The notes under the pieces are model-generated. The model saw only the letters and a list, made by a program, of their open reading frames with translations, was not told where the DNA came from and did no database searches. Both the position numbers and the translations under genes were made by a program. This document shows, one piece after another, positions 1 to 64,000 of a DNA stretch of 64,000 bases (positions are counted from its first letter, which is position 1; each line of letters begins with the position of its first letter). This DNA comes from Arthrobacter antibioticus (GTDB taxonomy: Bacteria > Actinomycetota > Actinomycetes > Actinomycetales > Micrococcaceae), in contig NZ_JASISQ010000001.1 in NCBI RefSeq assembly GCF_030063205.1, positions 671,152-735,151 of the forward strand, written 5' to 3'.

Positions 1-2023
1 GGTCAAGGACATCAGCAATGACCTGTTCCCTGTTGGAGCCAAAGAGGTTATAACCATGGCTGCCTTCAAGGGAGAACACTTCCATACGGTAGTAGTGCTC
101 CGTTTTTACGGAGGACTTGGCATAGGAAGGCACTTCTTGCTGGACAGGATAGACCTGGTACTTGAAAGCCCTCTCCTCGCCAAGATGAATAACCAGGTCT
201 GCTGTCCCAATACCTGTTGGTTCCACGGTCCCGAAGTCCAACGTGGCTTCAATGCCCTGGGCAGTAAATTCATCCCGAACCTCAGCCAGAGCCGGGCGGG
301 CAACCTCCTCCATGAATTTGTGTGCTTGCCGCCTGCCGGGATAGTTGACTGCTCGTGCCAACCGTTGTTTCCAGCTTCTGCGGTTCTCGGGGCCTGAGCC
401 ACCGGCTCTGGAAGAGAGCACACCATGAAGTCCGGCGCGGTAGCTGCCTGCTAGCGCACTCTCCACCCGAAGCGCCTTGAATAGACCCAGCATGATGAAC
501 AGCAACACCACGGAGAAAGGCAGGCCCATGATGACCGTAGCGCTTTGCAGCGTGCTGACACCACCCACCAGAAGCATCGATAGCGTCAGTAGCCCGGTGG
601 CCATTGACCAAAAGACACGAACCCATTTGGCGCCGTCGGCCTCTGGATTTTTCAATCTCGAAGTGAAGTTAGCCATGACCAGGGCCCCGGAGTCGGCACT
701 TGTGACATAGAAAAGCAGGCCGGTAAACGTTGCTATGGCCGCCGTGAAAGTCACCCCGGGGTATTGGTCAAGCATCGTGTAGAAGCCGCGCTCGGGAGTA
801 TTCATGGCTAGTTCGCCAAATGCTGTGTTGCCACTACGAACTACGTCCAGGGCACTGTTACCGAAGATTGAAATCCACAGCAGGATGAAGGCGAAAGGCA
901 CCACAAGTACTCCACCAACGAATTGGCGAATGGTGCGTCCGCGTGAGATACGTGCCAGGAACAGGCCTACAAACGGGGCCCAGGCAATCCACCAGGCCCA
1001 GAAGAACAAGGTCCAGCCGTTAAGCCACTCATCCGGACGGTCGTAGGCAAACGTGTTCAGCGCCATGCTCGGGAAGCGGGAGATGCTGTCACCAATGTTC
1101 AGTACGATCCCATCGAGCAGGTAGCCGGTCTTGCCTGCGATGAGAACAAACACCATCAAAGCAATACACAAGATCACGTTGAGTTCAGAGAGCCGGCGAA
1201 TTCCCTTTTCCACTCCGGTCAGTACGGAGATGGTTGCCATAATGACGGCAACGGCGATCAAGACTATTTGGATACCAGTATTTTCCGGGATGCCGAACAT
1301 GAAGTACAACCCAAAGTTCAGCTGTGCAACACCGATTCCCAAGGAAGTGGCGATACCAAAAATTGTGCCCAGCACCGCAGCAATGTCAACGGCATCACCT
1401 ATGCGGCCGTGAATACGTTTGCCGAGGATAGGAAATAGCGCCGAACGGATGCTCAACGGCAGGTTGTGACGGTAGGCGAAATAGCCCAAGGCCAGGCCCA
1501 TCAGTGCGTACAGCCCCCATCCGAGGATGCCGTAGTGAAACAGGGTCCAGGCCAAGGCTTGACGGGCAGCCTCAACGGTGCCACCCTCTCCAGCCGGCGG
1601 CGCCAGAAATTGTGCAACAGGCTCTGAGACCGAGAAGAACATCAGGTCGATCCCAATGCCGGCGGCAAACAACATTGCTGTCCATGTGAACAGGTTGAAA
1701 GTTGGCCTCGAGTGGTCAGGCCCTAGCCGGGTCTTGCCAACCTTGCTGACGGCTACGGCAATCACGAAGGCCAACACCAGGACAATCACTAACGAGTAGT
1801 ACCAGCCGAACGTGGAACCGACCCATCCCACCACGCTGTTAATGATGTAATCGGCGCCCTCCTGATCAATGATGGCCCAGAGAGCGATGGCCAGCACACC
1901 ACCTGCGGCCCCAAAAAAGACTACTTTGTTGATGCGGTCTCCGCTATCACCATCGTCCGTATTTTCAGTGGATACAGCACCTGTGCTCTTGGGCGGGGAT
2001 TCGACACTTTTGTTTCGACTCAT
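1..2023 (-). CDS. betT: BCCT-family choline/glycine betaine transporter (BetT-type), 3' end cut by window
   Basis: Secondary transporter that takes up choline or a related betaine across the cytoplasmic membrane, for osmoprotection or as a carbon source. Read from the ATG at 2023 (MSRNKSVESPPKS...), the frame stays open to position 1, so the C-terminus is missing. After a short charged N-terminus come many hydrophobic segments and the BCCT signature WTLFFWAWWIAWAPF followed by LARISRGRT. The visible C-terminal part is a long soluble tail (from about 370 back to 1) with MEEVARPALAEVRDEF, which is typical of the long BetT form and absent from shorter OpuD/BetP types; that is the basis for BetT. 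The exact substrate is inferred. In related genomes yraN/dprA-type genes often follow the DUF2469 gene; here this transporter does, so the locus is rearranged. Confidence 0.85.
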   Translation of the reverse strand, partial: MSRNKSVESPPKSTGAVSTENTDDGDSGDRINKVVFFGAAGGVLAIALWAIIDQEGADYIINSVVGWVGSTFGWYYSLVIVLVLAFVIAVAVSKVGKTRLGPDHSRPTFNLFTWTAMLFAAGIGIDLMFFSVSEPVAQFLAPPAGEGGTVEAARQALAWTLFHYGILGWGLYALMGLALGYFAYRHNLPLSIRSALFPILGKRIHGRIGDAVDIAAVLGTIFGIATSLGIGVAQLNFGLYFMFGIPENTGIQIVLIAVAVIMATISVLTGVEKGIRRLSELNVILCIALMVFVLIAGKTGYLLDGIVLNIGDSISRFPSMALNTFAYDRPDEWLNGWTLFFWAWWIAWAPFVGLFLARISRGRTIRQFVGGVLVVPFAFILLWISIFGNSALDVVRSGNTAFGELAMNTPERGFYTMLDQYPGVTFTAAIATFTGLLFYVTSADSGALVMANFTSRLKNPEADGAKWVRVFWSMATGLLTLSMLLVGGVSTLQSATVIMGLPFSVVLLFIMLGLFKALRVESALAGSYRAGLHGVLSSRAGGSGPENRRSWKQRLARAVNYPGRRQAHKFMEEVARPALAEVRDEFTAQGIEATLDFGTVEPTGIGTADLVIHLGEERAFKYQVYPVQQEVPSYAKSSVKTEHYYRMEVFSLEGSHGYNLFGSNREQVIADVLD

Positions 2024-2175
2024 GATTGCATCGTAACAAGCACCCGCAGCTGAGTTCGTGCTTCCGGACATGTTACTGCCAGGGTTTTAGGATGAATATC
2101 ACATCCTAATGTGCTAAACGCTGACTAAATGGCCCTCTTCCGAGTCTTCCTCAATACCGGGAAGGCCGTGGAGGC

Positions 2176-2193
2176 GTCATTATCTCCAACCTC
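2176..2193. repeat. Dispersed 18-bp motif, copy A (GTCATTATCTCCAACCTC)
   Basis: A copy of the motif GTCATYATCTCCAACCTC that recurs at 38768-38785 (reverse orientation), 39178-39196 (reverse), 39217-39234 and 45112-45129. This copy lies between the betT start and the DUF2469 stop. All copies are intergenic. It may be a REP-like element; the function is unknown. Confidence 0.6.
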
Positions 2194-2217
2194 ACGGGGC
2201 TAGGACGACGGCGGGAC

Positions 2218-2550
2218 TTAACTAAGCGGTCCCAGCTGGCTGTCCTTGGGGACCCGCAGGTCATCAGATTTGATCAGTTCCTCGACGTTGACGTCCTTGA
2301 AAGTGATGACTCGCACGTTCTTCACAAAACGGGCTGTCCTGTACACGTCCCAGACCCAGGCATCCTGCAACGTCAGATCAAAGTACACCTCGCCGTCAGC
2401 TGACCGTGCCTGTAAATCCACATGGTTAGCTAAATAAAATCGTCGTTCCGTTTCAACCACATAGCTGAACAGGTTCACCACGTCGCGGTACTCGCGGTAA
2501 AGCTGCAACTCCATGTCAGTTTCGTAGTTTTCCAGATCCTCAGCGCTCAT
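2218..2550 (-). CDS. DUF2469 family protein
   Basis: A 110-residue acidic protein of the actinobacterial DUF2469 family (M. tuberculosis Rv2901c type), found almost always just after rnhB. Function is unknown. The start is placed at the ATG at 2550, giving MSAEDLENYETDMELQLYRE, which matches the conserved N-terminus of the family; the frame is open upstream to 2607 but the extra 19 residues have no family resemblance. It is the last gene of the rplS-lepB-lepB-rnhB-DUF2469 run and lies 85 bases after the rnhB stop. No signal peptide or membrane segment is visible. Confidence 0.85.
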   Translation of the reverse strand: MSAEDLENYETDMELQLYREYRDVVNLFSYVVETERRFYLANHVDLQARSADGEVYFDLTLQDAWVWDVYRTARFVKNVRVITFKDVNVEELIKSDDLRVPKDSQLGPLS

Positions 2551-2635
2551 GCTTCCATCATCCATCACGAACACGCACTTACCCAACGGGCCCGGGAGCA
2601 AAGTCATCTCAGCACGGCGACCTCCACGGCACTGA

Positions 2636-3310
2636 TTAGACTAGACGCCAGCTTTTGCGGTGGTGGTCTGTGGGACCTAGTTGAGCAATAGCAGCCCGGT
2701 GACTGACTGTTCCATAGCCCATATTCGACTCCCACCCGAACGCCGGGAACTCTTGGGCGAGCTGGCTCATCATGCCGTCGCGTTCAACCTTGGCAAGGAC
2801 ACTAGCCGCGGCGACTGACAGGCAGGTCAGGTCCGCTTTAATGCGAGTCTGGACCTGCCAAGGTGCGGGTGGTCCCTGCGGGGCAGCCGTTGCAAAAAGG
2901 CCAAGATCTTCATGGACAGGCTCAGAGAGCCAATCTTGGTTGCCATCCAAAATAACAAAATCTGGCATCAGTACTGCAGCAGCTTGTGCCATGGCCCGTT
3001 GGCCAGCTAAACGCAGTGCACTCACAAGGCCCACAGCATCGATTTCGTGGGCGGCCGCATGCCCTACGGCACTAGCCTGCGCCCAGTCCACAATTGCTGG
3101 AACGAGCGCCTGGCGCACAGGAATGCGAAGGAGCTTACTGTCTTTAACCCCTGGTAGCTCGCTGGCCGAGGCTGGGCGAATAATGACCACTCCTACACTG
3201 ACGGGACCGGCAAGTGAGCCACGCCCCACTTCATCGCACCCCGCAACAACCGCAAACCCGCGAGAGGCAAGTTCGCGTTCCCACTCAAGAGTGGGTGCAG
3301 TAGCAACCAT
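2636..3310 (-). CDS. rnhB: Ribonuclease HII
   Basis: Endonuclease that cuts the RNA strand of RNA-DNA hybrids and single ribonucleotides in DNA. The N-terminal motif GCDEVGRGSLAGPV (about residues 24-37) carries the catalytic Asp and Glu, followed by VKDSKLL and FVILDGNQDW, which supplies a further acidic residue. At 224 residues the length is normal. The ATG at 3310 overlaps the TAA of the upstream signal peptidase gene by one base (TAATG), which implies translational coupling. It is part of the rplS-lepB-lepB-rnhB operon. Confidence 0.95.
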   Translation of the reverse strand: MVATAPTLEWERELASRGFAVVAGCDEVGRGSLAGPVSVGVVIIRPASASELPGVKDSKLLRIPVRQALVPAIVDWAQASAVGHAAAHEIDAVGLVSALRLAGQRAMAQAAAVLMPDFVILDGNQDWLSEPVHEDLGLFATAAPQGPPAPWQVQTRIKADLTCLSVAAASVLAKVERDGMMSQLAQEFPAFGWESNMGYGTVSHRAAIAQLGPTDHHRKSWRLV

Positions 3311-4290
3311 TACTGACCTGCTGGTACGTGCGCCGCAGAGCCCACACTTGAGCTCGTTGGATTAGGGACTTCGTTAAAAACCTCCGGGTGGTTGCCCAGG
3401 ATCCCCCAATGGGTCACGGGCCAGGCAATCACAACAGCACGGCCTTCCACATCGGCAATGGGGACAAAGCCGGTGTTGTTGTAGCTGTTGTGGTAGCGGG
3501 AGTCTTGGGAATTGTTGCGATGATCGCCCATAACCCACAAATGCCCCTCGGGAACGGTAACTTCGAAGGTAGTCTCCGACGGTGAAGCACCGGGAAACAG
3601 GTACGGTTCGGTGATGGCTTGGCCGTTAATACTCAATTTTCCATCAGCGTCGCAGCACCTGACTTTGTCCCCTGGCATGCCAATCACGCGCTTGACGAGG
3701 TGCTGCTGTGAGCTATCCGGTGCCAAACCAATGAAGGTCGCCACCTTGCTCACCCAACCAAGGGGACTCTCAGTTGTAGGCTCTGGCTTGAGCCAGTTTT
3801 GGGTGTCTTTGAAAACAACAACGTCTCCGCGTTTAAGTGCAAATGGTTCCGGCACCAGCAAGTTCACGAAGATCCGGTCATCGACCTGCAGCGTGTTTTC
3901 CATCGACCCAGACGGGATGAAGAATGCCCGGAACAAAAATGTTTTGATTAAAAATGACAAAACAACCGCGATCACAATGATGATCAACAGTTCTTTGCCC
4001 CACGACCACGCCTGGCGGCCAAGACGGTCAACGAGCGTCCCATCGCCGTTGGTGCTGGTGCTGTTGGTGCCATCAGTGTTGGTGGCGTTGGTGGCGTTGG
4101 TGCTGTGCCGACCCGCAGTTGAGTGCCGTGCGTGCCCGCTCCCGGTCTCGTGAGCGTCCGTGGGGCTCTGCGAGCTAGCGGAGTCGTGGGGCACGTGTGC
4201 CTCTGTAGACTCTTGGGACCCGGCGCCGTGGGGTTCGGCGTCATGGGGTTCGGCGTCATCGGATTTCTCCGGAACACTGTCTTGGATCAA
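3310..4290 (-). CDS. lepB: Signal peptidase I, long paralogue
   Basis: Membrane-bound serine protease that removes signal peptides of exported proteins. The catalytic Ser lies in PSGSMENTL and the Lys in VKRVIGMPGDKV; box E is WVMGDHRNNSQDSR. One membrane segment (LLIIIVIAVVLSFLIKTFLF) precedes the Ser box. In front of it sits an unusual low-complexity cytoplasmic stretch of about 100 residues (DAEPHDAEPHG..., NATNATNTDGTNSTST) encoded by short tandem repeats at 4045-4110 and 4228-4260. The start is taken as the TTG at 4290 because AAGGAA lies 7 bases before it, the same layout as the neighbouring paralogue; an in-frame TTG at 4314 lacks a good site. It follows the second lepB by 81 bases. 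Confidence 0.92.
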   Translation of the reverse strand: MIQDSVPEKSDDAEPHDAEPHGAGSQESTEAHVPHDSASSQSPTDAHETGSGHARHSTAGRHSTNATNATNTDGTNSTSTNGDGTLVDRLGRQAWSWGKELLIIIVIAVVLSFLIKTFLFRAFFIPSGSMENTLQVDDRIFVNLLVPEPFALKRGDVVVFKDTQNWLKPEPTTESPLGWVSKVATFIGLAPDSSQQHLVKRVIGMPGDKVRCCDADGKLSINGQAITEPYLFPGASPSETTFEVTVPEGHLWVMGDHRNNSQDSRYHNSYNNTGFVPIADVEGRAVVIAWPVTHWGILGNHPEVFNEVPNPTSSSVGSAAHVPAGQ

Positions 4291-4371
4291 CGTAAATTTC
4301 CTTAGCAAAGTCAAGCATAAATGTGTCTTGGCGCACCGCTGACGGCGCGTAAACTACGAACGACTCAGCTC

Positions 4372-5031
4372 TTAGGGCGCCGCATCGCTGTTGCTGTCGA
4401 TGACGTGCAACCGGTCCAACGGCCACACGGTTGCACGTGGGGAGCCAATGACTTTTGAAGTGGAGATCAACCCGCCACCGGGAGCACCCAACAGTGAACG
4501 CGAATCCAAAGACACGCTTCGGTGATCGCCCATAAGCCACAATTTACCCTGCGGAACGCTCACAGTGAACGTCACCACGCTGGGCTCATCCCCCGGATAA
4601 AGATAACTCTCGGTCACAGGCACCCCGTTAATTTCCAGGAGACCATCAGCCGAACAACATTTCACCGTATCTCCAGCCACGCCCAGCACCCGTTTTACAT
4701 AAACGTTGTCATTGGGCACCAGACCAAGCCACTGGCCAGCACCCACCACCCCGTCAGCAAGTGGGCCAGCACCGGATTTCCAGGGTGTGAAGGAACCTCG
4801 CCCGTCAAAAACAACAACATCCCCACGCTCAATAGGCACCTTTGCAAAAACGGTCCGAGAGACTAAGACGCGGTCACCAGTTAGCAGCAGTGGCTCCATT
4901 GATTCTGAAGGAATGAAGTAGACATCCACCCAGATGTTGCGGACCAACGCCAAGAAAACAAAGATGATGGCAACTGCCAAAACAACGAAACGCCAGCCCA
5001 GTTTCCTGGTCTGGCGTTTCGCTTGAGTCAA
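4372..5031 (-). CDS. lepB: Signal peptidase I, short paralogue
   Basis: Second signal peptidase I, 219 residues, directly upstream of the longer copy. One N-terminal membrane segment (VVLAVAIIFVFLALV), the Ser box IPSESMEPLL, the Lys box VKRVLGVAGDTV and box E WLMGDHRSVSLDSR are present, so it should be active. Both copies share a CC-ADG insertion after the Lys box, which points to a tandem duplication. The frame is open to 5313 but that part overlaps rplS; a TTG at 5031 has AAGGAA 7 bases upstream and begins 17 bases after the rplS stop, so it is the probable start. The two enzymes may differ in substrate preference. Confidence 0.92.
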   Translation of the reverse strand: MTQAKRQTRKLGWRFVVLAVAIIFVFLALVRNIWVDVYFIPSESMEPLLLTGDRVLVSRTVFAKVPIERGDVVVFDGRGSFTPWKSGAGPLADGVVGAGQWLGLVPNDNVYVKRVLGVAGDTVKCCSADGLLEINGVPVTESYLYPGDEPSVVTFTVSVPQGKLWLMGDHRSVSLDSRSLLGAPGGGLISTSKVIGSPRATVWPLDRLHVIDSNSDAAP

Positions 5032-5047
5032 AGTGCGGTTCCTTTTT

Positions 5048-5407
5048 TTACTTGGCGGGAACGTTGTCGCGCTTTTCCTTGATCTTTGCTGCCTTGCCAC
5101 GCAGGCTACGCATGTAGTAGAGCTTAGCGCGGCGTACATCACCCTTGGTGACAACTTCAATCTTGTCCAGTACCGGGGAGTGTACCGGGAAGGTACGCTC
5201 AACACCGCAACCGAAGGAGACCTTGCGGACCGTGAAGGTCTCGCGGATGCCGTCGCCCTGGCGGCCAAGGACAAAGCCCTTGAACACCTGGACACGTGAG
5301 CGGGAACCTTCAATGATGTTCACGTGAACGTTGAGGGTGTCCCCGGCACGGAAGGCGGGAATGTCGCTGCGCAGGCTGGCTGCGTCAACAGAATCGAGAA
5401 GATGCAT
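5048..5407 (-). CDS. rplS: 50S ribosomal protein L19
   Basis: Large-subunit protein at the interface with the small subunit. Family sequence is clear: [38 protein letters not shown] and a basic C-terminus [21 protein letters not shown] (seen in parts). The start is placed at the ATG at 5407 with TGGAGTGAG upstream, giving 119 residues, close to the usual 113-120; the frame is open to 5431. First gene of the rplS-lepB-lepB-rnhB block. The 252 bases between it and trmD hold a 7-bp inverted repeat (GTGTTCC/GGAACAC around 5537-5563), which could be part of an L19 leader, but this is weak. Confidence 0.96.
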
Positions 5408-5659
5408 TTTCTCACTCCAGGTAAACGCCACAGGTCATTTACTTTGTGTCACGATTTTCATGGACGGCACAAAGCCTGTCATGGGAATCGAAAAAATTGG
5501 ACCGGATACCTCGATTGGATCACCGGTGTGCCGCCCTGTTGGCTAGTGTTCCCCCTGTGGCAGGAACACGCCCAGTAGGCACATCTATTCATTTTGCCAC
5601 AGATGGCGACTCAATAACTAATTCAGTTCGGTACGCACCATGGTCTCACTACGCCTGGT

Positions 5660-6457
5660 TCATTCGTTGTCGCGGCGAACTGCTCTTCCCTCGACCACGG
5701 CGTAACCCAGGTCCCACAGCACGTTTCGATCCGCTTTACTGAAGTTGGAGACATCAAGGGCGTCAATCAGGTCCGGACGTCGCTGCGAAGTTCTACGCAG
5801 CTGGAGTTCTTTGCGGAATTTGGCGATCTTTCCGTGGTTGCCGCTAAGGAGCACCTCGGGGACCTCATGATCGCGCCAGCTCGAGGGTTTGGTGTAAACC
5901 GGGTATTCAAGCAGCCCATCGGAATGGGATTCTTCAATAAGTGACTCCGGGTTTCCCACCACGCCAGGTATTAGGCGTCCGATGGCCTCAACCATGGCCA
6001 AGACTGCCACTTCGCCACCGTTGAGAACATAGTCTCCCAAGCTGACAGGACGCACCGTGTATTCACTGGCGGCCCAATCAAGTACGCGCTCATCAATGCC
6101 CTCATACCGTCCGCAGGCAAAGACCAAGTGCTCTTCACCGGCCAACTCGTAGGCAAGCTTTTGGTTAAACACTTCCCCGGCAGGTGAAGGCACAATCAAG
6201 GTGGGCCGAGCGGCGTCGGACACGGCCGAGACAGCGCTTATGTCCTCCAAAGCCTGCGCCCACGGTTCGGGTTTCATAACCATCCCCGCGCCACCACCAT
6301 AGGGGGTGTCGTCAACGGTACGGTGCCGATCCGCGGTGTAGCTGCGCAGGTCATGGACAACGAGCTCCAGAATTCCCTCGGCGCGGGCCTTGCCAATAAG
6401 GCTCAGGTCCAAGGGCGCCAGATACTCGGGGAAAATACTCACGACGTCAAAACGCAT
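5660..6457 (-). CDS. trmD: tRNA (guanine37-N1)-methyltransferase
   Basis: Methylates G37 next to the anticodon using S-adenosylmethionine, which prevents frameshifting. Trefoil-knot SPOUT enzyme with [13 protein letters not shown] at the start, [27 protein letters not shown] and [17 protein letters not shown], all diagnostic. At 265 residues it is of normal length. The ATG overlaps the stop of rimM by one base (TAATG), as expected for the conserved rimM-trmD pair. Confidence 0.97.
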
Positions 6458-7026
6458 TATTTGCCGCTGTTTTCTGTGCCATCTAAGTCCGCAGCCTCGC
6501 CGGATTCATCGCTCGCTGATACTTCTTTATTAACGCTAAAGAGGCCAGCGGGAGGAGTCAGCAAAACGAAACCTTCTTCGATATTCACTTCCGGGACTAT
6601 CTCATCCACGAACGGAACCAGAACTTCATCCCCCTCATTGTCTTGCACAATCAGCAGGTCCTGCACGGCCTGGGTGCGCAAGCCAGTGACCTTGCCAACC
6701 TTTGCATCGCCAACACGAACCTCAAGGTTCAGCAGCTCGTGTTCGTACCAGGCGTCGTCGTCCTGGTCATCTTCGGATTCAAAGTACAAGGTGGCACCAC
6801 GCAACAATTCTGCTTCATTGCGGGTGGTGGTACCTTCGAAACCGAGCAGGAGAATGTCCTTGTTCCAGCGCGAGCTCTTGACAGTCAGGACTCCCAGCGT
6901 TGCCGGTTCAACAACGAATTCGGTGCCGACGGCAAACCGGGAATCAGGGGCATCGGTGAGAACCAATGCCGTCACTTCTCCACGGATACCGTGGGGTTTG
7001 CCAATTCGGGCAACCTGAACCTGCAT
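6457..7026 (-). CDS. rimM: Ribosome maturation factor RimM
   Basis: Binds S19 and helps late assembly of the 30S head. The N-terminal barrel carries [14 protein letters not shown] and the PRC-barrel half carries [18 protein letters not shown] and [13 protein letters not shown]. The last ~25 residues are an acidic tail ([16 protein letters not shown]). At 189 residues it is slightly long for the family. AAGGAA stands 6 bases before the ATG. A terminator-like hairpin at 7060-7100 separates it from the KH gene, so rimM-trmD may be read by read-through or from its own promoter. Confidence 0.95.
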
Positions 7027-7059
7027 GGGGATTCCTTACGTATTTATATAATGATGGGG

Positions 7060-7100
7060 AAAAAATTTGGCCCCGTCACCATTATGGTGCCGGGGCCAAA
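7060..7100 (-). terminator. Intrinsic terminator/attenuator between KH gene and rimM
   Basis: On the minus strand a 15-bp stem (TTTGGCCCCGGCACC paired with its partner, one mismatch, loop ATAAT) is followed directly by a run of six T. It lies after the rpsP-KH pair and 34 bases before rimM, so it would end or partly attenuate the ribosomal-protein transcript before the modification genes. Confidence 0.8.
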
Positions 7101-7168
7101 CATTTGGCTTAGCTGCTGGAAACTTGCTTTAGTTCGCGCTAAGGCGATACCAAGTTCCGTGGGACAGG

Positions 7169-7411
7169 TTAGCGGCGACGGTCCGTGTCAACAACGTCAA
7201 CACGCACCGGTTCACCGTTGGCCAGTGCAGCTACCACTGTGCGCAAAGCACGTGCGGTGCGGCCCTGTCGGCCAATAACCCGGCCGAGGTCGTCTTGATG
7301 AACGCGCACCTCGAGGGATTCCCCGCGGCGATTGGTCTTGACGCTCACCTGCACGTCCTCGGGAGAGTCAACAATCCCGCGGACAAGATGCTCCAGCGCT
7401 TCAGCCAACAA
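7169..7411 (-). CDS. khpA: KH-domain RNA-binding protein (KhpA type)
   Basis: An 80-residue single KH-domain protein. MLAEALEHLVRGIVDSPEDV leads into the RNA-binding core GRVIGRQGRTARALR (GxxG loop IGRQGR). KhpA homologues act as small RNA chaperones, often with a KhpB/Jag partner; that role is inferred. The frame is open to 7513 but overlaps rpsP. The TTG at 7411 begins one base after the rpsP stop codon and gives the family length, so it is chosen. It is co-transcribed with rpsP and ends before a strong terminator. Confidence 0.9.
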   Translation of the reverse strand: MLAEALEHLVRGIVDSPEDVQVSVKTNRRGESLEVRVHQDDLGRVIGRQGRTARALRTVVAALANGEPVRVDVVDTDRRR

Positions 7412-7412
7412 G

Positions 7413-7820
7413 TTACTCGGCCTCGGTGCTCTCGGGCGCCTCAGCGTCGTCGGCCTTCTTGGCCTTCTTGGTGATGGCTTCCTTAACAACAACGTTCTTG
7501 GCCTCAGGAGCAACGAATGCTTCCTTGGGGGCCTTGGTCTTCAAGGTGCCTTCGGCGCCCTTGATGCCCTTGAACTTCTGCCAGTCACCGGTGATCTTCA
7601 AGATCTTGGCAACAGGTTCAGACGGCTGAGCGCCAACGCCGAGCCAGTACTGCGCACGGTCGCTCTTGACCTCAATGAATGAAGGCTGCTCGGTCGGGTG
7701 GTACTTACCGATTTCTTCGATCGCACGGCCATCACGCTTTGAGTGTGAGTCCATGACGACGATGCGGTAGTACGGTGCACGCATTTTACCAAAGCGCTTA
7801 AGGCGAATCTTTACGGCCAC
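7413..7820 (-). CDS. rpsP: 30S ribosomal protein S16
   Basis: Small-subunit assembly protein. [21 protein letters not shown] and [21 protein letters not shown] identify it. The GTG at 7820 has AGGAG upstream. At 135 residues it carries the ~50-residue actinobacterial C-terminal tail, here Lys/Ala-rich turning acidic ([18 protein letters not shown]), not present in the ~82-residue enterobacterial form. First gene of the rpsP-KH-(terminator)-rimM-trmD series. Confidence 0.96.
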
Positions 7821-8153
7821 TTTTGTGGTTACTCCTGGTTCGAAAAAGGGGCGAATTCCGTGTCACGCTCCCGTGGGGCGGGCCGATCTTCGGATTTCTA
7901 AGGACACGATCATCAAGTGGAGAGAGGGGCCACACGGATCGAGTACATCTTTATTATGCCAGAAAAACTTTGCTACATGGAACGTGTTGCGTTCTGATGC
8001 CCACGTGTTGTTCATCATGGCACCGCATTTACGCTCTTGGGCGGCCGCGGCGAGGTCCTGACATCCGTGAGTTGCCACTTACGGTGCCGTAACGGGCGAT
8101 CTGGACACCATAAGTGGCAACTGGCGAAAGAAAATTCGTGGCGGCGCCCAGAA
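7821..8153. other. Intergenic region upstream of rpsP
   Basis: 333 bases with no convincing gene; the short open frames here have no resemblance to known proteins. It must hold the rpsP promoter and leader. The part next to the 8154-8672 gene contains an imperfect inverted repeat at 8071-8121. Confidence 0.6.
8071..8121. repeat. Imperfect inverted repeat
   Basis: GTTGCCACTTA at 8071-8081 pairs perfectly with TAAGTGGCAAC at 8111-8121, and the pairing continues inward (GGTG/CACC) with single mismatches. It lies 33 bases past the stop of the hypothetical gene and has no T-run, so it may be a terminator for that gene or a repeat element. Confidence 0.65.
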
Positions 8154-8672
8154 CTACTCGGCGGAGTAGAAGAACAGACCCATCTTGGCGTTGTCTTCGG
8201 CCGCCGACATGGCAGCAACCGCCATACCCGTCAAAGCACGCAGCAACGGCTCGGTTACCGCAGGAGTGGATTCCATCTCTTCGGCCTGGGCCCATTGTGC
8301 GGCAAGATCCACAACATCCTCGGGATCCTCCGGGGCGTTCAGCTCTGCAAAAACTTCAAGGAGCGCATCAGGAACAGCAAACAAATTATCCAACTCAATA
8401 TCCACAAGACTCAGCTCTGCAGCCACTCCTGTTGCATGGACCTTATTGACGGCAAACTCACCGAGTACTTCAAACTCGAAGTCACTCAGGCCGGGAGTGG
8501 GCAGCACGGGCACGTCCATGGCAGGTGATTTTCCAGCCTGTCGCGCCTTGGCGCGAGCAACCGCCTGGTGGTGGTCGGCAATGAAGAACTCTGAGTAATT
8601 GGCCACGCACAAGCCTTTCAAGTTGGGTTCCGGCACTGAAATGTTCCGGGGAAGCCCCCGTATTTGGTTCAC
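8154..8672 (-). CDS. Hypothetical protein
   Basis: A 172-residue acidic soluble protein that I do not recognise. The start is taken as the GTG at 8672 because GGAG lies 6 bases upstream; the frame is open to a TTG at 8690. It begins NQIRGLPRNISVPEPNLKG and ends in a predicted mostly helical region (LLEVFAELNAPEDPEDVVDLAAQW). No signal peptide, membrane segment, Cys motif or known catalytic motif is visible. It stands alone between rpsP and a GNAT gene. Confidence 0.6.
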   Translation of the reverse strand: MNQIRGLPRNISVPEPNLKGLCVANYSEFFIADHHQAVARAKARQAGKSPAMDVPVLPTPGLSDFEFEVLGEFAVNKVHATGVAAELSLVDIELDNLFAVPDALLEVFAELNAPEDPEDVVDLAAQWAQAEEMESTPAVTEPLLRALTGMAVAAMSAAEDNAKMGLFFYSAE

Positions 8673-8767
8673 GGCGAGCTCCGGAACCAACCCTAACTTG
8701 AATCTGCTTTGTCCACAGCCCCGGCCTCACCGGCTGAGCTAGGTTACTTGGGAGACACGTAGCTTTA

Positions 8768-9277
8768 CTAGCGCTGGTTCAGGTCAACTCTCATGACAAT
8801 TCGTCGACCCACAGCGGCCATTTGAAGTTCGCGTTCGTGCTGAAGACGGGCTCTCATTTCGCCTTGCCACTGCCCCGATACAACCTCCGCGAACCCGCAG
8901 CTTGCATAAAAGGGCCCGTTGAAAGGTATTTCGGCAAAGGTACAGAGCGTCATGGACTTGAAGCCAGCCTCCGCCGCCCATGCCTTTGCGGCCGTCACTA
9001 ATGAACGGCCAATACCCTGCCGTGCGAACTCAGGACTGACAGAAAGTTGTTCCAGGTGGGCTTGGCCATCCACGATTTCTAACTGCACAAAACCAACCGG
9101 CGGACGCCCGGCCACCATGATGTGAAACGCGTCAGCATAATCTGCCGGCATGCCCAGAGGTGCAAAGTTGGCAATGGACAGGGGTGGCTCCAGCGTTTCA
9201 AAGGCATGGTCGGCTTCCGCCTCGACGGCAGGCAGCAAGGCAAACTCGCTCAGAGCTGCCGGACGAATTTCAAACAT
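8768..9277 (-). CDS. GNAT family N-acetyltransferase
   Basis: A 169-residue acyl-CoA-dependent N-acyltransferase of unknown substrate. Strand beta4 and motif A are clear: HLEQLSVSPEFARQGIGRSL, where QGIGRS is the acetyl-CoA pyrophosphate loop, followed by PFNGPFYASCGF, the usual motif B near the C-terminus. The ATG at 9277 is the only sensible start. It may pair with the hydrolase-like gene further upstream, but the spacing of about 110 bases, filled by tandem repeats, does not suggest close coupling. Confidence 0.85.
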   Translation of the reverse strand: MFEIRPAALSEFALLPAVEAEADHAFETLEPPLSIANFAPLGMPADYADAFHIMVAGRPPVGFVQLEIVDGQAHLEQLSVSPEFARQGIGRSLVTAAKAWAAEAGFKSMTLCTFAEIPFNGPFYASCGFAEVVSGQWQGEMRARLQHERELQMAAVGRRIVMRVDLNQR

Positions 9278-9317
9278 AGAGCGATCCTACCGACATGACA
9301 GCCATCTCCCTGCGCCG

Positions 9318-9365
9318 CGTATTGGTGCGCCGCATATTGGTGCATCGTGATATTGGTGCACTGTG
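9318..9365. repeat. Three-unit tandem repeat around ATATTGGTGC
   Basis: Three consecutive 16-base-scale units, each containing ATTGGTGC (roughly CGTATTGGTGCGC, CGCATATTGGTGCATC, GTGATATTGGTGCACT). Lies between the stop of the hydrolase-like gene at 9390 and the GNAT gene start at 9277, so within the GNAT leader. Role unknown. Confidence 0.65.
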
Positions 9366-9389
9366 AAGAGCAGAGCGGTTACGCCGGCG

Positions 9390-10163
9390 TCAGCGGTCAT
9401 CTGTGGTGGCCAGCGTCTGCTCAGCAATATACTCTGTGATTATTTGAACACCTTCGGGGTGGTCGTGCGGGCGGTGTCCACCAGGTGTCATCCGATGCAT
9501 GGCACCCGTTGTGGTGAGATACTCGGCTATTTCTTCGTAGAGGGGTTCCCAGCCTCCTGTTAGTACAAGAGTGGGTACACCGGGAACTATGTGCAACGGC
9601 GCATCCCACAACGGGGCCTGTAAGTGAACACGCGCCGCGGTTCTGGCTGAGGATTCTGCCGGTGCTAGGCGCGTCATTCCCGTTGAACTGTGAACCGTAC
9701 TGTGAGCAGTGCTTTGCCCAGCATTACCTGGGCCCGTCATGGCACCGGTTAACCGTCTGAACTCGGCAGAAAAGGCAGTATCTGTCAGTTCCGCACTTCG
9801 GGCAAACAACGGTTCCACAAGTTCACGGTATGCAGTGGTTGCAGGCAGTTCTGCCGTCAGCGACAGTAGCGCAGGTTCCACCAAAACTAGCGACCGGATT
9901 AGATCGGGACGCTCCACAGCTGCCATCATGGCGGCGACAGCACCCTGGGCGTGGGCCACCAGATGGCCGCCCCTTCCCAACGCATCAATGACAATGCGGG
10001 CGTCGGCGGCGAAGTCGCCGGCGACAGGGAACTCTACGACGTCAAAACCGGTCCGCTTGAGAAACAAACAATCGTAGTTCCCGGCGAGGGTGTGTTGAGC
10101 GGGCCAGGCAGCAACCCCATAACCATCCATGCCATGCACAAACACAATACGGGTTTTACTCAT
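9390..10163 (-). CDS. Alpha/beta-hydrolase fold protein lacking the nucleophile
   Basis: A 257-residue protein with the alpha/beta-hydrolase layout: IVFVHGMDGYG (oxyanion loop) near the N-terminus, RGGHLVAHAQGAVAAMMAA at the nucleophile elbow, VLTGGWEPLYEE near the acid position and a late GGHRPHDHPEG that supplies a His. The usual GxSxG elbow reads AHAQG, so the Ser is replaced by Ala, and the expected acid Asp appears as Glu. It may be a non-catalytic member with a binding role or may use another mechanism. The frame is intact over its whole length, so it does not look like ordinary decay. Confidence 0.8.
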   Translation of the reverse strand: MSKTRIVFVHGMDGYGVAAWPAQHTLAGNYDCLFLKRTGFDVVEFPVAGDFAADARIVIDALGRGGHLVAHAQGAVAAMMAAVERPDLIRSLVLVEPALLSLTAELPATTAYRELVEPLFARSAELTDTAFSAEFRRLTGAMTGPGNAGQSTAHSTVHSSTGMTRLAPAESSARTAARVHLQAPLWDAPLHIVPGVPTLVLTGGWEPLYEEIAEYLTTTGAMHRMTPGGHRPHDHPEGVQIITEYIAEQTLATTDDR

Positions 10164-10241
10164 TGATGCAGGCTACCGGAGGCCACTGACAAAGTGCCCC
10201 ATTTTGGTGCCCGAGCAGCACAAGGTTGGTGCGTGAACAGC

Positions 10242-10300
10242 AAAAGGCCCCGTCCGGCGCGTCAGTAACAGAGGTGTTACTGACTTCCGAACAGGGCCTT
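10242..10300 (-). terminator. Rho-independent terminator after ffh
   Basis: On the minus strand the outer arms AAGGCCC/GGGCCTT enclose a perfect 10-bp hairpin (GTCAGTAACA/TGTTACTGAC with a 4-base loop), followed by TTTTG. It begins 15 bases after the ffh stop. Confidence 0.85.
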
Positions 10301-10314
10301 GCAGGTAGCGTGGC

Positions 10315-11889
10315 TTACTTGCCGAGGAACTTCTCAAACCCCTTCGGCAGGTTCAGGCTAGCCGGATCAAAGTCCTCGGCGCCCGCACCAAATGCGGCAC
10401 CCGTGGGCAGCGACTTGGGCGCACTGGCCTTCTCCGCAGCAGCTTTCAACTCTGCGGCAGCCTTGGCCGGGTTGCCGGAGCGTGCCTTCTTCTTGGGCCC
10501 TTGCTTGCCCTTGCGTGCACTGCTGAATCCGCCCGGGCCCGCAACACCTGGCATACCGGGAATCCCGCCACCCTGAGCCATCTTCTTCATCATTTTCTGA
10601 GCCTGCCCAAACCGTTCCAGAAGCCCGTTGACCTCTGAAACGTGAACGCCGGAACCCTTGGCTATGCGGGAGCGGCGGGAGCCGTTCATGATCTTGGGCG
10701 CCACACGCTCATGAGGTGTCATGGAACGGACAATGGCCTCAACGCGGTCGATCTCGCGCTCATCAAAATTCTCAAGTTGTTGGCGCATGTTGGCGGCACC
10801 TGGCATCATCATGAGCATTTTCTTCATGGAGCCCATTTTGCGAATCTGCTGCATTTGAGCCAGAAAGTCATCGAGGGTGAAATCTTCCTGGTCGGCGAAC
10901 TTCTTCGCCATCCGCTCAGCTTCGCCCTTATCCCAGTTCTTTTCAGCCTGCTCGATGAGCGTGAGCACGTCACCCATGTCAAGGATGCGGCTGGCCATAC
11001 GGTCTGGGTGGAACAGCTCGAAGTCATCCAGTGACTCACCCGTTGAGGCAAACATGACGGGCTTGCCGGTGATGGAGGCAACGGAGAGCGCAGCACCACC
11101 GCGAGCATCGCCGTCCAGCTTGGTCAGAACAACACCGGTGAAGTTCACACCTTCGTTGAACGCCTGAGCCGTGTTAACAGCGTCCTGGCCGATCATGGCG
11201 TCTATAACAAAGAGGACTTCATCTGGGTTGATGGCGGCGCGGATGTCTGCAGCCTGCTTCATCAACTCTGCGTCGATACCAAGACGTCCGGCGGTGTCAA
11301 CAATGACGACGTCGTGAAGTTTGGCCTTTGCCTCAGCCAGACCGGCCATGGCGACGGCTACAGGATCACCGGTGGCACTTTCAAATTCGCTGCTAACACC
11401 GGGGTGCGGGGCAAAAACGGGGACACCCGCGCGCTCACCGTTAACCTGGAGCTGTTTGACAGCGTTGGGACGCTGCAAATCCGCTGCAACCAGCAGTGGG
11501 CTGTGCCCTTGGCCCTTGAGCCACTTGGACAGCTTTCCGGCGAGGGTGGTTTTACCCGCACCCTGCAAACCGGCCAACATGATGACGGTGGGCGGGTTTT
11601 TAGCCAAGTTAATGCGGCGGGTTTCCCCACCAAGAATGGCAACGAGTTCCTCGTTGACGATTTTAACGATCTGTTGAGCTGGATTCAGCGCCTCATTGAC
11701 CTCAGAGCCCAGCGCGCGCTCACGCACTTTGGCTGTGAACTCACGAACCACCGGCACGGCAACGTCGGCATCCAAAAGGGCTCGACGGATCTCGCGCACT
11801 GTGGCATCGACGTCGGCTTCGCTTAGCCGGCCTTTGCCACGGAGGTTCTTGAAAGTTGCTGTCAACCGATCAGATAGGGAGTTGAACAC
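10315..11889 (-). CDS. ffh: Signal recognition particle protein Ffh
   Basis: SRP54 GTPase that binds signal sequences on translating ribosomes and delivers them to FtsY. N domain (MFNSLSDRLTATFKNLRGKG), G domain with GLQGAGKTTLAGKLSKWL (P-loop), VDTAGRLGIDAELM and TKLDGDARGGAAL, then a Met-rich M domain (KMGSMKKMLMMMPGAANMRQQ; NGSRRSRIAKGSG). The C-terminus adds a Lys/Ala/Pro-rich tail common in actinobacteria. The frame is open to 11970 but the GTG at 11889 gives the conserved N-terminus and 524 residues. A strong terminator follows. Its partner ftsY is in the same window. Confidence 0.96.
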   Translation of the reverse strand: MFNSLSDRLTATFKNLRGKGRLSEADVDATVREIRRALLDADVAVPVVREFTAKVRERALGSEVNEALNPAQQIVKIVNEELVAILGGETRRINLAKNPPTVIMLAGLQGAGKTTLAGKLSKWLKGQGHSPLLVAADLQRPNAVKQLQVNGERAGVPVFAPHPGVSSEFESATGDPVAVAMAGLAEAKAKLHDVVIVDTAGRLGIDAELMKQAADIRAAINPDEVLFVIDAMIGQDAVNTAQAFNEGVNFTGVVLTKLDGDARGGAALSVASITGKPVMFASTGESLDDFELFHPDRMASRILDMGDVLTLIEQAEKNWDKGEAERMAKKFADQEDFTLDDFLAQMQQIRKMGSMKKMLMMMPGAANMRQQLENFDEREIDRVEAIVRSMTPHERVAPKIMNGSRRSRIAKGSGVHVSEVNGLLERFGQAQKMMKKMAQGGGIPGMPGVAGPGGFSSARKGKQGPKKKARSGNPAKAAAELKAAAEKASAPKSLPTGAAFGAGAEDFDPASLNLPKGFEKFLGK

Positions 11890-12202
11890 GCGCCGCGTAC
11901 TTCTTTCGTCAGAGATTAACCAACGCCCGCGCGAGCTGGCCAGGGCCTGCCCGCGCAAGAGACGCGGCAATTACGGTAATCAGGATGAGACCGGCGAGAC
12001 GGCGTTTACCACCGTCCCACTCCCTTTCCTGAGGGACTCAACTATCAAGGGTACCAACTACGGCGCCGCTTCGCTGCACATGCCACGCAACCCGGAACTC
12101 ACCACCGGTGATTGTCCCTGACAAGCACGTTCCAAATGAAACTTCACGCTCTTGAGCGCCGGAAGTGCTGAAATTTTCTGGACTTGGTGGCATGCTGAAA
12201 GT
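11890..12202. other. Divergent intergenic region ffh / zwf
   Basis: 313 bases between two divergently read genes. It must hold both promoters. I see no gene, no clear hairpin and no convincing -35/-10 pair in it. Confidence 0.5.
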
Positions 12203-13738
12203 GTGAAGAAAACCAGCTCAGCTTCCAGTACTCATGCCTCCTCTTCGGCCAGCTCGAAAACCAAGGCTTCAAAAGCCTCGCACGACGCCGGGCCCCCGGT
12301 TCAGGCGAACGGCTCCGACGGGCGGATCAAGACACTTGTTATTTTGGGTGCCTCGGGCGATTTGACGGGTCGACTTTTGCTGCCCGGGGTGGCTCGTTTG
12401 ATTGCTTCAGGACGGGCGGACGGGCTCTCGTTGGTGGGCGCCGGCAACGATGACTGGTCCGCTGAGCAGTGGCAGGAAAGGCTCAAAGAGAGTTTCTCCG
12501 AGGCCCTCTCCCCCAGCGAAAAATCAACGGATAAGTCATCCACTGCCTCCGGGATCAAGGATCTCAAACAAGTCAAAAAAGAGAGCACTTACCATCAGCT
12601 TGACGTCACAGCCAAGGGTGCCTTGGGCAAATTCCTCAAAGATATTCCCGGCCCGGTTGCCCTGTATTTTGCCCTGCCCCCGGCAATAAGCCAAAAGGCC
12701 TGCTCGGTTTTGACTCCAGAAGAGCTGCCCGAGGGAACTCGTCTGGTGATGGAAAAACCGTTTGGTTCAAGCGTTGAATCAGCTCGCAAACTCAATGCCA
12801 CACTGGCCAGCTTGGTTCCCGAAGACCACATCCACCGGGTGGATCACTTCTTGGGCAAGTCCACCGTCCTGAACATCTTGGGGCTTCGCTTTGCCAACAG
12901 GTTGCTTGAGCACTCTTGGAACGGTGAGCATATTGAAAAGATCGAAATCTTCTTTGATGAGGCGCTGACGTTGGAGAACCGGGCCCGCTACTACGACCAT
13001 GCCGGGGCCGGGCGTGACATGATTCAAAGCCACCTGCTTCAAGTCATGGGCATCATGGCAATGGAACCCCCTGCAACTTTGGGTGAGCAGGACGTCCGCT
13101 CCAGCATTGCCACAGTTCTGCGCGCAAGCACTATTGGCCGCAACGGTGGTGATTTGGCCAATTACACCCGCCGGGCCCGCTATACCGCCGGCACCATTGG
13201 TAAACGTCACGTGCCCAGTTACGTTGATGAAGACGGCGTGGATCCGGCCAATGATACTGAGACCCTGGCTGAGGTGGAGGTGTACATCAACAATTGGCGT
13301 TGGGCCGGAGTACCGTTCATTTTGCGTTCCGGTAAGGCTGTTGGCCACTCACGCAAGGAGGCGGTGGTGACTTTCAAACCAGTGCCGCACCTGCCTCTTG
13401 GGTTCAAGGGAATAGATGCCCCAACGCGCCTACACATCGGTTTCGGTCCGGATACTCTGGTGTTGGATCTTGATGTCAATGGCCCAGGTGACGTATTCAC
13501 CCTTGACCGGGTCAGATTGGAAGCAGAGTTGGGCAGCGATCCGCTCCTGCCGTACGGCGAAGTCTTGGAAGGCATTCTGCGGGCAGATCCCCTGCTTTCA
13601 GTGCGCGGTGACACTGCGGAAGAGTGCTGGCGTATTGTGGAGCCAACCTTCACCGCATGGAAAGCTGACAAAGTCCCGATGGAGGAATATGCTGCCGGCT
13701 CTAATGGGCCCAGTGATTGGACCACCAGCAACGACTAG
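12203..13738 (+). CDS. zwf: Glucose-6-phosphate dehydrogenase
   Basis: Oxidises glucose-6-phosphate to 6-phosphogluconolactone with NADP, the first step of the oxidative pentose phosphate pathway. The nucleotide-binding motif GASGDLTGRLLLPG and the substrate/active-site motif RVDHFLGKSTVLNIL (family: R-x-DHYLGK) are both present, as is the C-terminal domain. The N-terminal ~40 residues are Ser/Ala/Lys-rich (SSASSTHASSSASSKTKASK). The frame is open from 12152; the GTG at 12203 is preferred (511 residues), though no strong ribosome site is seen. It stands alone, not in the usual tkt-tal-zwf-opcA-pgl cluster, so it may be a second isozyme. Confidence 0.9.
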   Translation: MKKTSSASSTHASSSASSKTKASKASHDAGPPVQANGSDGRIKTLVILGASGDLTGRLLLPGVARLIASGRADGLSLVGAGNDDWSAEQWQERLKESFSEALSPSEKSTDKSSTASGIKDLKQVKKESTYHQLDVTAKGALGKFLKDIPGPVALYFALPPAISQKACSVLTPEELPEGTRLVMEKPFGSSVESARKLNATLASLVPEDHIHRVDHFLGKSTVLNILGLRFANRLLEHSWNGEHIEKIEIFFDEALTLENRARYYDHAGAGRDMIQSHLLQVMGIMAMEPPATLGEQDVRSSIATVLRASTIGRNGGDLANYTRRARYTAGTIGKRHVPSYVDEDGVDPANDTETLAEVEVYINNWRWAGVPFILRSGKAVGHSRKEAVVTFKPVPHLPLGFKGIDAPTRLHIGFGPDTLVLDLDVNGPGDVFTLDRVRLEAELGSDPLLPYGEVLEGILRADPLLSVRGDTAEECWRIVEPTFTAWKADKVPMEEYAAGSNGPSDWTTSND

Positions 13739-13780
13739 GACTTCCCTCCCAACGGGATAATACTGGAGTATTTCCTGACC

Positions 13781-13833
13781 GACGACGGCGGCACTTAGGT
13801 AAGTTCTCCACTCACCTAAGTGCCGCCGTCGTC
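13781..13833. terminator. Perfect 20-bp inverted repeat between convergent zwf and glnK
   Basis: GACGACGGCGGCACTTAGGT (13781-13800) is exactly complementary to 13814-13833, with a 13-base loop. It lies between two convergent genes and could end transcription from both sides, although no long T-run follows. Confidence 0.75.
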
Positions 13834-13846
13834 CATTGGAAAGACT

Positions 13847-14185
13847 CTAGATCGCCGCAACGCCGCGTTCACCAGTTCGGACGCGGACGGCTTCACATAC
13901 CGCAGTCATCCAGACTTTGCCATCCCCAGCATTTCCGGTGTTGGAGCTGGCCACGATGATGTCGATGAGATCGTTTGATTGCTCATCTGAGGCGAGGACT
14001 TCAATACGGATTTTTGCGTGCAGATCAATTGTGTATTCCGCCCCGCGGTAAACCTCCGTGTGGCCGCGTTGGCGTCCGTAACCGTGCGCGCCGCTGACCG
14101 TGAGGCCCTGCACACCGTAGCTTTCCAGCGCATTGCGAACCTGGTCCAATTGTTCGGGACGGATGATTGCCGTGATGAGTTTCAT
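13847..14185 (-). CDS. glnK: PII nitrogen regulatory protein GlnK
   Basis: Trimeric signalling protein that binds ATP/ADP and 2-oxoglutarate and gates the ammonium channel AmtB. MKLITAIIRPEQLDQVRNAL and the T-loop region GRQRGHTEVYRGAEY are clear; the Tyr of RGAEY is the residue modified (adenylylated in actinobacteria studied so far). GDGKVWMTAVCEAVRVRTGE forms the C-terminal nucleotide-binding part. At 112 residues the length is exact. The ATG overlaps the amtB stop (ATGA), so expression is coupled to the channel. Confidence 0.96.
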   Translation of the reverse strand: MKLITAIIRPEQLDQVRNALESYGVQGLTVSGAHGYGRQRGHTEVYRGAEYTIDLHAKIRIEVLASDEQSNDLIDIIVASSNTGNAGDGKVWMTAVCEAVRVRTGERGVAAI

Positions 14186-15543
14186 GCATCTACCTTTGCT
14201 TCCATAGTCTGCGTTTCTTGTGGCCCTACGGACGCCGGCAGTTTCTCCAGCAACGGCGAGAAACTACCGGAGCTGCGGCCGCCGAAGTCGTAGGCCGATT
14301 CGCCGTGGACACTGATGTCAATACCGTCTGTTTCCGCCGTGGCGGAAACGCGGAACCCTATGGTTTTGTTGATGATCCACCCGATGAGGAAGGCGATGAC
14401 GAACGAGTAGAGCATAACGGCCAGGGCACCGATGGCTTGTTTGCCCAGCAGCTCGAGTCCGCCTCCGTAGAACAGTCCCTGGCCTCCTGCGGGTGCACCG
14501 GGATCGGCTGCAAAGCCGATGAATAGGGTCCCTACAATGCCTCCCACCAGGTGAACACCCACTACATCGAGGGAATCGTCAATGCCCATACGGTACTTCA
14601 GGCCAACTGCCAAGGAGCAGACGGCCCCAGCCAGTAAGCCCAGTGCCATCGAGTACATGGGGGTCAACGCCGAGCATGCCGGCGTGATGGCAACGAGCCC
14701 GGCAACGGCTCCGGAAGCCGCGCCGAGGGAGGTGGCGTGGCCATCGCGAATTTTCTCTACAAGAAGCCATCCCAAAATAGCCGCAGCCGGGGCGGCGAGC
14801 GTATTGATCCAGGCATACCCAGCAATAGCGTTGGCCCCTAAGGCCGAGCCTGCGTTGAAACCAAACCAGCCAAACCACAGCAGGCCAGCTCCGAGCATGA
14901 CGAAGGGAAGGTTATGCGGGCGGTGGCTGGGGTCCTTGCCGAATCCTTTGCGCTTCCCCAAAATAATCGCCAACGCCAATGCGGCTGCGCCGGCGTTGAT
15001 GTGCACCGCCGTCCCGCCGGCAAAGTCAATGACACCTAGCCCCTGACCGATCCAACCGCCAGTCGGATTGCCATTGGCGTCCTTGGTAAATGAGAAAACC
15101 CAGTGGGCAACCGGGAAATACACCACTGTGACCCAGATAGCCGCAAAGAGGAGCCACGCAGCGAATTTGGCACGATCTGCTATTGCCCCGGTAATGAGCG
15201 CCACCGTGATGATGGCGAACACCGCCTGAAAGCCGACAAAGGCAATCTCTGGGATAGTCGCCATTAAGGGAATTCCAGCGCCGGTGTCCAGGACACCGCG
15301 CAGCCCCAACTTTTCGAAAGGGTTACCTAGCAGTCCGCCCCCAACGTCACTGCCGAAAGCTGCCGAGTAACCAAAAAGAACCCAGAGCACACCAACAACG
15401 GCGATGGCCCCGAAGCTCATCATCATCATGTTCAGCACACCCTTGGCCCGGGTCATGCCCCCGTAAAAAAATGCTAGTCCTGGGGTCATCAAGAGCACCA
15501 GGGACGCCGATATGAGGACCCACGCTGTATCACCAGTATTCAT
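14182..15543 (-). CDS. amtB: Ammonium transporter
   Basis: Trimeric ammonium/ammonia channel. Eleven or so membrane segments, with the family motifs DTAWVLISASLVLLMTPGLAFFYGGM, NPTGGWIGQGLGVIDFAGG.AVHINAG and LWFGWFGFNAGSA in order (shown in pieces). The cytoplasmic tail ends near TMEAKVDA. The start is placed at the ATG at 15543 (MNTGDTAW, 453 residues); the open frame to 15600 lacks a better site. It overlaps glnK by four bases. Likely under nitrogen control, but I do not see a certain GlnR/AmtR site in the 216 bases upstream. Confidence 0.95.
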   Translation of the reverse strand: MNTGDTAWVLISASLVLLMTPGLAFFYGGMTRAKGVLNMMMMSFGAIAVVGVLWVLFGYSAAFGSDVGGGLLGNPFEKLGLRGVLDTGAGIPLMATIPEIAFVGFQAVFAIITVALITGAIADRAKFAAWLLFAAIWVTVVYFPVAHWVFSFTKDANGNPTGGWIGQGLGVIDFAGGTAVHINAGAAALALAIILGKRKGFGKDPSHRPHNLPFVMLGAGLLWFGWFGFNAGSALGANAIAGYAWINTLAAPAAAILGWLLVEKIRDGHATSLGAASGAVAGLVAITPACSALTPMYSMALGLLAGAVCSLAVGLKYRMGIDDSLDVVGVHLVGGIVGTLFIGFAADPGAPAGGQGLFYGGGLELLGKQAIGALAVMLYSFVIAFLIGWIINKTIGFRVSATAETDGIDISVHGESAYDFGGRSSGSFSPLLEKLPASVGPQETQTMEAKVDA

Positions 15544-15759
15544 TGGCTGCTGGCCTTTCATTGCAAGAATGATTGCCGGTTGCCACCTGGGCCCGTGCAA
15601 TCTGGACTCTTACAATGTTGGGACTGGGGTGTTTCACAATGAGGCGCGCAACGTTTCCGTGGCGTTACATTATCCGCCACAACGTTAAAACAGTGCACCG
15701 TCCGTGTTTCGGGTGTGTTTCGGTGCCGGCCAAAACGGGCGCTGTGTTAAAGGCCGCTT

Positions 15760-16953
15760 TTAAGTCAGTAGTGCATCCACAAATGTCTCTGCCTCGAAGG
15801 GCGCCAGGTCATCGGCACCTTCACCTAGTCCCACCAGTTTCACGGGAACCCCGAGGGTCTTCTGGATGGCCACCACAATGCCACCCTTGGCAGTGCCGTC
15901 CAGCTTCGTCAGGACAATGCCGGTGATATTCACGACTTCAGCAAAGACCTTCGCCTGGGTGAGCCCGTTCTGACCTGTCGTTGCATCCAGCACCAGCAGC
16001 ACCTCATCAACGGTGGCTTGCTTCTCAATGACTCGTTTGACCTTGCCAAGCTCGTCCATCAGCCCAACCTTATTTTGCAGGCGCCCGGCGGTGTCGATCA
16101 TGACAACATCAACTTCTTGTTCGATCCCGGCCTTCACCGCTTCAAAGGCGACCGAAGCGGGGTCTGCCCCATCGACGTCGGACTTCACAGTGGGTACACC
16201 TACGCGGGCACCCCACGTTGCCAGCTGCTCTGCCGCAGCGGCGCGGAAGGTATCGGCAGCGCCCAGCAGCACGTCCTTATCCTGTGCAACTAACACGCGT
16301 GCCAGCTTGCCCACGGTGGTGGTTTTACCCACACCATTGACGCCAACCACCATCAAAACAGCCGGACGGTCCTCGTGACGGGTAATATTCAGCGTCCGGT
16401 CCATGGTGGGATCCACCAGTTTGATCAGTTCCTCACGCAGCATGGATTGGACATGTTCGGGGCTGCGCACGCCCAAGACCTTGACGCGTTCACGCAGCGT
16501 ATCCACCAGTTCCATGGTTGAATCGGTGCCGATATCTGCCAGCAGCAGCGTCTCCTCGACCTCATCCCACACATTTTCATCGATAGTGTCGCGCGAAAGC
16601 AGCGCCAACAAGCCTTTACCCAGGGCATTGTTTGACTTCGATAGCCGTGCGCGCAGGCGTACCAGCCGTCCGTCAACGGGCAGAGGCGTTTCCAGCGACG
16701 GTGCAGTTGGTGTTTCCGGCTCAACTTCCGCGCTATCAATGTCCGACGGCGGAACTTGGCTTTCCGGGCGCTCCTGAACCAGGGTGCCGCCACCTTGGGC
16801 ATCGGTGGCATCCAGCGGTGCTGGATCATTGGCGTCGCGCGGGCCAACGTAGTTTTGGTTGCTTCGCCGGACCTTCAGAAAGACTGGAATGAGGGCGCCG
16901 ATGACGGCGAGGCCAACAACAATGGACACAATGATGGGGAGAAAATCGTTCAC
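15760..16953 (-). CDS. ftsY: Signal recognition particle receptor FtsY
   Basis: SRP receptor GTPase that docks ribosome-SRP complexes at the membrane. An N-terminal membrane segment (FLPIIVSIVVGLAVIGALIPVFL) is typical of the actinobacterial form, followed by an acidic linker and the NG domain: VVGVNGVGKTTTVGKLARVL, GAADTFRAAAAEQL, DTAGRLQNKVGLM and TKLDGTAKGGIVVA. Starts at a GTG (16953), 397 residues. It is separated from smc by the convergently oriented MFS gene, although the two are often adjacent in relatives. Confidence 0.96.
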   Translation of the reverse strand: MNDFLPIIVSIVVGLAVIGALIPVFLKVRRSNQNYVGPRDANDPAPLDATDAQGGGTLVQERPESQVPPSDIDSAEVEPETPTAPSLETPLPVDGRLVRLRARLSKSNNALGKGLLALLSRDTIDENVWDEVEETLLLADIGTDSTMELVDTLRERVKVLGVRSPEHVQSMLREELIKLVDPTMDRTLNITRHEDRPAVLMVVGVNGVGKTTTVGKLARVLVAQDKDVLLGAADTFRAAAAEQLATWGARVGVPTVKSDVDGADPASVAFEAVKAGIEQEVDVVMIDTAGRLQNKVGLMDELGKVKRVIEKQATVDEVLLVLDATTGQNGLTQAKVFAEVVNITGIVLTKLDGTAKGGIVVAIQKTLGVPVKLVGLGEGADDLAPFEAETFVDALLT

Positions 16954-17019
16954 TCTCCCAGTCTCTCACGGGGCCTGCCGGCATTGGCTCTCCTGCTGCG
17001 TGTGAGAAACTCTTCTTTG

Positions 17020-18246
17020 ATGCCAATGACTAGTCCCCGTGCCAATAAGGTCTCTGACCCAACCAAAGTGAAGTTGCCTCGAGAGATCAAGGTGCTGGTT
17101 GCTGCCGCTTTCCTGATCGCCATTGGTTTTGGCATTGTGGCACCTGTTCTGCCCCAATTTGCGCAAAGTTTTGATGTCAGTGTGACCGCCGCAGCAGTGG
17201 TGGTCAGCGTCTTTGCCTTCACGAGATTGCTCTTTGCCCCGCTCAGTGGATGGCTTGTGGAGCGGATGGGTGAGCGACGCACCTATATTTTGGGGATCCT
17301 GATTGTAGGAGCATCCTCCGCGGCCTGTGCCTTTGCCCAGAATTATTGGCAATTGTTGGTCTACCGCGGGCTTGGCGGTATTGGTTCAACCATGTTTACA
17401 GTGGCCGCTATGGGTCTTTTGATCCGGATGGCTCCACCCAAGGCGAGAGGCCGCATTTCTAGTTTGTACGCCGGTTCTTTCCTGTTGGGCAATATTGCCG
17501 GGCCTGCCGTGGGTGGGCTGTTGGCAGGGTTTGGAATGCAGTTGCCGTTCCTGGTTTACGCCGGGGCACTAGTGCTGGTGGCCATTCTTGTCGCCACCTT
17601 CCTTCCGGCTGCTCTTCCCATTCCGGTGCATGAGCGTGCTCAGGCTGCGCTGAAGAAACAGGTTCTGCCACTGCGTGATGCACTGGCAATTCCTGCCTAC
17701 AGGGCGGTACTGACCTCCAGTTTCGCTAATGGCTGGTCCGCCTTCGGCATTCGAATGGCATTAGTTCCACTCTTTGCCACTGCGGCGTTGGGTGCCGGAC
17801 CGGAAGTTGCCGGTATCTCTCTGGCCGTGTTTGCTATCGGCACCGGTGTTGCCCTCACGTTCTCCGGCAAGTTGGCTGATACTTGGGGCCGCAAGCCGAT
17901 GATTTTATCTGGTTTGGTCGTCAACGGTATTGCCATGTGCGTGTTGGGGTTCACCGGGGAAGTTTTCTGGTTCTTTGTTATCTCAGCAATCGCCGGTTTG
18001 GGCAGTGGGCTCATGGGTCCGGCGCAGCAAGCTTCGGTGGGTGATGTCATTGGCAATGATCGGTCTGGCGGTAAGGTACTGGCCACGTTCCAGATGAGCT
18101 CGGATCTGGGCGCCATCATCGGACCCATCGCAGCAGGCTTCCTGGTTGACCTCTTTTCCTACGGGGTGGCTTTCTCTATGGCGGGCGCCGTTGCATTGGT
18201 TAGCATCCTGTTCTGGCTGCGGGCAAGGGACACCCAGCAGCTGTAA
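17020..18246 (+). CDS. MFS transporter (DHA1-type exporter)
   Basis: A 408-residue proton-driven transporter with about 12 membrane segments. Motif A appears as GWLVERMGERRTY in loop 2-3 and again as GKLADTWGRKPM in loop 8-9; the stretch SLYAGSFLLGNIAGPAVGG matches the drug/H+ antiporter motif C of 12-helix exporters. The substrate cannot be told. The start is taken at the ATG at 17020 (MPMTSPRANK); the open frame reaches back to 16756 but overlaps ftsY on the opposite strand. Divergent from ftsY, convergent with smc, and followed by a long nested inverted repeat. Confidence 0.85.
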   Translation: MPMTSPRANKVSDPTKVKLPREIKVLVAAAFLIAIGFGIVAPVLPQFAQSFDVSVTAAAVVVSVFAFTRLLFAPLSGWLVERMGERRTYILGILIVGASSAACAFAQNYWQLLVYRGLGGIGSTMFTVAAMGLLIRMAPPKARGRISSLYAGSFLLGNIAGPAVGGLLAGFGMQLPFLVYAGALVLVAILVATFLPAALPIPVHERAQAALKKQVLPLRDALAIPAYRAVLTSSFANGWSAFGIRMALVPLFATAALGAGPEVAGISLAVFAIGTGVALTFSGKLADTWGRKPMILSGLVVNGIAMCVLGFTGEVFWFFVISAIAGLGSGLMGPAQQASVGDVIGNDRSGGKVLATFQMSSDLGAIIGPIAAGFLVDLFSYGVAFSMAGAVALVSILFWLRARDTQQL

Positions 18247-18256
18247 GCACCCCCGG

Positions 18257-18353
18257 CCAACGCTCGCTCACTTTACGTCGACTATGAGTAAACGCTCGCT
18301 CACCTAGTGAGCGAGCGTTCTCAAAAACACGACGTAGAGTGAGCGAGCGTTGG
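18257..18353. repeat. Nested inverted repeats with four copies of AACGCTCGCTCAC
   Basis: An outer 24-bp inverted repeat (18257-18280 with 18330-18353, one mismatch) encloses a perfect 13-bp hairpin, AACGCTCGCTCAC at 18291-18303 with GTGAGCGAGCGTT at 18307-18319 and a 3-base loop. The 13-mer occurs four times in alternating orientation. It lies exactly between the convergent MFS and smc genes and may serve as a two-way terminator or be a mobile palindromic element. Confidence 0.85.
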
Positions 18354-18364
18354 GGGTGGGGCGG

Positions 18365-21300
18365 TTATTCGGGGCGGTTCATTCGTTGACTGATCACTGT
18401 TGATACTCCGTCGCCCCTCATCGACACACCATAGAGCGCGTCGGCAATGTCCATGGTCCGCTTCTGGTGGGTGATGATGATCAGCTGACTGGATTCGCGC
18501 AGTTCCTCAAAAATGGTGAGCAGGCGCCCCAGGTTGGTGTCATCCAGGGCGGCTTCAACCTCATCCATGACGTAAAACGGCGATGGCCGAGCCTTGAAAA
18601 TAGCCACCAGCAGCGCTACGGCAGTTAGTGAACGCTCGCCACCGGAAAGCAGCGAGAGTCGCTTAATTCGCTTGCCAGCGGGCCGGGCCTCAACCTCAAT
18701 ACCTGTTGTGAGCATGTCGGAGGGATCGGTCAGGACCAGGCGTCCCTCACCGCCCGGGAAGAGCCGGCCAAAGACGCGCTCAAATTGCACGGCCGTGTCT
18801 GCGTAGGCGGCAGTGAAGACCTCCTCCACACGCTGATCCACCTCCTTGATGATGTCCATAAGGTCTCTGCGGCTGGCTTTGAGGTCCTCAAGCTGTGAAG
18901 ACAAAAATTGGTGGCGTTCCTCTAGAGCCGCAAATTCCTCCAGCGCCAGCGGATTCACCTTCCCTAGGGCAGATAGATCGCGCTCGGCGCGTTTGAGCCG
19001 CTTTTCCTGCTCTTGGCGCACAAACGGGGTCCCGTCACGGAGTTCATCCCCTGCTTCATCAACCTCAATGCGCAACGCCGCCCACTTATCAGTGCCAACC
19101 CCCGGAGCCAACGGCACAAGAGTCTCGGGACCGTATTCCGTGATGAGATGGTCCACACTGAGTCCCAGCTCCTCAATGGACTTAAGTTCAAGAGTTTCAA
19201 TACGCAACCGCTGTGACGTGCGCGCCATTTCATCCTTGTGCACGGAATCGGTTAGCGTGGCCAGTTCCTTCTGCGCCTCAGCGGTGGCTGCCCGCACGGA
19301 CATGAGCTCCACTTCACGGGTGGCCCGCTGCTGCTCTGCCTGATCGCGGACCTGCTCGGCCAGCTCGATTGACTCTTCCACGAACGCCAAAATATGTTGG
19401 GCAGCCAGTGCCACGGCCGCGGCTTTCTTTGACTGGAACAGCCTGCGGTTAGCCCGGCGAGCCGCCTGTTCCCGAGCCGAGCGTTCTGTTGCCGCCGCCC
19501 GTTCCAAGGCTGCCGCCCGAGTCCGCGCAGTATTCAGCGCTTCTTCGCCACTGCGCAAGGTAAGCCGCGTCTCCATCTCCACAGCACGAGCCGCAGCCGC
19601 CGCAGCAGCCAAGGTATCCCTTTCCTCCATGGAAGGTTCTACGCTGGCTGGAGCCTGTTGCGCTTGGGCCAACCGGGCAGCCATTTCCTTTAGCACCTGC
19701 TGCTCCCGGACCAGATTTTCCGCAGCCGCATTGAGGGCTTGTGCGTGCCTTTCGGACTCGCCCGCAGCCGATCGCAAGGTGGCCCCTAACGAACCAAGCC
19801 GCTCAGCAACAGCGGCAAGCCGCGCATCAGATTCGTGCAGTGCAGCCAGCGCATCGCTCTGGACAACAGCCAAGTCACGGCGCTGTGACTGCAGCCCGGC
19901 CAACGCAAATCTGGCCTGTTCCCCGCGCGCTGTGGCGGCGCTAAGCTGCGTTTCGGTCTCATCAACTGCGGCCGCCAACTCAAGCAGCGAGGGCGCCGTG
20001 GCAGATCCACCCTTTGCATAGAAAGCCGTAATCACATCTCCCTGCGCCGTCACAGCCGTGAGCCCCGCATGGTGAGAAAGAACTTCCCGTGCCCCCGCCA
20101 AATCCGGGACCAGAACCACAGCTGCCAGCAAAGCATCCAGAGTCGCATCCAGCTCAGCTGGACCACTGACCTGTGCCCGGCCGACGACGGCTCCCTTCAC
20201 TGCGTTGACCGCCTCTTTTGCTGCGGCCTGCTTCGTGAGGATCTCTGCCGCGGGACCCGTAGCGGTCCCGGCTGGACCGGCGGGAACTGCTGGACCGGCG
20301 GGAACTGCTGGACCGGAGGCAACCACCAAGGTGACCCGTCCGCCGTCGTGCGTTTTGACTAGTTCAAGGGCCTTCAGCGCTGACTCGGCATCATTGACAA
20401 CCACGCCTTCGGCCGCCGCATCAAGGGCTGCCGCGATGGCGATTTCATGGCTGGGGACCACCCGAAGCAGCTCTGCCATGGAGGCCATAATGCCGGGTGG
20501 GCGGGTCTCCAACAGGTGCGCGCTGGCGTCCTTGCGCAACAGGCCCACGGCGAGGGCATCGCGGCGCGCGGTGAGGGAATCACGATCCCTTTGCGCTGCC
20601 AGCTGCTCCGTTATGACGGCCTCGATCTTCGCATCCAGTGCATCAACGGCGGCGGTGGCCACTTCATAGTCTTCGTCCAGGCGCTCCTCACCAGCTTCAA
20701 CCCCGGCCACCTGAGACTCAAGGGCAGAAAATTCTTGCGCCGCCGCCTTGTGCCGATCAGCGCCAGCCGCCTTGCCCTGGTGCAGGCGGCCAATTTCAGC
20801 CTCGGCGGACTCAACTCGGGAACGAGCCGAAGAAACCTTTCCGGCCAACGTGGCCAGACCCTCGCGGCGGTCAGCTGTGGCACGCATTTGAGCCCGGACT
20901 CGCTGCTCCTCATCCCTCACGGCAGCCTCCGCGTCCTCCTTGATTTCAACCGCCGTCTCTAACCCATAGCGGCGTTCTTCAAGGGTCAAATCCAGCTCGG
21001 CTTCCTCGGCACGCAGACGGGCGGCCTGCTCGGCAAGCCTGTCAGGGTCCCGGCTGGGATCCGGCGCTGCATCCACGGCACCCAGGTGACGCCGACGTTC
21101 AGCAGCCAGCACCCCCAGTGCCTTGAACTGGTCACGTGTGGCACACAGCTGATACCAATTATCGCGCGCAGCGTTCAGCAACGGAGTGGCCGCGGCTGCT
21201 TCTTGTTCAAGATCCGCTTGCTTTTCACGACCACTGTGGAGAGTCTTTTCCACCATTTCGCGACGGTTTTTCAGTGCCAGCTCTGCGGCTTCGTCACGTT

Positions 21301-22024
21301 CGACGGCGGTGCGCAGGCTCACAATGTCATCGGCCAGCAGGCGTGCCTTGGCGTCCCGGACGTCAAACTGCACACTTTGGGCCCGTCGGGCCACGGCTGC
21401 CTGCTTGCCCAGAGGGGTTAGCTGGCGGCGGATCTCCCCTGTCAGGTCGGTGAGTCTGGCAAGGTTTGCCGACATGGCTTCTAATTTGCGTAACGTTTTT
21501 TCTTTGCGGCGGCGGTGTTTGAGAATGCCTGCGGCCTCTTCGATGAAGCCTCGGCGATCCTCGGCGGTGGCATGCAAAACCTTATCTAGCTGCCCCTGCC
21601 CCACAATGACGTGCATCTCCTTGCCCAAGCCGGAATCCGATAGAAGTTCTTGGATATCAAGGAGCCTGCATGAGCTCCCGTTGATGGCATATTCAGAACC
21701 TCCAGCTCTGAATAACGTGCGGGAAATGGTGACTTCAGCGTAGTCAATAGGCAGCACGCCGTCGCTATTATCAATGGTGAGAGCAACATGTGCCCGCCCC
21801 AGCGGGGGACGTGCTGAGGTGCCGGCGAAGATGACGTCTTCCATTTTGCCCCCGCGCAAGGTCTTGGCACCTTGTTCGCCCATGACCCAGGCCAGGGCGT
21901 CAACCACGTTGGACTTACCCGAACCATTGGGGCCCACAACAGCTGTGACACCTGGTTCAAAGTCAAAGGTGGTGGCCGAGGCGAAGGACTTGAACCCGCG
22001 CACGGAAAGACTCTTTAGATGCAA
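18365..22024 (-). CDS. smc: Chromosome segregation protein SMC
   Basis: ATPase of the condensin complex (with ScpA/ScpB) that extrudes DNA loops and organises the chromosome. The N-terminal head has the Walker A motif VVGPNGSGKSNVVDALAWVM; long coiled coils flank a hinge near residues 500-660; the C-terminal head has the signature LSLLSGGERSLTAVAL and Walker B FYVMDEVEAALDD. At 1219 residues it is of normal length. Starts with TTG at 22024, with AGGAG upstream. The hinge contains a Pro/Ala/Gly repeat (PAVPAGPAVPAGPAGTA) encoded by an 18-bp tandem repeat at 20271-20318. In relatives it usually follows mutM directly; here 11 kb of other genes intervene. Confidence 0.97.
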   Translation of the reverse strand: MHLKSLSVRGFKSFASATTFDFEPGVTAVVGPNGSGKSNVVDALAWVMGEQGAKTLRGGKMEDVIFAGTSARPPLGRAHVALTIDNSDGVLPIDYAEVTISRTLFRAGGSEYAINGSSCRLLDIQELLSDSGLGKEMHVIVGQGQLDKVLHATAEDRRGFIEEAAGILKHRRRKEKTLRKLEAMSANLARLTDLTGEIRRQLTPLGKQAAVARRAQSVQFDVRDAKARLLADDIVSLRTAVERDEAAELALKNRREMVEKTLHSGREKQADLEQEAAAATPLLNAARDNWYQLCATRDQFKALGVLAAERRRHLGAVDAAPDPSRDPDRLAEQAARLRAEEAELDLTLEERRYGLETAVEIKEDAEAAVRDEEQRVRAQMRATADRREGLATLAGKVSSARSRVESAEAEIGRLHQGKAAGADRHKAAAQEFSALESQVAGVEAGEERLDEDYEVATAAVDALDAKIEAVITEQLAAQRDRDSLTARRDALAVGLLRKDASAHLLETRPPGIMASMAELLRVVPSHEIAIAAALDAAAEGVVVNDAESALKALELVKTHDGGRVTLVVASGPAVPAGPAVPAGPAGTATGPAAEILTKQAAAKEAVNAVKGAVVGRAQVSGPAELDATLDALLAAVVLVPDLAGAREVLSHHAGLTAVTAQGDVITAFYAKGGSATAPSLLELAAAVDETETQLSAATARGEQARFALAGLQSQRRDLAVVQSDALAALHESDARLAAVAERLGSLGATLRSAAGESERHAQALNAAAENLVREQQVLKEMAARLAQAQQAPASVEPSMEERDTLAAAAAAARAVEMETRLTLRSGEEALNTARTRAAALERAAATERSAREQAARRANRRLFQSKKAAAVALAAQHILAFVEESIELAEQVRDQAEQQRATREVELMSVRAATAEAQKELATLTDSVHKDEMARTSQRLRIETLELKSIEELGLSVDHLITEYGPETLVPLAPGVGTDKWAALRIEVDEAGDELRDGTPFVRQEQEKRLKRAERDLSALGKVNPLALEEFAALEERHQFLSSQLEDLKASRRDLMDIIKEVDQRVEEVFTAAYADTAVQFERVFGRLFPGGEGRLVLTDPSDMLTTGIEVEARPAGKRIKRLSLLSGGERSLTAVALLVAIFKARPSPFYVMDEVEAALDDTNLGRLLTIFEELRESSQLIIITHQKRTMDIADALYGVSMRGDGVSTVISQRMNRPE
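20271..20318. repeat. 18-bp tandem repeat inside smc
   Basis: Units of 18 bases beginning GCTGGACCGGCGGGAACT at 20271 and 20289, with a diverged third unit from 20307. In frame it adds VPAGPA blocks to the hinge region of SMC. Confidence 0.8.
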
Positions 22025-22277
22025 ACTGTATTCTTCTCCTGCGCAGGCGGGCGTTTCACACCTGCCAATCTACCGTGAATTTCTGCTCGCCACCCGGGCG
22101 GCCAACGTGTGTATGCATTAAGGCGCATGTGCATGAACACCCCTCTAAGGTGCATAGTTAAGGGTGTGCCTTTATGTGTACGGGGGCCAGCCAATGCAGT
22201 TCCCGCACGTTTCGCAGCACAGTCATTGCTTTTTCGGTGCCATTTAGCACCGAACATTACAAGAAAAAGGCTGGAAC

Positions 22278-23303
22278 TTGATCGGCAACGCTACGTTTCG
22301 TCACCACAACACCGCCTTGCTGGCTGTCTCAAGCATTGAGGCTCCAGTTGTAGTCAAGTCCAGCGACTTTGACGCTCGGCTTGCCCCGAGCTTGAAACGG
22401 TTGCGCCTCTCGAAGCGCCTGTTGGAGCGTGTGGCCGGTGTAGAAGAACGCCGCTGGTGGGCGCCCGGAACGGACTTTGATGACGCCGCTATTGAAGCCG
22501 GAGCCAAAGCCATGGCCGAAGCGGGCATTGAAGCCGGCCAGGTAGGGCTGTTGATCAACACCTCTGTCACCCGTCGCAATCTGGAACCCTCTGTGGCTGT
22601 AAAAATCCACAACGGTTTGGGGTTGCCCTCCTCTGCCATGAACTTTGATGTGGCAAACGCGTGTTTAGGGTTCGTCAACGGCATGACATTGGCCGCAAAC
22701 ATGATTGACTCAGGTCAAATCAAGTACGCACTGATTGTTGCTGGTGAGGATGCCCAAACCACTCAGGAAACAACTTTTGATCGTTTGAATGCTGAAACGT
22801 CCACCCGTGAGGACTACCTCAAAGAATTTGCCACCCTCACTCTGGGATCAGGAGCCGCTGCTGCCGTGATTGGGCCTGCGGATCTGCACCCGGGTGGCCA
22901 CCGCATCCTTGGCGGGGTTTCCCGCGCCGGCACCCAGCACCACAAGCTTTGTGTTGGCGGCCCTGACGGAATGTTCACTGATACCAAGGGCCTGCTGGAT
23001 AACGGTTTGGAGCTTGTTACTGACGCATGGGATGAAGCTCACACGGACGGCTGGGATTGGCGTTCCATGGACAGGTACGTCACACACCAAGTGTCCAATT
23101 CCTACACCAATGCAATCATCAAGGCCGTGAACCTTGTCAAGGGCAAAGTTCCCATCACGTTCCCCAAATGGGGCAATGTGGGTCCGGCGTCATTGCCGAT
23201 GACTTTGGCGCAGGAATCCCAAACTCTCTCCAGTGGTGATCGCGTGCTGTGCATGGGCGTGGGCTCCGGGCTTAATACCGCCATGATGGAAATTGCGTGG
23301 TAG
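22278..23303 (+). CDS. oleA: Olefin biosynthesis thiolase-fold enzyme OleA
   Basis: Joins two long-chain acyl-CoAs head to head (non-decarboxylative Claisen condensation) to give a 2-alkyl-3-ketoacyl product, the first step of long-chain olefin synthesis. Thiolase-superfamily fold related to FabH: the catalytic Cys is at residue 129 (NACLGFVNG) and the His at residue 270 (VTHQVSN); the GSGLNTAMMEIAW end is typical. TTG start at 22278 with AAGG 7 bases upstream; 341 residues. First gene of oleA-oleBC-oleD, and its stop overlaps the next start. Divergent from smc across a 253-base gap. Confidence 0.93.
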   Translation: MIGNATFRHHNTALLAVSSIEAPVVVKSSDFDARLAPSLKRLRLSKRLLERVAGVEERRWWAPGTDFDDAAIEAGAKAMAEAGIEAGQVGLLINTSVTRRNLEPSVAVKIHNGLGLPSSAMNFDVANACLGFVNGMTLAANMIDSGQIKYALIVAGEDAQTTQETTFDRLNAETSTREDYLKEFATLTLGSGAAAAVIGPADLHPGGHRILGGVSRAGTQHHKLCVGGPDGMFTDTKGLLDNGLELVTDAWDEAHTDGWDWRSMDRYVTHQVSNSYTNAIIKAVNLVKGKVPITFPKWGNVGPASLPMTLAQESQTLSSGDRVLCMGVGSGLNTAMMEIAW

Positions 23304-25996
23304 CAGTGGCTTCATCGGAGGTTGACCCTACCCAGTCATGGCCCGGCGTCCAAGCCAGTTGGCGACGCACCCGCTCAGTGCCGTCCACAGCCGTAGTTGA
23401 TCCCGCTGGATCACGGCATCAATGGCATTACTTAGACAATGCCGAGGACGTTGCGGCCACGGGGCTAGAGCCTGTGGGGACGCTGCTGTGTGTCCATGGC
23501 AATCCCACCTGGTCATACCTTTGGCGCACCCTGTTGGCCGGGGCAACCTCTCCCGCCACACTCGCGGCAGGTGGTCCGTGGCGGGTCATCGCCGTTGATC
23601 AGCTGGATATGGGTTTCTCCGAACGCACAGGGACTTTCCGTCGCCTTGAAGACCGCATCACCGACTTGGGCGATTTCACCGCCGCCCTTGATCTCACAGG
23701 CCCTGTGGTCAGTGTTGGCCACGACTGGGGAGGGATCATCTCCCTTGGTTGGGCCACCCGCCACCGGGAACAGCTAGCCGGTGTGATCCTGACCAACACC
23801 GCAGTTCACCCGGCAGGGTTCTCACTACCGCCTGCGTTGCAACTTGCCCTCCACCCTGCGGTTCATAAGTGGGGTACCACGACGACGTCCGCCTTTTTGC
23901 AGGTGACGCACTCTCTGGCACAACCCGGCTTAAGTGAAGACGTTAAAGCGGCGTTCATGGCACCGTACAAAACTGTTGCTCGCAGGGCAGGTGTTGGCAA
24001 TTTTGTGGCTGACATTCCCGCCGCCGAGGATCATCCCTCACGGGCTGCTCTGGACACGGTGTCCGCTGACATCCGCACCCTGGATGTGCCCGTATTTATG
24101 ATGTGGGGGCCCAAGGACCCTGTCTTTTCCGATCGCTACTTGCGTGATTTACTGACTCGTCTGCCGCACGCGCACGTGCACCGTTTTGAGGGTGCAAGTC
24201 ACCTGGTGCAAGAAGACCGCGATATTGCCACACCAACCTTTGCGTGGCTCGCCGGTAACGTTCCCGCCAGCCCTGCCGACTCTGCCCGTTCGGTAAAAGG
24301 TGAGCCAAACAATCCAGAAACGGCCAATCCTTATGTGCCGATGCTGGCTGAAATTGATGCCCGGCAAGACGATACTTCCACTGCCATTGTTGACATGCTC
24401 CCCACCGGAGAAGCCAGCGCTACCCGAGTTATTTCCTGGGCACAGCTGGCTCGGGACGTGGACGATCTCGCGGCAGGGCTGCGGGAGTTGGGTGTAAAAG
24501 GTGGAGACCGGGTAAGTCTGCTGGTGCCACCGGGCATCAACCTGACCACGTTGATATATGCGTGTTTGAGGCTTGGCGCCATCATTGTTGTGGCCGATGC
24601 CGGCTTGGGCACTAAGGGCATGAGCCGTGCTATCAAGGGTGCGGGCCCGGATTACTTGATTGGCATTGAGCGCGCCCTCGCTGGCGCACGCTTGTACAAC
24701 TGGCCGGGTGTGAAGATCGCAGCGCAGGATTTCACACCAGCCTCAGCCCGGATCAAGAAATCTTTATTCTCCGTTGCCGCCACCGTGCCGCAACTTATGG
24801 CCAACGGCCGCGTTGTGCGCCTGGCGGGCAACGCCCAGGCATTCATTCCCCTGCCCGCCGACGCGGACGCCGCAGTGCTGTTCACCTCAGGATCCACGGG
24901 ACCGGCCAAGGGCGTGGTGTATACAAATCGCCGTTTGGCTGCCATGCGCGACACCCTCAAGGCCACCTACCATTTGGAAGCAGGCACAGCGCTTGTAGCT
25001 GGGTTCGCACCCTTTGCACTTTTGGGCCCGGCACTTGGTGCCACCACCGTCACCCCAGACATGGATGTCACCGCACCGCGCACTCTGACCGCTCACGCAC
25101 TGGCCAACGCCGCAGCAGCTATCAAGGCGACGGTTGTCTTTGCCTCGCCAGCGGCCCTTGTCAACGTTGTGGGGACCGCGGCGGAACTCTCCCCTACGCA
25201 GCGCAAGTCTCTGTCCGACGTCGGACTGGTCTTATCTGCAGGGGCACCTTTAGCACAACCTCTGCTGGAACGCGTTCAGCAGCTTATCCCGAACGCTGAG
25301 CTGCACACCCCGTACGGTATGACCGAAGCGCTGCCGCTTACCGATATTGACCTGCCCGGCATTCGTGCCGCGGGCGCGGGAAATGGTGTGTGCGTGGGTA
25401 CGGCCGTCAGTGGCGCGTCCATTGCGATTGCCCCTGTGAACGCCGATGGTGTTGTGGTGCCTGAGCCCACCACTGCCGCCTACGTAACAGGGGAAATTTT
25501 GGTCAGTGCACCGCACGTGAAAGAGCGTTACGACCGCTTGTGGATCACTCAGGAACTGAGTACTTCCATCCCCGGCTGGCATCGCAGTGGCGATGTTGGT
25601 CATCTGGATGCCCATGGCCGGCTCTGGGTGGAAGGCCGCATGGAGCATATCCTGACCACCGCCACCGGTGTGAAAACTCCTGTCGCGCCCGAACAGGCCG
25701 TGGAACTGGTGCCAGGTGTTTCCCGTGCAGCCATAGTTGGTGTTGGTCCCAAGGGCACTCAGGCGGCAGTTGCCATTGTTGAAACGAACCCCGCCGTCAA
25801 ACGCGCCGGGCTGGCGCCAACCGCACTGGCCACCCAGATCAGGGCGGCTGCCCAAAGCACTGACTTGCCGTTGGCTGCGGTGCTTGTCATAGATTCCATG
25901 CCCACCGATGTGCGGCACAACTCAAAAATTGATCGAGCTAAGCTCTCGCGGTGGGCCGGAAGAATGCTATCCGGTGAGAAGCCAGGGCGTCCATGA
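23297..25996 (+). CDS. oleBC: OleBC fusion: beta-lactone decarboxylase + beta-lactone synthetase
   Basis: Two-domain 899-residue protein. Residues ~1-330 are OleB, a haloalkane-dehalogenase-like alpha/beta hydrolase with the nucleophile Asp143 in VGHDWGG; this enzyme splits a beta-lactone into cis-olefin and CO2. Residues ~350-899 are OleC, of the AMP-ligase superfamily, with LFTSGSTGPAKGVVYTNR (from residue ~528), TPYGMTEALPLTD and HRSGDVGHLDAHGRLWVEGR; it turns the beta-hydroxy acid into the beta-lactone with ATP. OleB and OleC are known to be fused in actinobacteria. The GTG at 23297 overlaps the oleA stop by seven bases, and the stop overlaps oleD (ATGA). Confidence 0.93.
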   Translation: MVAVASSEVDPTQSWPGVQASWRRTRSVPSTAVVDPAGSRHQWHYLDNAEDVAATGLEPVGTLLCVHGNPTWSYLWRTLLAGATSPATLAAGGPWRVIAVDQLDMGFSERTGTFRRLEDRITDLGDFTAALDLTGPVVSVGHDWGGIISLGWATRHREQLAGVILTNTAVHPAGFSLPPALQLALHPAVHKWGTTTTSAFLQVTHSLAQPGLSEDVKAAFMAPYKTVARRAGVGNFVADIPAAEDHPSRAALDTVSADIRTLDVPVFMMWGPKDPVFSDRYLRDLLTRLPHAHVHRFEGASHLVQEDRDIATPTFAWLAGNVPASPADSARSVKGEPNNPETANPYVPMLAEIDARQDDTSTAIVDMLPTGEASATRVISWAQLARDVDDLAAGLRELGVKGGDRVSLLVPPGINLTTLIYACLRLGAIIVVADAGLGTKGMSRAIKGAGPDYLIGIERALAGARLYNWPGVKIAAQDFTPASARIKKSLFSVAATVPQLMANGRVVRLAGNAQAFIPLPADADAAVLFTSGSTGPAKGVVYTNRRLAAMRDTLKATYHLEAGTALVAGFAPFALLGPALGATTVTPDMDVTAPRTLTAHALANAAAAIKATVVFASPAALVNVVGTAAELSPTQRKSLSDVGLVLSAGAPLAQPLLERVQQLIPNAELHTPYGMTEALPLTDIDLPGIRAAGAGNGVCVGTAVSGASIAIAPVNADGVVVPEPTTAAYVTGEILVSAPHVKERYDRLWITQELSTSIPGWHRSGDVGHLDAHGRLWVEGRMEHILTTATGVKTPVAPEQAVELVPGVSRAAIVGVGPKGTQAAVAIVETNPAVKRAGLAPTALATQIRAAAQSTDLPLAAVLVIDSMPTDVRHNSKIDRAKLSRWAGRMLSGEKPGRP

Positions 25997-27048
25997 CCGC
26001 CGACTCTTCCTTGGAAAATTCTGCCTCCCCCAACAATCCCTCAGCTACCACCAGCTCGAAGCGCCAGCGCCGCGTTCTGGTGACAGGAACCAGCGGCTTG
26101 TTGGGACGAGCCGTTGCGACCCTGCTCCATGAACGCGGTTTCGGAGTGCGAACATTGCAGCGCCGTGCGGTTCAGGCCCCGTGGGAATCGATGCAGGGCT
26201 CTGTGGTTGACCCCGACGTTGGCGCACGCGCAGTTGCCGGCATGGATGCAGTAGTTCATCTGGCCGCTAAGGTCTCCTTCACCGGGGAATGGAACGAATT
26301 CGTTTCAACAAACATCGTTGGCACACGTCAACTCATTGCGGCTGCTCAACACGAAGGCGTCCGGGACTTTGTGTTTGTTTCCTCACCTTCAGTAGCCCAC
26401 TTTGGCTCTTCGATTGTGGGCGCGCCCGCTGGCGCAGCTAATCCCGAGTTTGCCCGTGGGCACTATGCACGCTCCAAAGCTGCTGGCGAACAAATCGCTC
26501 TTGCACAGGACTCCCCCACTTTCAGGGTCACGGCCATCCGTCCGCATGTGGTTTGGGGTCCCGGGGATACTCAACTGGTGGAACGCGTAGTGGAACGCGC
26601 CCGTACAGGCAGGCTCCCCCTACTGGATAGGGGCCGGGCACTCATTGACACCACCTATGTTGATAACGCCGCCGAGGCGATCGTGCGCGGCCTTGAACGC
26701 ATGGACTACGCCCACGGACAAGCGTTGGTTGTCACTAATGGTGAACCCCGGGCTGTGGGGGAACTCATCGCTGGAATCTGTGCCGCCGCCGGAGTGCCAG
26801 CTCCTGTCTACTCCGTGCCAGGTTGGTTGGCTCGTGGTGCGGGCTCCGTGATTGAAAAAGCATGGAGCGCGGCCGGTTCTCGGGGCTGGGTCCATGACGA
26901 ACCACCTATGACCCGTTTCTTGGCAGAGCAGCTCTCCACTGCCCACTGGTTCGACCAACGCCACACTCAAGCGGTGCTTGATTGGACCCCGGCAGTCACA
27001 GTTGATGAAGGCCTGGCCCGTTTAGCGCAGTACTACCGCACAAGCTAA
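25993..27048 (+). CDS. oleD: 2-alkyl-3-oxoalkanoate reductase OleD
   Basis: NAD(P)H-dependent extended short-chain dehydrogenase that reduces the OleA product to the beta-hydroxy acid used by OleC. Rossmann motif VLVTGTSGLLGRAV at about residues 29-42 and the catalytic pair YARSK (Tyr158, Lys162); VVWGPGDTQLVERVVERAR is typical of the 3-beta-HSD/OleD group. 351 residues. It completes oleA-oleBC-oleD, all three overlapping, so one transcript and coupled translation are likely. Confidence 0.92.
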   Translation: MTADSSLENSASPNNPSATTSSKRQRRVLVTGTSGLLGRAVATLLHERGFGVRTLQRRAVQAPWESMQGSVVDPDVGARAVAGMDAVVHLAAKVSFTGEWNEFVSTNIVGTRQLIAAAQHEGVRDFVFVSSPSVAHFGSSIVGAPAGAANPEFARGHYARSKAAGEQIALAQDSPTFRVTAIRPHVVWGPGDTQLVERVVERARTGRLPLLDRGRALIDTTYVDNAAEAIVRGLERMDYAHGQALVVTNGEPRAVGELIAGICAAAGVPAPVYSVPGWLARGAGSVIEKAWSAAGSRGWVHDEPPMTRFLAEQLSTAHWFDQRHTQAVLDWTPAVTVDEGLARLAQYYRTS

Positions 27049-27152
27049 TTTCAGCCCTACCACAAGGAAGCCGTGGTTCGGGGGCAGGGCCACTACCTGT
27101 AATCACAGCGTGGCGTACCTCATAGGCAAACAATGCTCACTACAATCAGTGC

Positions 27153-29828
27153 GTGAACGTCTCTCAAGCTGCCCGCGGCACGGCCCTGCCCTCACGGATA
27201 AAACTCGAAAGTGAAGCTGCCCGGGCACTAGCCGCCGGTGGCGTACTTATTGTGCTGGGACAGTCCGGAAGTGGCCGCACGGCGTTTGCAAACCGTGTCT
27301 TGGCAACACACACCCAGCACGGCAAACCGGTGTACAGGCTCACGGGCACTCCCGTACTTCGGGACGTTCCCTTTGCCGCACTGGCCACCTTGGCCGCCCA
27401 ACTTGCCGGGCCTGCCCCTTTTACTGGGCCGCCCTCATTTGCAGGGACCGCGCCGTTCGTTGGGGCCGCGCCGCGGATCGCCTCCCCCGCACATCTCATG
27501 GCTTCCCTGACCCACAGCCTGGCTTCTCGGCCCTCCACAGTGCTGCTGGACAACGCCGAGGATATCGATTTAGAAAGCACAGCCGCGTTCGCTCAACTTG
27601 CGGCCAGCAGTGTTCTGCCGTTGGTGTGCGTAGCCCGCACCATTGCCGCATTTCCAGCACCACTGCGACGGCTCGCTGTGTCAGCGCAGGCACATAGAGT
27701 TGAGTTGGCCTCGTTGAACACCCTTGATGCGTTGGTGTTGTTGGAGGAGTTGTTTGGAGGCCGTGTCAACACCAGTACGGCCAGCACCCTTCTGGCTTTT
27801 TCAGGGGGTAATGCACTCCAGCTACGGGAACTAGCCTTGGACGCCCAGGGCGATAACTCTCTGACTCGCAGCAAAGCCTATTGGACCCTTCGCAGCCAAT
27901 GGCGTCCTCGAGGAAGCAGAATATCGGACCTCATTGCAACAAGACTCTCCGAACAACCCAAAGAACTCCGGGAAGCCGTAGAGCTGCTGGCCCTGACCGG
28001 GGAACTCCCACAAGACGTCGCTCACCTGCTCATTCCCGCAGAACTGCTGGACCAGGCCCATGACGCCGGATTAATCCACATCTGCTCCAATGGTGGGAGC
28101 ACAGCCGGTGCACCAGTTATCTCAAGAGTGGCCCTTGATTCAGCGCTGACTCCCCACACCGTACTAGCCACCTTGGGACGAAGCACGCTACGAGCACATT
28201 CAGCCCGCATCCGCACCGCCCTGCCCCGTGCTGATATGCACCCACACACAAGAATTTCTTTAGCCCTACACAGCCAAGACCTTGACGTACTCAGCAGCCC
28301 CCTGGAACTGCTCGAAGATGCGAAACTAGCCAACCATGCACGGCAATTTGACGCGGTTCTGGTGTTGACGCGGATCGTTGATGAACAGAGATTCCAAACA
28401 TGGTCCGACGACGCTTCCCGTACCGCTTTGATGATCACCCGGGCCGAAGCTCTCCATGAGACGGGGCGGCCAAGGCCGGCTCTGGCAGTCCTTGCTCCAC
28501 TGCTCGAGCTCGGAGTAGACGCCGCACGCCTACGCGCAGCTTGGATTATTTTCAGTGGCCTAGGCGATCTCAAAGAGGCGCTCGCTCAGCTGGCGCCACG
28601 CCCCAACGACAACGAAGAAATCCACGCATTCGCCCGTCTTCTACACTTAGTGGGAAACCACGTAACGGATCGTGAGGCTCTGGCTGCGGATGCGAAAAAC
28701 CCGCTTCTTTCACCAGATTTGCGGCTGCGCATCCACAGCCAACTGTTAGTCGAGACCAGTTATTGTGGCATGCCCTCAACTGCTTTGCGCGAGATTGGCA
28801 ACCTGATCGATGGCAGCCTATGGCAATCCGCCTCACCCACGGCACGCGGAGAAATCCTGCATGCGATCCATGTGGCCAGTCTCTCTCACGGGAATCCCCA
28901 CGCGGGTCTTGCCGAAATCAGCCACAGGCTTGACTGGACTGACCTCGCCGTGGACCATGCAGTTTTCCTTACAGCGCAGGCCAGCACAGCGTTGGAGAAG
29001 GGCGACGCGGCACAAGCACTGGACCTGAGCGGGCAGGCTCTGGCCCTGGTCTCACCCATAGACCCGCATCACCTCACCGGCCTGATTGCCGCGTACGGTG
29101 CCGCAGCCGCAGCTATGGTGGATGACCGCGAGCGCTCAACCGAGTTCTATGCACTCTTCCACGCAGCCCCTGTCACCGGCGGCCATGGGCTCCGAGCAGA
29201 CGCCGAACGTACCCTTCTTACAGCGGATCTTTACCTCAACGGTCCAAGCTCTGCCACCCAAGTTTGGAAGAGGCTGGCCCTGGATGCTCAAAAGCGGGGC
29301 CGTCATTTGCTGGCTCTGCGACTAGCCCACGATGCCTGGCGGTTGGGTCTGCACAATGACATTAGCACTCTCAGTCATTGTGCGAAGGGTGTGGAAGGCG
29401 CCCTTGCGGGCACTCTGCAACGGTATGAGGAGGTACTGGGAGCCCACCCAGAGTCTGTTGAGGATGTCATCGCTGAACATACGGCTTGTGAGCGGCCACT
29501 GTACGCGGCCGAGCTGGCGCAACGAGCGGCAAATCTTGCACGGGATAGGGGTCACCGGGCACTGGCGTCACGGCTTTTGGGGGTATCAGCGGAGTTGTCT
29601 CGCCCACTTGCCGGCGTGAACACTCCAGCGCTGGAGCGCACGCGCATTAACTTAGCCTTGTTAACAGAACGTGAGCGCGAGGTTTGCGTCAGGGCGGCTG
29701 CCGGGGCCAGCAATGTTGCAATAGCGGAGGAACTTTATTTATCTCCCCGCACAGTTGAGGGTCATCTTCAGCGGGCCTATACCAAGTTGGCTGTGACTGA
29801 TCGCCGTCAGCTGCTTCCCTTGGGCTAG
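27153..29828 (+). CDS. LuxR-family regulator with AAA-like ATPase (LAL type)
   Basis: An 891-residue transcription factor. Near the N-terminus VLGQSGSGRTAFANRVL is a Walker A motif (about residues 35-43) and TVLLDNAEDIDL may be Walker B. A long helical, TPR-like middle region follows. The C-terminal ~55 residues form a LuxR-type helix-turn-helix: LTEREREVCVRAAAGASNVA and LYLSPRTVEGHLQRAYTKL. Large ATP-binding regulators of this kind usually sense a ligand and activate nearby genes. It lies 104 bases downstream of oleD on the same strand, so it may regulate the olefin genes, but this is inference. The GTG start at 27153 has no clear ribosome site. Confidence 0.88.
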   Translation: MNVSQAARGTALPSRIKLESEAARALAAGGVLIVLGQSGSGRTAFANRVLATHTQHGKPVYRLTGTPVLRDVPFAALATLAAQLAGPAPFTGPPSFAGTAPFVGAAPRIASPAHLMASLTHSLASRPSTVLLDNAEDIDLESTAAFAQLAASSVLPLVCVARTIAAFPAPLRRLAVSAQAHRVELASLNTLDALVLLEELFGGRVNTSTASTLLAFSGGNALQLRELALDAQGDNSLTRSKAYWTLRSQWRPRGSRISDLIATRLSEQPKELREAVELLALTGELPQDVAHLLIPAELLDQAHDAGLIHICSNGGSTAGAPVISRVALDSALTPHTVLATLGRSTLRAHSARIRTALPRADMHPHTRISLALHSQDLDVLSSPLELLEDAKLANHARQFDAVLVLTRIVDEQRFQTWSDDASRTALMITRAEALHETGRPRPALAVLAPLLELGVDAARLRAAWIIFSGLGDLKEALAQLAPRPNDNEEIHAFARLLHLVGNHVTDREALAADAKNPLLSPDLRLRIHSQLLVETSYCGMPSTALREIGNLIDGSLWQSASPTARGEILHAIHVASLSHGNPHAGLAEISHRLDWTDLAVDHAVFLTAQASTALEKGDAAQALDLSGQALALVSPIDPHHLTGLIAAYGAAAAAMVDDRERSTEFYALFHAAPVTGGHGLRADAERTLLTADLYLNGPSSATQVWKRLALDAQKRGRHLLALRLAHDAWRLGLHNDISTLSHCAKGVEGALAGTLQRYEEVLGAHPESVEDVIAEHTACERPLYAAELAQRAANLARDRGHRALASRLLGVSAELSRPLAGVNTPALERTRINLALLTEREREVCVRAAAGASNVAIAEELYLSPRTVEGHLQRAYTKLAVTDRRQLLPLG

Positions 29829-29841
29829 CACTTCTGACACC

Positions 29842-29886
29842 TTGTCCATGGGCGGGTTGTCCATGGGCGGGTTGGCCATGGGCGGG
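29842..29886. repeat. 15-bp tandem repeat, three units
   Basis: TTGTCCATGGGCGGG at 29842-29856 and 29857-29871, then TTGGCCATGGGCGGG at 29872-29886. It starts 14 bases after the stop codon of the LuxR-type gene. Confidence 0.9.
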
Positions 29887-30270
29887 CGCTGCCCTGCAGT
29901 ATTGATAAATTGCTACTTATTCTTCCCCTAAGAGCTACGCAGTCCCGCATTTCTCTGGTTTTTGCTGCGATTTTTTAGCTGCGATGCTAGGACAATTCCG
30001 GTTCAATAACTTGGGCCTCACGTACACCTTGGGCTTTCCCCAGCATCGGATCACTTCTCGCCAGCATGCACTGTGACTGGAAAAACCACTTTGTACGCCT
30101 ACCTAGGGAACCCCCACCGAGCCCACTTGTTTCGCAGCTGCACCGGACCCCGGAGGCCTCCTCCAACGTGAAGCTGCGAGTGCGGCGCAGAGGAGCCGCC
30201 ACGGACACTACCTGCTTTTCCCAAAACAACCACTTATACCGCGTTGTCGTTGGTAGTTTGGTTGAACACT

Positions 30271-30324
30271 GACACCCGCTAACACACAGACTCAGCTGTG
30301 TAGCTGCCGTGCCGGGTGTCCTTT
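30271..30324 (+). terminator. Terminator-like hairpin before the MpaB-type gene
   Basis: GACACCCG (30271-30278) pairs with CGGGTGTC (30313-30320), enclosing a second hairpin ACACAG/CTGTGT; CTTTT follows at once. It ends about 20 bases before the ATG at 30346, so it either ends an upstream transcript or works as an attenuator of the gene that follows. Confidence 0.65.
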
Positions 30325-30345
30325 TAAAGGACTCTGTGAGGGACC

Positions 30346-31194
30346 ATGACAGATACAACAAGCGCCGCAGCAACAGTCACTGATGAGGGGTATTTTGGAC
30401 CGGAGAGTGTGAGCTGGATACTCTTCTCCGACCCTTCCTCCAAACTGGGCGGCGTGGCAGCCATACTGATGCAGGCGTTAAACCCCATGATGATGCGCCT
30501 CTTCGATCAGACCAGCGGTTACGCCACGGATATGGAGGGCCGTGCCGAACGCACCGGCCGATACATTGACACCACCATTTTTGGCGACCGCGCCCATGCG
30601 GACGCCGCTGGCACCTCCGTACGCCGCATGCACGCGCATGCTCACTGGACCGATCCCAAGACAGGTATGGAACTTCGCGCAGATAATCACGACTGGCTCG
30701 TGTGGACCCACAACACTGTTGTCTGGGGAGTCCTGCGGGGTGCCGATGCATTTGGTCCCGACCTGACTATTGACCAGCAAGACACGTTCATTCAAGAGCA
30801 GCACAAGGCAGCAGAGCTTGTTGGCATCGACCCGAGCATCCTTTCCTCCACCCGCGCCGAACTCGATAGCTACATGGATGAGCAAAAAAGTTGGATGGCT
30901 CTAACCTTGCCGGCGGCGGAGCTGGCCAAGGGCCTTCGCAAACCCAACCTCAAGGGCAACCCCGTGAAAGTCTGGGCAGGCATCATTGTCCAGGACGGCA
31001 TCCTGTTCATGCTCCCCGATTGGGCTCGTCAGCTGTACGGGATCGAGGGACGCCCCATGAACTTAGGTAGTGCTGCCCGCTTGACGCGCCGCTTCATAGC
31101 CGGGGCCCGAAAGAAATCCTCACGCGCTGAACTCATCTCCGAAATCACCGAACGTGTCAGCACTCATCCGTACAGGAAGGTCCGTCAACGGTGA
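30346..31194 (+). CDS. Oxygenase MpaB / DUF2236 family protein
   Basis: A 282-residue protein of the DUF2236 (MpaB, latex-clearing-protein-like) family of haem-binding oxygenases. Family features: GYFGPESVSWILFSDPS at the N-terminus, RRMHAHAHWTDP in the middle with candidate metal/haem-contact His residues, and NHDWLVWTHNTVVW. The substrate is unknown; relatives cleave C=C bonds of isoprenoids or occur as uncharacterised proteins in actinobacteria. The ATG has GAGGG just upstream. Its stop overlaps the start of the glycerophosphodiesterase gene (GTGA), so the two are co-translated. Confidence 0.8.
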   Translation: MTDTTSAAATVTDEGYFGPESVSWILFSDPSSKLGGVAAILMQALNPMMMRLFDQTSGYATDMEGRAERTGRYIDTTIFGDRAHADAAGTSVRRMHAHAHWTDPKTGMELRADNHDWLVWTHNTVVWGVLRGADAFGPDLTIDQQDTFIQEQHKAAELVGIDPSILSSTRAELDSYMDEQKSWMALTLPAAELAKGLRKPNLKGNPVKVWAGIIVQDGILFMLPDWARQLYGIEGRPMNLGSAARLTRRFIAGARKKSSRAELISEITERVSTHPYRKVRQR

Positions 31195-33053
31195 AAACCA
31201 CCCGAATACCATTTTGGGCCTCTGTCCGCCGTGACATAGCCAGCGGCTTTGCACTAGTCCGCAAGGGCGGGGCCCGTCTTCTGGGTATCGTCTTTGCCAT
31301 GCAGCTAGTTGTGCTGCTCGTAGCCTTTCCCATTTTGCGCTGGCTTTTCCGTGAGGCACTACGCGCCAGTGGAATGACGGCTCTTGATCTTGGCGGCCTA
31401 ACGAGCACCGCCGGACTGCCGCTGACGGTGGGTCTGATCATACTATTGTGCACGCTCGCCTTCTGGCTGATGGCCCTGCAGTTCACAATTGTTGTGGTGA
31501 TTTTGAGCCGTTTGACTGGTCCTGGCACCCTTTCTGTGCGCGAGGTACTGGGAGAGGTGGGGAGGGTGTCGCGAAAACTTATCCGGCCGTCGTCGTTCCC
31601 GCTACTTTGCTATCTCTTCCTCCTACTTCCACTAACGGGTTTTGGATTCACATCAGCCTTCATCCAGGGCATCGCCATTCCACCTTTCATCACTGGCGAA
31701 CTCTTTAAGAGCATTCCATCCGCTGCCATCCTGGTGATCTTTTTACTGGTGCTAGGAATTCTCAATACGCGTTTTGCACTGACTGTTCCCCTCTTTGTCC
31801 TCACTGATGCCACTGGCGGGCAATCAAGCCGACTCAGTTGGAAACTGCTTCACGGTTTACAAGAACTAGTTCTGGTTATTTCGGTGGCCGCAGTCCTCCT
31901 GGGTGCCAGCTTGGCCACAGGGGCGCTGGCCCTTGTTACTCTGATCCCCACAGCCATCAGCGATGCACTCTCACCCGAGGCATCACCTGTTGTGGCAGCT
32001 TATAGTTTGGGGGCGGCACAGGTAGTTGCGCTGCTGCTCACTGGTTTGGTTACCACCTTGGTATCTGCGGTGCTGGTAGTGTTCCTGCGCCGTCGCGCTT
32101 ACTTGCTACCGGCTGAGCATTTGCGGCAGGAGATGCTGGCTGCCGCCGTTCCGGATGCTGGTTCATCGCCAGCCAAAAAAACATCTAACAGGGCCCCGCT
32201 GTTCATCACTACGGCTGCACTAGCCCTCGCCCTCGTTTTGGGCACAGGCGCCATAGTTTCGATGGAGAAAATTGCGGATCACCCAAAGACGTTGGTGCTC
32301 GCTCATCGAGGCTTTTCCGATGGCGGCGTTGAGAACACCATCAGTGGGCTGGAGGCCGCGTCCCGTGCCGGTGCGGATCTGGTGGAGATGGACGTCATGC
32401 AAAGTAAGGACCAGCAGTTCGTGGTTATGCATGACGCCAACCTTAAACGCCTGACAGGAAAAGACCTGGCAGTCAAGGACCTCACGCTCAAGGAACTAAC
32501 AGCGATGACTGTCCGGGATTTGGAGGACAACGAAGATCGCATCCCTACCCTTGCCGAGTACATCACCCGGGCGCAAGAGCTTAATATGCAGCTTCTTCTT
32601 GAGATCAAATTCAGTGGCGCCGAACCCGAAGACCATGTTCAGCAGCTGGTCAATGAGCTCGAAGACCTAGGCGCCCTCCAGCAAAACATTTATCATTCAC
32701 TCGACAAACCCAGCGTGCACCGCCTCAAGACCCTACGCCCCGACCTCACAATTGGATACACGATGGCCTTCGCCGCTGTTGACGTCCCAGACACCATCGC
32801 GGACTTCATTGTGGTGGAGGAATGGACGGCCACCCCTGACATCCAGGAGGCGGCAGCCAATGCCGGTCTTGGTTTCATGGTGTGGACAGTGAATAAAGCC
32901 TCAAAGCAAACAGGGTTCCTGCGGGGCGGTGTTGACGGCATCATCACAGATCACCCGGACACAGCGCTGAAATCACGCTCCACCATGGAAAACGAAACGG
33001 GAATGGTGAACATCTTACAAGATGCCATCACCAGATTCGTGGTGGTTTTCTAG
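31191..33053 (+). CDS. Membrane-anchored glycerophosphodiester phosphodiesterase
   Basis: A 620-residue protein. Residues ~1-365 form a polytopic membrane domain with about eight hydrophobic segments (the GDPD membrane-domain family). Residues ~368-600 are a GDPD catalytic domain, outside or inside the membrane not resolved, with AHRGFSDGG, ENTISG, LVEMDVMQSKD and VVMHDANLKRLTG, giving the metal-binding and catalytic His/Glu/Asp set. It splits glycerophosphodiesters into glycerol-3-phosphate and an alcohol and may act on lipids or teichoic-acid-like polymers. GTG start, overlapping the MpaB-type gene by four bases. Confidence 0.88.
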   Translation: MKTTRIPFWASVRRDIASGFALVRKGGARLLGIVFAMQLVVLLVAFPILRWLFREALRASGMTALDLGGLTSTAGLPLTVGLIILLCTLAFWLMALQFTIVVVILSRLTGPGTLSVREVLGEVGRVSRKLIRPSSFPLLCYLFLLLPLTGFGFTSAFIQGIAIPPFITGELFKSIPSAAILVIFLLVLGILNTRFALTVPLFVLTDATGGQSSRLSWKLLHGLQELVLVISVAAVLLGASLATGALALVTLIPTAISDALSPEASPVVAAYSLGAAQVVALLLTGLVTTLVSAVLVVFLRRRAYLLPAEHLRQEMLAAAVPDAGSSPAKKTSNRAPLFITTAALALALVLGTGAIVSMEKIADHPKTLVLAHRGFSDGGVENTISGLEAASRAGADLVEMDVMQSKDQQFVVMHDANLKRLTGKDLAVKDLTLKELTAMTVRDLEDNEDRIPTLAEYITRAQELNMQLLLEIKFSGAEPEDHVQQLVNELEDLGALQQNIYHSLDKPSVHRLKTLRPDLTIGYTMAFAAVDVPDTIADFIVVEEWTATPDIQEAAANAGLGFMVWTVNKASKQTGFLRGGVDGIITDHPDTALKSRSTMENETGMVNILQDAITRFVVVF

Positions 33054-33077
33054 TCCGGCCCGCCTGGTTCACTGAAC

Positions 33078-33112
33078 ATGCTACTCCTCCGGCCTGCTAC
33101 TCCTCCGGCCTG
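33078..33112. repeat. Two-unit 16-bp tandem repeat
   Basis: GCTACTCCTCCGGCCT occurs twice in a row in the 60-base gap between the convergent phosphodiesterase and mutM genes. Confidence 0.7.
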
Positions 33113-33113
33113 C

Positions 33114-34127
33114 CTAAAGCCGCGCATTACGAGGTTGGGGCTGGCAGACGGGGCAACTGTAGGAAGACCGGTTCATGAACGAGTCACGGCGAATCCGTGT
33201 AGATAAGCCCAGCGAATCACAACGGTAACAAATCTCCCCCTGGCGCCCATAGGCGTTCAGTGACCGGGAAAAGTAGCCGGAGGCGCCATTGACGTTGACA
33301 TACAACGCATCGAAACTGGTGCCTCCGGCGGCTAACGCCCGGTCCATGACGTCGCGAGCGGCATGGATGATCCGTTCCGTCTCGGGACGGCGCAGCGTAT
33401 CCGTGGGCCGGCCAAAGTGCATTTTGGCAGCCCACAGAGCCTCGTCAGCATAAATATTGCCGATGCCGGAGACCAGAGATTGATCCAACAGTGCACGCTT
33501 CAGGCCTGTTTTCCGTGCCCGGAGTTTCTGATGCAAGGACTCTAGGTCAAAGTAGGGATCCAACGGGTCTCTGCCAATGTGCGCGACCGCGTCAGGGATC
33601 ATTGCCTCTACAGCGGCTACTGTGCCGCCTGCTAAAGTGCCGCCTGCTCCGTTGCTGCCTGAGCCCTCGCCGTCTGAGCCCAGCCCACATCCCCCGGGCA
33701 ACCCATCGGCTGTAGGCACCAGTGAGGTGAGAAATAAACCACCGAATATCCGCTGATCAACAAATCTCAACTCCTCCGGAGCATCATCACGTGCGGAGAA
33801 AGAAAGGCGTACTTTTAGATGCTTCTCGTGTGGTTGTTCCGGTGATTCAACCAGCAGCTGACCACTCATGCCAAGGTGCGCTACCAACGCCGTATGCGGG
33901 GGCGTGGATGAGGAGGCATCATCGGTGAGCGGCATCCAAAGGAACTTTCCACGCCGCACCACATCCAGCACAGTAGTCCCCAGCAAGTTGCCACGGAAAT
34001 CTTCCACGCCCAGGGAATGGCGGCGGATTGAGCGGGGATCCACCACGGAAACACCGTTGATACTCCGCCCAGCGATCCACCGTTCAAGGCCTCTACGTAC
34101 CACCTCTACTTCGGGCAGCTCAGGCAT
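33114..34127 (-). CDS. mutM: Formamidopyrimidine-DNA glycosylase
   Basis: Base-excision repair enzyme that removes 8-oxoguanine and formamidopyrimidines and nicks the site. N-terminal [13 protein letters not shown] gives the catalytic Pro and Glu; the helix-two-turn-helix region has [16 protein letters not shown]; the C-terminal zinc finger has [15 protein letters not shown] and CPVC. It is long (337 residues, usual ~270-300) because of a Gly/Ser-rich insert of ~35 residues ([21 protein letters not shown]) encoded partly by 15-bp tandem repeats at 33622-33666. The ATG overlaps the rnc stop by one base. Confidence 0.95.
33622..33666. repeat. 15-bp tandem repeat inside mutM
   Basis: Units GTGCCGCCTGCTAAA, GTGCCGCCTGCTCCG and TTGCTGCCTGAGCCC in series. 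In frame they encode part of a Gly-rich insert ([14 protein letters not shown]). Confidence 0.75.
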
Positions 34128-34915
34128 TATTCACCAGAAGCAGCGGGTGCCCCTTCCCCCGCAAAGGAGGTTCCGCCGTCGTGCTTCCCAGAAGGATCTT
34201 CACCAAAGCGGCTCTGCAGCTCAATCCAGGCGGCGGCGGCAGCTGAACGCTCGGCTTCCTTTTTGGAGGGGCCAGTGCCGGTGCCGAAATGCTCGCCACC
34301 CACAATCAGCCGCGCGGTAAATGAACGGTCGTGATCGGGGCCAACGCCCGTGATGTCGTAGGAAATAGCGCCCAACTGGCGGGCTGCAGAAATTTCCTGA
34401 ATATTAGTTTTCCAGTCCGTGCCAGCACCCAGCACAGCGGAATCGGCCAGCAAAGGACCCACGAGGCGCATAACCAGTGCGCGGGCCGTTTCAATGCCGT
34501 GGGTGATGTAGGTGGCCCCGATCAGCGCTTCCATCGTGTCAGCCAGGATGGAAGACTTATTCCGGCCCTTGGTGAGACGCTCACCCTGACCCAGGTAGAT
34601 GAATTCTCCCAGGCCCAAGGAGCGGCCAATGCTGGCCAACGCGCGGGTAGAGACAACTGCCGAGCGACGCTTGGCCAAGTCCCCTTCAGGCAAGAGGGGA
34701 TGATCTCGGTACAGCGCATCAGTTACGGAGAAACCCAGAATGGAATCGCCGAGGAATTCTAAGCGCTCATTAGTGGGGATGCCACCGTTTTCATACGCGT
34801 AAGAACGGTGTGTTAGGGCAAGACGAAGCGTCCCGGCATCAATAGTGACACCGAGACGCTTCAAAAGCAGAATGTGACCGTCCGTGAGTTCCGTTGATGG
34901 AATTTCTGCGGACAT
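34127..34915 (-). CDS. rnc: Ribonuclease III
   Basis: Double-strand-specific endonuclease that processes rRNA precursors and structured RNAs. The signature [20 protein letters not shown] and the second acidic motif [12 protein letters not shown] carry the metal ligands; a C-terminal dsRNA-binding domain ends in [19 protein letters not shown]. 262 residues; the tail after the dsRBD is Gly/Ala-rich. AGGAG lies 5 bases before the ATG. Conserved DUF177-rpmF-rnc-mutM order. Confidence 0.96.
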
Positions 34916-34972
34916 GGCACTCCTGCAATAAATATTAATTAATCGAACGGACCTGTTGGCCGCACGGACGTT

Positions 34973-35176
34973 TTAGACGTCAGCAACCTTACGGCCCTTG
35001 TATTCCAAGAACAGTGCGGTTCCGGCTGAGTCGGTGACGACCTTGGCCTGGTGCGGGAGGCTGTAAACAACCTGTCCGTTTTCGATGGTTTTTACCAGAG
35101 CAGGCGCGGTGGCCTTCCACTGGGAACGGCGTGCGCGCGTATTGGCACGGGACATCTTCCGCTTCGGAACAGCCAC
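34973..35176 (-). CDS. rpmF: 50S ribosomal protein L32, zinc-free form
   Basis: Ribosomal protein of 67 residues. [20 protein letters not shown] is the standard N-terminus. The paired CxxC motifs of zinc-binding L32 are absent and there is no Cys at all, so this is the C-minus form. The GTG at 35176 is chosen because it gives the conserved start; the frame is open to 35218. Located between DUF177 and rnc as in other bacteria. Confidence 0.93.
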
Positions 35177-35235
35177 GGCAAACTCTTTTCTCTCGATAAC
35201 TCGCAGGCATGTGCCCACAAGTAAAAACTTATTTG

Positions 35236-35838
35236 CTAGTTATCTTCGCCGGTTAAGCCCTGTAGGACATCCCACCGAGGATCCAGGATCTCGTGGTGGT
35301 GCCCCGGCTCATCCGCAAGGTGTATTCCGCATTCGGAACACAGACCCTCGCAGTCTTCCCGGCACACCGGCTGGAACGGCAGGGCGGTTACCACTGCGTC
35401 CCGCAACACCGGTTCAAGATCGATAGAATCGTGCTCGACCCAACGTTGCTGATCTTCTTCTTGTTCAAGGAATTCCGCGGACGGCTCCTCGTAGAAGAAA
35501 AGTTCTTGCACATCGACTTCAAGGTCATCCTCGAACGTCTCCAAGCAGCGGGAGCATTCACCTGTCACATCGACAAGCACGTTTCCCGACACGAGAATTC
35601 CTTCATGGACGGCCTCAAAACGGAGTTCCAGATCCAAAATGGACCCAGGCGTCGCGCCAATGAGCGGAGTGCCAAAATCTTCCGGCACAGGTACACGTTC
35701 CTCGAATTTCCACATGCTGCCCGGGCTTCGCCCAAGCTCCCTGACACTGACGGTAAGGGGCGTGCCATGGTTGGACTTTTTGCCCAACGTGGTTTCGCTA
35801 ATGAGAACTCCTGTAAAAACGTATGACCGACGCACCAT
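35236..35838 (-). CDS. DUF177 / YceD family protein
   Basis: Small conserved protein always next to rpmF; plant and bacterial relatives help 23S rRNA maturation. The conserved Cys sets are [14 protein letters not shown] in the middle and [13 protein letters not shown] near the C-terminus. The start is unsure: the frame is open to 36057, an ATG at 35838 gives 200 residues, and the only good ribosome site (AGGAG) precedes an ATT codon at 35802. The family begins at about [14 protein letters not shown], so any of these would keep the domain. Confidence 0.85.
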
Positions 35839-36087
35839 CTTAGCCCGAAAGCTGCCGGGCATCAAAATGATCGGCACCAGAGGCCAATTGGCCTTACCCA
35901 GTCTACGACAGATGAGGCTTGCATAGCGAACCCATTCAGCCGCGGCGTCCGTGATGTAACTCTCAATGAGCGTTACGGCGCCCTGCTGAGTCCGTGTGAA
36001 TTCAAATTCTGCGCACCGCGAGCGGCCAACGGCGCGCAGCAAGCACTGTGGCGCCACATTCGCCGCTTACCGTGCGCACAAGTAGAG

Positions 36088-36603
36088 CTAGTCTTGCGTT
36101 CGGAGCGTTGTCACAGGTCGGGTGTCCGGGCCCGCGGCGCCTTGAATTCGACGCAGCACGGCACGCGGGACGTACTCGGAGACGTCACCGCCCAAAGTGT
36201 GGACTTCCTTGATCAAGGTGGAGGACAGATGCAGGTAGCGGCTATCCCCTGGCAGAAAAACAGTTTCCACGCCTGAGAGCTGGCGGTTCATCGTGGCCAT
36301 GGGCAACTCGTAGTCAAAGTCCGAGGAGGAGCGTAGGCCTTTTACAATGGCCGAGATCCCGCGCGCATGACAGTAGTCGGAAAGCAGGCCCTCCCCCATC
36401 GGCTCCACAAGAATCCCTGAGATCGCTGAGAACGTATTCTTGGCCATGTCCAGACGTTCATTGAGCGTGAACCGGTAGGTTTTGTTGTAATTGGTGGAGA
36501 TGGCAACAATGACTTCGTCAAAAAGTCCGGCCGCACGGGCAATCACCTCGATGTGGCCCTTGTGGATGGGGTCAAAGGATCCGGGGCATACGGCACGTCG
36601 CAT
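36088..36603 (-). CDS. coaD: Phosphopantetheine adenylyltransferase
   Basis: Transfers AMP from ATP to 4'-phosphopantetheine to form dephospho-CoA, the fourth step of CoA synthesis. RRAVCPGSFDPIHKGHIEVI carries the HxGH ATP-binding motif; KGLRSSSDFDYEL and LSSTLIKEVHTLGGDVSEYV complete the signature. The ATG at 36603 gives the family start and 171 residues; the frame is open to 36729. Usually next to rsmD, but here about 2.6 kb of other DNA lies between them. Confidence 0.95.
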   Translation of the reverse strand: MRRAVCPGSFDPIHKGHIEVIARAAGLFDEVIVAISTNYNKTYRFTLNERLDMAKNTFSAISGILVEPMGEGLLSDYCHARGISAIVKGLRSSSDFDYELPMATMNRQLSGVETVFLPGDSRYLHLSSTLIKEVHTLGGDVSEYVPRAVLRRIQGAAGPDTRPVTTLRTQD

Positions 36604-36777
36604 ATAGAAGAATCTAGCTGAGATTGCGCACAAATTCTCTTTGTTCGCCTCTGTGTCCGCCAGCTGTGGGCATGTACCGACCGGTAACGCCGGACTCGCG
36701 CGGAACGCCCCGGCCGGTAGCCTAGTCAAAGAGACAATACTTGGGGATCACCTCCCATCCGCAACGAAGGAGCACTT

Positions 36778-37974
36778 ATGATCTCGCCCTGGCAGCGCAC
36801 AGCCCAAGGTGCCAACTTAATGGGCCCGGACGGCTCCTTAGGCGTCACAATTTTTGAGGAAATCACCACTCTGGCGGCCCAACACCAGGCCATCAACTTA
36901 GGTCAGGGATTTCCTGATGAGGACGGCCCGGCAGAACTGCGCCGCATTGCCCAAGAAGCCATCGCCTCCGGTCACAACCAGTACGCTCCCGGGAAAGGCA
37001 TTCTGGATCTGCGTCGCGCCGTCGCGGAGCACCAAGAGCGTTTTTACGGCATCACGCTGGATCCTGAGCAGGAAATCATTATTTCCACTGGCGCCACGGA
37101 AGCCATCGCCTCCGCAGTTCTGGCGTTGACCGGTCCAGGTGACGAGGTCCTCACCTTTGAGCCTTTCTATGATTCCTATGGCGCCATGATTGGGCTCAGC
37201 GGAGCCACTCACACCACTGCTGCCCTCCTTGCACCGAATTTCATGCCTGATCTGGCCGTCTTGGAAAACAGTTTCAGTCCCCGCACCAAAATGGTCATCC
37301 TGAACAATCCGCATAATCCCACCGGGGCCATGTTTCCGGAGGAAGTTCTCAGTGAAGTGGTGCGTTTAGCTATTAAGTACGACGCCGTGATCCTCACCGA
37401 TGAGGTCTATGAGCACCTGACCTTTGGTCCCCGGCACATACCCGTTGCCACGTTGCCGGGTGCGGCCCAACGAACGCTCACCATTTCCTCCGCCGGCAAG
37501 ACCTTTTCCTTCACCGGCTGGAAGATTGGTTGGCTCTCCGGGCCAGCCGAGTTGGTTGCCGCCGCCCGCACCGTTAAGCAGTTCCTGACTTACTCTTCGG
37601 GCACGCCTTTCCAAAGTGCCATTGCTGCTGGTCTGCGCATGGATAAAAGCTATTTCACCGACGCGGCCGCCACGTTGGCCCGCAAACGCGACGTTCTCGG
37701 TGCGGGACTGCGCGCGGCCGGGTTCGATGTGTACATGCCGCAAGGGACCTACTTCATCAATGCGGATACCCAAAGAATGGGTGTCAACGACGCCACCGAG
37801 CTGGCTCGGCGACTGCCCGAACTCATCGGCGTGGCAGCGATCCCGGTTCCGGTGTTTTGCCACCCCGAGGGCGCCCAGCGCACGCGCTCACTTTTGCGCT
37901 TTGCCTTTTGCAAGAAAGAATCACTATTGGAAGAAGCTGCCGAACGCCTTAGTACCTTGCAGGCAAAACTCTGA
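36778..37974 (+). CDS. dapC: PLP-dependent class I/II aminotransferase (DapC-like)
   Basis: A 398-residue fold-type I aminotransferase. NLGQGFPDEDGP, NQYAPGKG, GATEAIASAVLAL, FEPFYDSYGAM, NNPHNPTGAMF, LTDEVYEHL and the PLP Lys241 in SSAGKTFSFTGWKIGW match mycobacterial DapC (N-succinyldiaminopimelate aminotransferase) closely; methionine/kynurenine-type aminotransferases share some of these. So the fold is certain and the DapC role probable. AAGGAG lies 6 bases before the ATG. The stop overlaps the next gene (TGATG). Inserted between coaD and rsmD on the opposite strand. Confidence 0.8.
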   Translation: MISPWQRTAQGANLMGPDGSLGVTIFEEITTLAAQHQAINLGQGFPDEDGPAELRRIAQEAIASGHNQYAPGKGILDLRRAVAEHQERFYGITLDPEQEIIISTGATEAIASAVLALTGPGDEVLTFEPFYDSYGAMIGLSGATHTTAALLAPNFMPDLAVLENSFSPRTKMVILNNPHNPTGAMFPEEVLSEVVRLAIKYDAVILTDEVYEHLTFGPRHIPVATLPGAAQRTLTISSAGKTFSFTGWKIGWLSGPAELVAAARTVKQFLTYSSGTPFQSAIAAGLRMDKSYFTDAAATLARKRDVLGAGLRAAGFDVYMPQGTYFINADTQRMGVNDATELARRLPELIGVAAIPVPVFCHPEGAQRTRSLLRFAFCKKESLLEEAAERLSTLQAKL

Positions 37975-38747
37975 TGAAAACCCGTAGCCGTTTTCTGCGG
38001 ACCAGTGGCGTGCACGCCACGATTGAGCCCGACCCTTGGCACGCCAACGCCCTGGTGTTGAGCATCGATGGTGCGGAGCAGTCACATGTAAACATGGCCG
38101 CTCCGCAGGAGGTTTTCTATGAATACCTGCGCCGGATCGCCAATGCTATTGACCTGTTTAAGCCAGCCGGCGAATCGATCACGGCACTGCACTTGGGTGC
38201 TGGGGCCTTGACTTTGGCGCGGTATATCCAGGCCACCCGGCCGGGGTCCACACAGCATGCTGTGGAGTTGGAACGCGAATTGCTTGACTTCGTTTTAGAG
38301 CAGTTGCCTCTGCCTGCAGGAACCGAGCTGACAACTCATATTGGTGATGCCCGTGAAGAGTTGGCGCAGCTGCCACCGGAGCTAAAGTTCGACGTCGTCA
38401 TTTTGGACATTTTTAGCGGCCCCGGAGCACCAGCGCATCTGGCCTGCGCAGACTTCTATCGCGAAGCTGCAACCAGGCTGACTCCGGATGGACTACTGGC
38501 TGTCAATGTTGGCGACGAACCCGGATTCACATTGGTGACCAGCCAAACGAAGGCGTTGCAGGCCACCATGAACAATGTGGCTGCTTATGGGACAAGCATG
38601 CTTTTTAGTCGGCGTTATCCCGGAAATATCATCCTGCTGGGCACAAATGGAGCGTGGCCAACCGGTTGGGCGGAGTCACTCGTAGCGGCCGGCCCACACC
38701 CAGCCACAGTGCTCAACGGTGTGGAACTGGACGAGCTAACAGGCTAG
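37974..38747 (+). CDS. Spermidine synthase-like / SAM-dependent transferase
   Basis: A 257-residue Rossmann-fold protein of the polyamine synthase-like group. LHLGAGALTLARYI is the glycine-rich SAM loop, HIGDAREELAQLP the acidic region after strand 4 and DVVILDIFSGPGAPAHL the motif of spermidine synthase-like proteins. Orphan actinobacterial members often lack proven polyamine activity, so the substrate is left open. It overlaps the aminotransferase by one base and is probably co-expressed with it. Confidence 0.78.
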   Translation: MKTRSRFLRTSGVHATIEPDPWHANALVLSIDGAEQSHVNMAAPQEVFYEYLRRIANAIDLFKPAGESITALHLGAGALTLARYIQATRPGSTQHAVELERELLDFVLEQLPLPAGTELTTHIGDAREELAQLPPELKFDVVILDIFSGPGAPAHLACADFYREAATRLTPDGLLAVNVGDEPGFTLVTSQTKALQATMNNVAAYGTSMLFSRRYPGNIILLGTNGAWPTGWAESLVAAGPHPATVLNGVELDELTG

Positions 38748-38751
38748 CCTC

Positions 38752-38788
38752 ACCCGCCTGCGCTGTTGAGGTTGGAGATGATGACACC
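38752..38788. repeat. Dispersed motif copy B with extended homology to copy C
   Basis: Contains GAGGTTGGAGATGATGAC at 38768-38785. The surrounding ~35 bases (CACCCG.CTG.GCTGTTGAGG...) match those at 39158-39196 almost completely, forming a direct repeat on either side of the small gene at 38881-39072. Confidence 0.75.
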
Positions 38789-38880
38789 GGCTGTGTTCTA
38801 AGCTGTTTGGACCATCTTGGTAGAGTGGGCAACGGTTCCGGTCAGCACCCGGAGGATTTGCCGCATATTACTGGAGATCA

Positions 38881-39072
38881 ATGTCCCGTTCAGCAACGCG
38901 CTCCCCAACGGGCAGGCGCAGCGTTACCCAGCAGTCTTTCCGACATATGAACCACGTTGTTGATAATTCCGAACGCAACAAGCGGCGAGCTTTTGCTGCC
39001 ATCTCAACCGCAGTGGTGATGGTTGCCGCAGCGGCCCTCACTTTGGCGTTGGCTCCGCTGTTCACCGGTTGA
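38881..39072 (+). CDS. Small membrane protein, hypothetical
   Basis: A 63-residue protein that I do not recognise. A basic N-terminal half with many Arg/Lys (ERNKRRAF) precedes one hydrophobic segment (AAISTAVVMVAAAALTLALAPLF) that reaches nearly to the end, which suggests a tail-anchored or N-in membrane peptide. TGGAG stands 4 bases before the ATG. A later ATG at 38947 would give a 41-residue form. It is bracketed by copies of the dispersed repeat, so the segment could be accessory. Confidence 0.5.
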   Translation: MSRSATRSPTGRRSVTQQSFRHMNHVVDNSERNKRRAFAAISTAVVMVAAAALTLALAPLFTG

Positions 39073-39157
39073 ATCAGCAGCCTGGGCCGTCCTCACCCGG
39101 CGAATGCTTGATTTTGTTCGACTGTTGCCCGTTCACGTTGGCGAGCTAACGAGCCAA

Positions 39158-39238
39158 TGCGCACCCGTCTGTGCTGTTGAGGTTGGAGATGATGACACCC
39201 ATCGTTCCTCCGGGATGTCATCATCTCCAACCTCAACA
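39158..39238. repeat. Perfect 23-bp inverted repeat built from two copies of the dispersed motif
   Basis: 39175-39197 is exactly complementary to 39216-39238, with an 18-base loop. Each arm contains GTCATCATCTCCAACCTC or its complement. It lies 15 bases past the rsmD stop and past the small plus-strand gene, so it may end transcription from both sides; no T-run is present. Confidence 0.85.
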
Positions 39239-39253
39239 AAGCGGCGGGGAGGG

Positions 39254-39835
39254 TCACCGGAGTTGCGCAGGCTCAGCAAACCATAGCCGGGTTTCCCCGT
39301 ACTTCTTCTCCGCAAATCGCTCCATCAGCGGCGGCCATGAAGGTTCGGGTGTCCGGGCGGAACGCTCAACAACCACCACGGCGCATGCACTCAGGCGTGG
39401 CCCCAGCAGCCCTAAGACCAGCTGGAGTTCAGTTTCGGTCAACGGATACGGCGGATCCATGAACACCAAATCCCACTGATCCACGCCAGCCAAGGCTGCG
39501 CGCTCCAGAAATGATTCCACTTTGGCCCGTTTCACTGTGACAACTTTGGCGCCAACTACTTTGTTGACCAGTTCGGCATTGCGTTGGCACACGGCAGCGG
39601 CTTTGTCGTCGAACTCAACAAGCTCAACCGAGCTTGCACCGCGGCTGGCACTTTCAACTCCTAGAGAGCCAGCGCCAGCGTACAGGTCAAGCACCCTAGT
39701 GCCTGAGAGCATATTCATCGATTCAAGTCTTGAGAACAGTGCTTCCTTGACCCGGTCCGTCGTGGGACGGGTGCCTTCTCCTGGCACCGAAACCAGCGGA
39801 GATCCGCCAGCTGCTCCGGCAACGATCCGGCTCAT
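39254..39835 (-). CDS. rsmD: 16S rRNA (guanine966-N2)-methyltransferase
   Basis: Methylates G966 of 16S rRNA. MSRIVAGAAGG and RPTTDRVKEALFSRLES form the family N-terminus, LDLYAGAGSLGVESASRGA the SAM-binding loop and LVFMDPPYPLTETEL the N-methyltransferase DPPY motif. 193 residues. It follows recG by 18 bases. Coenzyme A gene coaD normally follows, but here a plus-strand pair and repeats are inserted. Confidence 0.95.
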   Translation of the reverse strand: MSRIVAGAAGGSPLVSVPGEGTRPTTDRVKEALFSRLESMNMLSGTRVLDLYAGAGSLGVESASRGASSVELVEFDDKAAAVCQRNAELVNKVVGAKVVTVKRAKVESFLERAALAGVDQWDLVFMDPPYPLTETELQLVLGLLGPRLSACAVVVVERSARTPEPSWPPLMERFAEKKYGETRLWFAEPAQLR

Positions 39836-39853
39836 ACTTTGGCCCCGCTGTGA

Positions 39854-42091
39854 CTAGCCACGTTCAAGGAATGCCTCATTTTTCTCGGTCAAATACATCT
39901 CAATTTCCAGCTTTAAAGCCGGGTGAAACGCCAGTTCGGGGTCTTTACTGATAATTTCAGTGGCGTCCTGCCGGGCACGCTCAATCAAATCCTCATCCCG
40001 CAGCACACTGAGCATACGCAATCCAGAACCCCCACCTGATTGCCTGGCCCCCAAAATGTCACCTTCACGGCGCATTTCTAGATCTTGTTTTGCCAGCACA
40101 AAACCATCTGTGGTTGCTGCCACCGCGTCCAGGCGTTTGCGGCTGGGATGATCCTTTTCCAGGCTGGTCACCAGCAGGCATGTACCCTTCAACCCGCCAC
40201 GTCCCACGCGTCCGCGTAACTGATGCAGCTGCGAGATGCCAAACCTGTCAGCATCGAGAATTACCATCAGCGTGGCGTTGTGGACGTCCACGCCAACCTC
40301 GATCACGGTGGTGGCCACCAGCACGTCTATCTCGCCCCTGGCAAACGCAGCCATGGTTCCCTGTTTATCAGCGGAATCCAAACGTCCGTGCAGGACCTCA
40401 ATGCGGGTTCCCGCCAGTACCGGTACCCGACGTAAATACTGCACAACATCTAACACCCCGGCCATGGGGCGTGTGTCACCCTCGGCGGGGGGTACATCGT
40501 CGTCGTCCGGAGCCTCCCCAATCTTGGGGCACACAACATAGACCTGGTGGCCGGCGTCGATCTCTTCCCGCGTTCGCGACCAAACCCGGGGTTCCCAGCC
40601 GGGATGCTCAGACAGCGGTGAGACATGCGTAAGAATGGGTGCCCGGCCGGCAGGAAGCTCGGTCAACTCGGAGACCTCAAGATCTCCAAACACCGTCATA
40701 GCAACAGTTCGGGGGATGGGGGTGGCCGTCATAACCAATACATGCGGAGGTTTCAGAGCTTTTGCACGGAGGGCGTCACGCTGCTCCACACCGAAGCGGT
40801 GCTGTTCATCCACCACTATCAAGCCAAGGTCAGCAAACTGCACGTTGTCTGAAAGCAGCGCATGCGTGCCAATCACAATGCCGGCCTCTCCCGAGGCTGC
40901 AGCCAAGAGAGCTTTCTTCTTAGCGGCAGCAGGCATGGATCCCGTCAACAATGTCACCTTTGTAGCGTGCTGCCCGCCAATAAGCGTCCCCGCCCCCAAA
41001 GCGCCCAGTAAAGCCGAGATGGAGTGCAGGTGTTGGGCGGCCAGAACCTCAGTTGGGGCCAAGAATGCGGCTTGACCTCCGGCGTCGATCACTTGGAGCA
41101 TGGCGCGCAAAGCAATCACGGTTTTACCGGAACCAACCTCCCCCTGCAGCAGCCTATGCATGGGGTGGCCGGCGGCAATCTCAGTGGCAACCAAAGCACC
41201 AATTTCCCTCTGGCCCCCCGTGAGTGTGTAGGGTAACTGCGCGTCGAAGGCATCCAACAGGCCGCCGCTGACAGCAGCTCGTGAGGTGGCGTCCAAGCGA
41301 GTCGCCTCAGCTCGCTTTTGTGCCAAAGCGGTTTGCAACGCCAACGCTTCTTGAAAACGGAAGCGCTTACGGGCACGCGGCCAGGTATCCATGCTTGAGG
41401 GGATGTGAATTTCATCGTAGGCCTCTGCCAGCGGCATGAGTTTTTCTCGTGCCGCGATGTGCTGGGGCACAGGGTCCGGGATCATGGCAAAGTCCAAGAT
41501 GGGTAGGAGCACTTTAATGACGTGTTCTGTTTTCCAACTGGGGAATTTGGCGGTGGCTGGGTAGAGCGGCACGGGTTTGGAGGCGTGTATTTCCACTTCG
41601 TGTTCGGCCAGTTCATCATCGGCCAGCAAAACATACCCTGGATTGGTCAGCACCTTGTGTCCACCGTAGCTGCCCACTTTGCCTGAGAACATTGCCAGCA
41701 CCCCTGGCTTCAATTCCTGTTTGGCCTTGAACCCGTTGAAGAAACTGATGACCAGGGAGGAGGGCCGGCCGGAGTTGTCGGTGATAACCACATCGCTAAT
41801 GGTGCCCTTGCGGGTTTGCATGTAACGGGTCCGCAAATCCACCACCCGGGCAAGGATCGTGGCCTCTTCATCCACCTGCAGCTGGTCAAGATCTGTCAGA
41901 TCTCCGCGGGCAATATAGCGTCGCGGAAACTGGTGGAGCATCTGCCCCACAGTGGTGATGTCCAGCCCCTTGGCTACCTGCTTAGCGGTGGTGGCACCCA
42001 CCAGCCGACCCAGCTCCAAGAGAAGATCTGAATACGGGTTGCCCGGTTTTGCTGCCCCTGATTCTGGAACGCCCGGATCAGTAGAACTCAT
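39854..42091 (-). CDS. recG: ATP-dependent DNA helicase RecG
   Basis: Superfamily 2 helicase that remodels stalled forks and branched DNA. The N-terminal wedge domain (OB fold) is followed by GEVGSGKTVIALRAML (Walker A), VVDEQHRFGVEQR (DEQH box), VMTATPIPRTVAM (motif III), and VATTVIEVGVDVHNATLMVI with QLRGRVGRGG (motifs V-VI). The ATG at 42091 has GAGG 6 bases upstream, giving 745 residues; it overlaps the end of the DAK2 gene by 14 bases. Confidence 0.96.
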   Translation of the reverse strand: MSSTDPGVPESGAAKPGNPYSDLLLELGRLVGATTAKQVAKGLDITTVGQMLHQFPRRYIARGDLTDLDQLQVDEEATILARVVDLRTRYMQTRKGTISDVVITDNSGRPSSLVISFFNGFKAKQELKPGVLAMFSGKVGSYGGHKVLTNPGYVLLADDELAEHEVEIHASKPVPLYPATAKFPSWKTEHVIKVLLPILDFAMIPDPVPQHIAAREKLMPLAEAYDEIHIPSSMDTWPRARKRFRFQEALALQTALAQKRAEATRLDATSRAAVSGGLLDAFDAQLPYTLTGGQREIGALVATEIAAGHPMHRLLQGEVGSGKTVIALRAMLQVIDAGGQAAFLAPTEVLAAQHLHSISALLGALGAGTLIGGQHATKVTLLTGSMPAAAKKKALLAAASGEAGIVIGTHALLSDNVQFADLGLIVVDEQHRFGVEQRDALRAKALKPPHVLVMTATPIPRTVAMTVFGDLEVSELTELPAGRAPILTHVSPLSEHPGWEPRVWSRTREEIDAGHQVYVVCPKIGEAPDDDDVPPAEGDTRPMAGVLDVVQYLRRVPVLAGTRIEVLHGRLDSADKQGTMAAFARGEIDVLVATTVIEVGVDVHNATLMVILDADRFGISQLHQLRGRVGRGGLKGTCLLVTSLEKDHPSRKRLDAVAATTDGFVLAKQDLEMRREGDILGARQSGGGSGLRMLSVLRDEDLIERARQDATEIISKDPELAFHPALKLEIEMYLTEKNEAFLERG

Positions 42092-43067
42092 GGGCATCCT
42101 CAGGAGCACGGGCCGATAGCGTTGAGATGCTCACATTGCTTGGATCACCCACAGCCCGGATAGCTTCCAAAGCCACAGCAGCCGAAGGGACATGAACGTG
42201 TAGGCGCCACGGGTAGGCTCCCATGTCATCAGCTTCTTCAGAGACTGCGCTCATGATCACCGAATCACCTAGATCGCCAAGCTCCATGCGCAGTCCTGCT
42301 GCCGCCAACGGGCTTAACGTAATGGTGCACATGACTTCAACACCTTCTTGTTCCGGCATGGACAGAGCAATGTTAGGATCTTGGACTTTGTAGCCTGAGA
42401 GGCCGTCCATCAGGTCTTCTTGCAGCGGCTCACCCATAATTACGGACCGCAAACAGTCCAAGATGAGCAGCAGCCCCACTCCACCAGCATCCACTACGCG
42501 AGCATCGCTGAGCACTCCTAACTGGGACTCGGTGAGCACTACCGCTTCTCTGGCGGCTATGACCGCAGCGTCAATAGTCTGCGCCAGAGCGTGGTTAGAT
42601 TCATCGCCGTTATGGGCGCCCTCTACTGAGTTTGCACCTCTGGATGCTGCCTCCAAGACAGAGAGCATAGTGCCTGGCATTGGTTCACTCAAAGCACTCC
42701 AGGCACGTATTTGAGCTCGGTGCAAGGCAGCTGCCATCAATGGCCCGCTGAGCCGTTGGGCACCAATGAGCGGCTCAGCCATGGCAACAAGAGAAACTGA
42801 AAGTAGTGTCCCAGAATTTCCTCGAGCCTGCTCCATCGCGGCTCGCCCGGCAACAGCCATGGTGACCCCCACATCCGAGGGTGCTAACTCAGAGACTGCT
42901 TGGGCCGCCGCCCGGACCGTTTGGTACAGGTTAGTGCCGGTGTCGGCGTCGGCCACCGGGTAGATATTAATAGCATTGAGGCGGTCGCTATGATTAGCCA
43001 ACGTTTGCTCGGCCATCGCCAACCATCGGCGAACTACGGGCGCAGTTGCGGCGATCTTAGACTGCAA
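42078..43067 (-). CDS. DAK2-domain protein (short FakA-like)
   Basis: A DAK2 phosphatase-binding domain like that of fatty acid kinase FakA: INIYPVADADTGTNLYQTV, EQARGNSGTLLSVSL and VVDAGGVGLLLILDCL. In FakA the first motif is PVPDGDTGTN, so one Gly is Ala here. The family member is about 550 residues; this one ends at about 329 and lacks the full C-terminal domain. The role may be lipid or glycerone phosphorylation but is unproven. TTG at 43067 is favoured because the longer frame runs 65 bases into thiL. Between thiL and recG, as in relatives. Confidence 0.8.
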   Translation of the reverse strand: MQSKIAATAPVVRRWLAMAEQTLANHSDRLNAINIYPVADADTGTNLYQTVRAAAQAVSELAPSDVGVTMAVAGRAAMEQARGNSGTLLSVSLVAMAEPLIGAQRLSGPLMAAALHRAQIRAWSALSEPMPGTMLSVLEAASRGANSVEGAHNGDESNHALAQTIDAAVIAAREAVVLTESQLGVLSDARVVDAGGVGLLLILDCLRSVIMGEPLQEDLMDGLSGYKVQDPNIALSMPEQEGVEVMCTITLSPLAAAGLRMELGDLGDSVIMSAVSEEADDMGAYPWRLHVHVPSAAVALEAIRAVGDPSNVSISTLSARAPEDAHEFY

Positions 43068-44073
43068 AATGATCCCATCCCAGAGCGCCTTCCACGGCGC
43101 TTTTGAAGTTCCGTCCGTCAATAGTCACTACCGGTTTGGTGGCGTCGATGGACACTATAGAGCCTATCCCAACGAAGCCTGGCGGGAGTGTTGCACCGGC
43201 AGGGAATGTGGATAACAATCCGTGGTCTTCGCCCCCTGTCAACACCCACTGCAGCGGATCTGCTCCCAATGCCAGCGCACATTCATCTAATTTTTGTGCA
43301 AACTTTTTCAATACGTTGCCGTTCAAGTTCACGCTAACGTTGCTGGCGTTGGCCATCCGTGTGGCGTCACGCAGGAGGCCATCGGAGATGTCCATCATGG
43401 CCGTGGCACCGGCTGATGCTGCAGCGGGCCCGGCAGCCAACGGAGGTTGGGGCCGGGCAAAAAGTTCAGCGGCAGCAATCAGTGCCGGACTGTATTGAGC
43501 AGGGTTCAGAGTACTTTCATGCAGGGCCCAGCCGGCTGCCGAAAACCCCATATTGCCGCAGATTGCTACTTGGTCTCCTAGCCCAGCTCCACTTCGCAGG
43601 ACCGGGGAAAGGCCCTCCATTGAGCCAGTCACTGCCACTGTTACCACCAATTCGTTGCCGCCTGAAAGGTCTCCTCCAGCCACCGAACACCCCGGTGCAC
43701 CAAGGGCTAGGATCGCCGCGCTCAAACCCTCCGCCAAGTGCTCCACCCAGCTGACCGGAGTGCCGCCTGGCAGGGTGAGGCTGATAACCATGGCCGTGGC
43801 AACTGCACCCATAGCGTTGATGTCGCTGAGGTTTTGCGCGGCAGCCTTCCACCCAACATCGAATCCGCTGGAAGTGCTGCCATTGGGCCAGAGAAGACGA
43901 AAATCTTTATCCTGGACCTGGGTGTCGATGGAGATGACTATGCGGCCGTCTGGCGCGGAGATGATGGCGGCGTCATCCCCGGGCCCCAGCACCATGGAAC
44001 TGCCGGCGTGCAGGCGTGGAAAAATCCGAGCCAGGAGCTCGGACTCGGAGAGGTTGGCCACTGTGAGAGTCAT
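43057..44073 (-). CDS. thiL: Thiamine-monophosphate kinase
   Basis: Phosphorylates thiamine monophosphate to the diphosphate cofactor. PurM-like fold: VLGPGDDAAIISAPDGR near the N-terminus, AAQNLSDINAMGA, TAMMDISDGLLRDATRMANA and a C-terminal LTGGEDHGLLSTFPAG, all family motifs. 338 residues from the ATG at 44073. Its stop lies inside the start region of the DAK2 gene, so the thiL-DAK2-recG-rsmD series is one operon. Confidence 0.95.
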   Translation of the reverse strand: MTLTVANLSESELLARIFPRLHAGSSMVLGPGDDAAIISAPDGRIVISIDTQVQDKDFRLLWPNGSTSSGFDVGWKAAAQNLSDINAMGAVATAMVISLTLPGGTPVSWVEHLAEGLSAAILALGAPGCSVAGGDLSGGNELVVTVAVTGSMEGLSPVLRSGAGLGDQVAICGNMGFSAAGWALHESTLNPAQYSPALIAAAELFARPQPPLAAGPAAASAGATAMMDISDGLLRDATRMANASNVSVNLNGNVLKKFAQKLDECALALGADPLQWVLTGGEDHGLLSTFPAGATLPPGFVGIGSIVSIDATKPVVTIDGRNFKSAVEGALGWDHFAV

Positions 44074-44229
44074 GCTTTAACCGTAGCGTCAGGGTGGGAC
44101 ATTCTTGGATTCCGCACTGTGGCGCCCCAACCGGGGCGCATTTGGCCTCCCCCAGAAATCCCTAAAACTCCCAAAAACGTCAGCTCCGGGCATTGCGTCA
44201 CCGGCCCACAGCCTGAGAAACTGAAACCA

Positions 44230-45018
44230 ATGACAATTAAAGAGCAGTACCTCAGTGCCTATGACGATCAACTTCGGACGGACTCAGAAACCCCCAGCGC
44301 CAGCAACGTGATGATTGAGGGTCCACTGCGGCTTGTCACTTTCGCTGGTGGGCGCGGCTTTGTCACCTATCAAGACCTTGCCGACGCAGATGCCCCAGCG
44401 ATCAGCGCACTTGTCACGAAAGCGTTGCAATATTTCGAAGCAGATCCGGTGATCAACCGCGTGGAATGGAAGTCTCGCGGTCATGATAAAGCGCCCGGCT
44501 TACACGAGGCACTGCTGGCTCGTGGGTTTGTTGCCGAGAATCCGGAGTCCATCATGATCGGGCCCCTTGCCGCCTTGGCCGCGGATGCTGCGTTGCCCAG
44601 CGGCGTGACACTACGAAAAATCACTTCCGACGCGGATGTGCGCGCCATGAGCGCCATGGCCGATGAGGCATTTGGCGAATCCGTTGACACGCGTGCCGCT
44701 GACTCTCTTCTATCCCGTCTGGGTCGAAAGGACGGTATGGAGCTCTGGGTGGCTGAAGCTGAGGGACGCATGGTCAGCGCCGGCCGGTTGGAACCTGTCA
44801 CCGGCACCGATTTTGTCGGTATTTGGGGCGGGGCCACCCTCGAGCCCTACCGCCGCCGAGGCATATACCGCGCCCTCACCACCGCACGAGTCCGTTCGGC
44901 ACTGGCTATGGGCAAAAAATTCGTGCACAGCGATTCCACGGAATACTCGCGCCCCATCCTCGAGCGCTCCGGCCTGGTCAAGGTATCCACAACCACCCCA
45001 TATAACTGGAAACGCTGA
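44230..45018 (+). CDS. GNAT family N-acetyltransferase
   Basis: A 262-residue protein with the acetyl-CoA fold in the C-terminal half: AEGRMVSAGRLEPV, then GIWGGATLEPYRRRGIYRAL, where RRRGIYRA is the pyrophosphate loop, and a late SRPILERSGLVKV. The N-terminal half is less conserved and may be a second, degenerate GNAT domain. The frame is open from 43738 but that part overlaps thiL; the ATG at 44230 is the first sensible start. Substrate unknown. Confidence 0.8.
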   Translation: MTIKEQYLSAYDDQLRTDSETPSASNVMIEGPLRLVTFAGGRGFVTYQDLADADAPAISALVTKALQYFEADPVINRVEWKSRGHDKAPGLHEALLARGFVAENPESIMIGPLAALAADAALPSGVTLRKITSDADVRAMSAMADEAFGESVDTRAADSLLSRLGRKDGMELWVAEAEGRMVSAGRLEPVTGTDFVGIWGGATLEPYRRRGIYRALTTARVRSALAMGKKFVHSDSTEYSRPILERSGLVKVSTTTPYNWKR

Positions 45019-45111
45019 CGCACGACGCCGGACACTCACCTTCCCTGCCCTGTCCAGCTACCGCCTCGGTCAGCAAGGCCTCCGGACCGATGCTGACCGT
45101 AGTGGAGAGGT

Positions 45112-45129
45112 GTCATTATCTCCAACCTC
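45112..45129. repeat. Dispersed 18-bp motif, copy D
   Basis: GTCATTATCTCCAACCTC, the same sequence as copy A at 2176, between the GNAT gene and the stop of hutU. Confidence 0.6.
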
Positions 45130-45146
45130 GGCAGGGCGGGGCGGGC

Positions 45147-46826
45147 TTACTGCTCCTGCATGGGGACGCGGACACCGCGCTCGGCGGCAACCTCCAGCGC
45201 ACGCTCGTATCCGGCGTCGGCGTGGCGAATCACGCCCATGCCGGGATCATTGGTCAGCAGGCGTTCCAGCTTTTCCGCAGCCAGCGGTGTGCCGTCGGCA
45301 ACGGAGACCTGACCGGCGTGGATGGAGCGACCAATGCCCACGCCACCGCCGTGATGGATGGAAACCCAGGTGGCGCCGGAGGCGGTGTTGAGCATGGCGT
45401 TTAGCAACGGCCAGTCGGCAATGGCGTCGGAGCCGTCCTTCATGGATTCGGTCTCGCGGTATGGTGAGGCCACTGAACCGGAGTCAAGGTGGTCCCGGCC
45501 AATCACGATCGGCGCTGAGACCTTACCGTCCGCTACCAGCTGGTTGAACATGACACCGGCCTTGGCCCGTTCGCCGTAGCCCAACCAGCAAATACGCGCC
45601 GGCAAGCCTTCAAATTCAACATGCTCAGCGGCGGCGTCAAGCCAGCGGTGCAGGTGGGCGTTTTCCGGGAACAATTCCTTTAGCGCCTCATCCGTCACGC
45701 GGATGTCCTCGGGATCTCCGGAGAGGGCAACCCAGCGAAACGGGCCCATGCCCTCGCAAAACAGTGGGCGAATGTACGCCGGCACAAAGCCGGGGAAGTC
45801 AAAGGCCCGGTTGTACCCGCCCTTGCGTGCTTCATCGCGGATCGAGTTGCCGTAATCAAACACTTCAGCGCCAGCGTCCTGGAATTCCACCATGGCCTGG
45901 ACGTGCCGGGCCATGGAGTTCTGGGACTTTTTGGTGAACCCTTCGGCGTCGGCCGCGGACTCCGGAGCCCATTCCTCCACGGAGAATTCGGTGGGCAGGT
46001 AGGAGAGCGGATCGTGCGCGCTGGTCTGGTCGGTGACAATGTCAACGATGAACTCCCCCGCCTGATGGCGGCGCAGAATTTCCGGGAAAATCTCGGCGGC
46101 GTTGCCCACCACGCCCACGGACAGCGGGGTCCTAGCAGCCTTGGCTTCAAGAACACGCTCAAGGGCCGCATCCAAGGAAGGAGCCAGCTCATCCAGGTAG
46201 CGCTTGCCCACGCGGCGTTGGAGACGCTCAGCGGAGACATCCACAATCAAGCAGACGCCGCCGTTGAGTGTCACGGCCAGCGGCTGAGCTCCGCCCATGC
46301 CACCGCAACCACCGGTCAGGGTCAGCGTTCCAGCCAGCGTGCCACCAAAGCGCTTCTCGGCAATGGCCGCGAACGTTTCAAAGGTGCCCTGCAGAATCCC
46401 CTGGGTGCCAATGTAAATCCATGAGCCGGCCGTCATCTGTCCGTACATCATCAGGCCCTCGGCCTCCAGCTTGCGGAATTCCGGCCACGTGGCCCAATCC
46501 CCCACCAGGTTGGAGTTGGCCAGCAGCACCCTGGGCGCCCACACATTGGTGCGGAACACACCCACGGGTTTGCCCGACTGAACCAGAAGCGTCTCATCGT
46601 CTTCCAGCGTCTTCAAGGTGGCAACGATGGCGTCATACGCCTCCCAGGAGCGGGCGGCGCGGCCGGTCCCGCCGTAGACCACAAGATCCTCGGGACGTTC
46701 GGCAACTTCAGGATCCAGATTGTTCATGAGCATACGCAGGGGCGCCTCGGTTTGCCACGATTTGGCGGAGAGTTCGGTGCCGCGTGCTGCACTGATGGAG
46801 CGGGATGGGTCATGCATCGTTGCCAT
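45147..46826 (-). CDS. hutU: Urocanate hydratase
   Basis: NAD-dependent enzyme that turns urocanate into imidazolonepropionate in histidine breakdown. [19 protein letters not shown] is the NAD-binding glycine-rich region; the active-site Cys is in [37 protein letters not shown] completes the signature. The ATG at 46826 has AGGAAC upstream and gives 559 residues, the family norm. No hutH, hutI or hutG lies nearby, so the rest of the pathway must be elsewhere. Confidence 0.96.
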
Positions 46827-47039
46827 GATGTTCCTTAGCTGTGGGATCTTTGTCCGGGCCCAAAGACCCTTACGCATTTGCTTATGTATTCATCAAACCC
46901 CGCTCAGCCCGGCAATCCTAGGCACCCACACCTCACGCTGTCTGCCATACAAGACAATTGGCGGTTATTACCAGGGATGTACGACGCCGCGTGCCCGGCT
47001 TTTGCGAACCACTCACCACTAGCGTGACTCAAGGAGCAC

Positions 47040-48797
47040 TTAGGCGCCGGAGCAAACACCTGTTTTGGGTAACTCAAGGTGCACCTGATCAGCTGCGGTG
47101 AGATCTCCGGCGAGGGCAGCCACAATGGAACGGACTTGCTCGTAGCCAGTAGCAAGCAGAAAGGTTGGGGCCCGGCCATAGGATTTCATACCCGCAATGT
47201 AGAACTCCTGCTCGGGGTGCGCCAGTTCCTTGGCACCATGGGCGGGGACCGTTCCACAGGAGTGGAATTCGGGATCGATCAAGGGCCCAAGGTCCCGGGG
47301 TGCTTCCACAGCAGGATCCAACTCCAGTCGAAGTTCTCGCAAGATGTCCAGGTCCGGGCGGAACCCGGTGGCGGGGATCAGCACATCTGCCTCAAGGGTT
47401 ACCTCACCATTGACAGTGTTACCTGTGACTTGCAGAGTTCCCCCAGTTTCGCCGGAAGTTTCCATGTTGGAGGTTTCCGTACCGAAGGTAGCTGCACCGG
47501 GCACGCTGGAGAAAGAGAAGGATGTGGTTACAAAGGAGGTGTGCAAGTCGATGTAGCCATCCTTGACGAGCTGGTGCAGGCGATTGCCGAGTTGGCCGCG
47601 GGCCGGCAGGCCGTCAAGGTTTCCACCACCGTAGAGGCGCGAGGCATCGGGGCCCCTGACGGCCCAGCTGATTCGGGTGCCCGGCTCGTTCTTGGCCAGC
47701 TGGCCTAAAGCTAGCAACGTGTTTGCGGCCGAGTGCCCGGCGCCAATAACCAAAACGTGTTTTCCGGCAAATTGGGCGCGCGCTGTGCCGGTGACATCTG
47801 GCAAGGGTGTTGTGATGAGTCCTGCTGCGGTAGCTTCCTTCTCCCCTGCAGCAACCAATCCGCTCTGGCCCAACGGGTTGGGTTGCGCCCAGGTGCCGGA
47901 AGCATCAATCACGGCCCGGACCTGGTGGTCCTGTACAGACCCGTCAGCTGATTCCACCCGGATAAGGAAAGGCTGTTCGGCACGGCCACCTGAACGCGTC
48001 TTGTCCATACCTACCCGGCTCACTGCTGTGACAGTGGAAGAAAAATGCAGGGCATTCTTGATAGCCGGGATGTTAGCAAGCGGTGCCAAATACTCCTGCA
48101 CAAGTTCGCTGCCATATGGCAAGGCTGTCAGCCGGGGTTCACTCCAGCCAGTAGCTTCTAGCAGGCGTCTGGAGGCCGGATCGATGTTGTGCCGCCACGG
48201 TGAAAACAAGCGAATGTGTCCCCACGCCCGGATGGCGGCACCAACGTGCTCCCCTGATTCAAAAATCAGGGGCGTAAGCCCGCGTTGCACCAGATTCGCT
48301 GCAGCGGCTAAACCAATAGGCCCAGCCCCAATGACTGCCACCGGCAACTCAGGTGGCAGGGGTTCAGGTGGCAGGGGTTCAGTGGGCAGGAGTACGGAAA
48401 TGAGGGCAAGGACTCGGGCCTTGATCTCATCACGGATGGCGCGGACAGCCTCAAGCCCCTGCCCTGCAGGGTCGGCGAGTTGCCAGTCTTCGTAGCGCTT
48501 GCCGGGGAACACGGGGCAGGCATCGCCGCAGCCCATGGTGATAACTACGCTGGACTTCTCCACCGCATCAGTGGTGAGGACCTTGGGGATCTGGGCGGCC
48601 ATGTCGATCCCGTCTTCAGCCATGGCGCTCACGGCCGCCGGGTTGATAGAGGCCGCCGGGGCAGAACCAGCGGAGCGTACCTCGATTGCCCCGTGAGACA
48701 GGGCCGTTAGATAAGCGGCAGCCATCTGGGAACGTCCTGCGTTGTGCACACAGACAAACAGAACGGAAGGTAACTTATTAGTTTCGGTAGCGCTCAC
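47040..48797 (-). CDS. Fusion: mycothiol-type arsenate reductase + flavin monooxygenase
   Basis: A 585-residue two-domain protein. Residues ~1-135 are an arsenate reductase of the low-molecular-weight phosphatase fold: P-loop CVHNAGRS (Cys16, Arg22), then MGCGDACPVFPGKRYEDWQL, as in corynebacterial ArsC1/2. A linker at ~136-152 (PTEPLPPEPLPPELP) comes from a 15-bp tandem repeat. Residues ~155-585 are a FAD/NAD(P)H monooxygenase-like domain with GAGPIGLAAAANL and a second Rossmann motif VLVIGAGHSAANTLLAL, like ArsO-type proteins of ars operons. The GTG at 48797 has AAGGAG 9 bases upstream. It follows the ACR3 pump gene and is probably transcribed with it. Confidence 0.88.
   Translation of the reverse strand: MSATETNKLPSVLFVCVHNAGRSQMAAAYLTALSHGAIEVRSAGSAPAASINPAAVSAMAEDGIDMAAQIPKVLTTDAVEKSSVVITMGCGDACPVFPGKRYEDWQLADPAGQGLEAVRAIRDEIKARVLALISVLLPTEPLPPEPLPPELPVAVIGAGPIGLAAAANLVQRGLTPLIFESGEHVGAAIRAWGHIRLFSPWRHNIDPASRRLLEATGWSEPRLTALPYGSELVQEYLAPLANIPAIKNALHFSSTVTAVSRVGMDKTRSGGRAEQPFLIRVESADGSVQDHQVRAVIDASGTWAQPNPLGQSGLVAAGEKEATAAGLITTPLPDVTGTARAQFAGKHVLVIGAGHSAANTLLALGQLAKNEPGTRISWAVRGPDASRLYGGGNLDGLPARGQLGNRLHQLVKDGYIDLHTSFVTTSFSFSSVPGAATFGTETSNMETSGETGGTLQVTGNTVNGEVTLEADVLIPATGFRPDLDILRELRLELDPAVEAPRDLGPLIDPEFHSCGTVPAHGAKELAHPEQEFYIAGMKSYGRAPTFLLATGYEQVRSIVAALAGDLTAADQVHLELPKTGVCSGA
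48351..48395. repeat. 15-bp tandem repeat encoding the fusion linker
   Basis: AGGTGGCAGGGGTTC occurs at 48351-48365 and 48366-48380, with a diverged third unit after it. In the reading frame it encodes the PEPLPPEPLPPE linker between the arsenate reductase and monooxygenase domains. Confidence 0.85.
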
Positions 48798-48864
48798 GAA
48801 TTCATACTCCTTGGTAAAAATGACGGAAATTTTGGGGCACTTGTGGGGCTGCGCTAGTGCTGGT

Positions 48865-49935
48865 TCAGTTGGTAAAAAAGCGGCGACGGGCCCACAGAGC
48901 CACATAAACCAGAGCCACAAGAACAGGCACTTCAATGAGCGGGCCCACAACACCTGCCAGGGCCTGACCGGAGGTGACCCCGAAGGTGCCAATTGCAACG
49001 GCAATGGCGAGCTCAAAGTTGTTCCCCGAAGCCGTGAAAGCCAAGGTGGTGGTTTTGGCATAGCCGAGTTTTAGACTCCGGCCAATGATCATGCCTGCGG
49101 TGAAGGTGACCACAAAGTAGACCAGCAACGGCAGCGCTATCCGCGCCACATTCAGGGGCTGGGAGGTAATTGTTTTCCCCTGTAAAGCAAACAGCAAAGT
49201 AATGGTGAAGAGCAGTCCGTAGAGCGCCCATGGGCCCAGCTTGGGGAGGAACGTTTCTTCATACCAGGACCGCCCCTTGGTCTTTTCGCCAATGGATCGG
49301 GTCAGGAACCCTGCCAGCAGCGGAATCCCTAAGAAGACCAGCACGGCGGCGGTGATGGCCCAGAATGAAAAGTCAGCGGACGCCGTCGGAAGTCCCAGCC
49401 ACCCGGGCAGCACCTGGAGGTAAAACCAGCCCAAAGCACCAAACGCAAACAGCTGGAAGACGGAGTTTAGTAATACAAGAACCGCCGCGGCCTCCCTGTC
49501 TCCGCAGGCAAGATCGTTCCAGATCATGACCATGGCAATGCAGCGGGCCAAGCCCACAATAATCAGCCCTGTGCGGTATTCAGGCAGGTCCGGGACAAAG
49601 ATCCAAGCCAAAAAGAACATGAAAGCTGGGGCCAGTACCCAGTTCAGCACCAAGGAGGTGATCAGTAGCTTACGATCCGCCAAGACTCGGCGCGTCTCGT
49701 TATAGCGCACCCTTGCCAGCACCGGGTACATCATGACCAGCAACCCTATGGCGATCGGCAGCGAGATGGAGCCAATCTTCACGGCATCCAGCGCCATGTT
49801 CAGGCCTGGCACAAAACGTCCCAACAACAGACCTGCGGCCATGGCGGCAATAATCCACACAGGAAGGAACGTATCCAGGGTGGAGAGTTTGCCTGCTACA
49901 GCCTGCTCACCAGAGGTTGTGGTCTGCGTATTCAC
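48865..49935 (-). CDS. acr3: Arsenite efflux transporter ACR3
   Basis: Ten-helix membrane carrier that exports arsenite. The family signature GLARCIAMVMIWNDLACGD contains the Cys needed for arsenite binding, and TASGNNFELAIAVAIGTFG is the later conserved stretch. The start is put at the GTG at 49935 because AGGAG lies 5 bases before it (356 residues); the frame is open to 50070 but that would cross the operators. It leads the operon with the arsenate reductase-monooxygenase gene 67 bases downstream. Two ArsR-like operators lie directly upstream. Confidence 0.93.
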   Translation of the reverse strand: MNTQTTTSGEQAVAGKLSTLDTFLPVWIIAAMAAGLLLGRFVPGLNMALDAVKIGSISLPIAIGLLVMMYPVLARVRYNETRRVLADRKLLITSLVLNWVLAPAFMFFLAWIFVPDLPEYRTGLIIVGLARCIAMVMIWNDLACGDREAAAVLVLLNSVFQLFAFGALGWFYLQVLPGWLGLPTASADFSFWAITAAVLVFLGIPLLAGFLTRSIGEKTKGRSWYEETFLPKLGPWALYGLLFTITLLFALQGKTITSQPLNVARIALPLLVYFVVTFTAGMIIGRSLKLGYAKTTTLAFTASGNNFELAIAVAIGTFGVTSGQALAGVVGPLIEVPVLVALVYVALWARRRFFTN

Positions 49936-49961
49936 AGGGCTCCTCGCCATTAGAACTCTAG

Positions 49962-49977
49962 ATTGATGATTGTCGAT
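49962..49977. promoter_or_regulatory. Candidate ArsR operator 2 (imperfect)
   Basis: ATTGA-N6-TCGAT, the same 6-base spacing as the better site at 49995-50016, with one mismatch. Lies between that site and the acr3 start. Confidence 0.5.
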
Positions 49978-49994
49978 ATGACCAGTTTTAACTC

Positions 49995-50016
49995 TATATT
50001 GATAAATGTCAATATA
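49995..50016. promoter_or_regulatory. Candidate ArsR/SmtB operator 1
   Basis: A perfect inverted repeat TATATTGA-N6-TCAATATA. On the minus strand it contains the hexamer TTGACA (50007-50012), which could be the -35 box of acr3; this is the usual layout for an ArsR repressor that lets go when it binds arsenite. No arsR gene is in this window. Confidence 0.75.
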
Positions 50017-50051
50017 TAGTTGAAGTACGTCGAGGGCCGTGATCATCCAAT

Positions 50052-50084
50052 AAAAATGAGCCCCTCCCACAGGGAGGGGCTCAT
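50052..50084 (-). terminator. Rho-independent terminator after nhaA
   Basis: On the minus strand a perfect 13-bp stem (ATGAGCCCCTCCC with its complement, loop TGT) is followed by five T. It starts 16 bases after the nhaA stop and separates it from the ars operon. Confidence 0.92.
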
Positions 50085-50099
50085 GCCTAAAGATCAGTG

Positions 50100-51440
50100 C
50101 TAGTCGTTATTGTGCTCGTACACATCCGGAATACCATCATGGTTATCATCAACCATCTCTTCTAGCTCCACCGCGTGGTATTGACGGTTTCTGGTTGTCA
50201 GTATGGCCGAGGCAAGAAGAGCAGCGATCACCGAGGCTAGGAGAATGCCGATCTTGGCGTGATCATCATGGGGGCTACCTTGCCCAAAGCTCAGTTCCGC
50301 CACCAAAAGTGAGACGGTGAAACCGATTCCTGCCAGCAGCGAGACCCCAAAGACGTCAATCCACTTCAGCGAACGGTCCAGAGATGCCCTGGTGAACTTC
50401 GTCAACACCCAGGTGGTGCCCATGATCCCGGCTGGCTTCCCAAGCACCAACGCAACCACAACCCCAATAGCAACAGGGTCCGTTGCGGCTGACACCAGAC
50501 CGTCCCACCCACCGATCGCTACTCCTGCTGAGAAGAAAGCAAAGACCGGAACGGCAATACCTGCTGAGATGGGGCGGAAGCGGTGCTCAAAAATTTCCGA
50601 CAATCCCGGGCCCGCCTCGGGACCGCCATTTGCTTGTGATCGAATCACAGGAATGGCAAAACCAAGCAGCACACCGGCCACAGTTGCGTGAACGCCGGAG
50701 GCGTGCACCAACCCCCAAGTGATAAGACCCAATGGAAGCAGGATTGCCCAAGCAGTCCAGACTTTAGCCCCAAAGAAGCGACGGTATTTCTGCGCCAAAA
50801 GAGTGTAAAGGGCCAGCGGAATGAGAGCCAGTAGTAGCGGCCCAACTTGGATCTCATCTGTATAAAAAACGGCGATGATGCTGATGGCCAAGAGGTCATC
50901 CACAACAGCCAAGGTTAGAAGGAAGATCCGTAGAGCGCTCGGTAGATGAGATCCAATAATGGCCAGCACGGCCACAGCGAAGGCAATGTCAGTGGCTGTG
51001 GGGATGGCCCACCCCCGGAGCGTATCGGGGCTGCTGAGGTTGATGACCGCGTAAATTACCGCCGGTATCGCCACTCCGCCCACGGCTGCGGCCACAGGCA
51101 CTATGGATTTACTGAACTTTCGCAGATCCCCCGCTATGAACTCACGCTTGAGTTCCAAACCAACCAGGAAGAAAAACACAGCCAGTAAGCCATCAGCTGC
51201 CCACGTCCCTAAGCTGAGCTCCAGATGCCATGGTGCGTAACCGATCTTGAAATCGCGCAAGGCGAAATAGCCTTCGGAAATGGGCGAATTGGCCCAGATG
51301 ATTGCTATGACGGCGGCGGCAACCAGCAGAATGCCGCCAACGGTTTCTTTCCGCAGGATCTCGCCAATGCGCAGCGCTTCGGTGTAGCTGCCACGGCCTA
51401 AGACAATGCCACGAACAGTTTTAACGGGTTTTTGCTTCAT
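50100..51440 (-). CDS. nhaA: Na+/H+ antiporter NhaA
   Basis: Electrogenic sodium/proton antiporter for salt and pH tolerance. Twelve-helix protein with [19 protein letters not shown] near helix 3, [15 protein letters not shown]-like region (here [18 protein letters not shown], with the functional Asp), and [14 protein letters not shown] with the Asp pair of the ion-binding site. 446 residues; the C-terminus is a short acidic tail ending [12 protein letters not shown], which resembles an EF-hand-like or thrombospondin-type calcium loop. AAAGGA lies 5 bases before the ATG. Own terminator at 50052-50084. Confidence 0.94.
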
Positions 51441-51565
51441 AAGAGTCCTTTTGAGGTCGACAATATTACGCCGACCAGACTTCCCGGCTCACCTTGAACA
51501 AGACTACCGCGCACTGCGCCGCCACCGTTAACGCTAACAAACATCTGGAACAAAGAACTGCAGTT

Positions 51566-52762
51566 CTAGACGAAAGCGGCGATCCCAGTGATGGCTCGGC
51601 CTGCCACTAGGGTGTTTATCTCATAGGTTCCCTCGTAGGTGTAAATCGCTTCAGCGTCACAGAAAATCTTTGCCATCTCATAGTCCACCGAAACCCCGTT
51701 TCCACCCAAGATGCCCCGGCCCAACGCGACTGTTTCGCGCATGCACTTAGTCACGAACGCCTTGGCCATTGCTGAATGTTCGTTGCGAGTGGTCCCCTCA
51801 TCTTCCATTTGCGCCAGGCGGACCATCATGCCCATGGAAGCTTCGGCGTTGGAGAGCATGGTGACAAGTTGCTCTTGAATTAGCTGGAAGCTGGCAATAG
51901 GTTTGCCGAACTGGTGCCGTTCTACGGCGTATTTCCGGGCCACGTCAAAAGCTGCTAGCTGAATTCCCACTGCCTGCCAACCCACGGTGGCACGTGTTGT
52001 TTTGAGTACCTTGTTGGTATCGCGGAAACTATTCGCGTTTACAAGCTTAAAGAAGTGGGGCACCACAACATCTTTCAAGACAATGTCCGCATTTTGAACT
52101 GCACGCAAGGAAATACGATTTTCAATTAAGGTGGCGCTAAATCCGGGAGTCTTGGTTTCAACCAAAAAGCCCTTGACCTGGTCGTCGGCCACATCTTTGG
52201 CCCAAACAATCACGTAGTCAGAAAAGGTGGAATTTCCAATCCAGCGTTTTTCTCCATTGAGAATCCAGTTCTCACCTTCACGTACTGCTGTGGTTTGCGT
52301 GCCACCGGCAACATCGGAGCCAGCGAGGGGCTCGGTGATGGCGAACACTCCTGTCTTTTTCAGTGCATATATATCTGGCAACCACGCTGCTTTTTGCTCC
52401 TCAGAGGCGAGCAACTCGATGGAGCCGGTGAACAGCCCGTCGTGGCCGCTGAAGAACGTCCCAAAGGAGGCGTCAACCCTGTGGATTGCTGCTGTCACCA
52501 TGCCGGCCAGTAGGTGCGAGTGTCCTTGACGGCGTACAGGGCTGATCATGTCCAATTCGGCAACCTGGGGAATCAGGTGCACTGGAAACTCGCTGCGGTT
52601 CCAGAAGTCACGGGAAATGGGGCGTACGTGTTCTTCCATCCAGTCCCTAATGGTGTTCAGCCTGTCCAGCTCATTAACCGGTAGCAAGCTCTCGAAGTGG
52701 AAAAAGTCTCCATCAGCGTAGGGCAGCTCGCTTTTTTCGGTGGTATTTGTTGTGTCAGTCAA
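51566..52762 (-). CDS. Acyl-CoA dehydrogenase, glutaryl-CoA dehydrogenase-like
   Basis: A 398-residue flavoprotein that introduces an alpha-beta double bond into an acyl-CoA. FAITEPLAGSDVAGGTQT is the first ACAD signature and the second is near QFGKPIASFQLIQEQL. The catalytic Glu is Glu377 in YTYEGTYEINTLVAGRAITG, a form typical of glutaryl-CoA dehydrogenases, which also decarboxylate. The TTG at 52762 has AGGAG 7 bases upstream and fits the family; the frame is open to 52810. Divergent from the NCS1 permease across a palindrome shared with the IclR locus. Confidence 0.88.
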   Translation of the reverse strand: MTDTTNTTEKSELPYADGDFFHFESLLPVNELDRLNTIRDWMEEHVRPISRDFWNRSEFPVHLIPQVAELDMISPVRRQGHSHLLAGMVTAAIHRVDASFGTFFSGHDGLFTGSIELLASEEQKAAWLPDIYALKKTGVFAITEPLAGSDVAGGTQTTAVREGENWILNGEKRWIGNSTFSDYVIVWAKDVADDQVKGFLVETKTPGFSATLIENRISLRAVQNADIVLKDVVVPHFFKLVNANSFRDTNKVLKTTRATVGWQAVGIQLAAFDVARKYAVERHQFGKPIASFQLIQEQLVTMLSNAEASMGMMVRLAQMEDEGTTRNEHSAMAKAFVTKCMRETVALGRGILGGNGVSVDYEMAKIFCDAEAIYTYEGTYEINTLVAGRAITGIAAFV

Positions 52763-52915
52763 GGGAATTCTCCTAAAGGTGGTCGTTATTTTGCAATCGA
52801 GCAGGCGCAAAGCCCGTTGGGTGAATCAGAGGAGACGCGCCTCTGATTCCACCAACTGCTTCGAACATAGCCCTAGCCGGGCCCGGTTATGTCCCAGATC
52901 ACACAAATCAGCCAC

Positions 52916-52935
52916 TCGTCTGGGATCACAGACGA
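52916..52935. promoter_or_regulatory. Palindromic operator candidate 1 (IclR-type)
   Basis: TCGTCTG-N6-CAGACGA, a perfect 7-bp inverted repeat with centre GGATCA, located between the divergent acyl-CoA dehydrogenase and permease genes. The same sequence with one mismatch recurs at 56549-56567 upstream of the IclR gene and the CoA-transferase, so one regulator probably binds both. Confidence 0.75.
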
Positions 52936-53031
52936 GATTGGTGAGCTGAGCTACTCCGCTCTACTCAGTCATGCTCAGATTGACATAGCAAACCAGTCCA
53001 CGGGCCACACAAATTCCAACGGAGGAATGAA

Positions 53032-54492
53032 ATGTCAAGAACTCAAACGGTGAGAAAGAGCGGGCCGGCCATTGAGCGCAGGTCAATCGACTTTGTGCCC
53101 TACCGCGAGCGCCACGGGAAGCCCTTTGGCCAGTTCACTCTCTGGTTTGGGGCAAACATGCAGATCACGGCCATCGTTACAGGTTCCCTGGCGGTGATCT
53201 TCGGCTCTGAAGCCTTGTGGGCCATCATTGGCCTGTTCATCGGTAACCTGCTCGGTGGCACTGTCATGGCCCTGCACGCAGCTCAAGGACCCAAGCTGGG
53301 TATGCCTCAGATGATCTCCAGTCGCGCCCAGTTTGGCGTGTTCGGCGCGGTTATCCCGCTGATTCTGGTGATCGTTATGTACTTGGGTTTTGCCGCTACC
53401 GGCGCTGTATTGGCCGGGCAGGCCGTGAACCAGATCATTCCCACTAATCACCCCGCAGTTGGTGTCATCATCTTCGGCGCTCTGACAGTACTCGTGGCCA
53501 CCCTGGGTTATAAGTACATTCACCTGCTGGGCCGTATCTCTACCATTGTGGGCATAATCGGTTTTACTTATTTGGCCATCCGGCTTTTCTTGATGCACGA
53601 CGTCGGCGCTGTCATGGGAGTGGGCGGGTTCGCCATCCCCACATTCCTGCTTTCGATCTCTCTAAGCGCTGGCTGGCAGCTGACCTACGGTCCCTATGTT
53701 GCTGATTACTCCCGGTATCTCCCGGCCAATACACCGGCCCGCAAAACGTTCTTTTCTTGCTTCTCTGGCGCCGTTTTGGGTTCTCAATGGTCCATGACGC
53801 TTGGTGCGCTGTTTGCTTCCATCCCTATGGCAGCCGGCCACGCGTTCATTGATGAGCAGGTTGGGTTTGTGGGTAACCTCTCCGGCGGCGGTGTTATCGC
53901 TGTGCTGATGTACATCGTGATTGTGGTGGGAAAGCTGACAGTCAACACTTTGAACGCGTATGGCGGCTATATGACGATTCTGACTTCCGTCAGCTCTTTC
54001 ACGCGCCAGCTACGTTTTGCCCCGTGGGTGCGCTTTGCCTATGTTATTGGCTTCATCACCGTCTCAGTCATCATCGCCTTGGTTGCCTCCGATGACTTCA
54101 TTTCCAACTTCAAGAACTTTGTTCTGTTGCTGTTGATGGTGTTCATCCCGTGGAGCTCCATCAACCTCGTTGATTTCTACTTCTCCTCGAAGGAGAAGGT
54201 TGATGTCCCGGCACTCTACGATCCTAAGGGACGCTACGGCGCGTGGAATGTGCCAGCGCTACTGACGTACTTCTTTGGCGTCATCATTCAGATCCCGTTC
54301 CTCGCCCAGGCGATGTACACGGGCCCCATCACTCCCCTGCTCGGTGGCGCTGACATCTCTTGGATTGTGGGTCTCATTGTGACGGCAGCTATCTACTACC
54401 CAGTGGCTAAGCGCTTCAATCACCCTCCAGCGGAGATGATCTACCCGGCCGATGATGAGATCTCCCCCGATCCTGCCGCTGCCGCTCTCTAG
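53032..54492 (+). CDS. NCS1 family nucleobase/cation symporter-type permease
   Basis: A 486-residue membrane protein of the purine-cytosine permease family with about 12 membrane segments. GLFIGNLLGGTVMALHAAQG, PKLGMPQMISSRAQFG and SAGWQLTYGPYVADYSRYLP are clear family motifs. It imports a nucleobase, hydantoin, vitamin or related N-heterocycle; the substrate is unknown. GGAGG lies 6 bases before the ATG. It begins the plus-strand half of the divergon and the aminotransferase follows 64 bases later. Confidence 0.9.
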   Translation: MSRTQTVRKSGPAIERRSIDFVPYRERHGKPFGQFTLWFGANMQITAIVTGSLAVIFGSEALWAIIGLFIGNLLGGTVMALHAAQGPKLGMPQMISSRAQFGVFGAVIPLILVIVMYLGFAATGAVLAGQAVNQIIPTNHPAVGVIIFGALTVLVATLGYKYIHLLGRISTIVGIIGFTYLAIRLFLMHDVGAVMGVGGFAIPTFLLSISLSAGWQLTYGPYVADYSRYLPANTPARKTFFSCFSGAVLGSQWSMTLGALFASIPMAAGHAFIDEQVGFVGNLSGGGVIAVLMYIVIVVGKLTVNTLNAYGGYMTILTSVSSFTRQLRFAPWVRFAYVIGFITVSVIIALVASDDFISNFKNFVLLLLMVFIPWSSINLVDFYFSSKEKVDVPALYDPKGRYGAWNVPALLTYFFGVIIQIPFLAQAMYTGPITPLLGGADISWIVGLIVTAAIYYPVAKRFNHPPAEMIYPADDEISPDPAAAAL

Positions 54493-54556
54493 CACCCCTT
54501 CACCGCCCCGAGCCTCGCTCTGACCACAGTGCCGAACCCATAAAGAGGACTTGTTG

Positions 54557-55666
54557 ATGAATAACCACCTGAGAACAGCGCCACAGCCAGCCGTTCTACC
54601 GCAGCCCCGCGAGCTGGTTGCGGCACTACCGGTCTACTCCAAGGCAGGTGGAAGCATACCGCCCATGTGGCGTGCGTCATCGAACGAATCGTTCCTCCCG
54701 CCGTCGTCGGCAGTGCTGGCCGCCATTGCAGAAGCGGCCAGCCATTGCCAGCGCTATCCCACGCTGACCGGTGAACATCTAATCGATGCACTGAGTCTTA
54801 GATTGGGTGTGGCCCCGGAGCAATTGGTAACCGGGGGTGGTTCCCTCGCCGTTCTGCAACAATTGCTGACGGCATTCGCCGGGCCGGGTACGGAAGTCGT
54901 TTTTGCTTGGCGCAGCTATGAGGCGTACCCCATTTTGGTTCGCCTCACCGGGGCCAGCTGCGTTGAGGTTCCATTGACGGCCGAGCACTGCCATGACCTC
55001 AGCACTATGGCCAGCGCAGTCACCGACACCACCGCCGCCGTGATCCTGTGCAGCCCCAACAACCCCACCGGAACTGTTATCGGATCCTCGGAGCTCAAGG
55101 ACATGTTGGCGGCCATTCCCTCGCAAGTGGTGGTGGTACTGGATCAGGCTTATCTCGAATTCACTGACGACGCCGATGCCTCCTCCCAGCACAGTCTTGA
55201 CTTGCTGGCAACTCACCCCAATCTTGTCATCTTGCAGACTTTCTCCAAGGCATACGGGCTGGCTGGCCTGCGGGCTGGGTATATGGTGGCACATCCGGAA
55301 CTGGCAGCCCATGTCCGGGCCGCATCACCACCGTTTGGCCTGAACGCTATTGCTGAGGCAGCTTCCGTTGCAGCACTTGCCAACCGCCAGGCCATGGAAC
55401 GCAATGTCGCCACGGTTCGCGAGGGCCGCATAGCGTTATCCACTGAGTTCACAGCCAGGGGCTTAGTATTTCCTGACAGCGGCTCGAATTTCCTTTGGTT
55501 GCCGGTGGCCGAGGAAGCCGAGGCGCTTGAGGCGGCTTGTTTAGCGCACAGCGTGGGAGTTCGCTGTTTCCCCGGCGAGGGTGTCCGCATCACTGTTGGT
55601 TCCCGGGATGCAGAGGCGGCGGTACTGCGGGCCGTGGATGCCTGGCTGGTAAATCGCTCTCATTAG
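54557..55666 (+). CDS. Histidinol-phosphate-type aminotransferase
   Basis: A 369-residue fold-type I PLP enzyme of the HisC/aromatic aminotransferase (Pat) group. SNESFLPPSSAVLAAIAEA, CSPNNPTGTVIG, DQAYLEF and the PLP Lys231 in QTFSKAYGLAGLRAGY match the family. With no his genes nearby and a transporter next to it, a catabolic role on an amino acid or amine is more likely than histidine synthesis. An ATG at 54557 is preferred to two TTG codons just before it; GAGG lies 8 bases upstream. Confidence 0.88.
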   Translation: MNNHLRTAPQPAVLPQPRELVAALPVYSKAGGSIPPMWRASSNESFLPPSSAVLAAIAEAASHCQRYPTLTGEHLIDALSLRLGVAPEQLVTGGGSLAVLQQLLTAFAGPGTEVVFAWRSYEAYPILVRLTGASCVEVPLTAEHCHDLSTMASAVTDTTAAVILCSPNNPTGTVIGSSELKDMLAAIPSQVVVVLDQAYLEFTDDADASSQHSLDLLATHPNLVILQTFSKAYGLAGLRAGYMVAHPELAAHVRAASPPFGLNAIAEAASVAALANRQAMERNVATVREGRIALSTEFTARGLVFPDSGSNFLWLPVAEEAEALEAACLAHSVGVRCFPGEGVRITVGSRDAEAAVLRAVDAWLVNRSH

Positions 55667-55687
55667 CTACTGCTGGTTCCCAGCACG

Positions 55688-56527
55688 CTACCCAGTGGGG
55701 CGCAGTCGGCGGGAAATTTCGGTGGCGCACCGGTTTACTTCTGGTAGCCATCTGGTGGCCAGGTCCTCCAATTCCACTGTGCGTTCTTGGATAATTCCTT
55801 CCTTAGAGTTCCGTGCTGCCGCTGCGGGGCTGAGCGCCGGCCGGTTCGCCACTGTTAGGGTCACACTGGCCACGGCAAAACCACTCCTATCCAGGACAGG
55901 AACAGCCAAAGAAGAGAAACCGTCAGTGACCTCATCCTGCTCCCAAGAGAATTTCCGCTCACGTATCTTCTCCAGCAGCTCGTTTAGTGCCGGTACAGAG
56001 TGCACACCAGTTTCATACCTGGTTGGAAACGCCTCCGGGCCCGGATACAGGGCCGCTAGTTGGTCAGTAGACATGGAGGCGAGCATGGCCCGTCCACTAG
56101 CCGTCAGGTGCGCAGGGAGTCTGACGCCAGGATGGGTCACAAGCGCACTTTGCCGCTTAGCTCTCTCCTCAATGAGGTAGATGACTTCGCGCCCGTGCAT
56201 CACGGCAAGGTGCGCTGTTCGCTTGGTGCGTTCAACCAACTGGGCAATGGGGAACCGGGCAAGACGGTGCAGTGGCGCTTGGCGGCTGTAACCGGTACCT
56301 AACTCATGGGCCGTGACACCCAGCGCATACTTGCGCTCTTCAGGAAGGTGCACCACGAACCCGTCATCCACCAAAGCGGCCAGCAGATGATAGGTGGTGG
56401 ACCGGGGTAGATCCACATCACGGGCAATCGCTGCGGCACCCACCGCCCCACCTTGAGAGGCGACGTAGCGAAGCACTGACAGTACGTTCTTGGCGGCCGG
56501 AACCTGCGGCAAATTCTTAAAGCCCAT
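55688..56527 (-). CDS. IclR-family transcriptional regulator
   Basis: A 279-residue regulator with an N-terminal winged helix-turn-helix (AKNVLSVLRYVASQGGAVGA, DVDLPRSTTYHLLAALVDDG) and a C-terminal GAF-like IclR ligand domain (HLTASGRAMLASMS, DEVTDGFSSLAVPVLDRSGF). Effector unknown. It is divergent from the CoA-transferase and the gap between them holds the second palindrome, so it probably regulates itself, the CoA-transferase and, through the first palindrome, the permease and dehydrogenase. Confidence 0.93.
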   Translation of the reverse strand: MGFKNLPQVPAAKNVLSVLRYVASQGGAVGAAAIARDVDLPRSTTYHLLAALVDDGFVVHLPEERKYALGVTAHELGTGYSRQAPLHRLARFPIAQLVERTKRTAHLAVMHGREVIYLIEERAKRQSALVTHPGVRLPAHLTASGRAMLASMSTDQLAALYPGPEAFPTRYETGVHSVPALNELLEKIRERKFSWEQDEVTDGFSSLAVPVLDRSGFAVASVTLTVANRPALSPAAAARNSKEGIIQERTVELEDLATRWLPEVNRCATEISRRLRPTG

Positions 56528-56548
56528 ACGTTTATGATAGCTGCACTA

Positions 56549-56567
56549 CGTCTGGGATCACAGATGA
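56549..56567. promoter_or_regulatory. Palindromic operator candidate 2 (IclR-type)
   Basis: CGTCTGGGATCACAGATGA, which matches the site at 52916-52935 except for one base in the right arm. Lies between the divergent IclR and CoA-transferase genes. Confidence 0.75.
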
Positions 56568-56668
56568 GATGCTCTGCCACCAGCAACTATTTGATGCCAA
56601 AGGTGCTGTGATTGATATAACACCTACTGGACAGTCAGTCCGGTCACCTTTCAAAGGATCAGAATCTC

Positions 56669-57859
56669 ATGCCCTCCGCGAACCTCTCCGACGCCACCAC
56701 TGACCCCGCCGCATTGAACCGCCCCGGATCATTGGAAGGATTAAGGGTTTTAGACCTCTCCCGAGTATTGGCCGGTCCGTTTTGTGCCATGATCCTTGCA
56801 GATCTGGGCGCGGAGGTTATTAAGGTTGAAAGTCCCGACGGGGATGACTCCCGCCACTTCGGTCCTTGGTACAACGGGGAGTCTGCGTACTACAGACTGT
56901 TTAACCGCAGTAAGTACGGTGTCACCATGGATCTCAAAATTCAAGAGCAACGTGAACAGCTCCTTGCCATGGTTCGCCGTTCTGACATTGTCATTGAGAA
57001 CTTCCGTCCTGGTGTCATGGGCAGGCTGGGACTATCTGCCGCGCAGCTGCTGAAAGTGAACCCGCGGATTGTCATTGTGAGCATCTCAGGCTTTGGCCAA
57101 GGCGGTCCTCTACAAAAGGCTCCCGCCTACGATCTGATTGCCCAAGCCATGAGCGGGCTGATGTCCATCACCGGCTGGCCGGATGGGGAAGCAACAAGAG
57201 TCGGCATCAGCATTGGCGATGTGATCCCCGGCTTGTATGGTGCCATCGCGGCTCTGGCAGCTATCAACGAACGTCACACAACGGGTAAGGGCCAGCACAT
57301 CGACGTGGCTATGCTTGACAGCCTCATTTCTGTGTTGGAGTCCGTGGGCATGCGCGCCTTGCATGGCGAGGAGCCCGTAGCCTGTGGCAATGACCATGCC
57401 ATGTCCACCCCCTTCAGCACCTATTTAACCGGGCACGGTTCCATCGCCATCGCCATTGCCGGTGACCGTTTGTTCCCTCGTCTCACCGAAGCCCTGAACC
57501 GTGCCAGTTGGCTTGAGGATGAGCGCTTCAAGGAACAAACGCGTCGCAATGAATTCCCTGTGGAGTTTCGTGCCGCTTTGGAGGAGGCCCTTAGTACTTT
57601 TACAGATGATGAGGCAATCGAGTTACTCACGGCTCATCACGTACCGGTTGCCAAGGTGCACACCGTCAATGAAGCCCTTACCAGCGAGCACTCAGAGTAC
57701 CGCGGCAACGTGGCAACCGAGTCGGACGGCTTTAAAACACTGGCCTCGCCATTGCGCCTCACAGGTTCCGTGGCACCTTCTCCGGCTCCCACGCTAGGAC
57801 AGCACAACGGTCTGATTACCAGGTGGGTGGTGGGGCCTGAACGCACCGGCCTGCCCTGA
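56669..57859 (+). CDS. CaiB/BaiF family (class III) CoA-transferase
   Basis: A 396-residue CoA-transferase that moves CoA from a donor such as succinyl-CoA to a carboxylic acid. GLRVLDLSRVLAGPFCAMIL at the start, IKVESPDGDDSR, FGQGGPLQKAPAYDLIAQAMSG with the catalytic Asp155, and VAMLDSLISVLESVG are family motifs. With a glutaryl-CoA-dehydrogenase-like enzyme in the same putative regulon, it may activate glutarate or a similar diacid, but this is inference. Divergent from the IclR gene with the palindrome between them. Confidence 0.9.
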   Translation: MPSANLSDATTDPAALNRPGSLEGLRVLDLSRVLAGPFCAMILADLGAEVIKVESPDGDDSRHFGPWYNGESAYYRLFNRSKYGVTMDLKIQEQREQLLAMVRRSDIVIENFRPGVMGRLGLSAAQLLKVNPRIVIVSISGFGQGGPLQKAPAYDLIAQAMSGLMSITGWPDGEATRVGISIGDVIPGLYGAIAALAAINERHTTGKGQHIDVAMLDSLISVLESVGMRALHGEEPVACGNDHAMSTPFSTYLTGHGSIAIAIAGDRLFPRLTEALNRASWLEDERFKEQTRRNEFPVEFRAALEEALSTFTDDEAIELLTAHHVPVAKVHTVNEALTSEHSEYRGNVATESDGFKTLASPLRLTGSVAPSPAPTLGQHNGLITRWVVGPERTGLP

Positions 57860-57951
57860 TCGGTTCCGCGGACTTTACTACCTACAGATAGACTCTTGCA
57901 GGACCCGAGTTTGGGAGGTCCGAATTTGACCACGCCATTCTTGGAGCCTTT

Positions 57952-59757
57952 ATGACCCCGCCCAGCAGCACCCCTCCATCCCCCGAAGAACCCGAAGTTC
58001 CTGAAGTTCCAGAAGTTCCAGAAGTTCCAGAAGCTACCGTGGCAGAGGGGCGTCATCACCGGACTCCTGAGAACGGGCCGCGACACAAACGGGTGGTTGC
58101 CGCCACAGTATCTGGCGCGGTGGTAGTTGTGGCCGTGGTGGCTTTCGTCCTTGTCGGCACTCCGTTGCTGACCAACTTGACTGCTACTTCCCCACAGGAA
58201 ACAACGCAGGCGCCGGTCATTACCAGCGCAAAGGCAACTACTGCTGCCCCGGCAACAGAAAAGACATTCCCTGAATTCGACCGCCCGGACTACGTTCAGC
58301 CTGAGATTCCTACCACTGCCACCGAGCCCATACAGGACACCACCATCACCGTCGGTGCGGACGCCTCTGGGAAAATCATGCCTGAGGGCTTAGCGGGATT
58401 GTCCTTGGATACCGACCACCTTGTCGACATGCAAATGAACCCTGACCAGTCGAACCTTGTGGATATCCTGAAGATGTCAGGCAATCCAGTTATTCGTTTT
58501 GGCGCACAGGCCGTTGACCGCAGATTTTTCTGGACGTCCACGGATGAGCCCATCCCGAACTGGGAAGTCGTCCCCAGCTACCCCAAAGACATCCGCAAAG
58601 TGGTCAAAGTAACCCCCGAGGTTCTGACGAACCTGAAACATCTCCTCGACCAAGGTAACGCCCGAACTCTGCTGGCTGTGGACATGGGCCATTACGACCC
58701 AGAACGGGCTGCGGACTTCGCAAAGTATGCCCACCAAATCCTTGGTGACCGCCTGGTAGGTATCAGTCTGGGCAACGAACCCAACGGCTACAACCGGGTT
58801 GAGAACAAATACCTGGCTCTGCGACCTGCTGACTTCACCTTTGAAGACTGGGCTGTAGAAGCCCGTGCATACTCTGCCGCAATAGCCGCAGCAGCCCCTG
58901 AGGTGAAAGTGGTTGGACCCGAAGTTTATAACGATGGCTGGTGGAAAGATTATATAGCGCTGAATCTGCCGAACCAAGGTGCTTTGACTTATCACAACTA
59001 CCCATTGCACGAATGCAGTGACGCCGCAAATTCAGACCGAGCGCGGACCATTCCTATCCTCCTCTCGCGTCAGCTCAGTGACGACAGCGCCGCCTACGCG
59101 GCATCTGCAGTGAAGGCCGCGGCAGGTCACAATGTTCCGGTATGGAACTCGGAAGCGAACATTTCCGCGTGTCCCGGCTCCAACCAAACACTCAAGACTC
59201 ACGCTTCCGCGTTGTGGACTGTCAACTATGCGATGCGCTCGGCAGCTGAAGGCGTGACCCAGCTAGATTTCCACGGAGGCCTCGAGGCGTGCAAAGGCGG
59301 CGCACCGGGCTCGCCGTTGTGTGACAGCGGTCCGTACCGCCAACCCAACGGCATAGTGACCATGCGTCCGCAATACTACGGAATTATGATGGTCAACAAA
59401 CTAGGTTCCGGAGATTTCCTGAAATCCCAAGTAGACGGTAATGAGAACATCTACGCCTACCCGGTTAAGCACGCTGACGGCACCATGGGTGTCATGGTCA
59501 TCAATCAGAATGACCCGCAGAAGCAGACGCCGGTTAACATAACCCTAAAACTGCCGCAGCAGGCCGCCACCGGTACCATGACCCAGTTGGCTGGTCCTGA
59601 ACTCGCCGCTCAGGACCAGACACAGATTGACGGCCTTGAGTCTGCAGGCCAAACTGCAGAAGAACAGGGAAAAATTCCCGGTTTCAAGCCCGGCCAGAAG
59701 TCCGTTTCTGTCCCACTAAACTCCGGAACGGCGACTATCTTGAACTTCACGTTTTAG
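57952..59757 (+). CDS. Membrane-anchored glycosyl hydrolase-like protein (GH79-like)
   Basis: A 601-residue protein. A Pro-rich cytoplasmic head (PEVPEVPEVPEVPEA) is followed by a basic stretch and one membrane segment (VVAATVSGAVVVVAVVAFVLVG), so the rest faces outward. The outer part resembles clan GH-A hydrolases such as heparanase/beta-glucuronidase (GH79): GISLGNEPNGYNR with the likely acid/base Glu276, and VWNSEANISA with the likely nucleophile Glu401. It probably acts on or modifies a surface polysaccharide; the sugar is unknown. GGAG lies 5 bases before the ATG. A strong terminator follows. Confidence 0.7.
   Translation: MTPPSSTPPSPEEPEVPEVPEVPEVPEATVAEGRHHRTPENGPRHKRVVAATVSGAVVVVAVVAFVLVGTPLLTNLTATSPQETTQAPVITSAKATTAAPATEKTFPEFDRPDYVQPEIPTTATEPIQDTTITVGADASGKIMPEGLAGLSLDTDHLVDMQMNPDQSNLVDILKMSGNPVIRFGAQAVDRRFFWTSTDEPIPNWEVVPSYPKDIRKVVKVTPEVLTNLKHLLDQGNARTLLAVDMGHYDPERAADFAKYAHQILGDRLVGISLGNEPNGYNRVENKYLALRPADFTFEDWAVEARAYSAAIAAAAPEVKVVGPEVYNDGWWKDYIALNLPNQGALTYHNYPLHECSDAANSDRARTIPILLSRQLSDDSAAYAASAVKAAAGHNVPVWNSEANISACPGSNQTLKTHASALWTVNYAMRSAAEGVTQLDFHGGLEACKGGAPGSPLCDSGPYRQPNGIVTMRPQYYGIMMVNKLGSGDFLKSQVDGNENIYAYPVKHADGTMGVMVINQNDPQKQTPVNITLKLPQQAATGTMTQLAGPELAAQDQTQIDGLESAGQTAEEQGKIPGFKPGQKSVSVPLNSGTATILNFTF
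57994..58038. repeat. 9-bp tandem repeat, five units
   Basis: Units GAAGTTCCT, GAAGTTCCA (three times) and GAAGCTACC in series, preceded by the related GAAGAACCC. They encode the (PEV)n-type head of the glycosyl hydrolase-like protein. Confidence 0.85.
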
Positions 59758-59775
59758 GCAACAACCCCACGATTG

Positions 59776-59817
59776 AACGGCGACGGCGGCGCTCCCAAAG
59801 GGAGCCGTCGCCGCCGC
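59776..59817 (+). terminator. Strong hairpin after the hydrolase-like gene
   Basis: GCTCCC/GGGAGC with a 3-base loop AAA, extended outward by about 11 more pairs with one G-T and one mismatch. It starts 19 bases after the stop codon. Followed by TTAAATT rather than a long T-run. Confidence 0.75.
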
Positions 59818-59880
59818 TTAAATTCATCTCCCTTCATCTCTTGGCACAGAGCTGTCACCCGCTCCCGTTAGAATGGGCCG

Positions 59881-60492
59881 ATGCCCGCACTCCACATGCC
59901 CCGTAAGAAAACCATCTTCATTGTTGGGGCATTTCTCGCGGCACTCTTCCTCGCGTGGCTCCTTACGGCTTATCAACTGTTTTACAACGTCCATCCCGCT
60001 TCGGCAAAAAATGCTGATGCGGTAGTTATGTTGGGAGGGGCTAGTAAGGAAAGGCTCTTGGATGCGATGCTGCTGCGCTCCGAACTTGGCGCCAAGTATC
60101 TTGTCATCTCGCAGACTGACACCCCCGGTAATGCAAGCGCGGATGAGTACTGTGACACTCACAGCAACCAAGCAATCTATCCCGACGTTGTGTGCTTTAC
60201 CCCTTCCCCAATGGATACCCGAGGCGAGGCGACGGCGCTGGGCAAATTGGCCACACAACACCACTGGAAAACAATGACCGTAGTGACCTCCAGATACCAC
60301 ATTGAACGGGCTGGCCACCTAATGAGTCAATGCGTTGATTCCAAGGTCACCATGGCATCCACCACCCCGCAATTCTCCACCTGGCAGTGGCTGCGCCGGT
60401 TCGTCATAGAAACCGGCGGTCTCCTCACCGTTTACAGCAATCCCGAGTGTGATTCCCCCGGCCCGCATCAACTGACACCCAGAAATAGCTAG
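59881..60492 (+). CDS. YdcF family membrane protein (DUF218)
   Basis: A 203-residue protein with one N-terminal membrane segment (TIFIVGAFLAALFLAWLLTAY) and a DUF218 domain: VVMLGGASKERLLDAMLL, DTRGEATALGKLA and VVTSRYHIERAGHLM. Relatives include the ElyC/SanA group that affect envelope and polysaccharide synthesis; the activity is not known. It stands between the hydrolase-like gene and wecB, all on one strand. Confidence 0.85.
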   Translation: MPALHMPRKKTIFIVGAFLAALFLAWLLTAYQLFYNVHPASAKNADAVVMLGGASKERLLDAMLLRSELGAKYLVISQTDTPGNASADEYCDTHSNQAIYPDVVCFTPSPMDTRGEATALGKLATQHHWKTMTVVTSRYHIERAGHLMSQCVDSKVTMASTTPQFSTWQWLRRFVIETGGLLTVYSNPECDSPGPHQLTPRNS

Positions 60493-60571
60493 GCAGCACA
60501 CCAAATTCACAAAAATCTAATCGTCAGATAAACTCCATAAAAAGTATCTAACTTTTTCCTTAGGGGGAACT

Positions 60572-61714
60572 ATGCCTGTTGTCATGCCAATATACGGAAC
60601 TCGTCCGGAAGCCATCAAGATGGCTCCAATTGTTGCAGCACTACAGAAGTCCGATATTTTCGACTGCGTTGTAACAGTCACCGGGCAGCACCGCGAAATG
60701 CTGGATCAGGTCAATGAACTATTCGGCATCGTCCCCACTCATGATCTCGATATCCACCAGCCTGGCCAGTCCCTTTCTGACATACTCACACGCACCATCA
60801 CTGGTCTTGATAAGTTGTTTGCAGCCTCCAAACCCGATGTCGTAGTTGTTCAAGGAGATACTGCGACCTCGACAGCAGGTGCAATGGCTGCCTTTTACCG
60901 TGGCATCCCCGTCGTCCACGCCGAGGCGGGTCTGCGGAGCCACAACCTTTTTTCACCGTTTCCAGAGGAAGCAAACCGAAAGATCACCACACAGATCGCC
61001 AGTCTTCACCTTGCTCCTACCAGCACAAGCAAACAGAATCTCCTAAATGAAGGCGTCAACAAGGCCGATATCGTGGTCACTGGAAACACAGTCATCGATG
61101 CCCTTCTGACCACTGTTGATAAGCAGATCACTTTTACAGATCCGGTTCTAGAGGCTCTGGCAAAAAGTGGCAAGCAGATAATGTTGGTAACAACCCATCG
61201 TCGAGAGAATCAGGGCGATGCAATGCGCGGCGTTGGGCGAGCGCTCGCACGCATCGCCCACGCATATCCCGATATGACGATCGTGTTCCCGGCGCATAAG
61301 AACCCTGTTGTTAGACAAGCTGTATTGCCAGCCGTCCAACACAAAAAAAACGTCATAATTACAGAACCACTGGCTTATGGCGAATTTACAAGAATGATCT
61401 CGCTGGCGCACATCGTACTCACGGACTCAGGTGGTGTCCAGGAAGAAGCCCCAAGCCTTGGTAAACCGGTTCTCGTCATGCGGGACAACACCGAACGTCC
61501 TGAAGCTGTGGTCGCTGGCACAGTCAAACTTATCGGCACTGACGAAGACCGCATTGTCACTGAAGTTGAACGGCTGCTGACAGACCAGTCGTACTTCGCG
61601 CAGATGGCAACGGCCGTTAATCCTTATGGCGACGGTATGGCTGCTGAACGCACGGTTAGTGCTATCGCGCATATGCTAAATCTGGGTGAGCGAATTCCCG
61701 ATTTTTCTTCGTAG
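60572..61714 (+). CDS. wecB: UDP-N-acetylglucosamine 2-epimerase
   Basis: Converts UDP-GlcNAc to UDP-ManNAc, used for surface polysaccharides and linkage units. GTRPEAIKMAPIVAALQ at the N-terminus, VVVQGDTATSTAGAMAAFY, VHAEAGLRSHNLFSPFPEE, TTHRRENQGDAM and LTDSGGVQEEAPSLGKPVL complete the family signature. 380 residues. GGGGG lies just before the ATG. Its GC content is normal, but the next gene is AT-rich, so the island border lies after it. Confidence 0.95.
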   Translation: MPVVMPIYGTRPEAIKMAPIVAALQKSDIFDCVVTVTGQHREMLDQVNELFGIVPTHDLDIHQPGQSLSDILTRTITGLDKLFAASKPDVVVVQGDTATSTAGAMAAFYRGIPVVHAEAGLRSHNLFSPFPEEANRKITTQIASLHLAPTSTSKQNLLNEGVNKADIVVTGNTVIDALLTTVDKQITFTDPVLEALAKSGKQIMLVTTHRRENQGDAMRGVGRALARIAHAYPDMTIVFPAHKNPVVRQAVLPAVQHKKNVIITEPLAYGEFTRMISLAHIVLTDSGGVQEEAPSLGKPVLVMRDNTERPEAVVAGTVKLIGTDEDRIVTEVERLLTDQSYFAQMATAVNPYGDGMAAERTVSAIAHMLNLGERIPDFSS

Positions 61715-61768
61715 TTACAACTATTTTATGAAAAATAGACAATATCAGTATGTAACGGGAAGTCAATC

Positions 61769-63124
61769 ATGCCAACTCATCTTATAAATAAAAATCTAAT
61801 TGGTGCGACTTATACCGAATCTGAGCTGATCACCTATCTTTTTTTAGAAAATATTCATCTTAAAAAGGCTTTGTCTTCGGAAATTGAACCTTCCAAGATA
61901 GAGCGACCTAACAGCCACGATACTAACGTAGACTCAAAATTTCATATCGGTAGAGCCTATGTTGACTACAACAGTATTGCAGGAAAAAAACATCTAATTA
62001 TTGCAAACGAATATCCGAACTATGGGGCGGAATACGGTAATGGTTTCGTTCACCGCCGAGTAGAATACTATAAACAATACGGTGCACAGGTTGACGTTGT
62101 CGCTTTTGGAAAACGTTTACCCCAAAAAATATATGAATATAAAGATGTAAAAGTTCTATCCGGCTATGTAAATGAACTTTTGTATCTACTTTCTACACAA
62201 GAATATGAGTCGGTTAGCGTTCACTTTCTCAACCATGAAATGTGGAACGTTCTTAATCCCTTCCTCAAAGACCTGAACCTCTTTGTCTATCTTCATGGGT
62301 ACGAAGTAAATCGGTGGGTACGCAGAATCTTCGAATACAACACAACCGAGGAACTCACCGGAAACATTGAAAGAACCTTGCAACTTCAAAGATTCTGGAA
62401 GCATGTGGTTGGTCATCAATATGGCCCGAGAAAATTTATCTTTGTTTCTAAGTGGTGGCAAGATGCTGTCACTGAAGACATGGAACTTACTTTTCCAAAA
62501 AAACGAACTGAAATAGTGCACAATTTTATTGATACCAAACTCTTCAGTTTTGTGCCCAAGGATATTAATCAAAGATATAATCTTTTATGGGTAAGGAGTG
62601 CCGACGCAAGAAAATATGGCAACGATTTAGCCATCGGGTGTCTTCGTATTCTTCAGAGATCAAAGTACTGGCATATATTAAAAATAACTATAATAGGTAA
62701 TGGAAAATATTTCCACGAATTCCAAGATGCATTTGTCAATCAATCAAACGTCTCAATTCAACAGAAGTTTGTTTCGCAGGAGGAGATAGCAGCTCTCCAT
62801 AAGACAAATGGAATATTCTTAGTCCCCAGCCGCCTTGACTCTCAAGGCGTTTCCAGAGATGAGGCTATGTCGTCCGGTCTTATTGCTGTGACAAATTCAG
62901 TGACGGCAATTCCAGAATTTATAGATTCAAATACCGGAGTGGTTGCTCCACCAGAGGATGCACAATTTATGGCCGACGAAATAATACGCATATTTGAAAA
63001 TCCCGCATTGTTTGACCAATTGTCCAAAGCAGCAGCTCTCAGGGCTAGGTCACAATGCGGCGAACAACAGACTGTGAAACGTGAGGCCGAAATTATGGGA
63101 ATTCTTGGTGGTTCAAGACGATGA
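61769..63124 (+). CDS. Glycosyltransferase, GT4-like
   Basis: A 451-residue GT-B-type glycosyltransferase. The C-terminal half has the retaining-GT motif FLVPSRLDSQGVSRDEAMSSG, followed by VTAIPEFIDSNTGVVAPPED, in place of the usual E-x7-E nucleotide-sugar site. The N-terminal half has HLIIANEYPNYGAEYGNGFV, a common start of GT4 enzymes. The DNA is clearly AT-rich with A/T-ending codons, unlike the upstream genes, which points to transfer. It overlaps the next gene by four bases (ATGA). Confidence 0.82.
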   Translation: MPTHLINKNLIGATYTESELITYLFLENIHLKKALSSEIEPSKIERPNSHDTNVDSKFHIGRAYVDYNSIAGKKHLIIANEYPNYGAEYGNGFVHRRVEYYKQYGAQVDVVAFGKRLPQKIYEYKDVKVLSGYVNELLYLLSTQEYESVSVHFLNHEMWNVLNPFLKDLNLFVYLHGYEVNRWVRRIFEYNTTEELTGNIERTLQLQRFWKHVVGHQYGPRKFIFVSKWWQDAVTEDMELTFPKKRTEIVHNFIDTKLFSFVPKDINQRYNLLWVRSADARKYGNDLAIGCLRILQRSKYWHILKITIIGNGKYFHEFQDAFVNQSNVSIQQKFVSQEEIAALHKTNGIFLVPSRLDSQGVSRDEAMSSGLIAVTNSVTAIPEFIDSNTGVVAPPEDAQFMADEIIRIFENPALFDQLSKAAALRARSQCGEQQTVKREAEIMGILGGSRR

Positions 63125-64000
63125 GTAGTCTCATTTTTGTCAGCCAAATTGGTGCTGTAGAAGGGAATCTTTTTACTGCCCTCAAGCACAGTGAAGATTT
63201 CGTCATTTTCTACGATATTGTAGAGAATAGATTTTATCCAGAAAATATAATTCCTGCTAACACTTGGATAAGTCAGACATTTGTTAATAGTGAACACTTA
63301 TTACTGTCTCGCTATTTTAGTCAACTGATAGAAACACATAAAATTGATCACGTCTTCGCTATTGGTATTGAGGCCATAATATACGCAAACTCAAATATTG
63401 ACTCCCACGACGTGATTGCGCTGGTTATGAAGGGCGAACTGGACTTCAGTATTAGGCGCACGGGTCTGCTTGAAAGATTTATGAAGGCTGTAACGAACTC
63501 TAAACGACTCTTTTTTGAAGATACCTGGGAAATGGATAAAGCGAGTGCCCATGGATCAGAAGTACCGCACTTTGTTTATCCTCTCTTCATTCAACCAAAA
63601 AATCGAATATTGGACCACAACCGCAAGAATACGAAAATTGCCATTATTGAACCTACTGTTGATACAGATAGCGATTTGGAAGTCCGCATAAATCTATACC
63701 AAGAGCAGTTACTGAGTCATGGCTTCGAAATAAAACGCATCAAAGCACGTGATTTATATACGAAGTTAGATCTTTCTACCGGTCGAACATTCCCCGCTAC
63801 AATGCGTTACAGAATCGGAGATTGCTCACACGCCATTTTGATTGGTGATTCAAGGAACGGAAATTCTATATTAGCTGGTCTTTCAGAAGATGCAGAATAT
63901 TTATATGCGGAAGATACATTTAATACGAGCCTTATTCTTAGTAAAGACGAATTTCCAAATTATGCCAACGCTGTTTCACTCATAAATCGTTTAGTGGGCG
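63121..64000 (+). CDS. Unknown protein of the polysaccharide island, cut by window end
   Basis: Starts at the ATG at 63121 (MSSLIFVSQIGAVEGNLF...), overlapping the glycosyltransferase stop, and stays open to the last base, so the C-terminus is missing. About 293 residues are visible. I do not recognise the family. Stretches such as KIAIIEPTVDTDSDLEVRI and HAILIGDSRNGNSILAGL could be Rossmann-like strands of a glycosyltransferase, but no diagnostic motif is present. AT-rich codon use as in the gene before it. Confidence 0.7.
   Translation, partial: MSSLIFVSQIGAVEGNLFTALKHSEDFVIFYDIVENRFYPENIIPANTWISQTFVNSEHLLLSRYFSQLIETHKIDHVFAIGIEAIIYANSNIDSHDVIALVMKGELDFSIRRTGLLERFMKAVTNSKRLFFEDTWEMDKASAHGSEVPHFVYPLFIQPKNRILDHNRKNTKIAIIEPTVDTDSDLEVRINLYQEQLLSHGFEIKRIKARDLYTKLDLSTGRTFPATMRYRIGDCSHAILIGDSRNGNSILAGLSEDAEYLYAEDTFNTSLILSKDEFPNYANAVSLINRLVG

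Follow-up and report, generated by a model that had tools for sequence, protein, structure and literature searches.

An arsenate reductase joined in frame to a flavoenzyme behind acr3 in Arthrobacter antibioticus

In the soil-type actinobacterium Arthrobacter antibioticus an arsenate reductase (ArsC) and a little-studied FAD/NAD(P)H enzyme are encoded on one open frame, directly behind the arsenite transporter gene acr3. The gene lies in a stretch of 64,000 nucleotides (the window; contig NZ_JASISQ010000001.1, positions 671,152 to 735,151) and we confirmed that the fusion is real. On balance we favour the view that it arose recently, by in-frame joining of a co-transcribed arsC gene to an ars-locus flavoenzyme gene, and that the product would be a pair of tethered arsenic enzymes with no channel between them.

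The fused gene (47040..48797, minus strand) runs from a GTG start at 48797 to a TAA stop at 47040 and encodes 585 amino acids. A ribosome-binding site, AAGGAG (48807..48812, minus), could be read from the sequence 9 nt upstream of the GTG. The ArsC domain (residues 12-133; 48399..48764, minus) was recognised by Pfam LMWPc with 66.9 bits (cut-off 23.2) and by similarity to PDB entry 3t38. It is followed by the linker TEPLPPEPLPPE (residues 139-150; 48348..48383, minus) and by an FAD/NAD(P)H oxidoreductase domain (residues 151-583; 47049..48347, minus) from which the usual Cys-rich tail is absent. Pfam placed an FAD/NAD(P) oxidoreductase from about residue 153 (Pyr_redox_3, 45.3 bits, cut-off 30; Lys_Orn_oxgnase, 22.4 bits, cut-off 21.3). 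The protein contains exactly five cysteines, Cys16, Cys90 and Cys94 in the ArsC half and Cys514 and Cys582 in the flavin half. As the earlier note had described, a single frame joins the FAD/NAD(P)H domain to an ArsC with an intact CX5R P-loop of the LMW-phosphatase fold (CVHNAGR, Cys16 to Arg22) and the motif GCGDACPVFPG.

The same open frame was found, with 99% identity, in the sister assembly G128 of the same species. The two genes differ in 2 of 137 ArsC codons, in 3 of 13 linker codons and in the flavin half by five synonymous and three non-synonymous changes, so the two strains are very close. At residue 23, after the P-loop Arg of ArsC, the sister strain (L065:4843-5256) has Ala and the window Ser. 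Near the flavin start, a Shine-Dalgarno-like word precedes an in-frame ATG or GTG in 134 of the 141 distinct relatives that are unfused. When such a site was sought in the fusions, none was seen in the window, in G128 or in a second fusion described below (L158), and a weak TTG candidate was seen in a third (L034). Two overlapping or separately started genes are ruled out for the window by this lack of a start site before the flavin half. Across 145 unfused flavin rows, 117 columns are conserved in 95% or more of the rows. The window, G128 and L158 keep every one of these columns, so the flavin half looks functional in these fusions; L034 departs at five. Within its own genome the fusion was the only match of the query (P0001) at E 1e-10 (4 of 17 candidates scored). 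A reserve ArsC elsewhere in this genome was rejected, the two further LMWPc matches being read as ordinary small phosphatases.

The transporter gene acr3 (48865..49950, minus) scored 420.5 bits on TIGR00832 (cut-off 282.8); its start was inferred to be the ATG at 49950, the open reading frame list beginning at a GTG at 50070. An inverted repeat with 16-nt arms and a 6-nt spacer (49987..50024) lies upstream of acr3 and probably serves the acr3-fusion unit as an ArsR operator. A terminator-like hairpin of 13 pairs after nhaA (50056..50084, minus) separates nhaA from this unit; across the stretch four terminator-like sites were found against 3.1 expected in shuffles.

Judged by its residues, the ArsC half is of the three-cysteine thioredoxin class and not of the mycothiol class named in the earlier note. 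Its best PDB match was 3t38 (E 3.2e-39), titled thioredoxin-dependent arsenate reductase Cg_ArsC1'. The match to 3rh0, a mycothiol-class ArsC consistent with the Cg_ArsC2 residues given in PMC6514093, was weaker (3.2e-22), and the mycothiol class was ruled out on this comparison. Where that class would have an N-G-G loop as in Cg_ArsC2 and no GCGDxCP pair, the window has CVHNAGR and GCGDACP. On TIGR02691, the pI258-type equivalog, the ArsC half reached 77.1 bits against a cut-off of 174.3, and it is therefore not filed as such. Cg_ArsC1' itself has a different N-terminal part of its own, the match beginning at its residue 79, and to our knowledge it is not a flavoenzyme fusion. Cys16, Cys90 and Cys94 align with all three of its catalytic cysteines, given as C88, C162 and C166 in the accessible part of PMC6514093.

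The flavin half is harder to place. The label 'arsO-type' does not hold: NCBIfam NF040505 (ArsO) gave 46.8 bits against a cut-off of 425, and seven other proteins of the family (two of them fusions, some truncated at an end) gave 39.1-59.2 bits, scores so far below the cut-off that membership in ArsO was ruled out. ArsO is likewise an FAD/NAD(P)H enzyme of ars loci, with distant similarity to the flavin half. The description 'monooxygenase-like' stands at the level of the fold, with two dinucleotide-binding Rossmann folds (motifs GAGPIG and GAGHSA) and the match to Lys_Orn_oxgnase. However, disulfide reductases have the same fold, and the signature of flavin monooxygenases (FMO), FxGxxxHxxx[YFW], was found in 0 of 157 matches, which rules out a classical class B FMO. 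In the fold comparison the closest solved structure was 7a76, the bacillithiol disulfide reductase Bdr/YpdA, which led the families ranked behind it by about 5 Z units. In Bdr, Cys14 (GGGPCG) is catalytic according to the accessible part of PMC6591457, whereas the flavin family has no cysteine at this position (profile GaGPvG) and the flavin half reached 39.6 bits on TIGR04018 (Bdr/YpdA; cut-off 339.9). The CxxC pair of low-Mr thioredoxin reductases is absent as well, the only cysteines of the flavin half being Cys514 and Cys582. On the Rhodococcus erythropolis plasmid pREL1 a member of the flavin family is encoded two genes away from a 346-aa oxidoreductase, taken for ArsO by its length only. 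ArsV (Zhang 2022), as it appears in citations and short mentions, resembles the flavin family in being an arsenic-linked flavin enzyme of soil bacteria, and it is said to be a flavin monooxygenase oxidising organoarsenicals and antimonite. Plasmid records that carry members of the family annotate them as 'NAD(P)-binding', 'FAD-dependent oxidoreductase' and the like only.

Judged by its neighbourhoods, the flavin gene appears to be an arsenic gene itself. A genome scan yielded at least 589 encoding stretches, of which the best 80 were taken as named loci; these consequently lean to close relatives. Ars genes were found near the flavin gene in 76 of the 80 (a raw count), with ArsR in 74, any ArsC in 61 and ACR3 in 35. 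No arsC was present within 5 kb in 19 of 80, some contigs ending inside this distance, and 17 loci lacked ArsC while possessing ArsR or a transporter, MFS proteins being counted among the latter. On an Ensifer plasmid the order is arsR, flavin gene, arsK, adjoining a gene annotated as 'arsenate reductase (azurin) large subunit'; an arsC-type gene is absent from the listed stretch. The ArsR proteins of L156:2974-3321 and L155:3006-3356 carry an N-terminal CC pair (GCCPP and ECCPL), like the flavin tails.

Such a tail, with a CC pair, is present in 137 of 144 unfused members of the family. Many tails are variable and rich in CC before ending in a conserved peptide of the type PEPxxxGxPTGLxHGR (L013, L009, L010, L016, L074 and others), and a TG-x-HG motif occurs in the tails of 82 of the 144. 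In unfused L130 and L083 the tail has almost gone (SG and SATA). L143, whose ending is spelled AGVC, fell outside the 144-tail count by pattern; its cysteine is nonetheless kept. Just before Cys582 the window has LPKTG (residues 576-580; 47058-47072), and most relatives seen have LPETG, a sortase-like sequence which is probably a mere conserved part of the family because only VCSGA comes after it.

Since the flavin half seems to be an arsenic enzyme in itself, the most likely role of the fusion is to tether two such enzymes. The ArsC half would reduce arsenate to arsenite with thioredoxin, and ACR3 would export this arsenite. The flavin half may use NAD(P)H and FAD to act on a cysteine-bound trivalent arsenical or antimonial, substrates favoured because of the company of ArsR and ArsK and the CC tails. 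The linker would hold the two halves at 1:1 without channelling a thiol-bound arsenic intermediate.

Fusion of the two genes seems to be rare and to have occurred on at least three occasions. Across 295 Micrococcaceae genomes, 36 of the matches listed span both domains, and 33 of these have one or two stops between them; the three free of stops are the window, G128 and G251 (L034). Wider samples, again among the matches listed, added one stop-free case from the order (396 genomes), G588 (L054/L158), and none from the class (394) or the phylum (396). None of the readable named loci was fused (L131 ends at the start of the flavin gene). Matches were listed to E 1e-10 in the family, 1e-120 in order and class, 1e-90 in the phylum and 1e-110 to 1e-130 in the genera, and a fusion with a weaker match might have escaped notice. 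In most of the double-domain relatives seen, the two parts are thus adjacent genes, as the earlier note had stated for arsC and arsO-type genes; its proposed search for full-length relatives nevertheless turned up three fusions, and the two parts do not always exist as two genes. A two-gene relative from the window's own genus (L012, G263) matches the flavin domain in two different frames, so that its gene looks broken inside the domain; the fragment was left out of alignment A3, and alignment A4 has only the ArsC of L012.

The fused label must change at least three times on a tree of 149 flavin proteins, as judged from its starred branches. Three gains are preferred over one gain and two losses because the junctions of the L054 and L034 fusions are unlike that of the window and because one ArsC is of the other class: that of L034 matches 3rh0 (E 4e-41) and has the features of the mycothiol class. 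The three fusions found are therefore probably separate events. The branches leading to the fused flavin proteins measure 0.19 (window pair), 0.26 (L158) and 0.42 (L034) and seem to exceed those of most close neighbours in length; the fused proteins may have evolved faster once joined.

The linker suggests how the junction in the window may have arisen. A 15-bp tandem array of 2.8 copies was found at 48349-48390, as the earlier note had seen, and the linker of the predicted model has a pLDDT below 50 at residues 140-148. In G128 the linker consists of two exact copies of CTCCTGCCCACTGAA, then CCCCTGCCACCTGAG. The first unit encodes LLPTE, and many unfused ArsC proteins have a C-terminal LLP with one to three residues before the stop. 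At its other end the linker joins into ELPVAV, the usual and conserved beginning of the flavin domain. The linker has the appearance of a repeated arsC end: the last five codons (LLPTE) would have been copied in tandem, with loss of the stop, and the copied end joined to the ELPVAV of the flavin domain. That the linker varies in length between strains, as had been suggested from the repeat, was not borne out in the two strains compared: its length was equal, and only its sequence differed (3 of 13 codons).

It might be asked whether the tether does anything at all. The two enzymes might act as they do when separate, the fusion being neutral or slightly useful and the tether merely sharing expression. 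The sporadic distribution agrees with this: among the matches listed, fusions were confined to the two own-species genomes of 23 searched in the own genus, to 1 of 57 in the genus of G588 and to 1 of 27 in that of G251. In 29 of the 80 named loci arsC ends 300 nt or less before the flavin gene, and 8 of these 29 close pairs share a reading phase, close to the third expected by chance. The apparently longer fused branches point the same way. We nevertheless think a neutral fusion unlikely, since separate fusions that each have a short tail hint, with n=3, at more than chance.

The main rival to simple tethering is a self-contained, NADPH-driven arsenate reductase, in which the flavin half would re-reduce Cys90-Cys94 and thioredoxin would be dispensable. 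When unfused, the CC tail would serve as a mobile dithiol arm, and the tethered ArsC would replace it. Fusion would then render the tail dispensable, which would explain the short tails in all three fusions (3, 13 and 17 residues; the median of 144 unfused members is 53, kinship ignored). The Bdr-like fold, an NADPH-dependent disulfide reductase, speaks for such a reaction, as do Cys514 and Cys582, which are kept in 149 of 149 aligned rows, and the close arsC-flavin pairs. The counter-evidence makes the idea quite improbable to us, however. The family has no cysteine in place of the catalytic Cys14 of Bdr, and 12 of 144 unfused tails are likewise 17 residues or shorter. Within 5 kb of the flavin gene, 14 of 80 named loci already have a TrxB-like gene, and 19 of 80 show no arsC. 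Moreover, the ArsC of L034 belongs to the mycothiol class, whose route goes via a mycothiol conjugate (in the accessible part of PMC6514093) and not via a disulfide of the Cys90-Cys94 type. If the idea were true, ars loci would hold a new kind of thiol reductase that passes electrons straight to a tethered ArsC.

The earlier note had proposed instead that a thiol-bound arsenic intermediate is handed directly from ArsC to the monooxygenase domain. Both domains do lie on one chain, but we regard such a hand-over as very improbable because the ArsC is of the thioredoxin class: in the mechanism of pI258 ArsC, which represents this class, arsenite is released before the disulfide is reduced. Re-oxidising that arsenite would be futile, the FMO signature is lacking, and the flavin gene occurs without arsC within 5 kb in the 19 loci mentioned above. 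Finally, a sequencing or assembly error that masks a stop codon, which the earlier note had named as a possible refutation and which the stops in most double-domain relatives might suggest, is already largely refuted and can be virtually dismissed, because a second assembly has the same frame and length with a linker spelled differently, and the flavin start site is missing.

Tethered arsenic enzymes, the reading we prefer, would not be without parallel. The accessible part of PMC6205960 lists fusions of ArsR-ArsC, ACR3-ArsC, aquaporin-ArsC and ArsN-ArsC or ArsN-ArsD, and clusters with ACR3-ArsC and ArsR-ArsC are described in that of PMC6514093. As here, a small ArsC is in frame with another ars protein in the fusions of PMC6205960; in the present case ArsC has an FAD/NAD(P)H enzyme as its partner. 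No ArsC-flavoenzyme fusion was found among those described in the accessible parts of the arsenic-gene literature, and the functions of ArsO and ArsT are called undeciphered in that of PMC6205960. The apparent recurrence of the fusion suggests that arsenate reductase and the flavin family, which is common near ars genes, are functionally linked. The fused protein also offers a compact handle on the role of this family, with one protein, five cysteines and one NADPH assay.

Two minor observations concern the surroundings of the gene. An ArsR homologue with 71% identity to an ArsR of an ars cluster is encoded elsewhere in the genome. This best homologue (L169:4326-4883) lies apart from acr3, beside what we read as dnaK/grpE/dnaJ-like genes; its DNA-binding part is preceded by an Ala/Ser repeat, LASSALASSALAS. 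The last part of the window (60001-64000) has a G+C content of 0.446 against 0.55-0.61 in the remainder and is possibly foreign DNA.
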